NCBI GenBank assembly: GCA_902530685.1
Contig: CACAAZ010000009.1
Location: forward strand, 1-47,477
Source of the DNA: an uncultured Alphaproteobacteria bacterium
GTDB lineage: Bacteria > Pseudomonadota > Alphaproteobacteria > HIMB59 > GCA-002718135
Direction of reading: 5' to 3'
DNA length: 47,477 nt
The translations under genes were made by a program, and so were the position numbers. The notes below the pieces were generated by a model. That model did not search any database, was not told the DNA's origin, and was given only the letters and a program-made list of their open reading frames with translations. This document shows, piece by piece, positions 1-47,477 of this stretch (position 1 is its first letter; every line of letters begins with the position of its first letter).

Positions 1-2
1 AG

Positions 3-221
3 ATTTTAAGTGATAATTCACTTCATATAGAAGAAACAATTATTATTGAAGATAGTGGAGTAGGAGTTAAAGCAGCTGCTTCTGCAGGACCAAAGGTATT
101 TGGACTAACAGCAGGAAAACATTGGCATAAAAATAGAGATAAAAATGAATTATTTGACAATGGTGCTTTGAATGTGTTTAGTGATTATGAAAGTCTGAGT
201 AAGGCGATAGAGGAACTTTAA
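3..221 (+). CDS. HAD-family phosphatase, C-terminal part (cut by window edge)
   Basis: This is the last 72 codons of a gene that begins before the window; the frame is open from base 3 to the TAA at 219-221. The visible part carries a HAD motif IV-like segment (IEDSGVGVKAAASAG), the Mg-binding acidic motif followed by the 'GVKAA..AG' helix typical of beta-phosphoglucomutase/CbbY-like sugar-phosphate phosphatases. The cap domain and the nucleophile Asp lie outside the window, so the substrate cannot be given. The stop codon overlaps the next start as TAATG, so the two genes are probably translationally coupled. Family is seen in the sequence; function is inferred only to HAD level. Confidence 0.8.
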   Translation: MLSDNSLHIEETIIIEDSGVGVKAAASAGPKVFGLTAGKHWHKNRDKNELFDNGALNVFSDYESLSKAIEEL

Positions 222-679
222 TGGGTCCAGATGTAAAAGGAAATCCACTTTATATTTCAATATATCTTTTGATAGCTTCCTTTATTTTAGGTGAATTTAT
301 TTTTCCTAAATACCCACTTTTGTATGTTCTTAATCTTTTAGGAGTATTAATTATTATTTTAACGCCTCTTGTATTTCTTTCTTCAAAAAATGCATTTAAA
401 ATTCATGAAGAGAAATTACTTCCTCAAACTGAAACAAACAAAATTATAAAAACTGGAATTTATGCTTATTCTAGAAATCCAATTTATCTATGTTTTGTAT
501 TATTTCATTTTGGAATGTTTCTCACTTTTGAAAATACTATGTATTTTCTTTGTTCTATAGGATTATTTTTTTGGTTAAATAATTTTGTAATATATGAAGA
601 AGAAAAGTATTTGAAAGATAAATTTGGAGATGAATATGAGAGATATTGTGTTTCTGTTAAAAAATGGTTTTTCTTCTAG
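221..679 (+). CDS. Isoprenylcysteine carboxyl methyltransferase-like membrane protein
   Basis: A 152-residue integral membrane protein with about four hydrophobic segments. The C-terminal half has the SAM-dependent membrane methyltransferase signature of the ICMT/PEMT family: 'GIYAYSRNPIYL' near residues 80-91, then two hydrophobic helices, then 'YEEEKYLKDKFGDEYERY' near 125-142, where the E..YL...FG..Y..Y residues are the family's C-terminal motif. Bacterial members are common but mostly uncharacterised, so the methyl acceptor (lipid or small molecule) is unknown. The start overlaps the stop of the upstream HAD gene. The last 4 bases overlap the end of the convergent glycerate kinase gene. 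Confidence 0.8.
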   Translation: MGPDVKGNPLYISIYLLIASFILGEFIFPKYPLLYVLNLLGVLIIILTPLVFLSSKNAFKIHEEKLLPQTETNKIIKTGIYAYSRNPIYLCFVLFHFGMFLTFENTMYFLCSIGLFFWLNNFVIYEEEKYLKDKFGDEYERYCVSVKKWFFF

Positions 680-1536
680 TTAAAGTTTATTGAGGATATT
701 TTATGATTTTTTTCAAATTTAATAACAATTTGAGCTTTTTTATTTAGATCTTTCATCATCCATTTAGTTATCTTTTCATAATGTTGAACAAAAACTTTAA
801 TTTCTTTTGCGGACATTCTTTTGGACTTTTTATTTTTTGATTGATTATTTTTTTCTTGTTTCAATCGCCATTTATAAACATTATTAAAAGAAGATGTTTT
901 TAAAAAAATAAGTTCATCAAACAGTTTAAATAATGTTTTATATTCTACCTTCAATTTGTTATTATAGAAATTTCTCCATTGATTATTTGGGTCATTAATT
1001 TTTTCTAAATAATTTACATTTCTGTAAAGAAATTTTTTGGGAATTTCTGAGCTACCACAGCACCAACCTTCTAAAAAAAGAATATCACATTTAGTGTTAA
1101 TAGTTTTTTTTGATTTTGATTTATCATCAATTAACTTATCAAATAGAGGGATTGTTATTGGGTACTTTTCTTGATTAAATTTATTTATATTTTTTATTAA
1201 TTTGACAATATCATGTGTACCTGGAACTCCCCTAGTCATTAACAAGTGATGTGTTTTTTCTGATAATAGTAATCGCTGTTTTTTTGATAAATAATAATTA
1301 TCTAAACTAAGCAAAAGTACTTTTTTATTATAAAATTTTTCAATAGTTTTAGAAATTATATTAATAAATGATGATTTTCCAATGCCCTGAGAACCTCCAA
1401 ATAAGAATTTTTTTGATTTACTAGAGCAAATATAGTTTATGATAGGAAGTAATTTATCTTCTATGTACTTTTTGGAAAATTTTTTATTATATGTAATGTG
1501 TATTTCTTTTTGAATATAGTTTATTAATGCACTCAT
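676..1536 (-). CDS. D-glycerate 3-kinase-like P-loop kinase
   Basis: A 286-residue cytosolic kinase of the D-glycerate 3-kinase (GLYK) family, which makes 3-phosphoglycerate from D-glycerate and ATP. Walker A is visible at residues 47-56 (GGSQGIGKSS). The family-defining 'TRGVPGTHD' lies at 101-109. A 'DILFLEGWCCG' strand-loop follows at about 150-160. Length fits the family. The start ATG is at 1534-1536 and the upstream gap of 31 bases to the divergent HAD gene must hold both promoters. With the flanking HAD phosphatases and GlpD it suggests a small C3 (glycerol/glycerate/2-phosphoglycolate) metabolism cluster, which is inference. The last codons are basic and AT-rich. Confidence 0.82.
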   Translation of the reverse strand: MSALINYIQKEIHITYNKKFSKKYIEDKLLPIINYICSSKSKKFLFGGSQGIGKSSFINIISKTIEKFYNKKVLLLSLDNYYLSKKQRLLLSEKTHHLLMTRGVPGTHDIVKLIKNINKFNQEKYPITIPLFDKLIDDKSKSKKTINTKCDILFLEGWCCGSSEIPKKFLYRNVNYLEKINDPNNQWRNFYNNKLKVEYKTLFKLFDELIFLKTSSFNNVYKWRLKQEKNNQSKNKKSKRMSAKEIKVFVQHYEKITKWMMKDLNKKAQIVIKFEKNHKISSINFN

Positions 1537-1567
1537 TTAAATTTATTTATAAACAAAATATTTATAC

Positions 1568-2158
1568 ATGAAATTTCTTTTTGATTTAGGTGGCGTTTTT
1601 TTTGATTGGGATCCACATTATTTTTATAAAGATGTATTTATAGACAATGATGAGAGAGAGAATTTTCTAAATAATATTTGTAACGATGAATGGAATTTAA
1701 AACAAGATGCTGGAAGACTTATAAAAGAAGCAGAAAATGATCTAATAAACAGATTTCCCGATTATGAGGATAAAATAATGCTATATTATAAAAATCATCA
1801 TAGAATGTTCAGAAAAATCTTTAAGAATTCTGTAGATATTTTAAATGAGTTAAAAAATAAAAAATATGAGTGCTATGTTTTGTCAAACTGGTCTTGGGAA
1901 ACATTTCAGGGTATGGATAAAAAATATCCATTTTTAAATAAATTTGACGATTTGATAATTTCTGGAAAAGAAAAATTAGTGAAACCTGATGTCCAAATAT
2001 ATAAATTAGCAATAAATCGTTTTAATTTAATTCCAGAAAAAACTGTATTTATAGACGATAAAAAAGAGAATATTGAGTCTGCAAATAAATTAGGATTTTT
2101 AACTATACATTTAACTAACCCCGAAACAATAACTCAAGAAATTAATAAATTTATTTAA
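1568..2158 (+). CDS. HAD-IA family hydrolase (YihX-like)
   Basis: A 196-residue HAD-superfamily phosphatase. Motif I is at residues 6-15 (DLGGVFFDWD), the form seen in haloacid-dehalogenase-like and YihX-type glucose-1-phosphate phosphatases. Motif II is the 'VLSNWS' strand, motif III the Lys in 'KPDVQIY', and motif IV the acidic pair in 'FIDDKKEN'. All catalytic positions are present, so the enzyme looks intact. Substrate cannot be read from sequence; a sugar phosphate or 2-phosphoglycolate would fit the neighbouring glycerate kinase. It lies 7 bases upstream of glpD's ATG and is probably cotranscribed with it. Confidence 0.8.
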   Translation: MKFLFDLGGVFFDWDPHYFYKDVFIDNDERENFLNNICNDEWNLKQDAGRLIKEAENDLINRFPDYEDKIMLYYKNHHRMFRKIFKNSVDILNELKNKKYECYVLSNWSWETFQGMDKKYPFLNKFDDLIISGKEKLVKPDVQIYKLAINRFNLIPEKTVFIDDKKENIESANKLGFLTIHLTNPETITQEINKFI

Positions 2159-2165
2159 TTTGAGT

Positions 2166-3317
2166 ATGAATGAATCTTTTGATATTTTAATTATTGGTGG
2201 TGGTATTAATGGTGCTGGAATCGTTAGGGATGCATCAGGAAGAAATTTAAAAGTCTGTTTGGTTGAAAAGAATAAAGTTGGCTCTGCTACTTCATCTTGG
2301 TCTACAAAGTTAATACATGGGGGATTAAGGTATCTTGAAAATTATGAATTTCGTCTTGTTCGTGAGTCTTTAAAGGAAAGAGAAGTTATTAAAAGAATTG
2401 CTTGTGATATAACTACACCTATACCATTTATTATACCCTATCAAAAATCTTTAAGGCCTAAATGGATGATTAAACTTGGCTTATTTTTGTATGATAATCT
2501 TGGTGGAAAAATGACAATACCAAAATCTTCAACAATAAATATTAAAAAAGAAATTCCAAATATTTTAAAAGATCAATATAAAACTGGTTTTCAATATTAT
2601 GATTTACAGATTGATGATAAAAAACTTGTTGAATTAAATATTTATGACGCAGAGAAAAATGGAGCTACAATTATAGAAAATAGAAAAGTTATAAGGGCAA
2701 AACGAAATAAAAATATTTGGGATATAATACTTGATGATAACACAGTACTTCAGACTAAAATTCTCATAAATGCTGCTGGACCCTGGATAAATGATATCTT
2801 AACCAAGGTAATCAAATTAAATTCAAAAAAATCAATAAGACTTGTAAAAGGAAGTCATATTATAACAAAAAGTCTTTACAAACAAAAAAGAGCCTTCACT
2901 TTGCAAAATGATGATAATAGAATAATATTTGTAATACCTTATAAAGAAAAATATTCTCTAATTGGTACTACTGAAACTGAGGTTTTTTCTCCTGAAAATC
3001 CTAAAATTGATGATAGTGAAATTGATTATTTAATAAATTCAGTAAATAAATATTTTATTAAACAAATATCAAGAGATAATGTGCTAAGCTCTTATTCTGG
3101 CATTAGGCCTCTAATTGAAGATTTTAAAGAAGCTTCAAAAGTTACTAGAGACTATGTATTTGATTTAAATGAAGATGACTCACAAGCCCCATTGCTAAAC
3201 ATTTATGGAGGCAAACTTACAACTTACAGAAAATTAGCTGAAAATGTTCTCCTTACTCTTAATAAATATATTGTTGTAGATGATAAAAATTCATGGACTG
3301 CTAATCATAAACTATAA
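2166..3317 (+). CDS. glpD: Glycerol-3-phosphate dehydrogenase GlpD, lacking the C-terminal domain
   Basis: FAD-dependent sn-glycerol-3-phosphate dehydrogenase, which oxidises glycerol-3-phosphate to dihydroxyacetone phosphate and passes electrons to quinone at the inner membrane. The dinucleotide-binding motif is at residues 11-18 (GGGINGAG). The GlpD signatures 'STKLIHGGLRYLE' and 'IYGGKLTTYRKLAE' are both present. At 383 residues it is about 110 shorter than GlpD of E. coli (about 500), and it stops soon after the last signature, where the C-terminal helical domain should begin. I found no continuation in the other frames downstream. I used ATG 2166 rather than the in-frame TTG at 2160. The glycerol kinase gene lies at the far end of the window. 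Confidence 0.85.
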   Translation: MNESFDILIIGGGINGAGIVRDASGRNLKVCLVEKNKVGSATSSWSTKLIHGGLRYLENYEFRLVRESLKEREVIKRIACDITTPIPFIIPYQKSLRPKWMIKLGLFLYDNLGGKMTIPKSSTINIKKEIPNILKDQYKTGFQYYDLQIDDKKLVELNIYDAEKNGATIIENRKVIRAKRNKNIWDIILDDNTVLQTKILINAAGPWINDILTKVIKLNSKKSIRLVKGSHIITKSLYKQKRAFTLQNDDNRIIFVIPYKEKYSLIGTTETEVFSPENPKIDDSEIDYLINSVNKYFIKQISRDNVLSSYSGIRPLIEDFKEASKVTRDYVFDLNEDDSQAPLLNIYGGKLTTYRKLAENVLLTLNKYIVVDDKNSWTANHKL

Positions 3318-3320
3318 TTG

Positions 3321-3417
3321 GTATTCCTCTTAAATAATTTTTTAAATTTGGTGGGCAGAAAAGTTTTATAAGAGGAATACTTCTTATAGGAGGAAATAAT
3401 ATGAACTCTCTGCCCAC
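3321..3417 (+). ncRNA. Candidate pseudoknotted RNA element downstream of glpD
   Basis: Two perfect inverted repeats interleave here. Arm a, GTATTCCTCTTA (3321-3332), pairs with a' (3369-3380), 12 bp. Arm b, GTGGGCAGA (3351-3359), pairs with b' (3409-3417), 9 bp. The order a-b-a'-b' is an H-type pseudoknot, with linkers of 18, 9 and 28 bases that look long enough to span the stems. The last linker holds a strong Shine-Dalgarno (AGGAGG, 3388-3393) and the ATG at 3401; b' lies inside the mini-ORF. The first arm begins 3 bases after the glpD stop. I do not recognise it as a known riboswitch class. An RNA role is inference; the repeats are seen. Confidence 0.5.
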
Positions 3418-3427
3418 TTTATTTTAG
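3401..3427 (+). CDS. Possible 8-codon ORF with strong ribosome binding site
   Basis: ATG at 3401 follows AGGAGG (3388-3393) with 7 bases of spacing, one of the best Shine-Dalgarno matches in the window. It encodes only MNSLPTLF before TAG. Codons 3-6 form the b' arm of the inverted repeat, so a translating ribosome would melt that stem. A leader-peptide or ribosome-sensing role is possible but is inference, and a chance SD is the alternative. Confidence 0.3.
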   Translation: MNSLPTLF

Positions 3428-3468
3428 CTAAAATAGATTAAAGAGTATAAAAATATTTAAAAATTAAA

Positions 3469-3496
3469 GTATTGCCTCTTAAATAAGAGACAATAC
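3469..3496 (-). terminator. Intrinsic terminator of the thuA-thuB-aglK unit
   Basis: GTATTG and CTCTTA arms (3469-3474, 3476-3481) pair with TAAGAG and CAATAC (3484-3489, 3491-3496), leaving one internal mismatch and a very short loop. On the minus strand the hairpin lies just past the aglK stop and is followed by a T-rich tail (TTTAATTTTTAAATATTTTT, reading down from 3468). The plus side has no T run. Its first arm nearly repeats 3321-3337. Confidence 0.65.
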
Positions 3497-3511
3497 ATAA
3501 TTCGATTCTAA

Positions 3512-4591
3512 TTATAAAAACGCTTGATTTGATGTATCAAATAAATGACATCTATTAGCAGGGAAACCTACTTTAACAGTATCTCCAACTTTTATAGAAG
3601 AATTACCTTCGGTTTCAACAACTAATGGTTCACCATCTTTTTCCAAATAAAGGAATGTGCCTGAACCAAGTTTTTCTACAACAAAAACTTTACTTTCCCA
3701 ACTTCCATCTGCCTGTTCATTGACAACCAAATGCTCTGGCCTTATTCCAAGCGTAACGCTCTCTCCTTCAGAAGCAGATGCTGACATTTTTGGAACTGAT
3801 ATTTTCGACATTCCCATTAAATCAACTTCTGTACCATTTCCACTTTTACTTGTAATTTTAGTAGATATAAAATTCATTTTGGGTGAGCCTATAAAACCAC
3901 CAACAAACATGTTATTTGGTTTTTCATAGAGATCCATTGGAGAACCTTTCTGAGAAACAATGCCTGTATCTAAAACAACAATATCATCAGCAAGAGTCAT
4001 TGCCTCTGTTTGATCATGTGTTACATAAATCATTGTTGCTTCAAGTTCGTTATGAAGTTTTGCAAGTTCAACTCTCATTTGCACTCTTAAAGCAGCATCT
4101 AAATTTGAGAGTGGCTCGTCAAAAAGGAAAACTTTTGGTTTTCTTGTGATAGCTCTACCAATAGCAACTCTTTGTCTCTGACCACCAGAAAGTTGTTTAG
4201 GTTTTCTTTTAAGATAATCTTCAATTTGCAATATTCTTGCAGCTTCGTTTACTCTTTCATTAATTTCATCTTTAGATCTTTTTTCTAATTTTAAACCAAA
4301 TGCCATGTTGTCAAAAACAGTCATGTGCGGGTACAGAGCATAGGATTGGAAAACCATTGCAATATTTCTTTGTTTGGGAGGTAAATCATTTACTATTTGT
4401 CCATCAATTGAAATAGTACCAGAATTAATATCTTCTAAACCTGCAATCATTCTAAGCATTGTTGATTTACCACAACCACTTGGTCCAACTAAAACAGTAA
4501 AAGATTGACTTTTAATATCTAAAGAAACATCCTTAATGACATGAACGTCACCAAAGTATTTGTTGACTGTATTAATATTTATATCGGCCAC
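3512..4591 (-). CDS. aglK: Sugar ABC transporter ATP-binding protein (AglK/MalK/UgpC type)
   Basis: A 359-residue ATPase subunit energising the AglF/AglG permease at the cytoplasmic face. Walker A is at residues 36-44 (GPSGCGKST). Next come the Q-loop 'MVFQSYALYPHMT', signature 'LSGGQRQRVAIGRA', Walker B 'FLFDEPLSNLD' and H-loop 'YVTHDQTEA', then a C-terminal TOBE/regulatory region from about 240. I chose GTG 4591 because AAAGGAGG (4597-4604) lies 5 bases upstream; the longer reading begins with a TTG at 4618 and would place that SD inside the gene. It is third in the thuA-thuB-aglK unit, separate from aglEFG. MalK/UgpC paralogues are hard to tell apart by sequence; the assignment to the alpha-glucoside/trehalose system rests on context. 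Confidence 0.88.
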   Translation of the reverse strand: MADININTVNKYFGDVHVIKDVSLDIKSQSFTVLVGPSGCGKSTMLRMIAGLEDINSGTISIDGQIVNDLPPKQRNIAMVFQSYALYPHMTVFDNMAFGLKLEKRSKDEINERVNEAARILQIEDYLKRKPKQLSGGQRQRVAIGRAITRKPKVFLFDEPLSNLDAALRVQMRVELAKLHNELEATMIYVTHDQTEAMTLADDIVVLDTGIVSQKGSPMDLYEKPNNMFVGGFIGSPKMNFISTKITSKSGNGTEVDLMGMSKISVPKMSASASEGESVTLGIRPEHLVVNEQADGSWESKVFVVEKLGSGTFLYLEKDGEPLVVETEGNSSIKVGDTVKVGFPANRCHLFDTSNQAFL

Positions 4592-4639
4592 TTCATCCTC
4601 CTTTGAGCGATCTTTCAAGCGAAGAACTTACATTAGTTC

Positions 4640-5704
4640 TTATATATTGTTTATATCAATCCAAGAATTATTGTCATTACTTTTTATACAGGAATCTATT
4701 ATTTTTTGAATTTTTGCACCCTGTTTGAAATCTGGTTGTATATTCTTATTAATTTGAATAGATTTTATAAAATTTTCATAATTATTTGATGTTTTTGGAC
4801 AATCTATAGTTTGCCAGGACATTCTATTAATATTTTCAGCCTGACATATATGAAGAGTCGTCCATTTTGTTCGCTCTTCGTCAAGTTCTACTTTAACACT
4901 ACCCTTAGTGCAAAACACTTCTAAAATTAGAGAGTTAGCGTGACCTGTTGCATATCTTGTATTGGTTATTGTTCCAATCGCCCCATTTTCAAATCTAACA
5001 AGTGCGTTAAATCCATCATTCGCATCCAAAACATAGTTTTTAATTCTCTTTCCTTTATCTTTATAAGTTTTCAGATCTGCAAAAACTTCTTTTATATCTC
5101 CAACTGCATTTACTGCAAAATCAAAAATATGCACTCCTGTATCACCTAGAGCGCCATTACTTCCATGTTTTTTTGAAAGCCTCCATAACCATTTATCTTC
5201 CTTTCTCCAATCACCCCATTTATTACTTGCCAGCCAAGATTGATAGTAACAAGCACTAATATGTCTTGGAATACCAATTGCACCTGATTTAATTGTATCA
5301 ACTAATTTTTGGTAAGCGCTTGCTTCTCTATATGTAAAATTTACCATATTTATTTTTTTTGATTTGGATGCAGCAGCAACCATTTCTTTTGCATCTTCAT
5401 AATTTTCAGCTAAAGGTTTTTCACAGAAAATATTATATCCTTTTTCTAAAATCTGTAGTGTAGTTTCTTTATGAAACTTATCTGGCGTTGTATTGCTTAT
5501 ACCATCAAAATTTTTTTCTTTTTCAAGCATTTCCCCTAAAGTTAAGTACCCTCTAATGTTAAGCAATTTGTATTTATCAAGAAATATATTTAAGTTTTTT
5601 TCGTTAGTATCACATACAGCTTCTACATTGACATCTTTAATTTTTTGAAATTCATCAAGGTGTCTTGAAGAAATATTACCTGTTCCTACAATACCCAATT
5701 TCAT
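4640..5704 (-). CDS. thuB: Gfo/Idh/MocA family sugar dehydrogenase (ThuB-like)
   Basis: A 354-residue NAD(P)-dependent oxidoreductase. The N-terminal Rossmann motif is at residues 5-10 (VGTGNI), and the family's 'CEKPLAEN' with the catalytic-region EKP lies near residues 94-101. A Gfo/Idh C-terminal alpha/beta domain follows ('GALGDTGVHIFD'). In rhizobia ThuB, together with ThuA, converts trehalose and related disaccharides to 3-keto derivatives. The gene starts 2 bases after the thuA stop and precedes aglK, so the order thuA-thuB-transport ATPase supports that role. Substrate is inferred from context; related family members act on inositols and other sugars. Confidence 0.78.
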   Translation of the reverse strand: MKLGIVGTGNISSRHLDEFQKIKDVNVEAVCDTNEKNLNIFLDKYKLLNIRGYLTLGEMLEKEKNFDGISNTTPDKFHKETTLQILEKGYNIFCEKPLAENYEDAKEMVAAASKSKKINMVNFTYREASAYQKLVDTIKSGAIGIPRHISACYYQSWLASNKWGDWRKEDKWLWRLSKKHGSNGALGDTGVHIFDFAVNAVGDIKEVFADLKTYKDKGKRIKNYVLDANDGFNALVRFENGAIGTITNTRYATGHANSLILEVFCTKGSVKVELDEERTKWTTLHICQAENINRMSWQTIDCPKTSNNYENFIKSIQINKNIQPDFKQGAKIQKIIDSCIKSNDNNSWIDINNI

Positions 5705-5706
5705 TT

Positions 5707-6486
5707 TTATTTCTTTGTAGGATGATCAACTGAAAAACCTTTTTTTCTTATATTTTCAATTGGCTTAGATCTATTACTTTTAGGTGTTGGGGAATGAATA
5801 TCTTCCCAAAGCATTTTATTTTTTGCTTTAACAAAATGAATGGCATTAGTTATAATTTTTTGTATATTTTTATTATAGTATGTTGGATATGCTTCATGTC
5901 CGGGTCGAAAATAAAAAATTTGACCATTACCTCTTTTATATAATAATCCAGATCTAAAAGTCTCTCCACCCTCAAACCAACTTGTAAAAAGTGTTTCATC
6001 AGGTGAGGGTACTTGAAATGGCTCTCCATACATTTCTTCCATTTCCAAATCGAAGTAAGGTTCTAAACCTTCACATATGGGGTGCGCAGGATTACATACC
6101 CATAATCTCTCCCTTTCTCCATATTCCCTCCACATTAAATTACAGTTAGTTCCCATTAGTCTCTTAAATATTTTTGAGTGATGCCCTGAATGTAAAACAA
6201 TAAGGCCCATTCCCTCTAAAACTCTTTGTTGAATCAAGTCTACTGTTTTTTCAGAAACTTTTTCGTGAGCTTTATGACCCCACCAGATGAGTACATTGCA
6301 ATTTCTTAACCTGTCTTTACTTAAGCCATTTTCACTTTGTTCTAAGGTAGCAGTTTGAATTTCTAATCTATTATCTTTTGATAAGAAATCTTTTATACAA
6401 TTATGAATTCCTTTTGGATAAATTTTTTTAACCTCTTGATTTTCTATTTCATGAATATTTTCGTTCCAAATAATTACACTAGTCAT
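5707..6486 (-). CDS. thuA: ThuA-like disaccharide utilisation protein
   Basis: A 259-residue protein of the ThuA family, a class I glutamine amidotransferase-like fold without the amidotransferase Cys. Visible family blocks are 'VLIWWGHKAHEKV' near 85-97, 'GLIVLHSGHHSKIFKRLMG' near 114-132, 'HPICEGLEPYF', and 'IFYFRPGHEAYPTYYN' near 210-225. ThuA acts with ThuB in trehalose/sucrose/maltitol use in rhizobia. It is the first gene of thuA-thuB-aglK and is preceded by a promoter whose spacer holds a LacI-type operator. Cytosolic; no signal peptide seen. Confidence 0.85.
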   Translation of the reverse strand: MTSVIIWNENIHEIENQEVKKIYPKGIHNCIKDFLSKDNRLEIQTATLEQSENGLSKDRLRNCNVLIWWGHKAHEKVSEKTVDLIQQRVLEGMGLIVLHSGHHSKIFKRLMGTNCNLMWREYGERERLWVCNPAHPICEGLEPYFDLEMEEMYGEPFQVPSPDETLFTSWFEGGETFRSGLLYKRGNGQIFYFRPGHEAYPTYYNKNIQKIITNAIHFVKAKNKMLWEDIHSPTPKSNRSKPIENIRKKGFSVDHPTKK

Positions 6487-6505
6487 ACTATTGGTTTATT
6501 AATAT

Positions 6506-6537
6506 ATTATATAAATTCCAAATCATTTTGGAGTCAA
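6506..6537 (-). promoter_or_regulatory. thuA promoter with LacI-type operator in the spacer
   Basis: Reading on the minus strand, a -35 box TTGACT (6537-6532) abuts an inverted repeat CCAAA-N4-TTTGG (6531-6518 on this strand). AT-rich -10 candidates follow: TATATA (6513-6508, 18-base spacer) or TATAAT (6511-6506, 20-base spacer). Arms and spacing of the dyad match the operator at 10472-10487, next to the regulator gene. A repressor bound here would cover the spacer and block RNA polymerase. The dyad is seen; regulator assignment is inference. Confidence 0.65.
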
Positions 6538-6621
6538 GGAAAAGATATACTAATTAACCTTTAAATAATATTAGAATATATAAATTGTTGTTTTAAAAAA
6601 TATTGTAACTATATTAAAATT

Positions 6622-6930
6622 ATGGATGATTGGAAATTTGTTTGCAATAAAGATCAAATTGAGTTTGAAGATTTAATAAGATTTGATCATGCTGATAAAA
6701 CTTATTGCGTTTATAATATAAAAGATGGTTTTTTTGCAACTGATGGTATTTGCACCCATGAAGAAGTTCATCTTGAGGACGGTTTAGTTACAGATGATGA
6801 GATCGAATGTCCAATGCATCAAGGAATTTTTAACATTAAAACAGGAGAAGTCATACAAGACCCTGCATGTGAAGCTCTAAAAACTTACGAAGTTAAAGTT
6901 GAGAACGATAAAGTTTTTATTAAGATTTGA
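6622..6930 (+). CDS. Rieske [2Fe-2S] ferredoxin
   Basis: A 102-residue soluble Rieske-type ferredoxin with both ligand pairs: C44-x-H46 (CTH) and C63-x2-H66 (CPMH), separated by 16 residues. It has no transmembrane anchor or transit signal, so it is of the BphF/MocE small-ferredoxin kind that feeds electrons to an oxygenase or other redox enzyme. It is the only plus-strand gene inside the agl/thu locus. It lies divergent from thuA and ends 5 bases before the end of aglG. No oxygenase partner is visible nearby. A role with the sugar oxidation genes is possible but not shown. Confidence 0.85.
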   Translation: MDDWKFVCNKDQIEFEDLIRFDHADKTYCVYNIKDGFFATDGICTHEEVHLEDGLVTDDEIECPMHQGIFNIKTGEVIQDPACEALKTYEVKVENDKVFIKI

Positions 6931-6935
6931 TATTT

Positions 6936-8075
6936 TTATCCTTTTACTGAACCAGCCACCAAACCTCTAATAAAATATCTCTGAAGAGCAAAAAATATAA
7001 ATAAAGGCACTGTCATTGAAACAAAAGCACCTGTTGTTAAAATCTCCCAATTCTCACCTCTGGAACCTAGCAATTCTTTTAATTTTGCAGTTAATATTAT
7101 TTCACTAGGAACTTGGTCTAAGAATACTAAACCTACTAATAGATCATTCCAGCACCATAAAAATTGTAAAATAAATATTGAAGCAAATGCAGGTATAGAA
7201 AGAGGAATAATTATGCGTAAAAAGATATCATAATGAGAAGCGCCATCAACTTTAGCGGCCTCCATCATTTCATTAGGTAAGCTTTTTAAAAAATTTCTTA
7301 ATAGAAAAGTAGTTGAGGCTAATCCAAAACCAGTATGTGCCATCCATACACCTGGATAAGACTTAGCAGCCACTCCAAATAATGCCCCAACATCATTATA
7401 GATTGTTAGTATTGGTATTAAAGACATTTGAAGTGGTACAACAAGTGATGCAATTATTATTGCTAAGAGAGTATCTCTTCCATAAAATTTCATCCAAGTT
7501 AAAGAATATGCGAAGAAAGAGCATATTATTAATGGAATTAGTGTTGAAGGTAATGCTACTGCCATTGTATTAACAAAAGCTCTGCCAATTCCTTCTTTGA
7601 ATAAAACTTCTCTGTAGTTTTCAAAAGTAAATGCAGGAGGGCTTAATGATGTAGTAAATAATCTTTTACCTTTTTTCTTTTTAAATTCTATTTTTGATCT
7701 CCATTCATAATTTCCATCTTCATCAATAAAAACTTCACTTTTATCTTTAAAAATTGCAACATCGCCGATATTATATTCATTAATTTTTTTAGAGGTAATT
7801 CCAAAACTTTGTATTTTTTTTCCTGAATTTTCTTTGAATAAATTTCCTTTAATTTTAAAAAAACCATCTTCTTCGATTTGGCTTTCCATCCCTGACATTC
7901 TATAAATTTCATTTACTTCTGTAGTAGTCAAAGAAGTCCACCATCCACTTATAGCTAATAAATCTTTATCTCTTAAAGAGCTAATAAAAAGACCAAAAGT
8001 AGGAATGATCCATATAATCACAAAGAACAAAAGCAATAATTGAGAAAAGATAGATGATAATGAAAATTTCTTCAT
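6936..8075 (-). CDS. aglG: Alpha-glucoside/trehalose ABC transporter permease AglG
   Basis: A 379-residue inner-membrane permease of the MalG type. After the first helix it reads 'SLRDKDLLAISGWWTSL', the start of a roughly 100-residue periplasmic insert (residues about 40-140) characteristic of AglG rather than MalG. The EAA loop is visible as 'EAAKVDGASHYDIFLRIIIPL' split across residues about 277-297. The length is close to rhizobial AglG. I chose ATG 8075, which overlaps the aglF stop as TAATG; the open frame extends 13 codons further upstream but that would run into aglF. Works with AglF, AglE and AglK. Confidence 0.87.
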   Translation of the reverse strand: MKKFSLSSIFSQLLLLFFVIIWIIPTFGLFISSLRDKDLLAISGWWTSLTTTEVNEIYRMSGMESQIEEDGFFKIKGNLFKENSGKKIQSFGITSKKINEYNIGDVAIFKDKSEVFIDEDGNYEWRSKIEFKKKKGKRLFTTSLSPPAFTFENYREVLFKEGIGRAFVNTMAVALPSTLIPLIICSFFAYSLTWMKFYGRDTLLAIIIASLVVPLQMSLIPILTIYNDVGALFGVAAKSYPGVWMAHTGFGLASTTFLLRNFLKSLPNEMMEAAKVDGASHYDIFLRIIIPLSIPAFASIFILQFLWCWNDLLVGLVFLDQVPSEIILTAKLKELLGSRGENWEILTTGAFVSMTVPLFIFFALQRYFIRGLVAGSVKG

Positions 8076-9058
8076 TAAATTTTTTGTTCCTGTCTGTGTT
8101 TGTATAAATTCCATGCTAAAATTGGTATGACACCAATCATAATAACAATAGCTAAAACACTTCCTCTTCCTGAGTCACCACCACCCCTAAACATCCAATC
8201 ATACATTAAGTTAGCTAAAACTCCTGTCTGCCATTCACCATTTGTCATTGCAAAAATAATATCAAATATTCTTAAAACAATTATTGTAATCAACGTCCAA
8301 ATAACAAGGATTGTTTGTTCCAAATAAGGAATTATAATTGAGAAAAATATTTTTAACTCACTAGCACCATCAATTCTTGCTGCTTCAAGCATCTCCTTTG
8401 GTATACTTCTTAACGCCGCACTAAAAATCACAAGAGCTAATCCAGTCTGTATCCAAATCATTATAGCCATTAAAAAGAAATTGTTCCACATTGGGATTGT
8501 TAGCCAAGCTTGTGGTTCATAACCAAATGAAACAATAATAGCATTTAGTAATCCAATTTGTGTATTTTCAGGACCTCTATATTCATAAATAAATTTCCAA
8601 ATTACACCTGCTCCTACAAATGATATTGCCATAGGCATAAATATGATAGATTTTGCAATAGAGCCCCACCAAATTCTATCAGCTAAATTAGCAATGACTA
8701 ATCCAAAAAAAGTACTTAAAGTTGGGACAACTAGTAACCATACTAAATTATTTAATATACTTCTTCTAAATTCAGGATCATTGATTGCCCATTTATAATT
8801 GTATAGTCCGACAAATTCTCTTCCAAATTTGTCATAAAAGCTAAGCCTAATAGTTTCAAATACTGGATATAAAATAAAAACAAATAAAACAATAAATGCA
8901 GGTGCTATAAAAACTATGACTCTGATTGAATTTTCAATATTATATCTCTTCAGAGTTTTATTACCATAAATATCTAAAATATAATTTGAGATATGAAAGT
9001 AGGCTATAAAAAGTAATATTCCTAAAAAAACAATGAATAGTAAATTCAGAATAGTCAT
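8075..9058 (-). CDS. aglF: Alpha-glucoside/trehalose ABC transporter permease AglF
   Basis: A 327-residue MalF-type permease with an N-terminal helix (residues about 3-28) followed by about six core transmembrane helices. The EAA motif 'EMLEAARIDGASELKIFF' marks the contact with the ATPase. 'FVGAGVIWKFIYEYRG' and 'NNFFLMAIMIWIQTG' are conserved in the AglF group. It is separated from aglE by a strong hairpin (9081-9111) and coupled to aglG by a TAATG overlap. No strong SD precedes ATG 9058, so permease expression is likely much lower than that of the binding protein. Confidence 0.87.
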   Translation of the reverse strand: MTILNLLFIVFLGILLFIAYFHISNYILDIYGNKTLKRYNIENSIRVIVFIAPAFIVLFVFILYPVFETIRLSFYDKFGREFVGLYNYKWAINDPEFRRSILNNLVWLLVVPTLSTFFGLVIANLADRIWWGSIAKSIIFMPMAISFVGAGVIWKFIYEYRGPENTQIGLLNAIIVSFGYEPQAWLTIPMWNNFFLMAIMIWIQTGLALVIFSAALRSIPKEMLEAARIDGASELKIFFSIIIPYLEQTILVIWTLITIIVLRIFDIIFAMTNGEWQTGVLANLMYDWMFRGGGDSGRGSVLAIVIMIGVIPILAWNLYKHRQEQKI

Positions 9059-9080
9059 TAGTGATTAAATATATAAAAAG

Positions 9081-9111
9081 AACAGGCGAACAAGTTAATT
9101 GTTCGCCTGTT
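9081..9111 (-). terminator. Hairpin between aglE and aglF (partial terminator or 3' stabiliser)
   Basis: Perfect 13-bp stem AACAGGCGAACAA (9081-9093) with 9099-9111 and a 5-base loop. In the minus-strand direction it is followed by CTTTTTATATA. It sits 13 bases past the aglE stop and 22 bases before the aglF start. Such hairpins after binding-protein genes usually let through only part of transcription or protect the upstream mRNA, as in malE-malF. The structure is seen; the effect is inferred. Confidence 0.8.
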
Positions 9112-9124
9112 AATAATGGAAAAG

Positions 9125-10435
9125 TTACTTAATTGCGTCCCAACTATCTTGAATCGCATCTGCTACATCTTGGGCAGATTTTCCATTAGTATAGTCAACC
9201 ATACCAGTCCAGAAAGTACCTGCACCAATAGCACCAGGCATTAAGTCTGACGCATCAAATCTAAATGTTGTTGCGCCTGTTAGAATTTCACCTAGTTTTC
9301 TAAAAGTTTCACTGGCATATTTACTGCCATCAACACCTTTATGAGGTGTTAGGAAGCCGCCTTTAGCCATCCAATACTCATGAGCTTCAGGATGCATTAA
9401 AAATTTAATGAACTCTATTGTTGCTTGGTTATCATTAGTAGCAGCTACTAATGTTCCAGCTCCAAGTACAGGAGTTCCTAAATCTTTAGTTGCATATGCA
9501 GGGAAATAAAAGAAATCATAATCAACGCCAGCTTCAACACCTTCAGGGAAGAATGCAGGTATAAAGCTAGCTTGTCTATGCATCATACACTCTGCTGGTG
9601 AAGTGAAAAGTCCATTTGGTGCATCTCTAAAATCAGTAGTTGCAACTGCTTTAGATCCACCATTTACAAACTTATCGTTCAACGCAAAAGTTCCAAAGAA
9701 ATTCATTGCTTCAATAACTCTTGGGTCATTAAAAGGCATTTCGTTGGATACCCACATATCATAAACATCAGGCGAATGTGTTCTTAACATGATATCTTCC
9801 ATCCAGTCAGTTGCAGGCCAACCAGTTGCTGCACCTGAACCTAGACCAATACACCATGGAGTATTTCCATCAGACGCCATTTGTCTTGTTAGTGCAATTA
9901 ACTCTTCCATAGTTCCAGGAACTTCGTAACCATTGTCTTCGAAGTTATCTGGTGAGTACCAAACTAAACTTTTAACATTTGTTCTGAAGAAAATTGCATT
10001 GAATTGGTCGGTACCATTTTCATCTGCATAAGTTGAAAGATCAATCCATGATTGACCAGCAGCATAATTGTCTAACACCATTTGTTTTATGTCATCTCCT
10101 AGAGGAACTAATCCCCCCATCGCTGCTGCATTTGCAGCTAGACCTGGTTGTGGAAATACAACTAAATCTGCAGCACTTCCTGCTTTTAGATCAATCATAA
10201 CTTGTTGCTCAAAACTATCTGAGCCACCATATTCAAAAGTTGCTCCAGTAGCCTTTTCAAATATAGCACCTACTTCTCTCATTATTTCTTGTTCTGGTGA
10301 TAACCAAGGACCAAACATAACAACTTTTTGTCCGCTTAGATCCGGACCAGTATAAGCATGGCCTCCTGCTAATGCAGAAAAGCTTATAAAAAATGATGAG
10401 AAGGTAACTAATAGAATTTTAAATAATTTTTTCAT
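9125..10435 (-). CDS. aglE: Alpha-glucoside/trehalose ABC transporter substrate-binding protein AglE
   Basis: A 436-residue periplasmic binding protein with a clear Sec signal (residues 1-24, MKKLFKILLVTF... to ALAGG). The mature part has AglE-type features: 'VVMFGPWLSPEQEIMREV', 'DLVVFPQPGLAANAAA', 'NTPWCIGLGSGAATGWPATD'. I chose ATG 10435 because GGAGG (10440-10444) lies 4 bases upstream and the signal peptide begins there; the open frame extends 11 codons further. Its codons are visibly richer in G and C than the neighbours, as expected for a highly expressed gene. It opens the aglEFG unit and is controlled by the operator at 10472-10487. Confidence 0.9.
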   Translation of the reverse strand: MKKLFKILLVTFSSFFISFSALAGGHAYTGPDLSGQKVVMFGPWLSPEQEIMREVGAIFEKATGATFEYGGSDSFEQQVMIDLKAGSAADLVVFPQPGLAANAAAMGGLVPLGDDIKQMVLDNYAAGQSWIDLSTYADENGTDQFNAIFFRTNVKSLVWYSPDNFEDNGYEVPGTMEELIALTRQMASDGNTPWCIGLGSGAATGWPATDWMEDIMLRTHSPDVYDMWVSNEMPFNDPRVIEAMNFFGTFALNDKFVNGGSKAVATTDFRDAPNGLFTSPAECMMHRQASFIPAFFPEGVEAGVDYDFFYFPAYATKDLGTPVLGAGTLVAATNDNQATIEFIKFLMHPEAHEYWMAKGGFLTPHKGVDGSKYASETFRKLGEILTGATTFRFDASDLMPGAIGAGTFWTGMVDYTNGKSAQDVADAIQDSWDAIK

Positions 10436-10471
10436 TATTCCTCCATATTTATAAATATAAACATACATTTT

Positions 10472-10493
10472 ACCAAAACGTTTTGGTTGTCAA
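10472..10493 (-). promoter_or_regulatory. aglE promoter -35 with perfect LacI-type operator
   Basis: A 16-bp perfect palindrome, ACCAAAACGTTTTGGT (10472-10487), has the central CG typical of LacI-family operators. On the minus strand a consensus -35 TTGACA (10493-10488) directly abuts it, so the operator fills the spacer. The -10 is weak (AAATGT or AATGTA). On the plus side TTGTCA (10487-10492) and TATTCA (10510-10515) with a 17-base spacer could drive the regulator gene, giving autoregulation. Confidence 0.75.
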
Positions 10494-10523
10494 TTTATTA
10501 TTTGTCAGTTATTCATTATTTTG

Positions 10524-11543
10524 ATGAATATTAAGGAATTAGCAAAAAAACTTGATCTATCCATAACCACTGTATCTAGGGCACTTGGAGGTTACTCAGA
10601 TGTAAGTGACAAGACAAGAAAAAGGGTAAAAAAATATGCTTCAAAATATCAATATAGCCCCAACCCTTATGCTAGTATTTTGGCATCTGGTAAAACAAAT
10701 ACAGTAGGATATGTTCTACCAATATATGGCACTAATTCAAGCACCCTTAATCAAGGCAACTTTTTTCAGTTTGTGTCAGGTATGTCTGATGAATTGTTCT
10801 CTGAAAGTATACAATTACAAATTTTGTTTGCTAAAAGTGAAAATGAAGAAATAAAGGCTTATGAAAAATTAATCTTAGAGCAAAAAATTGAAAATATTGT
10901 GCTACAAAATATTAAAATAAATGATAAACGAATTGAATTTTTAAATAAACATAAAATAAATTATGTTGCTTGGGGAAAAACAAAATCCAATAAAAATTTT
11001 TCTTGGGTAGATTTAGATAACTCTGGAGCAATTGAAACAATTACAAATTATTTAATAAAAAAAAAACATAGAAATATTGCATATATTAATATTTCAGAAA
11101 AATATAATTTTGCAAATGAAAGAAAATTGTCATTTTTAAGAACTCTCAAAAAAAACAAAATTAATTTTAACAAAAATTACTACGCATCAGTTAAACTTGA
11201 GGAGCCTGAGAAAAGTTTTGAAATAATCAAAAATATGTTAAAAAAAAATAAAAAAATATCATCGATAATTTGCTCAACTGAATATTCTGCCTTGAGTGCT
11301 ATTAAAGCTTGTAACTATTTGAAATTAAAAATTGGTAAAGATATATCAATTATAACTTTTGATGGACCTTTAGTTAGAGATTTAAGCTCACCTCCAATCA
11401 CTGCTGTATCCTTTCCAGTAAAAGAGCTTGGGAAAAAAGCTATTAATATCCTTTTAAATAAGGCAAAAAATCCTAATAAAATTGAAAATTATCTAGCTAA
11501 AGTTAATATTATTGAGAGAGGATCTGTTCATTATTGTGATTAA
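10524..11543 (+). CDS. aglR: LacI-family transcriptional regulator of the agl/thu locus
   Basis: A 339-residue LacI/GalR repressor. The N-terminal helix-turn-helix is clear (residues 1-20, MNIKELAKKLDLSITTVSRA) with the hinge helix near residues 45-58 ('YSPNPYASILASGKT'). A periplasmic-binding-like effector domain follows, with 'GYVLP' at about 65 and 'ISIITFDGP' near 275. I used ATG 10524; a TTG lies one codon upstream. It is divergent from aglE with the palindromic operator between them, so it most likely represses aglEFG, itself and the thuA unit until a disaccharide binds. The effector is inferred, not seen. Confidence 0.87.
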   Translation: MNIKELAKKLDLSITTVSRALGGYSDVSDKTRKRVKKYASKYQYSPNPYASILASGKTNTVGYVLPIYGTNSSTLNQGNFFQFVSGMSDELFSESIQLQILFAKSENEEIKAYEKLILEQKIENIVLQNIKINDKRIEFLNKHKINYVAWGKTKSNKNFSWVDLDNSGAIETITNYLIKKKHRNIAYINISEKYNFANERKLSFLRTLKKNKINFNKNYYASVKLEEPEKSFEIIKNMLKKNKKISSIICSTEYSALSAIKACNYLKLKIGKDISIITFDGPLVRDLSSPPITAVSFPVKELGKKAINILLNKAKNPNKIENYLAKVNIIERGSVHYCD

Positions 11544-11582
11544 ACAAATATACATTTTTTTATAATTGTCATTTAACAGAAC

Positions 11583-11606
11583 TGTAATCAGGTTTATAGG
11601 ATTACA
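11583..11606 (+). promoter_or_regulatory. Inverted repeat abutting the ugd start codon
   Basis: TGTAATC (11583-11589) and GATTACA (11600-11606) form a 7-bp dyad with a 10-base spacer, ending directly before the ATG at 11607. The spacer holds the only SD-like bases (AGG, 11598-11600), so as RNA the hairpin would mask the ribosome binding site; as DNA it could be an operator. Either role is inference. Confidence 0.4.
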
Positions 11607-12902
11607 ATGAAATTAGCAATTGTTGGAACAGGATATGTAGGTTTAGTATCAGGCGCTTGTTTTGCTGAGTTTGGATATCAGACTGTATGTATTGATAATA
11701 ATATATCTAGAATTGAAAGTTTAAAATCTGGGAAATGTCCATTTTTTGAACCAGGGATGGATAATTTACTTTCAAAACATCTAAAAATTACTAAACTTCT
11801 ATGTTTTTCTTCATCACTTAGTGAGTCAATAAAGGACTCTGATATAGTTTTCATTACAGTAGGAACTCCTAGTAGAAGACTAGATGATCAAGCTGACTTG
11901 AGTCATGTATGGTCTGTTTCAAAAGAAATAGCAAAAAATATAAATAAATATTCTCTTATTGTTACAAAATCAACTGTTCCAGTAGGTACTTCAAAAGAAA
12001 TAAAAAAAATTATTGGCAGTATTATTTCTGATGATCTTTTTGATGTTGTATCCAATCCTGAATTTCTGAGAGAGGGATCCGCAATAGACGATTTCATGAG
12101 ACCTGATAGAGTTGTAATTGGAACAGAAAATGAAAAATCTAAAAATATTATGAAAGAACTTTACAGACCCTTATATCTTAAAGAAACACCTGTTTTTTCA
12201 ACCTCAATTGAAACTGCCGAAATTATAAAATATGCATCTAACAGTTTTTTAGCCACAAAAATTAGTTTTATTAATGAAGTTGCAGATTTATGTGAAGCTG
12301 TTGGAGCAAATGTTCAAGATGTATCTAAAGCAATGGGAATTGATAATAGAATTGGTGATAAATTTTTAAATGCCGGTCCTGGATATGGAGGCTCTTGTTT
12401 CCCTAAAGATGTGAAAGCTTTTTATTCTACAGCTAAAAAATTTAATGTTGATTTATCAATTATCAATGCAGTTCATAAATCAAATCAAATTCGTATAAAA
12501 AAAATTAGTAATAAGATTATTAGTAATGTTAAAAAGAGTTCATTATTATCCTTTTTAGGGTTAAGCTTTAAACCTAATACTGATGATATAAGGGAATCAT
12601 CATCTGTCAAACTTGCAAATTACTTATTTGAGCAAGGTTATACTATCAATTGCTTTGATCCTGTTGCTATGGAAAATACAAAAAAAGAGTTTAGTAATTT
12701 TAATTACTTTAATACAGCTCAAGAAGCATGTAATAATGTAGATGCAATTATAATAGGAACAGAATGGAATGAATTTAGGGCACTAAATTTTTCTGAAATC
12801 AGTAAACTAGTAAAAACAAAAAAAATATTTGATTTAAGAAATATTTATAATAGATCACAATTAGAAAGACTAGGTTTTGAATATCATGGAACAGGCAAAT
12901 AA
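11607..12902 (+). CDS. ugd: UDP-glucose 6-dehydrogenase
   Basis: A 431-residue enzyme that oxidises UDP-glucose to UDP-glucuronate with two NAD+, supplying uronic acids for surface polysaccharides or glycolipids. The NAD motif 'GTGYVGLVSG' is at residues 7-16, 'FITVGTPS' follows near 84-91, and the catalytic Cys264 lies in 'GPGYGGSCFPKD'. 'FKPNTDDIRESS' marks the C-terminal UDP-binding domain. All key residues are present. It overlaps the next gene by 17 bases, so the two are coupled and both act on sugar phosphate or nucleotide sugar precursors. Confidence 0.93.
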   Translation: MKLAIVGTGYVGLVSGACFAEFGYQTVCIDNNISRIESLKSGKCPFFEPGMDNLLSKHLKITKLLCFSSSLSESIKDSDIVFITVGTPSRRLDDQADLSHVWSVSKEIAKNINKYSLIVTKSTVPVGTSKEIKKIIGSIISDDLFDVVSNPEFLREGSAIDDFMRPDRVVIGTENEKSKNIMKELYRPLYLKETPVFSTSIETAEIIKYASNSFLATKISFINEVADLCEAVGANVQDVSKAMGIDNRIGDKFLNAGPGYGGSCFPKDVKAFYSTAKKFNVDLSIINAVHKSNQIRIKKISNKIISNVKKSSLLSFLGLSFKPNTDDIRESSSVKLANYLFEQGYTINCFDPVAMENTKKEFSNFNYFNTAQEACNNVDAIIIGTEWNEFRALNFSEISKLVKTKKIFDLRNIYNRSQLERLGFEYHGTGK

Positions 12903-14292
12903 ATATAAAATTGAAGAATTTGATCCTGAAATTTTAAGAGAATATGACATTAGAGGTATTGTAAATAAAAATATTACTGAAAATACTGCTTATACTATTG
13001 GAAGAGTTTTTGGTTATGTCGTCAATGATAAACTAGCATCAAATAATATTGCACTTGGTTATGATGGAAGGCTCACATCTCCTAAATTACATAAAGCATT
13101 AAGTTCAGGTTTAATAGACTCTGGAGCACATGTTAAATCCATAGGTGTATGCCCTACACCTATGTTATACTTTGCTGATTATTATCTTAATACAGATGCA
13201 GCAATTATGATAACTGGTTCACACAATCCATCTGAATATAATGGTTTTAAAATGGTTGTAAATAAACAAAGTTTCTTTAGTGAAAATATTCAAAAATTTC
13301 AAAGTATAATTAAAAATGCAAAATTAGAAAAAAAAGAGGGTTCTTTTAAAGAAATCAATATTATAAATTCTTATGTAGATAGAATTCTTAAGAATATTTC
13401 TCTAAAAAAAAAATTGAAAATAAGTTGGGATATAGGCAATGGCGCAATGGGAGTTGTTATTAATAAATTAGTATCAAAACTTAATAACACAGAAAATATA
13501 TTATTAAACCAAGAAGTAGATGGTAATTTTCCAAACCATCATCCTGATCCAACAGTTCCAAAAAATATGTTACAATTGATTGATTCCGTAAGAAACAATA
13601 AATGTGACATTGGCTTAGCCTTTGATGGTGATGGAGATAGGTTGGGAGTAGTAGATAATGATGGTAATATTGTTTGGGCAGATCAATATATGTTAGTTTT
13701 ATGTTCTGAAATATCTAATTTGTATAAAAATCCTAAGATAATTATGGACGTAAAATGTAGTAAAGTTTTTTTTGAGGAAGCAAAAAAGTTAGGCTGTCAA
13801 CCTATAATGGAAAGGACAGGTCATTCACCAATAAAAGAAAAAATGAAAGATATAGAATCACCTTTATCTGGAGAAATGAGTGGACACGTTTGTTATGGTG
13901 ATGATTTTTATGGATTTGATGATGCAATGTATGTTTCCTTAAGGCTGTTAAGAATATTAAGTAACAATGAATTAAACTTACAAGAGATAATCAATAAATA
14001 TCCTAAGACTTTCTCTACGCCGGAAACAAGATTTGATGTTAATGAAACAAAAAAATTTAAAATTATTGAAGAAATAAAAGAAAGAATAAAAAAATTAGAA
14101 GGAAAAATAATTGATATTGATGGAATTCGAGTTGAAAATAATGCAGGTTGGTTTTTAATGCGAGCTAGTAATACACAAAACCAACTAACCTGCCGTGCAG
14201 AGTCAACGTCTCAAGAAGGACTCAAATCTTTAATAGCAATAATCGAAAATCAACTATCCCTTAGTGGTGTAGATTATAAATTTACAATCTAA
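12886..14292 (+). CDS. Phosphomannomutase/phosphoglucomutase
   Basis: A 468-residue alpha-D-phosphohexomutase of the AlgC/ManB type, interconverting hexose 6- and 1-phosphates. The phosphoserine is Ser112 in 'TGSHNPSEYNGFK'. The Mg loop 'DGDGDR' lies near residues 249-254, the sugar-specificity loop 'GEMSGH' near 332-337, and the phosphate-binding 'RASNTQN' near the C-terminus. I used ATG 12886 inside the end of ugd; a TTG lies three codons upstream. With ugd it forms a nucleotide-sugar supply pair. Whether mannose or glucose phosphate is preferred cannot be told. Its end overlaps the convergent dac gene by 11 bases. Confidence 0.9.
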   Translation: MEQANKYKIEEFDPEILREYDIRGIVNKNITENTAYTIGRVFGYVVNDKLASNNIALGYDGRLTSPKLHKALSSGLIDSGAHVKSIGVCPTPMLYFADYYLNTDAAIMITGSHNPSEYNGFKMVVNKQSFFSENIQKFQSIIKNAKLEKKEGSFKEINIINSYVDRILKNISLKKKLKISWDIGNGAMGVVINKLVSKLNNTENILLNQEVDGNFPNHHPDPTVPKNMLQLIDSVRNNKCDIGLAFDGDGDRLGVVDNDGNIVWADQYMLVLCSEISNLYKNPKIIMDVKCSKVFFEEAKKLGCQPIMERTGHSPIKEKMKDIESPLSGEMSGHVCYGDDFYGFDDAMYVSLRLLRILSNNELNLQEIINKYPKTFSTPETRFDVNETKKFKIIEEIKERIKKLEGKIIDIDGIRVENNAGWFLMRASNTQNQLTCRAESTSQEGLKSLIAIIENQLSLSGVDYKFTI

Positions 14293-15379
14293 CAAAACAA
14301 TCGCGCTTATATTTTTTTAATCTTTTACAAGCCTTATATGCTTCTTTTTTAGTGAAATTTTTAAATCTAGATTCATAAAGTTGTTTACCATTCACTTTTA
14401 TAAGAGCTACATTTGATATTTTATCTTTTGTAGAAACTGGATATTTACTTTTAATTAATTTTATTTGCTTCTCAGCATTATTTCTATATTTGAATGTTCC
14501 AACAACAATTGAGTAATTTTCTTCTTCATTTTTTTTGATCTCTTTTTTAACTATTTCTTTTTTATTATCATTTTGTTTAATATTTAGTTCAGCAAATTCT
14601 TTATCCATAATTATTTTTAGCGATTTATTTCTTTGGCTACCTGTGTCTCCACCAAAAATAATTCCAATAAGCCTTTTGTTATCTCTTACTGCAGAAAAAG
14701 CTAGTTGAAAACCAGATGCCTTAATATAACCTGTTTTAATTCCATCTGCACCTTCATAACTTAACATCAACTTGTTATGTGTTTTATAAGTTTTGCCTTT
14801 GTAAGAAAACTTTGTATTGCTAAACAATTTATATTCATTAGGAAAGTTTGTAATAAGCTTATGACATAGTTTTGAAATATCTCTGGCAGTTGTTAATTGC
14901 GCTCTATTGGGAAGACCAGAAGCGTTTTTGAATGTTGTATTTTTCATACCTAGATTTTTTGCATAGTTTGTCATTAGTTTAGCAAATTCCTTTTCACTAC
15001 CAGATATATTTTCTGCTACTACTGTAGCTACATCATTTGCCGATTTAATTATAAGTGCATTAACTGCGTCTATGACTTTAATACTTGAACCTTCTTCTAA
15101 ATACAATTTACTTGGAGATCTCGATGCAGCAACACTTGATACACTTAATTGGCTATCATAACTAAGTTTTCCTTTTTTTAAGTAATCAAATACAATATAT
15201 AATGTCATTATCTTAGTCAGAGATGCTGGATAATTTCTCGTATCTGCATTGACCTCAAATAATACTTTTTCTGTATCAAAATCTATTACTATAGCTGCTT
15301 TTTTAGCAAATACATTTGATGCAAAAATTAGTATTAAAAAACTATTTAAAAATATGATTAATAATAAATTTTTTTTCAC
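14282..15379 (-). CDS. D-alanyl-D-alanine carboxypeptidase (PBP5/6 type) with SPOR-like C-terminus
   Basis: A 365-residue periplasmic serine peptidase that trims pentapeptides in peptidoglycan. A signal peptide covers residues 1-25. The three active-site motifs are all there: S53-L-T-K56, S113-A-N115 and K215-T-G217. Instead of the usual PBP5 beta domain and amphipathic anchor, a charged Lys/Glu linker (about 270-288) leads to a SPOR-like domain (about 291-365, starting 'YSIVVGTFKYRNNAEKQI'). SPOR domains bind denuded glycan at the septum, so the enzyme may be targeted to division sites. This architecture is known in alphaproteobacteria. Confidence 0.9.
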   Translation of the reverse strand: MKKNLLLIIFLNSFLILIFASNVFAKKAAIVIDFDTEKVLFEVNADTRNYPASLTKIMTLYIVFDYLKKGKLSYDSQLSVSSVAASRSPSKLYLEEGSSIKVIDAVNALIIKSANDVATVVAENISGSEKEFAKLMTNYAKNLGMKNTTFKNASGLPNRAQLTTARDISKLCHKLITNFPNEYKLFSNTKFSYKGKTYKTHNKLMLSYEGADGIKTGYIKASGFQLAFSAVRDNKRLIGIIFGGDTGSQRNKSLKIIMDKEFAELNIKQNDNKKEIVKKEIKKNEEENYSIVVGTFKYRNNAEKQIKLIKSKYPVSTKDKISNVALIKVNGKQLYESRFKNFTKKEAYKACKRLKKYKRDCFVRL

Positions 15380-15462
15380 AATTTCTTAATTAACATATGA
15401 TTTTCGATGCTTTCAAACATAAAAATACTTTAAAATATTTTAAAACATATTATTTAATAAAT

Positions 15463-15804
15463 ATGTCAAATGAAGATCAAAATAATGACAATAAAAATAA
15501 TAATGAGGATTTTCAAAGAGGTCTATTATTAGACACTAAGCCAAAAACAAAAAAACCTTCTATGTACAATGTATTATTATTAAACGATGATTATACCCCC
15601 ATGGAATTTGTTGTCATGGTTTTAGAAAAAATATTTAATAAAAAGCAAGAGGAGGCTACTCAAATAATGTTACATGTTCATAAAAATGGTATTGGGGTTT
15701 GTGGAACATTTACATATGAAGTTGCAGAGTCTAAATGTAAATCTGTTATGGATATGGCTAAGCAAAATGAGCATCCGCTTCAATGCACAATGGAAAAAAA
15801 TTAA
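15463..15804 (+). CDS. clpS: ClpS adaptor protein
   Basis: A 113-residue adaptor that hands N-degron substrates to ClpAP. A disordered Asn/Asp-rich N-terminus leads to the ClpS core: '[17 protein letters not shown]' near residues 36-52 (the N-D-D-Y-T binding-pocket residues), then '[17 protein letters not shown]', whose conserved His/Gly/Val are seen. I placed the start at ATG 15463; the open frame extends 22 codons upstream but that stretch is not conserved in the family. The stop overlaps the clpA start as TAATG, so adaptor and unfoldase are made together. Confidence 0.92.
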
Positions 15805-18077
15805 TGTTATCAGCAAATTTAGAAAAAACATTAAGACAAGCATATCAATTAGCAACTAATTATAAACATGAGTTTGTAACTTTAGAACACTTATTATTTT
15901 CCCTTTTAGAAGATCAAGATGCTGTTAGTGTTCTTAAAGCATGTGCAGTTGATATAATAAATTTAAAAGAGAATGTTGAAAAGTTTGTAATTAATGATTT
16001 AGAAAATCTGAAAGAAAATTTTACTGGTGAACCAAAATTGACAAATGGTTTTCAGAGAGTTTTACAAAGAGCCGCTATTCACGTTCAATCAAGTGGAAGA
16101 GAAAGTGTTACAGGAGCTAATATGATTGTAGCATTATTTTCAGAAAAAGAGAGTCATGCAGTATATTTTCTGCATCAACAAAACATGAGCAGATTAGATG
16201 CAGTTCAGTATATCTCACATGGCATTTCTAAAGCTAATGAAAATTTTGAGAATGATGAATTTGTTGATGCTCAAACAAATGAAAATAGTGAACAAAAAAA
16301 TACAAAAAGTGCTTTAAGTCAATTTTGTATTAACTTAAATCAAAAATCTAAAGAAGGTAAAATCGATAAACTAATTGGAAGAAACAAAGAACTTGATAGA
16401 ACAATTCAAATTTTATGCAGAAGACAAAAAAATAATCCTCTATTTGTTGGAGATCCCGGTGTTGGTAAAACTGCAATTGCTGAGGGTTTGGCAAAACGAA
16501 TTACAGAAAAAAAAGTTCCTAAAATAATGGAGGATGCCATTATTTTTTCATTAGATATGGGTGCTTTACTTGCAGGAACAAGATACAGAGGTGATTTTGA
16601 AGAAAGATTGAAAGCAGTACTTAAAGAATTACATAAAAAAGACAAAGCTGTTTTATTTATTGATGAAATTCATACTGTCATTGGGGCTGGAGCAACTAGT
16701 GGAGGCTCAATGGATGCAAGTAATTTATTAAAGCCTTCTTTGGGTAACGGCACTCTTAAATGTATTGGATCTACAACTTATAAGGAATTTAAAAACTATT
16801 TTGAAAAAGATAGAGCGTTAGTAAGAAGATTTCAAAAAATTGATGTTAAAGAACCCTCAAAAGACGAAACTATTAAAATCCTTGACGGTTTAAAAACTTA
16901 TTACGAAGAACACCACAATATTAGATATTCACCTGAAGCAATTATTAGCGCTGTTGAATTATCTAATAAATATATTGGTGATAGAAAACTTCCAGATAAA
17001 GCTATTGATGTCATTGATGAAGCTGGAGCATCGCAATACTTATTACCAGAAGAGAAGAGAAAAAAAATTATTCTGTCAAAAGATATCGAAGCAGTAGTTG
17101 CTTTAATGGCAAGAATTCCAACAAAATCTGTTAATCAAAGTGATAAGAATAGTTTAAAAAATTTAGAAAGAGATTTGAAAAATTTTGTATTTGGCCAAGA
17201 CAAAGCTATTAAAGAATTATCATCTTCTATAAAATTAGCCAGAGCAGGACTAAGAGAAGATGGAAAACCAATTGGTTCATATTTATTTTCTGGTCCAACG
17301 GGAGTAGGAAAAACTGAAGTAGCAAAACAATTAAGTAATACACTTGGAATAAAACTTTTAAGATTTGATATGTCCGAGTACATGGAAAGACATACAGTAA
17401 GTAGACTAATAGGTGCGCCTCCAGGATATGTAGGTTTTGATCAAGGTGGATTGTTAACTGATGGGATAGACCAAAATCCCCATTGTGTACTACTATTAGA
17501 TGAAATTGAAAAAGCCCACTTTGATTTATTCAATATTCTTTTACAAGTGATGGATTATGGAAAATTAACTGATCACAATGGTAAGTCTATAGATTTTAGA
17601 AATGTCATTTTAATTATGACGACTAATGCTGGAGCAATAGATGTTTCTAAAAATAAAATTGGTTTCAATGGTAAAAGATCTAATGATGATAGCAGCGATG
17701 CAATAAATAGAATTTTTTCACCAGAATTTAGAAATCGTATCGACTCAATTATCCATTTTAATCATTTATCTAAAAATATTGTCCTTTCGATAGTAGATAA
17801 ATTTATTATTGAAATAGAAGCACAGCTTGAAGACAAAGGAGTTTCACTATCTATTAATAAGGAAGCAAAGCAATTTTTAGCTGAAGAAGGTTATGATGAA
17901 GTTTATGGAGCTAGAGAACTTGGTAGAGTAATTCAAGAAAAAGTAAAAAAACCAATGGCTGAGGAACTTATTTTTGGAAAATTATCCAAAGGGGGCCACG
18001 TAGAAATTTCTTTTAAAGATAAAAAGATCTCGTTTGAATATTCAGCTAAACAAGAAAATAAAAAAGAATTAGCTTAA
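15804..18077 (+). CDS. clpA: ATP-dependent Clp protease ATP-binding subunit ClpA
   Basis: A 757-residue Hsp100 unfoldase of almost exactly the E. coli length, which feeds substrates to ClpP. It has an N-terminal repeat domain (about 1-145, which binds ClpS), D1 AAA+ with Walker A 'GDPGVGKT' and Walker B 'VLFIDEIH', and D2 with 'GPTGVGKTE' and 'VLLLDEIEKAH'. The ClpP-binding loop region 'KIGFNGKRS' replaces the IGL loop context, so the IGx tripeptide is 'IGF'. ATG 15804 overlaps the clpS stop; an earlier in-frame ATG at 15783 would lie within clpS. clpP is not in the window. Confidence 0.95.
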   Translation: MLSANLEKTLRQAYQLATNYKHEFVTLEHLLFSLLEDQDAVSVLKACAVDIINLKENVEKFVINDLENLKENFTGEPKLTNGFQRVLQRAAIHVQSSGRESVTGANMIVALFSEKESHAVYFLHQQNMSRLDAVQYISHGISKANENFENDEFVDAQTNENSEQKNTKSALSQFCINLNQKSKEGKIDKLIGRNKELDRTIQILCRRQKNNPLFVGDPGVGKTAIAEGLAKRITEKKVPKIMEDAIIFSLDMGALLAGTRYRGDFEERLKAVLKELHKKDKAVLFIDEIHTVIGAGATSGGSMDASNLLKPSLGNGTLKCIGSTTYKEFKNYFEKDRALVRRFQKIDVKEPSKDETIKILDGLKTYYEEHHNIRYSPEAIISAVELSNKYIGDRKLPDKAIDVIDEAGASQYLLPEEKRKKIILSKDIEAVVALMARIPTKSVNQSDKNSLKNLERDLKNFVFGQDKAIKELSSSIKLARAGLREDGKPIGSYLFSGPTGVGKTEVAKQLSNTLGIKLLRFDMSEYMERHTVSRLIGAPPGYVGFDQGGLLTDGIDQNPHCVLLLDEIEKAHFDLFNILLQVMDYGKLTDHNGKSIDFRNVILIMTTNAGAIDVSKNKIGFNGKRSNDDSSDAINRIFSPEFRNRIDSIIHFNHLSKNIVLSIVDKFIIEIEAQLEDKGVSLSINKEAKQFLAEEGYDEVYGARELGRVIQEKVKKPMAEELIFGKLSKGGHVEISFKDKKISFEYSAKQENKKELA

Positions 18078-19205
18078 TTTGTATGGAGATAATTCATTAA
18101 GTTCATTTTTTTGCGCATCAATTAATTCACTTTCTTTATTTAAAAAACTTTTGATTGCAGAACTAAATTCTTTATCTTTTATCCAATGTGCACTCCAAGT
18201 TTTAGTCGGAATATATCCTCTTTGTAGTTTGTGTTCTCCTTGAGCACCAGCTTCTACTATTTTTATTTTATTTTTAATTGCGTACTCAATTGCCTGATAA
18301 TAACAAATCTCAAAGTGTAAAAAAGGAATATCATGTTTTGACCCCCATAATCTACCATATAAATGAGATGCACTGATAAAGTTAATCGCACATGCAATCA
18401 TATCACTATTCTTTACTGCTAATATTAATAATATTTTATCTTTAAAATTTAATAATAACTCTTTAAAAAAATTTCTTGTTAAATAAGTAGATCCCCATTT
18501 TTTACCTGTAGTATCGAGATAGCAATCATAAAAGAAATCGATATGCTCTTCTTTAATCGACTCTCCATTTAGGAGTTTAACTTCTAGCTCATTGTTTTTA
18601 ATGCATTGACGCTCTTTTTTAATTAATTTTCTCTTTCTGGAGGATAATTTATTTAAAAATTCATCAAAATTTTTAAAATTTTCATTGTTCCAATGAAATT
18701 GAATACCAGAGCGTATCATTATTTCTTTATTTTCAATTAGGTTTTTATAATCTTTTAAAAAATTAAAATGAACTGAAGAAACACTAATTTTTTTTGCTTC
18801 ACTAATTATATTCTTTAAAGTTTCTGAAATTTTTTTTTCTTTATTTTTAATTTTTTTATTAATTACAATTCTATCACCTGTGACTGGCGTAAAAGGAATT
18901 GCTGACTGTAGCTTTGGATAGTAATTTAGTCCATATCTGTGATATGCCTCTGCCCAGGAATGATCAAATATATATTCTCCAAAAGAATGACTTTTTATAT
19001 AGAATGGACATAAAGCTATTATTTCGTCATTTTGTTCTTCAATGTAATGATACGGTTGCCATCCTGTTCTGATTGAGGCACTATTACTTTTTTCTAAAGC
19101 CGATAAAAATTCAAATTGAAGAAATGGATGATCACTACCTATGCAATCATTCCATTTATGTTTTTTTACATCATTAATTGAGGAGCAAAAATAAAATTTA
19201 CTCAT
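18069..19205 (-). CDS. GNAT/FemAB-like acyltransferase family protein (COG3146 type)
   Basis: A 378-residue cytosolic protein of the family once called DUF482, related to GNAT/FemAB aminoacyl- and acetyl-transferases. Signature stretches are 'HPFLQFEFLSALEKSNSA' near 26-43, 'FDHSWAEAYHRYG' near 79-91, 'CYLDTTGKKWGSTYLTR' near 229-245, and 'HFEICYYQAIEYAI' near 296-309. The family is widespread in alphaproteobacteria and is often annotated as a peptidoglycan-related biosynthesis protein, without biochemical proof that I know of. It overlaps the end of clpA by 9 bases (convergent) and lies 7 bases after the RidA gene on the same strand. Confidence 0.75.
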   Translation of the reverse strand: MSKFYFCSSINDVKKHKWNDCIGSDHPFLQFEFLSALEKSNSASIRTGWQPYHYIEEQNDEIIALCPFYIKSHSFGEYIFDHSWAEAYHRYGLNYYPKLQSAIPFTPVTGDRIVINKKIKNKEKKISETLKNIISEAKKISVSSVHFNFLKDYKNLIENKEIMIRSGIQFHWNNENFKNFDEFLNKLSSRKRKLIKKERQCIKNNELEVKLLNGESIKEEHIDFFYDCYLDTTGKKWGSTYLTRNFFKELLLNFKDKILLILAVKNSDMIACAINFISASHLYGRLWGSKHDIPFLHFEICYYQAIEYAIKNKIKIVEAGAQGEHKLQRGYIPTKTWSAHWIKDKEFSSAIKSFLNKESELIDAQKNELNELSPYKLS

Positions 19206-19212
19206 AAAATTA

Positions 19213-19677
19213 TTATTTAATTTTAATTATCGCATCTATTTCTACAGACATATTCATAGGTAGAGAATTTGATCCTACTGCAAATCTAGCGTGCCTTCCA
19301 TGGTCTCCAAAAATTTTTACCAATAAATCAGAAGCTCCATTAATAATTTTAGGTTGATCGTAAAAATTACTATTACAATTTACAAATCCTCCTAGTTTTA
19401 AAAATGAGTCTAGTCGGTTCCAATCACCATTAATACTTTTTTTTAGAGCAGCTATAATATTTACACAGCATAATTCAGCAGCTTTTATTCCATCATTTAT
19501 TGAAATATCATCACCAACTTTACCTTTATAGATAAGGTTACCTTTACTTACGGGACCTTGTCCAGACACATACACTATATTATCTGATAATTTATATGGA
19601 ACATAATTGGCAAAGGGTGTGGGCATATCTGGAATATTTATACCTAATTGCTTGATATTTTCTTCAAACCTGTGCAT
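19213..19677 (-). CDS. RidA/YjgF family protein
   Basis: A 154-residue RidA-superfamily protein, of the slightly longer type ('NYVPYKLSDNIVYVSGQGP', then 'AAELCCVNIIAALKKS' and 'HARFAVGSNSLPMNMSVEIDAII'). The conserved Arg (H-A-R-F-A-V-G) that contacts the imine substrate and the Glu in 'SVEIDA' are present. RidA hydrolyses reactive enamines/imines made by PLP enzymes; this subgroup's exact substrate is not known. It is first in a two-gene unit with the acyltransferase-like gene. Confidence 0.85.
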   Translation of the reverse strand: MHRFEENIKQLGINIPDMPTPFANYVPYKLSDNIVYVSGQGPVSKGNLIYKGKVGDDISINDGIKAAELCCVNIIAALKKSINGDWNRLDSFLKLGGFVNCNSNFYDQPKIINGASDLLVKIFGDHGRHARFAVGSNSLPMNMSVEIDAIIKIK

Positions 19678-19722
19678 TAATACATATATAAAACAATTTG
19701 AGTGAAGGTAAAGAAAACAAAC

Positions 19723-20280
19723 ATGAATAGCATAATTAAAGTTATCTTTTTTACTCTTCTATTCTCAATAATAATTTCGGGGAGTAAATTAATGGGTAAA
19801 GAAAAGATTCATATGACTTTAAAGGATGGGGTGGTTGTTATAGAAACCAGATCAGATGTTGCGCCTAAACATGTAGAACAAATAACAAAACTTATAAATG
19901 ATGGTCAATACAATGGAGTAGTTTTTCATAGAGTAATTGATGGTTTTATGGCACAAACTGGGGATGTAGAATTTGGAAACAGCTCAAATGATAAATTTAA
20001 TTTATCACGAGCAGGTACAGGCGGATCTACTTTACCTGATATAGATGCAGAATTTTCGAGCGTAAATCATGGAAGAGGTGCAGTTTCAATGGCTAGAGCA
20101 CAAAATCCAAATAGTGCAAACAGTCAATTCTTTATTTGCTTTGATGATTGTTCATTCTTAGATGGACAATACAGCGTATGGGGACAAGTCATAGAAGGTA
20201 TGGAATTTGTTGATAATATTAAAAGAGGAGAACCGCCAACAGATCCAGATAAAATAATTAAAATGGAGGTTGTTAAGTAG
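19723..20280 (+). CDS. Cyclophilin-type peptidyl-prolyl cis-trans isomerase, exported
   Basis: A 185-residue PPIase with a signal-like hydrophobic N-terminus (residues 4-20) and the cyclophilin core: 'VVFHRVIDGFMAQTGD' (the active-site H-R-V and the F-M-x-Q), 'ARAQNPNSANSQFFICFDD', and 'FLDGQYSVWGQVIEGM'. The Trp of the cyclosporin pocket is also seen. Likely assists folding in the periplasm or at the membrane. I chose ATG 19723, where the signal starts; a GTG at 19702 is in frame. The next gene begins 3 bases after the stop. Confidence 0.9.
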   Translation: MNSIIKVIFFTLLFSIIISGSKLMGKEKIHMTLKDGVVVIETRSDVAPKHVEQITKLINDGQYNGVVFHRVIDGFMAQTGDVEFGNSSNDKFNLSRAGTGGSTLPDIDAEFSSVNHGRGAVSMARAQNPNSANSQFFICFDDCSFLDGQYSVWGQVIEGMEFVDNIKRGEPPTDPDKIIKMEVVK

Positions 20281-20283
20281 TAA

Positions 20284-21366
20284 ATGTTTGTCGCAGATTT
20301 GCACAATGATCTTGTGCAAAGAATAATGGAAGGTGAAGACGTCACTAAATATACTCCCCACGGACACACAGATATACCTCGTTTAAAAGACTCTTGTATA
20401 GATTTACAAATACTCATAATCTGGGTATCAAGTAAATCAGCCGATCCAAATTTTTTTAATAAAGCCAATAGGATGTATGATGAAATTGAGAAATTATCTA
20501 ATCTCACTGAAGTTTTAATTCCAAAAAATTTAGAAGATATTAAAAATGGCATTAAAAAAAATAAACTTCTTTTACCTGTATCAATGGAGGGGGGAGAAGC
20601 AATTGAAAATAAAATAGATAATTTATATCATTTCATTAACAGAGGCTTACTTTATCTAGGTCCCACTTGGAATCATTCCCTTGATTGGGTTTCATCAAAT
20701 TTTGATGAAAAATATAATAAAACTAAATTGAAAACAATTGGTCTAAATGATTTTGGTAAAGAAGTTATAAATGTTTGCCAGGAAAATAAGGTTTTAATTG
20801 ATGTATCTCATATTGGAGAGCAAAGTTTTTGGGATATTGTAAAAATTACTCAGAGACCATTCATTGCATCCCATTCAAGTGTAAATAAACTGTGTTCACA
20901 TTTTAGAAATCTATATGACGATCAATTACTAGCTATCAAAAATAAACAGGGGTTGGTAGGAATAAATCCTTATCCTTTTTTTATTGATCCTACATTTAAA
21001 GAAAGAGAAGCTAAAGTAAGAAAAAAATATAGAGAAAAAATAAAATCACTAGAAATACAAAATTCCAAAAAATCTTCTCAATGGTTAGCAAAACAACATT
21101 TTTTTCAAAAAAAACTTTCAAGTGTTTGTCCAGATTTTGATATATTCCTAGACCACATAGAATATATAATAAAACTTATAGGTATTGATTATGTTGCAGT
21201 TGGAAGTGATTATGATGGACTGGATTGTTTACCTAAGGGGTGGAAAGATTGTGCTGATCATATTAAAATAGCCGAACAATTAGAGTATAGAGGATATAAT
21301 CAAGTAGAGATTGAAAAAGTAATGGGCACTAATTTTTTAAGAGTTTTAGAAGAAATCAATTATTAG
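20284..21366 (+). CDS. Membrane dipeptidase family (peptidase M19)
   Basis: A 360-residue zinc dipeptidase-like enzyme. The first metal motif is H7-x-D9 in 'ADLHNDLVQR'. The bridging Glu is in 'SMEGGEAIE' near residue 100, and the two later His ligands fit 'LIDVSHIGEQSFW' and 'FIASHSSV'. 'VAVGSDYDGLD' near 308-318 holds the catalytic-region Asp. No signal peptide is seen, so it acts in the cytosol on dipeptides, possibly D-amino-acid-containing ones. It follows the cyclophilin gene by 3 bases and overlaps the convergent LysE gene by 21 bases. Confidence 0.88.
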   Translation: MFVADLHNDLVQRIMEGEDVTKYTPHGHTDIPRLKDSCIDLQILIIWVSSKSADPNFFNKANRMYDEIEKLSNLTEVLIPKNLEDIKNGIKKNKLLLPVSMEGGEAIENKIDNLYHFINRGLLYLGPTWNHSLDWVSSNFDEKYNKTKLKTIGLNDFGKEVINVCQENKVLIDVSHIGEQSFWDIVKITQRPFIASHSSVNKLCSHFRNLYDDQLLAIKNKQGLVGINPYPFFIDPTFKEREAKVRKKYREKIKSLEIQNSKKSSQWLAKQHFFQKKLSSVCPDFDIFLDHIEYIIKLIGIDYVAVGSDYDGLDCLPKGWKDCADHIKIAEQLEYRGYNQVEIEKVMGTNFLRVLEEINY

Positions 21367-21954
21367 TAAAACAGAAATTATAACCAGTATTGAGCCAGAA
21401 ATCTTTTGAATAGTATTTGCTCTTATTTTAAAAAAATCTTTTAAACTGTAACTGGTAACTATTAAAGCAACTAAAATATACCAAATACCGTCAATTATGG
21501 ATGCAGTTAGTACAAGTATCGAATTTGTTAATAAAGTTGACTCACTTATAATAAATTGAGAAAAGACAGCAGAAAACCATATTAATATTTTGGGATTTAG
21601 AATAGAAATTGAAAATCCTTGTAAGAAGGTATTAAATTTCTTTTGGTTATTTTCAATTTTAAAATCTTTATTTTTTTGAACAATAAACAGAATACCATAA
21701 ACAAAAAGTAGTACAATTCCTGCTATCTGTATTGATTTAAAAATATAAATATTTGTTGTCAGAATAATAGATAGTCCAGTTACAGCAAATATTGCATATA
21801 TTCCCATCCCTAATCCATGTCCTACAGCAGTAATAATTCCACTTAGTCTATTGTATTTTATACTATTTCTGATGATTAAAGCTAAGCTAGGACCTGGTGA
21901 TATTGCCCCAGCAATACAAACTGCAGCAAATTGTAACCAAAAAATTAGTGTCAT
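21346..21954 (-). CDS. LysE family amino acid exporter
   Basis: A 202-residue inner-membrane protein with about six hydrophobic segments. The LysE/RhtB signature 'AGAISPGPSLALIIRNSI' is near residues 15-32 and 'GFSISILNPKILIWFSAVF' near 109-127. The substrate (amino acid or small metabolite) is not readable from the sequence. It overlaps pdxJ by 4 bases on the same strand (ATGA), so it belongs to the GST-pdxJ-lysE unit. Its 3' end overlaps the M19 peptidase gene. Confidence 0.88.
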   Translation of the reverse strand: MTLIFWLQFAAVCIAGAISPGPSLALIIRNSIKYNRLSGIITAVGHGLGMGIYAIFAVTGLSIILTTNIYIFKSIQIAGIVLLFVYGILFIVQKNKDFKIENNQKKFNTFLQGFSISILNPKILIWFSAVFSQFIISESTLLTNSILVLTASIIDGIWYILVALIVTSYSLKDFFKIRANTIQKISGSILVIISVLLIIDFF

Positions 21955-22688
21955 AATTTAGAAGAAATTTCTAAATATTTTTTAATAGTATTTTCTAACC
22001 CAAAATCAAAAGTATCACAAATTAAAGCATGGCCTATCGATACCTCTTTAATGTTCTCAATTGAATTTAAAAAATATTCTAAATTTTTTAAATTTAAATC
22101 ATGTCCAGCATTTAATTCTATTTTGGGAAATTTTTTTTTTAAATATGAAGATACTTCGACATAGGGTTTAATAGCATCTAATTTATTTTTAGAATAATTA
22201 TGAGCATAATTATAAGTATATAATTCTACTCTGTTAGTTGAAATTATTTTTAAATTTTCTAATGTTTTAATTGATGGATTAATAAATAAAGACACTCTGA
22301 TATTATTATTCTGAAGTTTTTTTACAATATTTGTTAAAAAAGTTTTATTTTTTTCACAATCCCAACCAAAAGATGAAGTTAATGCACCAGGTGGATCTGG
22401 TACAAGTGTTACTTGATCAGGTTTTACATTTATCACTTTTTCAATGAAATGCTCTGAAGGATATCCTTCAATATTAAATTCTTTATTTTTATATTTTGAA
22501 ACTAAATTTCTTAAAGGCTCTAAATCTGAAAATTTAGCATGTCTTTCATCTGGCCTTGGGTGTACAGTTATACCATCTGCTCCATATTGAAGACATTTTT
22601 CACTTATATTAATAATGTCAGGCATATTTGCTCCCCTTGCATTTCTGACTAGAGCAAATTTATTTATATTGACACTTAAAGCTGTCAT
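21951..22688 (-). CDS. pdxJ: Pyridoxine 5'-phosphate synthase PdxJ
   Basis: A 245-residue TIM-barrel enzyme that joins 3-amino-2-oxopropyl phosphate and 1-deoxyxylulose 5-phosphate to make pyridoxine 5'-phosphate. 'VNINKFALVRNARG' at residues 5-18 and 'GADGITVHPRPDERHA' near 36-51 are the family signatures; the latter is the 'HPRPDER' variant rather than the E. coli 'HLREDRR'. 'QVTLVPDPPGALTSSFGWD' and 'ELNAGHDLNLKNL' follow with catalytic Glu/His positions kept. It follows the GST gene by 4 bases. Confidence 0.92.
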   Translation of the reverse strand: MTALSVNINKFALVRNARGANMPDIINISEKCLQYGADGITVHPRPDERHAKFSDLEPLRNLVSKYKNKEFNIEGYPSEHFIEKVINVKPDQVTLVPDPPGALTSSFGWDCEKNKTFLTNIVKKLQNNNIRVSLFINPSIKTLENLKIISTNRVELYTYNYAHNYSKNKLDAIKPYVEVSSYLKKKFPKIELNAGHDLNLKNLEYFLNSIENIKEVSIGHALICDTFDFGLENTIKKYLEISSKL

Positions 22689-22692
22689 AAAA

Positions 22693-23349
22693 TTAGATCA
22701 CTTTTCCATATACTTGATCCATCCATTTAATTACTTTTGGATTACTATAGATTTCATTTCTAAGTATAGTTAAATTTGTGTATGGCTCTAAGATATTAGT
22801 TGCGACACCATCTAATAAGCCAGATGTCAACCAGCCAAGTAATCTCCAAATTGCTAGATCTGCTATCGTTAAATCTTTCCCTACAAAATAAACTGACTGA
22901 TCATTTTGACTATTTAGATTTTCTAGATATTGAAACCATTTTGGTAAATGTCTATTTGCTAGTATGTCTCGTGCTATTTTCTTTTTTTCTGGGTCTTTAT
23001 CTCTACTAGATAAAGTAACTAGAAAATTTATATCTTGAGCTGCTTCAATAATTTGATCAATTAATGCTGATTTATAATCATCATCTTTAGGATATAAGCC
23101 AGAAAGTTTACCACAGTATCTTGCGATAGCACCTGTTTGCGCAAAAATTTTTCCATCAACTTCTAAAACTGGCAGTTGTTTAAATGGAGCAATTTTACCA
23201 TTAGGTAATTTACCTGTTTTCTTAAACTCTTCATATTCACCCCCTTCAATTCTATGATCATCAAAAGGAATGTTGGCAATAAATAGAGATAAACGTGTTA
23301 CTTCAGCTCTCCAAAATGGAATTTTAAAATAATATAAAGTTATTTTCAT
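22693..23349 (-). CDS. Glutathione S-transferase family protein
   Basis: A 218-residue GST. The N-terminal thioredoxin-like domain starts with Tyr-containing 'ITLYYFKIPFWRAEVTRLSL' (Tyr5 or Tyr6 as candidate catalytic residue), and has the cis-Pro segment 'FKQLPVLEVDGKIFAQTGAIARY'. The second part is the G-site 'T-G-A/S' (about 69-71). The all-helical domain ends with 'LTIADLAIWRLLGWL', the N-capping D. This arrangement resembles sigma/alpha-like GSTs. Substrate is unknown. First gene of a three-gene unit with pdxJ and lysE. Confidence 0.87.
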   Translation of the reverse strand: MKITLYYFKIPFWRAEVTRLSLFIANIPFDDHRIEGGEYEEFKKTGKLPNGKIAPFKQLPVLEVDGKIFAQTGAIARYCGKLSGLYPKDDDYKSALIDQIIEAAQDINFLVTLSSRDKDPEKKKIARDILANRHLPKWFQYLENLNSQNDQSVYFVGKDLTIADLAIWRLLGWLTSGLLDGVATNILEPYTNLTILRNEIYSNPKVIKWMDQVYGKVI

Positions 23350-23385
23350 GTCACCAAAGTTTAATAAATGATATCATATATAATA

Positions 23386-23784
23386 ATGAATAAAAAAATA
23401 GACATATTAATTATCATCATCAATATCTTTTTTTTCCTATATTATGCAGTTCAGCTCCTCTTTTTTACAGATGAATTTGCAAGAGCAAATTTAGGTTTTT
23501 TTAATCATGCAGTTGCAGGTTTATCAGAGATTATTGGGATAATATTTGTTACTTTTAGTATTGGTTTGATCGCAATAGTATTTAGAGGAGTGGATAGACA
23601 ATTACCTATCTTTTTTTCAATTTTTGTATTTCAATTAACTTGTTCTATAAATTTCTGGAGATATGTTATTACAGATAGCCCTGGAGAAACAAATATTGAA
23701 GTTATTACAGTTAATGCATACCTATTTACTGCCATAACTTTGCTATCAGGTATATTATATTTAAGAAATTATTCTAAATTATAA
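23386..23784 (+). CDS. Hypothetical four-helix membrane protein
   Basis: I do not recognise this family. The 132-residue product has about four hydrophobic segments (roughly residues 5-25, 43-65, 72-90 and 108-126). A mid-protein 'ANLGFFNHAVAGLSEIIG' and a short polar loop ('TDSPGETNIEV') separate the helices. I used ATG 23386; another ATG at 23368 is in frame. It is followed by the GFA-family gene after a single base, so the two are likely cotranscribed. Confidence 0.6.
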   Translation: MNKKIDILIIIINIFFFLYYAVQLLFFTDEFARANLGFFNHAVAGLSEIIGIIFVTFSIGLIAIVFRGVDRQLPIFFSIFVFQLTCSINFWRYVITDSPGETNIEVITVNAYLFTAITLLSGILYLRNYSKL

Positions 23785-23785
23785 T

Positions 23786-24190
23786 ATGAAAAAAACACAA
23801 CCTCAAATAGCTAGATGTCTTTGTGGCGGGGTAAAAATTAAAATTTTAGGAAAACTTCGTAATGTAATTAATTGTCACTGCAAACAATGTATGAAAACTC
23901 ATGGGAATTTTGCTGCCTATACGAACTGTCTCGAAGAAAATATTGTTTTTATGAATAAAAGTACATTACGTTGGTACAGCTCATCAAACTTGGCAAAAAG
24001 AGGTTTTTGCAATAAATGTGGTGCAAGTATATTTTATAAAATCAAAAAAGGGAACTCTATCAGTATATCTGCAGGCTTGTTTGATAATCCAACAAAACTA
24101 AAAACTGACACTAATATATTTACAAAAGGTAAACTAGATTATTATAAACTTGATCCTAATTTGCGTAACTTTAGTAGATCTGAAAAATAA
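23786..24190 (+). CDS. GFA family (CENP-V/glutathione-dependent formaldehyde-activating-like) protein
   Basis: A 134-residue zinc-binding beta protein. The Cys motifs of the Gfa/CENP-V fold are seen in order: 'CLCGGVK' (residues 10-16), 'CHCKQC' (32-37) and 'FCNKCGASIFYK' (about 73-84). Family members bind two zinc ions; a glutathione/formaldehyde role was proposed for Gfa, but most homologues have no proven function. It is coupled to the upstream membrane protein gene (1-base gap). Confidence 0.85.
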   Translation: MKKTQPQIARCLCGGVKIKILGKLRNVINCHCKQCMKTHGNFAAYTNCLEENIVFMNKSTLRWYSSSNLAKRGFCNKCGASIFYKIKKGNSISISAGLFDNPTKLKTDTNIFTKGKLDYYKLDPNLRNFSRSEK

Positions 24191-24295
24191 AAATAAATAT
24201 TTAAAAAATGACCCCAGAGCAGTTTCGAATTACAGGTTTTTTCATTAAAACAATTTTTTCAAATTATTTTTAAATATAATTTATAATTTTTTTTA

Positions 24296-24370
24296 TGGTG
24301 CTGATACCGAGAATCGAACTTGGATCTGACCGTTACCAACGGCCTGTAATAACCATTATACTATATCAGC
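24296..24370 (-). tRNA. tRNA-Thr (anticodon GGT)
   Basis: On the minus strand the acceptor arm GCTGATA pairs with TATCAGC and is followed by an encoded ACCA. The anticodon stem GGCCG/CGGTC closes the loop TTGGTAA, giving anticodon GGT (24335-24337), which reads ACC and ACU. The T-arm loop TTCGATT is canonical, with one mismatch in its stem. The full length is 75 bases. Flanking gaps (24191-24295 and 24371-24576) show nothing else I can identify. Confidence 0.95.
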
Positions 24371-24576
24371 ATTAATAATAATAAAAGTCTTCTTAAAGTT
24401 AAATTACTAGTTATAAAGTAAGAAATATTAAATTGCCAAAATTAAAAAATTATGTTTGTCCAAATAATATAAAACTTTTTTAATTATTAAAAATACATAT
24501 AAAATTATGAATAAATATAACTATGTTTTATTAATTCTATACTAATTTCTTGTGTAAACATTTTTTCAATCATTCA

Positions 24577-25734
24577 TCAAAAAATATTAATTCTTTCTAA
24601 AAACCAATAAAGCCCAATAGTTGATATTAACATAGAAGATGGTATTTGAAAAAATATTCTGTAATTTTTGTTCTTTGCAAAATTGATTGTGATCAATAGA
24701 TATAAGATCAATACTATAGATATTTGTGCTACTTCAATACCAATATTAAATGAGATAAGATTTATAAATAAGTCACTACTCCTATAGCCTATATCACTTA
24801 AAACTAGTGCAAATCCTAAGCCATGAAGTAATCCAAAAAATAGAATAATAACATACCTTAAATATTCTTTTATATAATTTTTAAAAATATTTTCTAGACC
24901 AACGTAAAATATAGAAAGTGCAATAATAGGTTCTACGATCTGAGGATTAATTTTCATTAAAGATAAAGAAACAAAAATGAGAGTAATTGAATGAGCAATA
25001 GTAAAAATAGTTATTTGTGTAATTAATTTTTTTAACGAAGTTGAAAATAAAAAAAGTCCAAATATAAATAAAATATGATCTAAACCTTTGGGAATTATGT
25101 GTTGCACTCCAAGAACAAAAAATTTACTAAAACTATTTAATATGTTACTAAAATTATTTTCCTTAAATGAGATTTGATTTGATATTATACCTGATTGTAA
25201 ATATTCTGTAACCAATTCATTTTCTGATTTATTATTATTATTTTCTCTTAAAATAATAGGACCATAGTTTTTAATCCACTTAAATGTAAACTGTTCAGAA
25301 TTGTTATCTAATAAAACTCTAAAATAAACATTAGTATCTCTACTTATTTCAAAATTTTTAATATTTTCTACTTTAATTTTAGTTAAGTTAATTTGCTTTG
25401 ATTCATTGTCAATTTTAATGTCAATATTAGAACTTATTTCATCCCAAGAGTTTTGAAAAATTTGTTCTATGTTTTTACTTTCTAAAACTCTTAATTTATC
25501 GTAAGTTTCACTAAGTGAGGATGAATCTGTGTTAGAAACCTTAGATGCATCTATGTTAGATAGTATCAATTCAGCATTCAATCTTATTTTAAAATTTAGA
25601 TACTTTTCATCATAGGTAAAATCTGCAATAGATGGCTTAATTTCATGACTATTTGATGATGCTGAATATATATTTAAAAATAATCCCAGAATTAAAAATA
25701 GATATAAATTTACATTTTTTATATAATACAACAT
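24577..25734 (-). CDS. HupE/UreJ-like membrane protein with N-terminal extracytoplasmic domain
   Basis: A 385-residue protein: signal peptide (about 1-29), a hydrophilic periplasmic domain (about 30-200) and about six transmembrane helices. The membrane part starts with the family block 'GVQHIIPKGLDHILFIFG' (about 209-226), containing the conserved H...D-H, and later has 'FFGLLHGLGFA' and 'NIGIEVAQI'. This is the HupE/UreJ_2 group, linked to nickel/cobalt or other metal handling but not well tested. It is head-to-head with the DUF4198 gene, whose products often co-occur, so a shared metal role is plausible. Start ATG at 25734 overlaps that gene's start. Confidence 0.8.
   Translation of the reverse strand: MLYYIKNVNLYLFLILGLFLNIYSASSNSHEIKPSIADFTYDEKYLNFKIRLNAELILSNIDASKVSNTDSSSLSETYDKLRVLESKNIEQIFQNSWDEISSNIDIKIDNESKQINLTKIKVENIKNFEISRDTNVYFRVLLDNNSEQFTFKWIKNYGPIILRENNNNKSENELVTEYLQSGIISNQISFKENNFSNILNSFSKFFVLGVQHIIPKGLDHILFIFGLFLFSTSLKKLITQITIFTIAHSITLIFVSLSLMKINPQIVEPIIALSIFYVGLENIFKNYIKEYLRYVIILFFGLLHGLGFALVLSDIGYRSSDLFINLISFNIGIEVAQISIVLILYLLITINFAKNKNYRIFFQIPSSMLISTIGLYWFLERINIF
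25722..25727 (+). promoter_or_regulatory. Candidate -10 box for a leaderless DUF4198 transcript
   Basis: A consensus TATAAT ends 5 bases before the ATG at 25733, so transcription would begin at or next to the start codon. No good -35 is seen and no Shine-Dalgarno precedes the ATG. It lies inside the first codons of the divergent HupE-like gene. In such AT-rich DNA a chance match is possible. Confidence 0.4.
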
Positions 25735-26545
25735 GATGAAGTTTTTTAAAAAAAAAATAATATTAATATTTCTCTTTCTTTCAATATCAAAATATTCATT
25801 GAGTCATGAATTTTGGATTGATCCAACAAAGTATCATTTAAAAAGTAATGAAATAGCTGAAGCTAATATTTTTATCGGAGAAAATTTTGAGGGCTCTTCA
25901 ATGCCTTTTGATAAAGAATATTTTATAAATTTAAATTTGTATGCTGAGAATAAAAAAAATAAAATTAAAGGCAGATTGGGTGACATTCCTGCTCTTAAAA
26001 TTAAAAAAATGTCCAAAGGCTTAAATATAATACAAGTTGAATCAGAAGTTAATTATGTTGAATATAATGGATTAGTCAAGTTTGAAATATTTACTTTGAA
26101 GAAAGGATATCACGATTTGGTAAAAAAACATAAAGAAAAAAATTATCCAAATAATTTCTTTGAAAGTTATAAAAGATATGCAAAATCTATAGTTAGTGTT
26201 GATAATTTTGATGGGAAAGATGTTGATACAAATATGGAATTAGAACTCATTATTTTAGATAATCCTCTTATAAATTTAAACGAAAGTAAAAGAATCCTGT
26301 TAGAATATAAAAATGAAATACTTGCTGATCACAAGGTTTCAATTATGAGTTTAAAGAATGGTTATTTTAGAAAAGAATCTTTTAGAACAAATGAAGCTGG
26401 ATATTTTGATTATTTCTTTAATAATGAAACAAAATACCTAATTGAGAGTGTTGTTATAATTGAAGGAAGTAATAAAAAAAAAGATAATTATGCAAAATGG
26501 CATTCTATGTGGACTTCATATACTTTGAAAACCCCAGTTAAATAA
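25733..26545 (+). CDS. DUF4198 periplasmic protein (putative metal-uptake component)
   Basis: A 270-residue exported protein with a signal peptide (residues 1-24) ending just before 'SHEFWIDPTKYHL', the His-containing start that defines the DUF4198 family. The body is predicted beta-rich, ending in 'YAKWHSMWTSYTL'. Some DUF4198 proteins accompany nickel/cobalt transporters, and the mature N-terminal His could bind metal; that is family knowledge plus inference. A second ATG follows the first directly (25736). Divergent from, and overlapping the start of, the HupE-like gene. Confidence 0.75.
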   Translation: MMKFFKKKIILIFLFLSISKYSLSHEFWIDPTKYHLKSNEIAEANIFIGENFEGSSMPFDKEYFINLNLYAENKKNKIKGRLGDIPALKIKKMSKGLNIIQVESEVNYVEYNGLVKFEIFTLKKGYHDLVKKHKEKNYPNNFFESYKRYAKSIVSVDNFDGKDVDTNMELELIILDNPLINLNESKRILLEYKNEILADHKVSIMSLKNGYFRKESFRTNEAGYFDYFFNNETKYLIESVVIIEGSNKKKDNYAKWHSMWTSYTLKTPVK

Positions 26546-26546
26546 C

Positions 26547-27710
26547 TTAAATAAGTTTTCTTTTGATGTACTTTCTCTTAATTAAGTAGAAAAGAGCTAA
26601 TCCATTAAATGCCCAAATTACTGACAGTAAATACATATTAAAAGTTAAATTAATAAGCTCAGCTAAATACCCAACAATTGCAGGTCCAAAAATAAAACCA
26701 GCAAAACCAAGTGTTAATAAATTTGAAACTGTAATACTTATTGATTCGTTTGTTTCACTTATTGCTTGTCGTAAAACAACAGCTACAAAATTTGCAGTTC
26801 CAAAACCAAATATTAAAATGCCTAAAAGAATTATGTATAGATTTGAAGTTAAAATAGATAAGAATAAAACTATGCACGATATTATACTAAAGTAGCTACC
26901 AACAAATATATCCCCAAATTTATTTATTAATTTACTTGCAGCTACTCTGGCAAATATTTCTCCTCCATTAAAAAAAATAATAATTAGACCACCCAAAAAT
27001 AAAGGAGCACCTAATTCTTTTGTTAACCATACTGGTGACCAATCAATAATAATCCCTAAAGTGGCAAAGTTCATCATTAATAAAAATCCATAAATTAAAA
27101 TATTATTTTTAGGTAATTGAAATACTTCAACTTTTTCATTAATTTCATATTTTTTTTCAAGGCCAAAGAAGTAGAAACAACTTGCGTAAATAAAAAATAA
27201 TGTTCCAACTATACAAAAAGTAATTCTTGGATCAGGTATAAATTTGATAAATAAGGCTGCACCCAAAGCGCCGCACAAAGAACCAGCAGAAAAACATGCT
27301 TGTGTAAAAGGTATAAGTATTCTTTTTGTCTTTTGTTCAATTATTGCAATTTGAGAATTTAAAACTGGAAATATTAATCCAGCGCCTATTCCAATCGGAA
27401 TAAAAAATATTGTAAAATAAAAATAATTTGGAACACTTGCTATAATCATTGGTAAGTAGGAGAAAATTATTGTTCCTAGAATGATTGTTTTTGATGTGCC
27501 AATTTTTGGCACCATTATTCTTGCACCGAATTGATTGGCGAAAAGATTTGCAAAACCAAATGCACAAATTGAAACACCAAGTTGAGTTTCCGAAATATTT
27601 AACCTTTCCATATTCCATGGTAGATAAACAAAATATACACCTATCATAAACATAATTAAAAACGCACCACCAAAACAGGTCCGTATTTCTTTTTTAAATT
27701 CAGTTTTCAT
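26547..27710 (-). CDS. Major facilitator superfamily transporter
   Basis: A 387-residue inner-membrane carrier with about twelve hydrophobic segments and a charged central loop ('GLEKKYEINEKVEVFQL' near 180-196). The first-half 'FANLFANQFGARIMVPKIGTSK' is the MFS loop 2-3 region. N-terminal 'CFGGAFLIMFMIGVYFVYLPWNMERL' resembles the YbjJ-like sub-group. The substrate is unknown. Its stop is 1 base past the end of the convergent DUF4198 gene. The gap to the next gene (27711-27889) shows only AT-rich sequence. Confidence 0.87.
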   Translation of the reverse strand: MKTEFKKEIRTCFGGAFLIMFMIGVYFVYLPWNMERLNISETQLGVSICAFGFANLFANQFGARIMVPKIGTSKTIILGTIIFSYLPMIIASVPNYFYFTIFFIPIGIGAGLIFPVLNSQIAIIEQKTKRILIPFTQACFSAGSLCGALGAALFIKFIPDPRITFCIVGTLFFIYASCFYFFGLEKKYEINEKVEVFQLPKNNILIYGFLLMMNFATLGIIIDWSPVWLTKELGAPLFLGGLIIIFFNGGEIFARVAASKLINKFGDIFVGSYFSIISCIVLFLSILTSNLYIILLGILIFGFGTANFVAVVLRQAISETNESISITVSNLLTLGFAGFIFGPAIVGYLAELINLTFNMYLLSVIWAFNGLALFYLIKRKYIKRKLI

Positions 27711-27889
27711 TTATTTATAAATTAAATATTTTCGTTAAATTAGTTCCCGACCTTATTTTTTTGAACCTACTTGCCTTTCATTAGTATATATTTTCCTTAC
27801 AATTTCTTGATTTATATTTTTATATTTAGGAATTTTCATATACTTATAATTTGCAAGATTTTATATAAAATATTATATATTATTTATAT

Positions 27890-28492
27890 ATGTCAGAAAT
27901 AGATTTTTGGTTTTCAATAGGAAGTACATATACTTACCTAACAGTAAACAGATTGCATAAGGTTTCAAAAAAAGAAAACCTAAAATTTAATTGGAATCCT
28001 TTTAGTGTAAGAAAAATTATGATGGATATGGATAATATTCCATTCACTCCACCAGCAAAAAAGATAAAATCAGATTATATGTGGAGAGATATTGAAAGAC
28101 GTGCAAAATTTTATGGTTTTGATGCGAAAGTTCCTGCACCATATCCATTAAAAGAGTTTGATTTAGCAAATCAAATAGCAATTCTTGGAATGAATGAAGG
28201 GTGGGGAGTTGATTATGTTTTTAAAACATATCAAAGATGGTTTCAACAAGGTAAAGAACCTGCAACTGAACCTAACTTAACTGAAATTTTTCAAGAACTT
28301 AACTTAGATCATGAAGAAACTATAAATAAAGCCAATCAACAAGAAATAAAGGATAAATACTTAAGCAACACAGAATATGCTTATAATAAAGGAGTTTTTG
28401 GAAGCCCTTCATTTATTTTTGAAGAAGAAGTATTTTGGGGAGATGATAGATTAGAAGATTGTATTAAGTGGATACGATTAAACCAAAAGTAA
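27890..28492 (+). CDS. 2-hydroxychromene-2-carboxylate isomerase-like (DsbA-fold) protein
   Basis: A 200-residue DsbA-fold protein of the HCCA isomerase/kappa-GST family. The N-terminal strand 'IDFWFSIGSTYTYL' (residues 3-16) has the catalytic Ser of kappa-class GSTs in place of a CxxC. 'WNPFSVRKIM' and 'GVFGSPSFIFEEEVFWGDDRLEDC' (two parts, near 165-188) carry the cis-Pro and the C-terminal GDD/RL signature. It probably uses glutathione to isomerise or transfer; the substrate is unknown. No operon partner is evident. Confidence 0.85.
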   Translation: MSEIDFWFSIGSTYTYLTVNRLHKVSKKENLKFNWNPFSVRKIMMDMDNIPFTPPAKKIKSDYMWRDIERRAKFYGFDAKVPAPYPLKEFDLANQIAILGMNEGWGVDYVFKTYQRWFQQGKEPATEPNLTEIFQELNLDHEETINKANQQEIKDKYLSNTEYAYNKGVFGSPSFIFEEEVFWGDDRLEDCIKWIRLNQK

Positions 28493-28626
28493 TTTATTTT
28501 AATTTTTTACATTCAACAAATGTTTTTTACAGAATCTTTTCTTTAATATTTAAGTATATTAATACGAAGGAGTATAAAATTAATATTAGTTTATTTTTTA
28601 AATTCAAGGTGTCGTCTTAATAGTTA

Positions 28627-28946
28627 ATGGTTTAGGGTAATTATTTTTTGGATCTATTTGGATTGCTCTTGGTAAGGGATGGGATACTACACCAGATTTA
28701 ATAACATTTGGCCAATTTACCGGAGTTGTTCTTTTAGTTATTGGTATTTGGAGCTGGCGTTTCCCTAACATTGCTACTGAAAATCTTAAATCAATTGGAA
28801 TGCTGTTTGTCTTTGGGAGTCTTTTACTTAGTGGAATAATTTTATTTCACATTGTTACGGGAGTAATCGCTGGTGCAACATCCTATGTAAACGTTGTTTT
28901 AACTGCTTTATTTACTCTAGCTTTTTACATTTACAGTAGATCTTAA
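28627..28946 (+). pseudogene. Broken small three-helix membrane protein gene
   Basis: From 28641 to the TAA at 28944-28946 one frame encodes 101 residues with three hydrophobic helices ('GVVLLVIGIWSW', 'IGMLFVFGSLLLSGIILF', 'VVLTALFTLAFYIY'). The frame has no ATG, GTG or TTG near its beginning, and is preceded directly by in-frame TAA (28638-28640). An ATG at 28627 lies one frame off and meets TAG after two codons. One inserted base plus one changed base would restore a start and a natural N-terminus. It is therefore probably a decayed gene; an unusual start codon is the alternative. The rest of this 645-base ORF-poor gap (28493-28626) shows an AAGGAG-like site near 28565 but no gene. Confidence 0.5.
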
Positions 28947-29010
28947 TTGTGAGCGCATTTGCCCTCTAATTTAATTTTAAAAAAAAAAAAATTAGATTAT
29001 AATAATATTT

Positions 29011-29127
29011 ATGAAGTTATTAGAATATATTTTTCCCAAAGGTCAGTGGTCTCTTACTAGAGTTGCTGTCCTGTTTATTATATTCATGATTTTAGATTTT
29101 ATAGTTATTTATTATAAAATAATATAA
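29011..29127 (+). CDS. Small membrane protein, 38 residues
   Basis: ATG 29011 to TAA 29127 encodes 38 residues: an amphipathic start (MKLLEYIFPKGQWSL) and one long hydrophobic helix (VAVLFIIFMILDFIVIYY). It lies directly upstream of the ABC-F gene (10-base gap) on the same strand. I do not recognise it. Single-helix proteins of this kind are often real but unannotated; a chance ORF in AT-rich DNA is possible. Confidence 0.4.
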   Translation: MKLLEYIFPKGQWSLTRVAVLFIIFMILDFIVIYYKII

Positions 29128-29137
29128 ATTTAAATAA

Positions 29138-30949
29138 GTGGTCAGTGATTTATTATTTTCTCTAAGAGATGTAGAGATTAAATTTGGAAAAAAAGTAATT
29201 TTTCAAGATTTAAATCTAAATTTGCACAAGGGTGATATGATTGCACTTGTTGGTAAAAATGGTGTTGGCAAAACAACACTTATGAAAACTATAAATGGTG
29301 ATCAAGATTTAGATGCTGGTGAATTGTGGAATTTTCCAAATCTAAAAGTTGGATACTTCAATCAAAAATTTGAAAAATTAAATAATAAAACCATTGAAGA
29401 AAATTTTTCAGATTTACTTAATGAACAAAACAAATATTTTGTTGATATATTTTGTAATAAACTTAATTTAGATAAACGTGCTAATTTTGAAGATCTTTCA
29501 GGAGGTCAAAAAAGAAAAGTTCATTTAATCAGATCTTTATTAAAAGACTCAGATATTTTGTTATTAGATGAGCCAACCAATCATCTAGATTTACAATGTA
29601 TTGAGTGGCTAGAAAGTTACCTACGAAATTTAAATAAGACAATTATATGTGTCAGTCATGATAGAGCTTTTCTCAGTAATTTTACTAATAAAGTTTTTTG
29701 GATAGATAGAGGAAAATTACGGGTAAGCCCAAGAGGATTTAAAGATTTTGATAAATGGTCTGAGGAGTTACTCGATCAAGAATATAGAGAACTAAGAAAT
29801 AGAAAACAATTTGTCAACATTGAGCTCGAGTGGGCAAATAAGGGTGTTAAAGCTCGTGTAAAGAGGAATGAAAAAAGACTAAAAAGAGCAAAAGAGTTAA
29901 AATTACAATTAGAAAAAGATGAAGCCTCTTATAGAAGTGCAATCAAATCTCTAAGACCTCAAGTATCTAAAAAATCTACTGATCAATCTAAATTTATTGC
30001 TGAACTTCAAGAAGTATTTGTAAAATATCCAAATCAAAGTGAATTTGTTTTTAAAAATCTATCAATAAAAATTTCAAAAAATGATCGTATTGGTCTTCTG
30101 GGCAATAATGGAAGTGGTAAATCAACTTTTCTTCGAACAATTCTTAATGAAATAAAAATTTCTAAAGGTAAAATCAAGTTGAAGAAAAATTTAGAATTTT
30201 CTTATTTTGATCAGATGCGTAATGATCTTAATGGAAGAAAATCTATTAAAGATATTTTAGTTCCATCTGGTGGAGATTATTTAAAAGTTCAAGGAAGAGA
30301 TAGACATGTTTGTAGTTACGTAAAAGATTTTCAGTTTGATCCTAAAAATGTCAATCATACAATACAAACATTATCTGGAGGAGAGCAAAATAGATTACTT
30401 TTAGCTAAAGTTTTGGCTAATCCAAAAACTGGTTTGATTTTAGATGAGCCTACAAATGATTTAGATCTAGAAACGCTAGATATACTTACTGATATGTTGT
30501 CAAGATTTAATGGCACTTTATTAATTGTTTCACATGATAGAGATTTCTTAGATCAAACAGTAAATAAAATCCTATATTTTAAAGATAACGGTAAAGTCGA
30601 TTTTTTTATGGGTGGATATAGTGATTTTTTAAATTCTCAGTCATCAAATAAAGAAAAGAAAATAAATAAAAAAAATAAAAGTAATACAATTAAAAAAAAT
30701 TTATCAAAACTCTCTTTTAAATATCAATATGAATTGAAAGAATTGCCAAAAAAAATTAGTATTATTCAAAAAAAATTAAATTATTATTTAAAAGAATTAA
30801 AAGACACAAATTTATATATAAATAATTATGATAAATACTTAGAAATTACTAATAAAATTGAAGAATTAAATCAGGAACTACGAATAAATGAAACCAGATG
30901 GTTGGAAGTTTTAGAAATTGAAGAAAATTTTAATAAAAAAAATCAATAA
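29138..30949 (+). CDS. uup: ABC-F family ATPase, Uup type
   Basis: A 603-residue soluble protein with two ABC domains and no membrane segments. Domain 1 has Walker A 'GKNGVGKTT' (about 38-46) and signature 'LSGGQKRK'; domain 2 has 'GNNGSGKST' and 'LSGGEQNR'. The linker is the charged ABC-F 'P-site tRNA interaction' helix pair ('KGVKARVKRNEKRLKRAKEL'), and a C-terminal coiled coil (about 500-600) identifies Uup. Uup-type proteins act on ribosomes or branched DNA. Starts with GTG 29138. It overlaps the convergent aldolase gene by 7 bases. Confidence 0.9.
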   Translation: MVSDLLFSLRDVEIKFGKKVIFQDLNLNLHKGDMIALVGKNGVGKTTLMKTINGDQDLDAGELWNFPNLKVGYFNQKFEKLNNKTIEENFSDLLNEQNKYFVDIFCNKLNLDKRANFEDLSGGQKRKVHLIRSLLKDSDILLLDEPTNHLDLQCIEWLESYLRNLNKTIICVSHDRAFLSNFTNKVFWIDRGKLRVSPRGFKDFDKWSEELLDQEYRELRNRKQFVNIELEWANKGVKARVKRNEKRLKRAKELKLQLEKDEASYRSAIKSLRPQVSKKSTDQSKFIAELQEVFVKYPNQSEFVFKNLSIKISKNDRIGLLGNNGSGKSTFLRTILNEIKISKGKIKLKKNLEFSYFDQMRNDLNGRKSIKDILVPSGGDYLKVQGRDRHVCSYVKDFQFDPKNVNHTIQTLSGGEQNRLLLAKVLANPKTGLILDEPTNDLDLETLDILTDMLSRFNGTLLIVSHDRDFLDQTVNKILYFKDNGKVDFFMGGYSDFLNSQSSNKEKKINKKNKSNTIKKNLSKLSFKYQYELKELPKKISIIQKKLNYYLKELKDTNLYINNYDKYLEITNKIEELNQELRINETRWLEVLEIEENFNKKNQ

Positions 30950-31728
30950 CTATTTGATCCTACATTATCTCTCTCATTATTTTTCATTTCATCTATGACT
31001 TTTTGAGAATAAGAGCTCATAATCCTAAAATCAGATAAGACTGTTACAAAATTATATCCCAAACTTATCATCTCTTTTGCATAAGATGTGCTTCCATTGT
31101 GTATGCCAGCAATCTTTCCATATTCTTTTGCCTTTTTGGCAATAAGTTTAATATTAGAAAAAACAGGATCCTCTTTAACGTCAAATTTTGGGGTCAAACC
31201 ATAAGAAGAACTCATATCAGCAGGCCCTATATATACCCCAGTTAAATTGGGAACTGATAAGATATAATCTATATTTTCTACTGCTTGCTTAGTTTCAATC
31301 ATCGCAAAACTTATTATGTTTTTATTTGCATTTACAAAATATTCTGACCCATGAACTAGCTGCGCTCTCATTGGTCCAAAGCTTCTTTCTCCAATAGGAG
31401 GATAATAGCAATAAGAAACAAATTTTTCACAATCCTCTTTTGTATTTATCATTGGAGCTATTATTCCCATAATACCTAAATCAAGCATTTTCATTATTAT
31501 TCCTGGTTCGCTCCATGGTACCCTTGTCATTGGTACTGACTGACTAGAGGATAAACTTTGCAACATTGGAATACTTGTTTGATAGTCATTTTGTCCGTGC
31601 TGCATATCAATGGTTATCGAGTCCCAACCCATTTTACCAAATGCCTCTGCTGTAAATGAATTAGGTATTGATAACCAAGCATTAATAACTGGATTTCCTG
31701 ACTTCCAAATTTCTAGTAATTTATTCAT
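30943..31728 (-). CDS. HpcH/HpaI-family class II aldolase
   Basis: A 261-residue TIM-barrel aldolase related to 4-hydroxy-2-oxoheptanedioate aldolase HpcH and to 2-keto-3-deoxy-L-rhamnonate aldolase. The signature 'WDSITIDMQHGQNDYQTSI' (about 35-53) gives the metal-side and substrate His/Gln, 'MTRVPWSEPG' the phosphate-like loop, and 'FAMIETKQAVENID' plus 'GVYIGPADMSSSYG' the Glu/Asp metal ligands. Cleaves or forms a pyruvate adduct with an aldehyde. No other catabolic genes for that pathway are next to it. Confidence 0.87.
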   Translation of the reverse strand: MNKLLEIWKSGNPVINAWLSIPNSFTAEAFGKMGWDSITIDMQHGQNDYQTSIPMLQSLSSSQSVPMTRVPWSEPGIIMKMLDLGIMGIIAPMINTKEDCEKFVSYCYYPPIGERSFGPMRAQLVHGSEYFVNANKNIISFAMIETKQAVENIDYILSVPNLTGVYIGPADMSSSYGLTPKFDVKEDPVFSNIKLIAKKAKEYGKIAGIHNGSTSYAKEMISLGYNFVTVLSDFRIMSSYSQKVIDEMKNNERDNVGSNSY

Positions 31729-31790
31729 AAAATACTCTATTATTGTTTAATATTAAAATATATCTTAATCTATACACATAATAATATAAA

Positions 31791-32597
31791 ATGAAAAATT
31801 TTAAGATATCTCAAATTCAATTTGAAGCAAAAAAACTACCTATACAAAATGCTAATATTTTAGAGAGTTATTTTAATAAATCATTAAAGTTTAAGCCACA
31901 TATTATTACTACTCCAGAATGTTCTAATATTATAACAAATAGTAATATGCATTTAATTAAATATGCTAATTATCAATTGGATTGCCCAGTCCTTAAAATG
32001 GCAAAGAAATTTGCTAAACAAAATAAGGTTTATATTAATATTGGATCATTATTGCTGAAACAAAAAAATAATAAAAAACTTATAAACAGATCATTCATTA
32101 TCAATAAAATAGGAAAGATTGTCAAGTATTATGATAAAATACACATGTTCGATGTAAAAATTAATTCAAAAGAAAAATATTCTGAGTCATGCTCTTTTTC
32201 CTCTGGTAAAAAAATATCTTTTTTTAGTTTTAGAAATATCAAAATTGGCCTTACAATATGTTACGATTTACGATTTCCATATTTATTCAGATTTCTGGCT
32301 CAAAAAGGATGTCATATTATATTATTACCAGCCGCGTTTACGATACCAACTGGTAAAGCTCATTGGGAAACATTGCTTAAGGCTAGAGCTATCGAAAATA
32401 GTAATTTTGTAGTTGCTACAGGTATGTGTGGCAATCATCACGAGAATAGAAAGACATATGGGCATTCTATGATAATAAATCCATGGGGAATAATATTGAA
32501 TAAACTAAAAAATGAGCAAAATATATTGAATACAACTATTAATATAAACGAAGTAAATAAAGTAAGAAAAAAAATTCCATTTAAATTTAATGACTAA
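31791..32597 (+). CDS. Carbon-nitrogen hydrolase (nitrilase superfamily amidase)
   Basis: A 268-residue amidase with the Glu-Lys-Cys triad visible: E43 in 'TTPECS', K116 in 'YDKIHMFD', C157 in 'LTICYDLRFPYLFR'. The motifs fit the Nit1/omega-amidase group (deaminated-glutathione amidase type). Such genes sit in alphaproteobacteria beside glutaredoxin and methyltransferase genes; here a methyltransferase follows with an 8-base overlap, while no glutaredoxin is present. A CATAAT at 31777-31782 lies 8 bases before the ATG, so the message may be leaderless. Confidence 0.88.
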   Translation: MKNFKISQIQFEAKKLPIQNANILESYFNKSLKFKPHIITTPECSNIITNSNMHLIKYANYQLDCPVLKMAKKFAKQNKVYINIGSLLLKQKNNKKLINRSFIINKIGKIVKYYDKIHMFDVKINSKEKYSESCSFSSGKKISFFSFRNIKIGLTICYDLRFPYLFRFLAQKGCHIILLPAAFTIPTGKAHWETLLKARAIENSNFVVATGMCGNHHENRKTYGHSMIINPWGIILNKLKNEQNILNTTININEVNKVRKKIPFKFND

Positions 32598-33213
32598 TAC
32601 TAAATCATTAGTTTTAGGTATTGGTAGTCAAGAATTAACAAAAAAATTTTATGATAATTGGTCTAATGATTATGATAGAACACTTGCAGACTGGAATTAT
32701 AAAATACCACTAAAATGTGCAAATTTATTAAAAATTAAATTAAAGTGTGAGCCTAGACGAGTGCTTGATTTGGCCTGTGGTACTGGATTATTTGGAAACG
32801 AGTTAAAAAAAATTTATAACCAAAGCAATTTATATGGATCTGATATATCAAATGCGTCACTATTAATTGCAAAACAAAAAAAAATTTATGATAATTTAAA
32901 ATGTTCAAGTTTTGAAAAAATAGTAAAATACAATTTTAAATTTGATTTAATATCTTTAATAGGAGCAATGACATATGTAAATAATTTTAATAAATTATTT
33001 GATAATGTTTATTTAAATTTAAAACTTAAGGGATATTTTATTTTTTCACACAGAATTGATTTATGGAAACAAAATAATTTTGACAAAGTTTTGTTACACA
33101 ATGAAAACAAATTCAAAGTAAAGTATAAATCAAGACCTATCTTATATTTACCTTCAAATAGTGACTTCCAAAAAAAAATCAAAGTGAGAATAATTTTATT
33201 GCAGAAATACTAG
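32590..33213 (+). CDS. Class I SAM-dependent methyltransferase
   Basis: A 207-residue methyltransferase. Motif I is 'VLDLACGTGLFGNEL' near residues 58-72, with the acidic residue in 'LYGSDISNASLLIA' at the end of strand 2 and 'FDLISLIGAMTYVNNF' as the motif IV region. N-terminal 'FYDNWSNDYDRTLADWNYKIP' is typical of the group. Substrate unknown. It overlaps the amidase gene by 8 bases and is followed by a clear intrinsic terminator at 33295. Confidence 0.85.
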   Translation: MTNTKSLVLGIGSQELTKKFYDNWSNDYDRTLADWNYKIPLKCANLLKIKLKCEPRRVLDLACGTGLFGNELKKIYNQSNLYGSDISNASLLIAKQKKIYDNLKCSSFEKIVKYNFKFDLISLIGAMTYVNNFNKLFDNVYLNLKLKGYFIFSHRIDLWKQNNFDKVLLHNENKFKVKYKSRPILYLPSNSDFQKKIKVRIILLQKY

Positions 33214-33294
33214 AATTTTTAATATTTATTAATAATTTAATATCTTTGTTGAGAATCAAATAAAATTAATTATTTTTTATTTAATATTATAATT

Positions 33295-33329
33295 AAGAAG
33301 GGATATATCGCCGTGTCCCTTCTTTTTTT
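33295..33329 (+). terminator. Intrinsic terminator after the amidase-methyltransferase pair
   Basis: AAGAAGGGA (33295-33303) pairs perfectly with TCCCTTCTT (33316-33324) across a 12-base loop, and the T run continues to 33329. It ends plus-strand transcription before the convergent mntR gene. The reverse direction has no T run. Confidence 0.9.
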
Positions 33330-33352
33330 AGTCTTAATATTTTAAAAAAAAT

Positions 33353-33742
33353 TTACTTTCTATTATTAAATTTTTCCATTTTTTTTAAAGTTTTTTCACT
33401 TACATGGTGTTCTATTCCTTCAGCATCAGCAGATGCAGTCTTTACATCAATTCCCAAATTTATTAGAAAAGTGTAAACAATATTATGCCTTTTTTTTGAC
33501 TGGCTAGCAATTTTTTGACCTTTTAGAGTTAAGAAAATTGAACGGTAAGGCTCTCTTTTAATATAACCTTGTTTTTGTAACCTCTGAATAGTTTTGTTTG
33601 CAGTAGCTTGTGCAATATCCATGCTTGATGCTATATCTACAATTCTAGCTTCTCCTTTTGAATTTAATAATTCTGCAATTAATTCTAAGTAATCCTCTGT
33701 ATTTTCAGTTTTATGAGCATTTCTAACTTTATTAAATGACAT
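33353..33742 (-). CDS. mntR: Manganese-responsive regulator MntR (DtxR family)
   Basis: A 129-residue Mn(II)-responsive repressor. The N-terminal winged helix-turn-helix is 'DIASSMDIAQATANKTIQRL' (about 34-53). 'TENTEDYLELIAELL' precedes it, and 'EGIEHHVSEKTLKKME' near the end supplies the E-x-x-E/H-H metal ligands. I used ATG 33742; the open frame extends 16 codons upstream but the DtxR domain starts after it. It is divergent from mntX, and together they form a self-contained manganese control unit. Confidence 0.87.
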   Translation of the reverse strand: MSFNKVRNAHKTENTEDYLELIAELLNSKGEARIVDIASSMDIAQATANKTIQRLQKQGYIKREPYRSIFLTLKGQKIASQSKKRHNIVYTFLINLGIDVKTASADAEGIEHHVSEKTLKKMEKFNNRK

Positions 33743-33781
33743 ATAAAATAATAACATTATTTTAAAAAAGTTTATACAAAA

Positions 33782-33818
33782 TATAGCCATAGCTATAATT
33801 TTTAGCTATATATATAAT
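33782..33818 (+). promoter_or_regulatory. mntX control region: imperfect dyad, repeat and -10 box
   Basis: TATAGC-N4-GCTATA (33782-33797, with two central mismatches to perfect symmetry) is followed by a second TAGCTATA (33803-33810). A consensus TATAAT (33813-33818) ends 6 bases before the mntX ATG. This places the likely MntR site just upstream of or over the -35 region and predicts a leaderless mRNA. The repeats are seen; binding is inferred. Confidence 0.5.
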
Positions 33819-33824
33819 ATAAGT

Positions 33825-34976
33825 ATGAACGAATTGATTAACGTATTTAATTCAAAAAAAAGAATTGCACTTGCTAATGATGGAAGGCTTTTAAAGAAAT
33901 CTTTTTTTGGCTTGATTATAATAGTCTTGACTTTTCAAGGTGGTGAATTTGGTCAAATTGTAAGAAATTCAATGGTTGATGCCTATGTACAAGTCTCAGT
34001 TTTTGTCGCATTCACACTTTTTGTTTTTATTGGACTAGATAGCTTAACAAAATATGATATAAAATCTTTACTTTCTAATACTCAAAAATTTCATGTTCCT
34101 ATCGCAGCATTTCTTGGTGCTATTCCAGGATGTGGGGGCGCTATAATCGTTGTAACTCAATATATACAAGGCAGAATATCCTTTGGATCTCTCGTTGCCG
34201 TTTTAACTGCAACAATGGGGGATGCAGCTTTTTTAATTTTAGCAGTAGAGCCTCAAACAGGATTACTTATTTTCATATTAGGTATTTTTGTAGGATCAGT
34301 TTCAGGCATAATAACTGATCTTATCCATGGTACTCATTTTATGCAAACAGAAACTAAGACAAAGATAGAATTTGATAGAATAAAAAAAACTTTTGTATCA
34401 AAGTTTAATTTTTTTTGGTTAACAATTTTTATTCCAGGATTTGTATTGGGGGTATTAACAGCATTTCAAATTGAATTTGAAACTTATTATTATAATAACC
34501 TTTTGGTATTAGTAGGTTCAATTGGTGCAATTTTATCTATTTTTATGTGGTCTCTTAATCCACTAAGTGACTTTCAATGTTCTGCCGATAAAAGCAGAGG
34601 ATATCTTTCAAGAGTTATTGATACTACAAATTTTGTTACTACTTGGGTTATCGCTGGTTTTTTGATTTTTGAAATATTTATTTATTTTGTAAACATTGAT
34701 CTTAAGATTTTTTTCAATTTATGGTCTCCTTTAGTGCCGCTTATTGCAATTTTATTTGGATTTTTACCAGGATGTGGGCCGCAAGTTGTTGTTGCAACTT
34801 TCTACTTGAATGGACTAATTCCTCTTTCTGCCGAAATAGGTAATGCAATTTCAAATGACGGAGATGCGTTGTTTCCTGCAATAGCTTTAGCTCCTAAAGC
34901 AGCAATTCTAGCAACCCTTTATAGTGCTATACCAGCAATAGTAGTTGCATATAGCTATATGTTTATTTTTGAGTAA
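33825..34976 (+). CDS. mntX: Manganese uptake transporter MntX (ArsP_2/10-TM family)
   Basis: A 383-residue membrane protein with about ten helices. It has two related halves, each with a Pro-Gly-Cys-Gly turn ('[10 protein letters not shown]' near residues 98-107 and '[10 protein letters not shown]' near 312-321), a mark of this putative metal transporter family. '[11 protein letters not shown]' and '[11 protein letters not shown]' supply paired Asp residues likely to bind the ion. MntX was described as the manganese importer of roseobacters, vibrios, SAR11 and SAR116; the neighbouring mntR supports that. No sitABCD or mntH is present in the window. Confidence 0.85.
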
Positions 34977-35130
34977 AAAAAATAATCTTCAATCAAAAAT
35001 CTGCCTTACTTGTAGGAGAAAGTTCTATTGGAGAAAAAAATGGGAGAGAGATTGGAGAAATGTTCTTTATTGTTCAAAAAAATGCTCAAAATTCAAAACT
35101 TCATATTCTAAAAATTAATTTTTCTTGATA

Positions 35131-35271
35131 ATGACGAATAAAAATAAAATCAAAACAAAAAATAAAAAAAATTATAAGACTAATCAAAAAATTGAAAGAT
35201 TGAAAAGATTAGCAGATCAATTAAAATCAAACATTATAAAAAGAAAGCTTGTAAATAAAAATAATGGATAA
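35131..35271 (+). CDS. Small basic protein upstream of murA
   Basis: ATG 35131 to TAA 35271 encodes 46 residues with a Lys/Asn-rich start and a basic amphipathic helix ('IERLKRLADQLKSNIIKRKL'). It overlaps the murA start by 8 bases, as a translationally coupled upstream ORF would. Small basic proteins with a similar '..LR.NL.RRK' helix are common just before murA in alphaproteobacteria, from memory. The stretch 34977-35130 before it holds no recognisable gene. Confidence 0.6.
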   Translation: MTNKNKIKTKNKKNYKTNQKIERLKRLADQLKSNIIKRKLVNKNNG

Positions 35272-36520
35272 ATTAATTATTACTGGAAAAAATAAACTTA
35301 AAGGTTCAGTTAGTATACATGGTGCAAAAAATTCAGCTTTGCCAATATTAGTTGCATCATTATTAAATCAAAATGATTTAATATTAAAAAATATTCCAGA
35401 AGTAGATGATATAAATAATATGCTAAAATTGCTAAAAAATTATGGCGCTAAGATAATAAAAAATAAAAATTCATTAAAGATTAATAATAAAAGTATAAAA
35501 AATATTTCTGCAGATTACGATATTGTAAGGAAAATGAGAGCATCAATTTTAATATTGGGGCCATTGTTATCTCGTTTTGGTTATGCTAAAATATCCCTTC
35601 CTGGTGGATGTGCAATTGGTACTAGACCAATTGATATACATTTAAATGGATTATCAAAACTGGGAATAAATTTTGAAATACAAAATGGCTTCGTTATAGG
35701 AAAAGTAAAAAATGACATAAAGGGTAATAAAATTAATTTACCCTTTCCAAGTGTTGGAGCTACTGAAAATATTATGATGTCTTCTGTTTTAGCAAAAGGT
35801 GAAACCTTAATATTAAATGCAGCTAAAGAGCCTGAAATTGAAGATCTTGGTAATTGCTTAATTGCCATGGGTGCTAAAATTTCTGGTCATGGAAAAAATA
35901 AAATATTCATTCAAGGTGTTCAAAGTCTCAAATCAACTAATTACGAAATTATCTCAGATAGGATAGTTGCAGGAACTTTTATTATATTGGCAATAATGTT
36001 AAACTCTACATTTGAAGTTAAAAAATTTAATCCAAAACATATATTATCATTAACTAATACATTAAAAAAAATGGGTGCTAATTTTTCAATATCAGAAAAC
36101 TCAATTAAAATCAGATCAAGTAAAAATTTGAAATCTTGTAATGTGATTACTGGGCCATATCCTAATTTTCCCACTGACCTTCAAGCACAAATGATGGCTC
36201 TTATGAGTGTTGTTAATGGAATATCCAATATTAAAGAAACTGTATTTGAAAATAGATTTATGCATGTTCCTGAATTAAATAGATTAGGTGCAAATATTAT
36301 ATTAAATAAAGATAACGCTGTAATTGAAGGAAATAGAGTATTTAAAGGAGCTCAAGTTATGGCAAGTGATTTAAGAGCTAGTGTTAGTTTAATTCTTGCG
36401 GCATTATGCGCTGAAGGCAAAACTACAATTAATAGGGTATACCATTTAGATAGAGGATACGAAAGGATAGAGAAAATTCTAGGAAAGCTTGGACCTAAAA
36501 TAAAAAGAGTAAAAACTTAA
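35264..36520 (+). CDS. murA: UDP-N-acetylglucosamine 1-carboxyvinyltransferase
   Basis: A 418-residue enzyme of the first committed step of peptidoglycan synthesis, transferring enolpyruvate from PEP to UDP-GlcNAc. The active-site Cys is in 'PGGCAIGTRPIDIHL' (about 109-123); the N-terminal 'IHGAKNSALPILVASLL' contains the conserved Lys-Asn. 'ASDLRASVSLILAALCAEG' near the C-terminus completes the EPSP-synthase fold. Length is the family's usual 417-420. It overlaps the small basic ORF upstream. Confidence 0.95.
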   Translation: MDKLIITGKNKLKGSVSIHGAKNSALPILVASLLNQNDLILKNIPEVDDINNMLKLLKNYGAKIIKNKNSLKINNKSIKNISADYDIVRKMRASILILGPLLSRFGYAKISLPGGCAIGTRPIDIHLNGLSKLGINFEIQNGFVIGKVKNDIKGNKINLPFPSVGATENIMMSSVLAKGETLILNAAKEPEIEDLGNCLIAMGAKISGHGKNKIFIQGVQSLKSTNYEIISDRIVAGTFIILAIMLNSTFEVKKFNPKHILSLTNTLKKMGANFSISENSIKIRSSKNLKSCNVITGPYPNFPTDLQAQMMALMSVVNGISNIKETVFENRFMHVPELNRLGANIILNKDNAVIEGNRVFKGAQVMASDLRASVSLILAALCAEGKTTINRVYHLDRGYERIEKILGKLGPKIKRVKT

Positions 36521-36565
36521 CTTTTAGTAGTCTTTATCTAATTCAGGATATAATAATCTTTTTTT

Positions 36566-37213
36566 ATGAGCAAAATTATAATAGCCGTTCCAAGAGGAAG
36601 AATAACAAAAGAATGTAGAAATATACTTTCTAAAACATCTTTTGCTCCTGATCCTTTATTATTTGATAAAGATACAAGAAAGTTAAAATTTAAATCTAAA
36701 AATAAAAGTATAGAATATATTAAGGTTAGATCTTTTGATGCTTGTACTTTTGTGGCTTTTGGTGCAGCCCAAATAGGTATAGCTGGTGAAGATGTAATTA
36801 AAGAATTTGATTTTTCTGAAGTATATGCGCCTTTAAATCTTAATTTAGGACATTGTAAAATTTCTGTTGCAGCATTGAAAAGTTTATTGTCTAAAGAGGA
36901 TCCAGATACTTGGAGCAATATAAGAGTTGCAACAAAATATCCAAATATTACAAAAAAATTCTTTGCCAAAAAAGGTGTTCAAGTAGAAGTAATTAAATTA
37001 AGTGGATCTATGGAGTTAGCCCCAACTTTAAATATGTGTAAGAGAATAGTAGATTTAGTCTCAACTGGAAAAACTCTTAAAGTAAATGGATTAGTAGAAA
37101 TTGAAAAAATTATGGATATACAATCTAAACTCATAATTAATAGATCCGCATATAAAACAGATATGACCAGAATAAAAAAAATAATTAATGAATTTGAAAA
37201 TATTATTTTATGA
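36566..37213 (+). CDS. hisG: ATP phosphoribosyltransferase, short form
   Basis: A 215-residue catalytic subunit for the first step of histidine synthesis. 'IIIAVPRGRI' at the start, 'GIAGEDVIKEFDF' near 72-84, and 'SGSMELAPTLNMCKRIVDLVSTGKTL' (in two parts, near 146-171, with the PRPP loop) are clear. It lacks the C-terminal regulatory domain of long HisG (about 290-300 residues), so it should need HisZ, which is not in the window. TATAAT at 36549-36554 lies 11 bases before the ATG. It shares ATGA with hisD. Confidence 0.93.
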   Translation: MSKIIIAVPRGRITKECRNILSKTSFAPDPLLFDKDTRKLKFKSKNKSIEYIKVRSFDACTFVAFGAAQIGIAGEDVIKEFDFSEVYAPLNLNLGHCKISVAALKSLLSKEDPDTWSNIRVATKYPNITKKFFAKKGVQVEVIKLSGSMELAPTLNMCKRIVDLVSTGKTLKVNGLVEIEKIMDIQSKLIINRSAYKTDMTRIKKIINEFENIIL

Positions 37214-38493
37214 AAATCTTAAAATTAAACAACAAAGATTTCTATGATGTACTTAAAAGAAATATAAATACAAGATCCTCAAAAATAGATCATAATATAG
37301 ATATTAAAGTACGTAAAATAATACAGGATGTCAAAAAAAATGGAGATGCAGCTTTAATTAAATATGCAAAAAAGTTTGATAAGATTGAATTAAATAAAAA
37401 AGAGTTACTGTTAAGTAAAAAAACTTTAAATCAAAATATAAAACTTGATAAAAATATTATTAATAGTTTTAAAAAAGCTATAGCAAATATATCTTTATTT
37501 CATAAAAAACAATTTCCTAGTATTATAACCCAAAAAAAAAATAATGTGATATTACAGTCACAATTTAAACCAATAGAGTCAGTTGGTCTTTATGTTCCAG
37601 GTGGTAAAGCATTTTATCCTTCATCATTAATAATGAATGTGGTCCCAGCTAAAATAGCAGGAGTCAAAAGAATAGTTTGTGTAACACCGCCCAATCATGA
37701 AATAAACCCTTATTTTATAGCTCTGTTAAGAGAACTTAAAATCAAAGAAACTTACTTTGCTGGTGGAGCACAGGGTATTGCTGCATTAGCTTTGGGAACT
37801 AAGACAATCAAAGCAGTAAATAAAATATTTGGACCAGGTAATGCTTTTGTTGCAGAAGCAAAAAAACAATTATTTGGTACGGTTGGAATTGATTTAATTG
37901 CAGGGCCCTCAGAAATTATTGTTGTAGCAGATAAAAAAAATAATCCTAAATGGGTTGCAGCAGATCTTATGGCTCAAGCTGAGCATGATATAAATGCTCA
38001 ATCAATTTTAATTACTGATAATTTAACTTTTGCTAAAGAAGTTCTAAAAAATATAGAATATTTAAATAAAAATATGCTTAAGAAGAAAACTATTTCAAGA
38101 AGTCTTAATTGTAATGGATTAATTTTATTGGTAAATAATTTCAAAAACTGTGCTGATATAATAAATTTTATAGCACCAGAGCATTTACATTTACATATAA
38201 AATCATATAAACGAATTCTCCCAAAAATATCAAATGCCGGAGGAATATTTTTAGGAGAATATTCGGCAGAAGCTTTTGGAGATTATATTGTTGGAACAAA
38301 TCACATTCTACCAACCTCTGGTGCTGCAAAATTTTCATCTGGTTTAGGTGTTTTAGATTTTATGAAAAGGAGCTCAATAGTCCAAATGAATTCAAAATCT
38401 TTCCAAGATTTATCAAATGACACAAAAAATATGGCAAGTATTGAAGGACTTGAAGCACATAAAATGTCAGTAACAATTAGACAAAAGAAGTAA
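37210..38493 (+). CDS. hisD: Histidinol dehydrogenase
   Basis: A 427-residue zinc enzyme that oxidises L-histidinol to histidine in two NAD-dependent steps. 'VGLYVPGGKAFYPSSL' (about 125-140), 'GPGNAFVAEAKKQLFG' (about 217-232), 'IAGPSEIIVVAD' and 'DLMAQAEHD' (Gln/His zinc ligands) and 'APEHLHLH' are all seen. Only hisG and hisD of the his pathway are here, the usual split arrangement in alphaproteobacteria. Confidence 0.95.
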   Translation: MKILKLNNKDFYDVLKRNINTRSSKIDHNIDIKVRKIIQDVKKNGDAALIKYAKKFDKIELNKKELLLSKKTLNQNIKLDKNIINSFKKAIANISLFHKKQFPSIITQKKNNVILQSQFKPIESVGLYVPGGKAFYPSSLIMNVVPAKIAGVKRIVCVTPPNHEINPYFIALLRELKIKETYFAGGAQGIAALALGTKTIKAVNKIFGPGNAFVAEAKKQLFGTVGIDLIAGPSEIIVVADKKNNPKWVAADLMAQAEHDINAQSILITDNLTFAKEVLKNIEYLNKNMLKKKTISRSLNCNGLILLVNNFKNCADIINFIAPEHLHLHIKSYKRILPKISNAGGIFLGEYSAEAFGDYIVGTNHILPTSGAAKFSSGLGVLDFMKRSSIVQMNSKSFQDLSNDTKNMASIEGLEAHKMSVTIRQKK

Positions 38494-38523
38494 AGTTAAT
38501 TATATAATTAAAAAAGGTTTTAG

Positions 38524-38742
38524 ATGACAAAAGAAGGATCAATAGAATTTAAAGGGGTAGTTTTGGAACTACTTCCTAATGCTATGTTTAAAGTTAAACT
38601 TGAAAATGATCATGAAATTTTAGCACACTCATCTGGAAAAATGAGAAAAAATAGAATTAGGGTTTTGGCGGGTGATAAAGTAACAGTTGAAATGACACCT
38701 TACGATCTCACCAAAGGCCGTATAACTTTTAGATGGAAATAA
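38524..38742 (+). CDS. infA: Translation initiation factor IF-1
   Basis: A 72-residue S1/OB-fold protein of exactly the usual length. '[19 protein letters not shown]', '[22 protein letters not shown]' (in two parts) and '[13 protein letters not shown]' match the IF-1 consensus along its whole length. Binds the A site of the 30S subunit during initiation. Its end overlaps yacG by 10 bases; the maf gene that often separates these two in alphaproteobacteria is missing. Confidence 0.97.
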
Positions 38743-38909
38743 AAAAACTAAGAGGCAATGTTCTTCCACTAAAGAAAAAAATTATATGCCCTAATTGTAA
38801 AAATGTTGCCAAAGAGCCTTTTATCCCTTTTTGTTCAAAAAAATGTGCCAGTATTGATCTAATGAAATGGCTTACTGATGAGCATCAAAATAAAATTAAT
38901 CCTAAATAA
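38733..38909 (+). CDS. yacG: DNA gyrase inhibitor YacG-like zinc protein
   Basis: A 58-residue protein, too short for many gene finders. It has the YacG zinc motif C19-x2-C22 ... C34-x3-C38 ('CPNC' and 'CSKKC') and the following 'ASIDLMKWL' (family 'C..iDLg.W'). YacG binds GyrB and inhibits gyrase. It starts inside the end of infA in another frame and lies 55 bases upstream of tRNA-Phe, the common alphaproteobacterial order. Confidence 0.88.
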
Positions 38910-38964
38910 AAAATTAATATTTAATTGAATATGTGATCAAAACACTTTATCAGATATTTTTTGT

Positions 38965-39040
<76 letters not shown>

Positions 39041-39213
39041 TTTTATTTTGTATTTTTACTTAACCCTCTCTCACGCCTCTTTTAGCTTTCAAGAAAGATT
39101 AAAAAAATAATCTATATTTAAAGACGAGAAAGTATATAAATTACATTTGATGCTTAAGCATAAATTTTTTAATTGTTTTAATATATTTATAATTATAATT
39201 TATTTTCAAATTA

Positions 39214-41253
39214 ATGATAAATGATCCACTTTTAAAACCCTATAAAATTAAAAATTTAGAAATTAAGAATAGACTAATGACCTCAGCTCATGAACCTTCT
39301 TATGCTGAAAATGGAATACCTAAAGAAAGATATAGATTATACCATGTTGAAAGAGCGAAGGGTGGTATTGGTTTAACTATGACAGCCGGAAGCGCTGTTG
39401 TTTCTCCTGATTCTCCATCAACATTTGGAAATTTACATGCTTATAAAGATGAAATAATTCCATGGCTAAAACAATTAACAAAGGAATGCCATGATTATGG
39501 TTCCAAAGTTATGATACAGATAACTCATCTAGGTAGAAGAACAAATTGGAACCACTCTGATTGGTTACCCGTCCTATCTGCATCTCGAGTTAGAGAACCA
39601 TCACACCGAGCGTTTCCAAAAGAAGCTGAGGATTGGGATATTGAAAGGATTGTAAATAATTATGCTGAAGCTGCTTCTAGAATGAAAGAAGCTAATATGG
39701 ATGGAATTGAAATAGAAGCTTATGGCCATTTTTTAGATTCTTTTTGGTCTCCAGCAACTAACAATAGGGAGGATGAATATGGAGGAAGTCTGGAAAACAG
39801 AATTAAGTTTTCTAGAATGGTTATTGATGCAATTAGAAAATCTGTAGGTAGAGATTTTATAATTGGCGTTAGAATGGTCGCAGATGAAGATTGGGATAAA
39901 GGTTTAACAAAAGAAGACGGATTATGGATTGCAAATAAATTAATCTCCACAAATCAAATTGATTTTTTAAATATAATCAGAGGACATATTGATACAGATG
40001 CATCATTGACTAAAGTAATACCAACCCAGGGAATGCCATCATCTCCTCATTTGGATTTTGCTGGTGAAATAAAAATTAAAACAAAGTTTCCTACATTTCA
40101 TGCATCTAAAATAAATGATGTTGCTACAGCTAGACATGCTATTCAAGAAGGAAAATTAGATATGGTTGGGATGACAAGAGCACATATTGCTGAACCTCAC
40201 ATAATAAAAAAAATTATTGAAGGCAAAGAGGATAAAATTAGACCATGTGTAGGAGCTACATACTGTCTTGATAGAATTTATGAGGGTAATGAAGCATTAT
40301 GTATACATAATCCTGCAACTGGTAGAGAGAGATTTATGCCTCATGAAATTTACATTAAAAATAATATAAAAAAGAAAATCGTAATTGTTGGAGCTGGGCC
40401 ATCAGGATTAGAAGCAGCTAAAATATGTTCTGAAAGAGGTCATACTGTAGTCGTGTTTGAAGCAAATCACTCACCAGGTGGTCAAATTAATTTAATAATA
40501 AGATCTCAAAGAAGAAAAGATATGAAAGGTATTATAGATTGGCGTATTGAGGCCTGTAAAAAAAATAATGTAAATTTTCATTTTAATATTTATGCCACAA
40601 AAGAAATAATTGAAAAAGAGAAACCAGATGTAATAATTGTTGCTACTGGTGGTATACCAAATACGAATATTTTGGAAGAAGGTAATGATTTAGCTTGTTC
40701 TACATGGGATGTTATAGCCGGAACTGTTCATATAGAAGATGATGTAATAATATTTGATGATAATGGTTCATATCCAGCATTACAGGCAGCAGAGGTAATT
40801 TTAAGTAAAGGATCTAAACTTGAGATAATAACTCCGGAAAGATTTTTTTCTCCTGAAATTGGTGGATTAAATCATGTTATATATGCAAAAAAGTTTATTG
40901 AAAATGATGTAATTATTACGATTAACAAAAGATTAAAAAGTATCCAAAAAGATGGGAATAGATTGTCTGCAATTATTGGATCAGATTATTCAAGCAAAGT
41001 TGAAAAAAAGAAAGCATCTCAAATAATAATAGAACATGGAACTATTCCTAATTCAGAATTATATTTACAATTAAAAAAAGAATCAAAGAATTTAGGATCC
41101 ATAGATTATGATGCGCTTATTAAAGGAAACTTAAAGGAAAATGTTGTAAACAAGAATGGTAAGTATTTTTTATATAGAGTTGGCGATGCAGTTTCTAGTA
41201 GGAATATACATGCTTCTATTTATGATTCTTTAAGAATTTGCAAAAATTTATAA
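39214..41253 (+). CDS. TMADH-like flavoprotein oxidoreductase (possible N-methyl amine/proline demethylase)
   Basis: A 679-residue enzyme with three parts: an Old-Yellow-Enzyme-type FMN barrel (1-340), an Fe-S cysteine segment (345-363), and FAD/NAD(P)-binding domains starting at 'IVIVGAGPSGLEAAKI' (about 390-405). It belongs with trimethylamine/dimethylamine dehydrogenases, dienoyl-CoA reductase and the N-methylproline demethylases. TMADH's four cysteines (C-x2-C-x2-C-x12-C) become C345-x2-A348-x2-C351-x11-C363, so one ligand is replaced by Ala. The 6-S-Cys flavin attachment Cys of TMADH also appears to be absent, with Tyr near residue 30. A demethylase role for a compatible solute is an inference from overall similarity. 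Confidence 0.75.
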   Translation: MINDPLLKPYKIKNLEIKNRLMTSAHEPSYAENGIPKERYRLYHVERAKGGIGLTMTAGSAVVSPDSPSTFGNLHAYKDEIIPWLKQLTKECHDYGSKVMIQITHLGRRTNWNHSDWLPVLSASRVREPSHRAFPKEAEDWDIERIVNNYAEAASRMKEANMDGIEIEAYGHFLDSFWSPATNNREDEYGGSLENRIKFSRMVIDAIRKSVGRDFIIGVRMVADEDWDKGLTKEDGLWIANKLISTNQIDFLNIIRGHIDTDASLTKVIPTQGMPSSPHLDFAGEIKIKTKFPTFHASKINDVATARHAIQEGKLDMVGMTRAHIAEPHIIKKIIEGKEDKIRPCVGATYCLDRIYEGNEALCIHNPATGRERFMPHEIYIKNNIKKKIVIVGAGPSGLEAAKICSERGHTVVVFEANHSPGGQINLIIRSQRRKDMKGIIDWRIEACKKNNVNFHFNIYATKEIIEKEKPDVIIVATGGIPNTNILEEGNDLACSTWDVIAGTVHIEDDVIIFDDNGSYPALQAAEVILSKGSKLEIITPERFFSPEIGGLNHVIYAKKFIENDVIITINKRLKSIQKDGNRLSAIIGSDYSSKVEKKKASQIIIEHGTIPNSELYLQLKKESKNLGSIDYDALIKGNLKENVVNKNGKYFLYRVGDAVSSRNIHASIYDSLRICKNL

Positions 41254-41468
41254 TAAAAAATTCTAGTTTTTATAAAAAAAATTGTAGATGCTATAATTAG
41301 ATTTAGAGTAATTATTAAAGTTAAAATATTTTGCTATTAATTTGAATGACACTAATACTGACTTAAAATCTTTGTTCATATTTGTTAGTTTCTATCCTTT
41401 TGCAACAGTAATTATTTAAAATTTCTTTCTTAATAACTAATAATGATTAAGATATTAATATAATTTAT

Positions 41469-42365
41469 ATGACTATTGATAAAATAATTGTAAGCTCCGC
41501 AGATAATAGATATTTTCATTTATTAAAAGAATTGTTTCTTTCATTAAAAAAAAACAATGTTTTAGATGATTATCATTTAGCTGTTTTGAATACAGGTATG
41601 GATAAAAATCAGATTAATTATCTAAAAGATAATAATGTAAAAATTAAAGATGCAATATGGAATGCATCAGTACCTAAATACAAAATATTAGGTAGAGATC
41701 ATTTAAAAACACAAGTAGCTAGGGCATACTTACCCAATTATTTTCCAAATTATAAAATATACATTTGGCTGGATGCAGATATTTGGATAAATGATGTTAA
41801 ATCTTTTCTTTTATACGAAATGGGGGCAGCCAAAAACTGTTTAACAATTACCCCCCAAAGTGATCGAGCATATTTTAATACTGCAAAGGTTGATTGGCTT
41901 TTTAATTTACCAGTAAAGGTTAAGACAATAAATTATAAAAATATAGGAAAGTCTGTTTCAAAAAAACTTGCAAAAAAATATGCATTTTACTCAACTCTTA
42001 ATGCTGGTGCTTTTGCTATAAGCTCTAATCAATTAATTTGGGAAACTTTACAGAGAAATGTAAAACTCGCAGCAAAAAAAGGTAGAATTTTTGGAACGGA
42101 CCAAGTAGCTTTAGCTTTATCTATTCATGAAGATAAAGTTCCAACTGAATTTCTTCCTGCATACTGTAATTGGATGTGTGAATTTCATTTTCCAATATAT
42201 GATAACAAACAAAAAAAATTTCTTGAACCCTATATACCAAACAATCCGATTGCTTTAATTCATCTTGCCGGTTTAGATGAAATTAGATCTGATAAAAGTA
42301 TTTTATCAAATATAAAAACTCTAAATGGAAATCTGATTAAAAAATCACTTAGATTTGATGTTTAA
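41469..42365 (+). CDS. GT-A type glycosyltransferase (GT8-like)
   Basis: A 298-residue cytosolic protein with a nucleotide-sugar transferase fold. The metal/sugar motif D102-x-D104 sits in 'IYIWLDADIWINDV'. 'YSTLNAGAFAISSNQLIWE' (about 178-196) and 'FGTDQVALALSIHED' (about 214-228) are the usual N-A-G and D-Q acceptor-side blocks of GT8-like enzymes. The donor and acceptor are unknown. It overlaps the first ABC permease by 8 bases, taking the place where a binding-protein gene would be expected. The gap before it (41254-41468) shows nothing recognisable. Confidence 0.75.
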   Translation: MTIDKIIVSSADNRYFHLLKELFLSLKKNNVLDDYHLAVLNTGMDKNQINYLKDNNVKIKDAIWNASVPKYKILGRDHLKTQVARAYLPNYFPNYKIYIWLDADIWINDVKSFLLYEMGAAKNCLTITPQSDRAYFNTAKVDWLFNLPVKVKTINYKNIGKSVSKKLAKKYAFYSTLNAGAFAISSNQLIWETLQRNVKLAAKKGRIFGTDQVALALSIHEDKVPTEFLPAYCNWMCEFHFPIYDNKQKKFLEPYIPNNPIALIHLAGLDEIRSDKSILSNIKTLNGNLIKKSLRFDV

Positions 42366-43065
42366 ATTTGAAAAATTAATATTCGGAGATGCTGGTTGGG
42401 GTGATGAATTCCTAATTGCTACGCTAATGACTCTTTTGGTAAGTATACTATCAATGGGTCTAGGTCTTTTTTTAGCAATTATTACAGTTTGGGCAAAGAT
42501 AATTCAAAACAGAATAACAAGATTTATTGCAAATTTTTATACAACAGTTATCAGAGGTGTTCCTGAATTATTAGTTATTTATCTAATTTTCTTTGGTGGC
42601 AATACTGTTGTGATGAGTATAGCTAAAGCATTTGGATATAATAAATATATAGAACTAAACGCACTTACAATTGCGACAATTGCCATTGCAGTAATATCAG
42701 CTACATATTCCAGTGAAGTTTTAAGAGCTTCTTATTTGGCTATATCTAAGGGTCAAATAGAAGCTGCAAGAGCACTGGGTATGAATAAATTTAGTATTTT
42801 TTTTAAAGTTATTTCGCCTCAAGTTATAAGACATGCTTTACCAGGAATAGGGAATGTATGGCAAATAACTCTCAAAGATACTTCCCTCATTTCCGTAACT
42901 GGTCTTGTTGAAATTATGCGTCAATCTAGAATATCTTCTAACGTTGAGCATTCACCTTTAACTTTCTTAATAACAGCCGCAATATTGTATTTATGTTTAA
43001 CAACAATTTCTGGCAGGGTTTTTAAAACGCTAGAAGTAAATTATTCAAAAGGATTTTCGACATGA
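42358..43065 (+). CDS. Polar amino acid ABC transporter permease (HisQ-like)
   Basis: A 235-residue inner-membrane permease of the HisQ/ArtQ/OccQ type with about five helices. 'IRGVPELLVIYLIFFGG' (about 59-75) and the EAA loop 'IEAARALGMNKFSIFFKVI' (about 135-153) are typical. I used ATG 42358 inside the end of the glycosyltransferase gene; a TTG lies one codon upstream. It is coupled to the next permease by ATGA. No binding protein or ATPase is next to it. Confidence 0.88.
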   Translation: MFKFEKLIFGDAGWGDEFLIATLMTLLVSILSMGLGLFLAIITVWAKIIQNRITRFIANFYTTVIRGVPELLVIYLIFFGGNTVVMSIAKAFGYNKYIELNALTIATIAIAVISATYSSEVLRASYLAISKGQIEAARALGMNKFSIFFKVISPQVIRHALPGIGNVWQITLKDTSLISVTGLVEIMRQSRISSNVEHSPLTFLITAAILYLCLTTISGRVFKTLEVNYSKGFST

Positions 43066-43772
43066 TCGAATTTTTAAATAGTATTCAAAATTCTCTTATT
43101 TATAAAAATTTCTTTTTGGTCCTATCTGGCCTAGATAATACAATTTTATTATTATTTATTTCATTACCACTCGGTTTTGTTTTAGCATTATTATTTGCTC
43201 TTGGAAGAGTTTCGAAAATTAGATTTTTATCAAGAACAATTACTAGTTATATTTTTGTCATTAGAGGAACCCCTTTACTTGTTCAAATATATTTGATTTA
43301 TTTTGGTTTAGGTTCTGTAAAATTTATTCGAGAAAGTTTTTTGTGGTATGCATTAAAAGAACCTTTTTGGTGCGGGGTAATAGCCCTTACAATTAATACT
43401 GTTGCATATGGAGCAGAAATTTTTCGAGGGGGCATTCAATCAATTGAGAAAAGTCAGGTTGAATCAGGTTTATCACTAGGATTTGGAAAATTTTTACTTT
43501 TAAGAAAAATTATACTACCTATTGCTATACGAAAAGTTTTACCATCTTACGGTAATGAATTAATACTAATGGTTAAAGCAACCTCTTTAGTCAGTCTTAC
43601 AACTTACATGGAAATGACTGGAATTGCTAGAAAGATAATGGCTAAAACATTTGCGCCAGTAGAAGCATTTATTGCTGCAGGAATTCTCTATCTTTTTTTA
43701 AATTTTCTAATGGTTCAATTTGTTAAATATTTAGAATGGAAATATAATCCGCACTTAAGATTAAATAATTAA
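43062..43772 (+). CDS. Polar amino acid ABC transporter permease (HisM-like)
   Basis: A 236-residue partner permease: 'VIRGTPLLVQIYLIYFGLG' (about 66-84) and the EAA loop 'SQVESGLSLGFGKFLLLRKI' (about 130-149). It would form a heterodimer with the upstream permease. The operon ends here; the gene's last 4 bases overlap the convergent cytochrome gene, so the ATPase and binding protein must be encoded elsewhere or shared. Confidence 0.88.
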   Translation: MIEFLNSIQNSLIYKNFFLVLSGLDNTILLLFISLPLGFVLALLFALGRVSKIRFLSRTITSYIFVIRGTPLLVQIYLIYFGLGSVKFIRESFLWYALKEPFWCGVIALTINTVAYGAEIFRGGIQSIEKSQVESGLSLGFGKFLLLRKIILPIAIRKVLPSYGNELILMVKATSLVSLTTYMEMTGIARKIMAKTFAPVEAFIAAGILYLFLNFLMVQFVKYLEWKYNPHLRLNN

Positions 43773-44218
43773 TTTCTGAATTTTTTATGACAAGTGCTGC
43801 AATTTGCAGCCATTGCTTTAATAGCATCACTTATCATCTCTTTATCTTCTAATTCTATACTTAAAGATATCATTTCGATATCATCTACAAAGTTTTGGTT
43901 ATATTCATTAAATGTCTCACGATCACTCCAAATATTATCACTAGCTCCTTCTGCTTGACTATTTTCAGGATAAAAATCTTTAAATTCAGATGCTGAGTGA
44001 AGAAGAGTTTCATTAAGCTCTAACATTTCCTCATATTGATCTGAATTTATAAATCTGTAAAGTTTCGATGATGTGCTTTTAATTTTTTGCATTATTGCCA
44101 TTCTTTCATTAACAATCTTTTCTAACGATTTGTCTTCTAAAGTTACTTTGTGAGCTAGAACATATAAAGGAATGAATGAAATTAAAGTACTTATCGTTAT
44201 TTTAAAGAATATACCCAT
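43769..44218 (-). CDS. Cytochrome c'
   Basis: A 149-residue periplasmic four-helix cytochrome. A signal peptide covers about residues 1-21. The heme motif CSTCH (140-144) lies near the C-terminus, as is characteristic of cytochrome c', followed by KKFR. The N-terminal helix carries 'ERMAIMQKIKSTSSKL'. Known members bind nitric oxide and protect against it; whether this one does is inference. Its start overlaps the end of the upstream iolE-like gene by 17 bases. Confidence 0.88.
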   Translation of the reverse strand: MGIFFKITISTLISFIPLYVLAHKVTLEDKSLEKIVNERMAIMQKIKSTSSKLYRFINSDQYEEMLELNETLLHSASEFKDFYPENSQAEGASDNIWSDRETFNEYNQNFVDDIEMISLSIELEDKEMISDAIKAMAANCSTCHKKFRN

Positions 44219-45095
44219 TTTTTGTTATTATATTATGCAAATAATTATGTCCTAATTTTGCATATTCAAGAGGGTTTGCTTTTTTAGGATCCTGCTCAGC
44301 TTCAATAATTAACCATTCCTGATAATTTGCCTCATATAGTATCTTAATTAATGGATCGTAATCGATGCATCCATCTCCTGGAACAGTGAACACACCATCT
44401 AAAAAAGACTCTCTAAAACTTAAGTCATTTGTAATAGATTTTAAAAAAACATCTTTTCTAATATCTTTACAATGAACATGGTTAACTCGAGAAATATAAT
44501 TTTTTAATACTCTTTCGTAATTTGCTTCGGCAAACATTAAGTGTCCAGTATCATAAAGTAAAAATGTATTTTGATTTGTCATATCCATAAATCGATCTAC
44601 ATCTTCCTCTGATTGTATAATAGTTCCCATATGCTCATGATACGACATTGGTATTCCTTCATCCATCAGCATATCAGATAATTCACTGATTTTTTTGCAA
44701 TAGCTATCCCATTCATCTTTTTCAAGCACTGGTCTTTTACTAAGAGCTTTTGATTGATCACCTTGGATAGATCCAGATACATCAGCAAAAACAAAAACAT
44801 CTGCATTAATTAACTTTAATAAATTTAAATGATCTTGGAGTGCTATCCATTCTTCTTTTACACTTCTTTCTCTAAGCAATGCACCATACCAACCACCTGG
44901 CATTTTTAAATTAAATTTTTCTAAAAGATATTTTGTTATTCCAGGATTTCTAGGAAATTTTCCACCTAATTCAATGCCAGAAAATCCAGATGTGCTTGCG
45001 TCCTCTAAACATTTTTCAATAGGAGTGTCACCTCCTAGTTCTGGCATATCATCATTGCTCCAGGCAATAGGCGCGATACCAAGTTTAATTTTCAT
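44202..45095 (-). CDS. IolE-like inosose dehydratase/sugar phosphate isomerase
   Basis: A 297-residue TIM-barrel enzyme of the AP-endonuclease-2/xylose-isomerase-like fold. 'IKLGIAPIAWSNDDMPELGG' (residues 3-22) is the specific IolE start. Metal ligands fit the Glu/Asp/His in 'SYHEHMGTIIQS' (about 150-161), 'LLYDTGHLMFA', 'VNHVHCKDIR' and 'LIIEAEQDP'. IolE dehydrates scyllo-inosose; no other iol genes are in the window, so the substrate may differ. Cotranscribed with the cytochrome c' gene. Confidence 0.83.
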   Translation of the reverse strand: MKIKLGIAPIAWSNDDMPELGGDTPIEKCLEDASTSGFSGIELGGKFPRNPGITKYLLEKFNLKMPGGWYGALLRERSVKEEWIALQDHLNLLKLINADVFVFADVSGSIQGDQSKALSKRPVLEKDEWDSYCKKISELSDMLMDEGIPMSYHEHMGTIIQSEEDVDRFMDMTNQNTFLLYDTGHLMFAEANYERVLKNYISRVNHVHCKDIRKDVFLKSITNDLSFRESFLDGVFTVPGDGCIDYDPLIKILYEANYQEWLIIEAEQDPKKANPLEYAKLGHNYLHNIITKNGYIL

Positions 45096-45138
45096 GAAGT
45101 TTTACATATTTCATGATAGATAAAAAATAAAGATAAAT

Positions 45139-45960
45139 ATGAACATATTATTAGTTGATGGAAATGAAAAAGAAGCATCTGATCGATATACAAAATTGGG
45201 TATGGATACTCAATTTCAAGTATATGAAAAAATTTTAAAAAAATATTCTAGTTCAACTATCAATATTACAACCATTCATCCTGCTGTTAATAATAATTAT
45301 CTTCCTTTAGGCATAAGTCTTGACGATTTCGAAGCGGTTGCTTGGACAGGAAGCTTACTTAATATATATAACATGACAAAATCCATAACTAATCAAATAG
45401 ATTTAGCTAAAGAATTATTTAAAAAAAAGAATAAAATATTTGGTAGTTGTTGGGGGCTTCAGGTTTTAGTAACTGCCGCAGGAGGTAAAGTAAGAAAAAA
45501 TCCAAATGGCCTTGAAGCAGTTTTAGCTAAAAATATTACATTAAATCAAGATGGTGAAATTCATCCCATGTATAAAAACAAAAAAAAATCATTTAATGCA
45601 CTCTGTTGGCATTATGATGAAGCAGAAAAGCTTCCAAAAGAAACTAAGGTACTAGCCTCAAATAAGATCAGTCAATTCCAATCTATAAGCTTTGAAGTAA
45701 ATCAATCAAGTGTTTGGGCAGTACAATACCATCCAGAATTTAATTCAAAATGGATGGCTGGACTTATGGAAATGAGAAAAGATATTTTGTTGGAACAAAA
45801 AGTATATGAAAATTTATCAGAATTTGAAAACGAAAAAATGATTTTACAAAACCCTGATAATCTTGAGAAAAAAGAATTACATATATATGATGATGTAGTT
45901 GATGAAGAAATTCATTCTTTAGAACTTTCAAATTGGTTAAATCTTAATAAAAATTATTAA
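45139..45960 (+). CDS. Class I glutamine amidotransferase-like protein
   Basis: A 273-residue cytosolic protein with the amidotransferase triad: nucleophile C104 in 'FGSCWGLQVL', H198 and E200 in 'QYHPEFN'. It resembles stand-alone GMP-synthase-like amidotransferases (YxiA/GuaA-N type). The last 60 residues, after about 215, are an acidic tail with no clear match. Function may be ammonia transfer, gamma-glutamyl hydrolysis or a related reaction; not readable from context. Overlaps the convergent glpK by 17 bases. Confidence 0.82.
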   Translation: MNILLVDGNEKEASDRYTKLGMDTQFQVYEKILKKYSSSTINITTIHPAVNNNYLPLGISLDDFEAVAWTGSLLNIYNMTKSITNQIDLAKELFKKKNKIFGSCWGLQVLVTAAGGKVRKNPNGLEAVLAKNITLNQDGEIHPMYKNKKKSFNALCWHYDEAEKLPKETKVLASNKISQFQSISFEVNQSSVWAVQYHPEFNSKWMAGLMEMRKDILLEQKVYENLSEFENEKMILQNPDNLEKKELHIYDDVVDEEIHSLELSNWLNLNKNY

Positions 45961-47425
45961 CTACATTTATAATTGATTTCCACTTACTAATACTAGAAGT
46001 TGAAGTGGATTTGTTAATATTTGCTTTTACTGTTTTATCTTTTTTCCAAAGTTTACTTATTTGGCTTGTATTTTTTAAATATCCAGATTGAATTGCTGCA
46101 AGATATGCTGCGCCAAGTGAAGTAGTCTCAACATTACTTGGTCTAATAATTTTAATTTGAGAAATATTTGCTAAACTTTGTAGAAAGCTATTATTTTTAA
46201 CCATACCTCCATCAACTCTTATTTCACTAATCTTTATCTTTGAATCTTTTTCCATACACTCAATTAATTCATAAGTTTGAAAAGATAGGCTGTCCAAAGT
46301 TGCTTTGATGATATCTTCTGTAGACGTATTTCTAGTGATGCCAAAAAATGTTCCTCTTGCATTAGGGTTCCAATATGGGGCGCCAAGTCCAGTTAAGGCT
46401 GGGACAAAAAATAAACTTTCATCTTTATTAGCTTCTTTATACAATTTATCAGTTTCACTAGAATCTTTTATAAATTTTAAATTATCGCGAAGCCATTGTA
46501 TGGCAGAGCCTGCTACAAAAATACTTCCTTCATAGCAAAACATTTTTTTACCATTTATTTTAAAAGCAACAGTAGTTAGTAATCTATTCTTAGATAATTT
46601 AAATTTTTCTCCAATATTCATAAGAAGAAAACAGCCTGTACCATACGTACTTTTTGATTGCCCTTTTTTAAAACACGCCTGACCAATTGTTGCTGACTGT
46701 TGATCTCCAGCCATGCCGCCAATTGGTATTGCATCACCAAATAATTTAGTAGAGCCAAAATGATATGCATTTTCAACTACAGTTGGTAAGATCTTTTTTG
46801 GAATATTAAATATTTTTAAAATTTTATAAGACCAATTCTCTTTTTGAGAATCAAAAATCATGGTTCTTGAGGCATTTGATATATCTGTTAGGTGAGATTT
46901 TCCTTTGGTTAAATTCCATAATAGCCATGTATCTATAGTTCCAAAAAGTAAATTATTATTTTTTAAATTCTTATTTACTTCCTTAACGTTATCAATAATC
47001 CATTTAATTTTAGTAGCTGAAAAATAAGGATCAAGCTCTAAACCAGTTATTTTTTGAATTTTTTTATCAATTCCTTTTCTTTTTAACTTTTCACAAAGAT
47101 TAGCTGTTCTTCTATCTTGCCAGACTATTGCTTTATAAATTGGTTTCCCAGTTTTTTTATTCCATAAAACTGTTGTTTCTCGTTGATTGGTAATTCCAAT
47201 CGAAATAATATTTTTTGCACTTAATTTATTTTTTTTTAGTATTTTTGAAATTAAATTTCTAACATCGTTCCAAATTTCTGTTGCATTATGCTCTACCCAT
47301 CCTTCATTTGGAAAATATTGTTTAAATTCTTTTTGGACAAAATCAAATATTTCAAATTTTTGATCATATAGTACAATTCTTGAACTTGTTGTACCCTGAT
47401 CTATTACTAAAAAATATTTTTTCAT
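45944..47425 (-). CDS. glpK: Glycerol kinase
   Basis: A 493-residue FGGY-family kinase that makes glycerol-3-phosphate. 'IDQGTTSSRIVLYD' (residues 8-21), 'ITNQRETTVLWNKKTGKPI' (about 81-99), 'WQDRRT', 'GGMAGDQQSATIGQACF' (about 236-252) and 'VDGGMVKNNSFLQSLA' (about 399-414) are the glycerol kinase signatures. Full length for the family. Its product is the substrate of the short GlpD encoded 43 kb away. The FBP and IIA-Glc regulatory sites cannot be judged. Confidence 0.94.
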   Translation of the reverse strand: MKKYFLVIDQGTTSSRIVLYDQKFEIFDFVQKEFKQYFPNEGWVEHNATEIWNDVRNLISKILKKNKLSAKNIISIGITNQRETTVLWNKKTGKPIYKAIVWQDRRTANLCEKLKRKGIDKKIQKITGLELDPYFSATKIKWIIDNVKEVNKNLKNNNLLFGTIDTWLLWNLTKGKSHLTDISNASRTMIFDSQKENWSYKILKIFNIPKKILPTVVENAYHFGSTKLFGDAIPIGGMAGDQQSATIGQACFKKGQSKSTYGTGCFLLMNIGEKFKLSKNRLLTTVAFKINGKKMFCYEGSIFVAGSAIQWLRDNLKFIKDSSETDKLYKEANKDESLFFVPALTGLGAPYWNPNARGTFFGITRNTSTEDIIKATLDSLSFQTYELIECMEKDSKIKISEIRVDGGMVKNNSFLQSLANISQIKIIRPSNVETTSLGAAYLAAIQSGYLKNTSQISKLWKKDKTVKANINKSTSTSSISKWKSIINVVNNFY

Positions 47426-47477
47426 AAATTAGACATCTAAATTTTTAATGAAATTAGCATTATTTTGAATAAATTTA

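Follow-up and report, generated by a model that had tools for sequence, protein, structure and literature searches.

What do the interleaved inverted repeats behind a glpD-like gene of an uncultured marine alphaproteobacterium encode, and on which strand would they be read? The window, which is the whole 47,477-nt stretch of DNA analysed here, contains two exact reverse-complement pairs, as read directly from the sequence: GTATTCCTCTTA at 3321-3332 with 3369-3380, and GTGGGCAGA at 3351-3359 with 3409-3417. An earlier note had described these 12-bp and 9-bp perfect repeats, in the order a-b-a′-b′, and all lie where it placed them. The AGGAGG at 3388-3393, the ATG at 3401-3403 and the 8-codon frame at 3401-3427 are likewise present, and TTCCTC (3324-3329) is complementary to GAGGAA (3390-3395), as had been claimed. 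Both strands fold stably relative to shuffled sequences: the plus strand of 3300-3440 has a z-score of -3.11 (0/200 shuffles as low) and the minus strand of 3305-3417 a z-score of -3.13 (2/200 shuffles as low). The element occurs once in its own genome, where other matches have E-values of 0.003 or worse.

The element recurs throughout one family of related bacteria. A DNA search of family f1 gave matches (E ≤ 0.001) in 88 of 110 genomes, with one strong copy each, and for that reason the element is more than a chance arrangement. Eight of the ten f1 genomes that are at least 90% complete have a DNA match, and those without a match are 53-88% complete among the misses listed (n = 20 of 22). 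A covariance model built from 55 distinct cores (alignment A2) gave 89 matches among the 162 genomes of the order, which we take to be GTDB HIMB59. They represent five of seven genera and all fall within the 110 genomes of family f1; by subtraction, the model matched 0 of the 52 genomes of family f2. Its additional match relative to the DNA search is in genome G133 (E = 0.001), 109 nt behind an ATPase frame. At that locus (L214, ~1201-1300, genus g7), a diverged copy is followed by a CUCUCUGCUUCGGAGAGA hairpin, with the 5′ half common with stem b. A DNA search of 61 relatives found a near group with 85-96% identity and the element behind glpD; in some genomes, G021 and G011 for instance, the element is 94% identical compared to 69% for the glpD protein. 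Within a class-wide sample of 385 genomes, matches occur only in the window's own genome and in one congeneric genome. A pattern scan of a contig database returned 78 loci, in records labelled as uncultured Alphaproteobacteria, Pelagibacteraceae bacterium and MarineAlpha5 bins. The glpD protein itself has two relatives on viral contigs, at 48% identity. Counts given below as fractions of 79 refer to distinct copies from 93 extracted loci, where some genomes give two loci and the weak G133 copy is excluded.

Base pairing in these copies identifies the strand. For stem b, 10 pairs in 55 sequences give 550 cells, of which 475 are Watson-Crick pairs, 10 are mismatches and one is a gap; there are 64 G-U cells if the RNA is read from the minus strand and 0 if it is read from the plus strand. 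Paired cells make up 98.2% of the stem, compared to 50.6-65.2% for slid partners, and the covariation score is 0.203 versus 0.144 when shuffled, a value that 0/500 shuffles reach. Three pairs are changed on both sides. With eight further pair types, the stem does not stand out from shuffles, 448/500 of which reach that number, and 20 of the 22 double-change cells come from a single pair. On a tree built from ATPase DNA for the 53 of 55 sequences with enough flank, stem b has 13 inferred changes between Watson-Crick and G-U pairs, all of minus type, along with two compensatory double changes and nine changes from pair to mismatch. Arms a and a′, scored in 70/79 sequences, give 743 Watson-Crick, 71 minus-type G-U, 6 plus-type G-U and 20 mismatched cells, and all six plus-type cells come from four weak best matches (L092, L093, L095 and L100). 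Paired changes at homologous loci, which the earlier note had proposed as a check, do occur in stem b, and a/a′ varies by G-U exchange and from A-U to G-C; both indicate the minus strand and not the plus strand on which the structure had been proposed. Judged by G-U asymmetry and by synteny, the RNA strand is minus.

Could the element still be a plus-strand cis-regulatory RNA of glpD, that is, a riboswitch, an attenuator or a translated mini-ORF? The Shine-Dalgarno (SD) sequence, the ATG and the interleaved perfect repeats would all suit such an RNA, and the earlier note had proposed that translation of the mini-ORF would open stem b. Its start and frame are not conserved across the 79 copies as a translated leader peptide would require: the ATG is lost in 3/79, and its distance to the stem falls in all three frames (48, 17 and 10 of 75 measurable copies), which contradicts that claim. 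The encoded peptide ranges from 1 to 34 aa; it has 10 aa in 42/76 copies, mostly MNPLPxxILV-like and from close relatives. All that lies directly downstream on the plus strand is a frame of 90 aa, which runs antisense to the ATPase gene, and no same-strand downstream gene was found that a riboswitch or attenuator could control, the next gene of annotated size being convergent. The element is kept without a convergent glpD in 9/79 copies and lies behind an ATPase frame in 79/79, which argues against a glpD-linked riboswitch or attenuator, although the sRNA that was named as a third option is upheld. Together with the absence of plus-type G-U cells in stem b, frame and synteny lead us to reject the plus-strand riboswitch, attenuator or mini-ORF, and we consider a plus-strand RNA of glpD highly improbable. 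On the minus strand, a same-strand gene follows the element in only 3/79 copies (glpD or gpsA-like). These are L066, with glpD on the RNA's strand, and L093 and L100, with a gpsA-like gene there (by eye); the predicted sRNA lies just upstream of these genes, and a cis role is possible there.

The most constant neighbour is on the other side. An ATPase-type open frame ends 93-113 nt upstream, on the same strand as the RNA, in 79/79 copies, and its GIRPE motif is found in 78/79; the frame in L095 is truncated and looks alike by eye. In the window, this is the gene for a MalK/UgpC-type sugar ABC transporter ATPase (3512-4618, minus strand; Pfam ABC_tran, TOBE_2 and OB_MalK). The same transporter cluster includes a sugar substrate-binding protein (SBP) gene (9125-10468, minus; Pfam SBP_bac_1), from which a LacI-family regulator gene (10521-11543, plus; Pfam LacI and Peripla_BP_3) diverges, and the palindrome CCAAAACGTTTTGG before the SBP gene (10473-10486) is a putative LacI-type operator. 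The SBP gene is separated from the permeases by a strong hairpin with a T-run (9075-9111, minus), perhaps a terminator that gives SBP in excess of permease. Convergent with the RNA is the glpD-like FAD oxidoreductase gene (2160-3317, plus; Pfam DAO), whose frame opens with TTG at 2160 and has an ATG at 2166. Such a convergent glpD is the other neighbour in 70/79 copies, and in six of the remaining nine a HAD-type gene on the strand opposite to the RNA takes its place. Four of five longer regions (L306-L309) contain the ATPase together with two permeases, an SBP and a LacI-type regulator, and two of the four also have a GH4-like gene (functions by eye, apart from the window's own proteins). In the region L305 (G068:C2:80000-88600), the ATPase-sRNA pair is kept with a different SBP/permease set and a sulfatase-like gene (by eye), which suggests that the ATPase serves several transporters.

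This fixed position on the ATPase strand, 93-113 nt behind the frame in all 79 copies, is what would be expected if the RNA were a 3′-end product of the ATPase operon, formed by terminator read-through or by processing, that reports transporter expression as OppZ does and has no promoter of its own. In the window, however, an intrinsic-terminator-like site with a 12-bp stem and a U-rich tail follows the ATPase gene (3459-3496, minus) and separates operon and RNA. A weak candidate -10 element, TAAAAT (3421-3426, minus), lies in upstream regions with ~85% A+T. An operator-like palindrome is found near the RNA in only 19/79 copies, at ~-55 in 14 and at ~-28 in five; in these copies it suggests an own promoter, although the low count and the weak promoter signal would suit an operon product. 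The window's own sRNA copy has no operator-like motif nearby. Weighing these points, we think an operon 3′-end product unlikely. In L059 (~1580-1600, genome G014), ACCAAAACGTTTTGGT stands in place of the 3′ arm and is at once an operator-like palindrome and a terminator-like hairpin.

The sRNA gene is predicted at 3305-3417 on the minus strand, with a length of ~100 nt, from the conserved block in 79 copies, the G-U asymmetry and the covariance model, which matches 3347-3418 (minus) in the window. The 5′ end of the transcript would lie near 3415-3417 and the 3′ end near 3305-3320. On sequence grounds, the RNA is a hairpin whose loop contains two anti-SD (aSD) motifs and whose 3′ arm pairs with the second motif in most copies. 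The hairpin is closed by stem b, with the 5′ arm GUGGGCAGAGAGUU (3404-3417, minus; 98.2% of cells paired across the 55 distinct sequences) and the 3′ arm AACUUUUCUGCCCAC (3351-3365, minus; assigned by the same pairing counts). The first loop motif, aSD1 (CAUAUUAUUUCCUCCUA; 3387-3403, minus), is nearly invariant, and its complement reads as an SD, a 7-nt spacer and AUG. The second, aSD2 (GUAUUCCUCUUA; 3369-3380, minus), is identical to repeat arm a′ and is delimited by the alignment and by a/a′ pairing; arm a (3321-3332, minus) pairs with it and resembles the 3′ arm of a terminator. The loop sequence TATTATTTCCTCCT is nearly invariant across copies, and TTCATATTATTTCCTCCTATAAGAAGTATTCCTC, the complement of SD, 7-nt spacer and AUG, is highly conserved. 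In predicted folds, aSD1 is open, whereas aSD2 may be taken up by arm a or by a small hairpin of its own. In most copies with a convergent glpD, minus-strand pairing supports stems a/a′ and b alike; the earlier note's interleaved stems in a conserved structured RNA are thus retained, transferred from the plus to the minus strand, and may form together as an H-type pseudoknot.

Arm a appears to be a local addition, since no convincing match to it exists in the nine copies without a convergent glpD, and it is weak or absent also in L059, L092, L144 and L145. By a loose pattern, five consecutive T are found after arm a in 51/79 copies, after stem b in 7/79 and after neither stem in 21/79; L066 has seven T directly after stem b. 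The T-runs after arm a, and a location flanked by converging genes in 70/79 copies, would be compatible with a DNA-level element, either a palindrome bound by a protein or a pair of terminators that serve the two converging genes, in which the SD-like loop is a coincidence. Over much of its length, however, the loop varies no more than the stems do, and G-U exchange that fits one strand only points to RNA; we regard a DNA-level element as very improbable.

If the element is a minus-strand RNA, its loop indicates what it might pair with. Start sites were searched in 27 genomes with at most two mismatches to AGGAGGAAATAATATG, where repeated words were represented by selected sites and the count leaves out G131 and sites that are not gene starts. 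At least 15 distinct genes have a matching start site among the matches listed and inspected, and seven of them encode binding proteins by Pfam. These are a DppA-like SBP_bac_5 protein, a second SBP_bac_5 group (L222, L223, L240 and L242), OpuAC, an AapJ-like SBP_bac_3 protein, a UrtA-like Peripla_BP_5 protein, an AfuA-like SBP_bac_8 protein and, in G068, the SBP_bac_1 protein of the same operon; two peptide SBP groups are 65-68% identical and were counted once. The other genes encode an Fe-ADH, tetrahydrodipicolinate succinyltransferase (dapD), a fasciclin, an FGGY kinase, acyl carrier protein, a cold-shock protein, a glutamine-synthetase type protein and a FYDLN_acid protein. At one mismatch, binding proteins make up 3/5 of the matches listed (DppA-like, OpuAC and the second SBP_bac_5 group, alongside Fe-ADH and dapD). 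On this evidence from sequence, these genes commonly share a style of start site to which the loop is antisense. For the SBP gene in the cluster of the window itself, the spacing is shorter (TATGGAGGAATAATG).

A preference for binding-protein mRNAs is suggested by these matches to a degree that the controls limit. A control word with permuted spacer gave binding proteins in 2/6 distinct clear starts inspected (L276 and L289), one of which (L289) matches both control and target words, and the difference between 2/6 and 7/15 is non-significant. In family f2, which has no sRNA, binding-protein start sites of the same consensus account for 5/5 clear starts among seven sites inspected, so the loop match may reflect a common strong ribosome-binding site. 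The element's TTCTTATAGGAGGAAATAATATGA coincides with a sugar SBP start of f2 in L067, L068 and L069, at 24/24 positions in two genomes and 24/25 in the third. This 24-nt identity does not make the element a simple relic of an SBP gene, because the f2 SBP and the ATPase are kept apart by an opposite-strand SDR-like gene (by eye) and because f1 orthologues of that SBP differ in start-site spacing. Predicted duplex energies for 13 f1 candidates range from -16.6 to -27.2 kcal/mol for SBPs and from -13.6 to -24.1 kcal/mol for non-SBPs, which pair about as strongly, and the f2 SBP reaches -36.5 kcal/mol. The 47 start regions of the window (first ATG, uncurated) average -6.6 kcal/mol, with a best value of -15.4 kcal/mol; this contrast is partly circular because the candidates were picked by their match. 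An RNA with no preference for binding proteins, one that binds strong start sites of whatever gene or serves as a sponge or a general brake on translation, would agree with the control word and with the 8/15 matching genes, among those listed, that do not encode binding proteins. Against it, the conserved complement extends past the SD over the spacer and AUG, and binding proteins are 7/15 of the matches listed, although they would be expected to form a small share of all genes. Such an indiscriminate RNA seems to us rather doubtful.

We consider it probable that the element is a minus-strand sRNA that acts in trans as an anti-SD regulator of transporter SBP mRNAs, like AbcR1/2, in bacteria in which Hfq and ProQ are undetected. 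On this reading, the minus strand would give rise to an RNA of ~100 nt, whose promoter, probably its own, would follow closely on the terminator of a sugar ABC-transporter operon. The loop of its 10-12 bp hairpin would expose two anti-SD motifs, and the first of these continues past the SD complement across the spacer to the start codon (UAGGAGGAAAUAAUAUG). By pairing with the translation starts of SBP mRNAs, those of peptide, amino-acid, betaine and sugar binders among them, the RNA would keep ribosomes from entering, and uptake of one sugar class could in this way tune how much of the other importers is made. Where the 3′ arm is present, as in most copies, it would pair with the second motif and help to end the transcript, giving a pseudoknot topology with the hairpin. 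Such ocean alphaproteobacteria have small genomes, rely heavily on ABC uptake and make abundant binding proteins. More tentatively, the element could be an uptake regulator for the whole family, with a hairpin antisense to the SD-spacer-AUG consensus and a tie to the sugar operon (through a LacI-type operator in some copies), so that sugar would retune the importers without a chaperone. A conserved sRNA directed at binding-protein mRNAs would be a concrete post-transcriptional switch, open to testing, in bacteria that have not been cultured, and it would suggest that control of the AbcR kind is possible where Hfq and ProQ are undetected. Hfq was found in 0/61 relatives from the two families, with 5/14 control genomes positive, and ProQ likewise in 0/61, with a positive control only in E. 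coli; the sample includes 37 f1 genomes that are at most 89% complete, and f2 supplies all ten of the genomes with a completeness of at least 90%. The long, fixed complementarity may compensate for an absent chaperone.

Among the open-licence PMC papers listed by the literature searches, no title or abstract describes this RNA. Meyer et al., on Pelagibacter RNAs, do not mention sRNA, Shine-Dalgarno or ABC transporter in the available portion of their text (PMC2704228), and a Red Sea dRNA-seq study, in its available portion, takes its reference genome from SAR11 and names AEGEAN-169 a single time, in connection with 16S abundance (PMC5069720). At gathering score, Rfam gives only tRNA families in the window, in agreement with the view that no named RNA family has this layout. 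A relaxed search (E ≤ 10) gave 29 weak matches, mostly of microRNA type, with no αr family among them; the top match, SpF41, was rejected at 25.6 bits, far under its cut-off of 52. Rfam includes αr15, and neither sequence nor structure places the element in AbcR/αr15 by that search.

Several known regulators share features with the element. In enterobacteria, GcvB is a single sRNA that controls many ABC binding-protein mRNAs; it differs in its G/U-rich seed, its Hfq dependence and its unrelated locus. CarZ is a 3′ UTR-derived autoregulatory sRNA like OppZ, and both depend on Hfq and RNase E processing. The element differs from both in having a terminator-like site before the RNA and a likely promoter of its own. 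OppZ is similar in lying behind a transporter operon, on its strand, as a 3′ UTR-derived autoregulatory sRNA, according to the available part of the source (PMC7398697). Vsr217 of Vibrio is also tied to a sugar-importer ATPase gene, but it derives from the 5′ UTR upstream of malK and, to go by the title of the source, is aimed at gluconeogenesis (PMC8265627). SisA-D of Caulobacter are alphaproteobacterial sRNAs that repress uptake genes when nutrients are rich, as would be the case here if repression occurs; unlike the element, they are four siblings in an Hfq-based, Hfq-dependent circuit with TonB receptors among their targets, as far as the available text goes (PMC12559287).

Closest in design are AbcR1 and AbcR2 (αr15) of Rhizobiales, alphaproteobacterial sRNAs with two single-stranded anti-SD motifs, a state that predicted folds suggest here for the first motif; the available part of the source includes mRNAs for periplasmic ABC-transporter components among their confirmed targets, probably paired at the ribosome-binding site (PMC8844928). 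Sequence and locus differ, with the element behind a sugar ABC ATPase gene and without an Rfam match, and here UUUCCUCCU and UUCCUC share one hairpin loop that also contains the complement to spacer and AUG. AbcR-type sRNAs elsewhere are Hfq-linked, whereas Hfq was found in none of the 61 relatives here. To our knowledge, NfeR1, which we take to be αr14, has no locus or sequence in common with the element. In S. meliloti, NfeR1 is a short sRNA with redundant aSD motifs, and its two validated targets encode periplasmic binding proteins, according to the same partly available source (PMC8844928); its three aSD motifs are identical, compared to two unequal ones here. By analogy, the element most likely works like AbcR1/2 and NfeR1.
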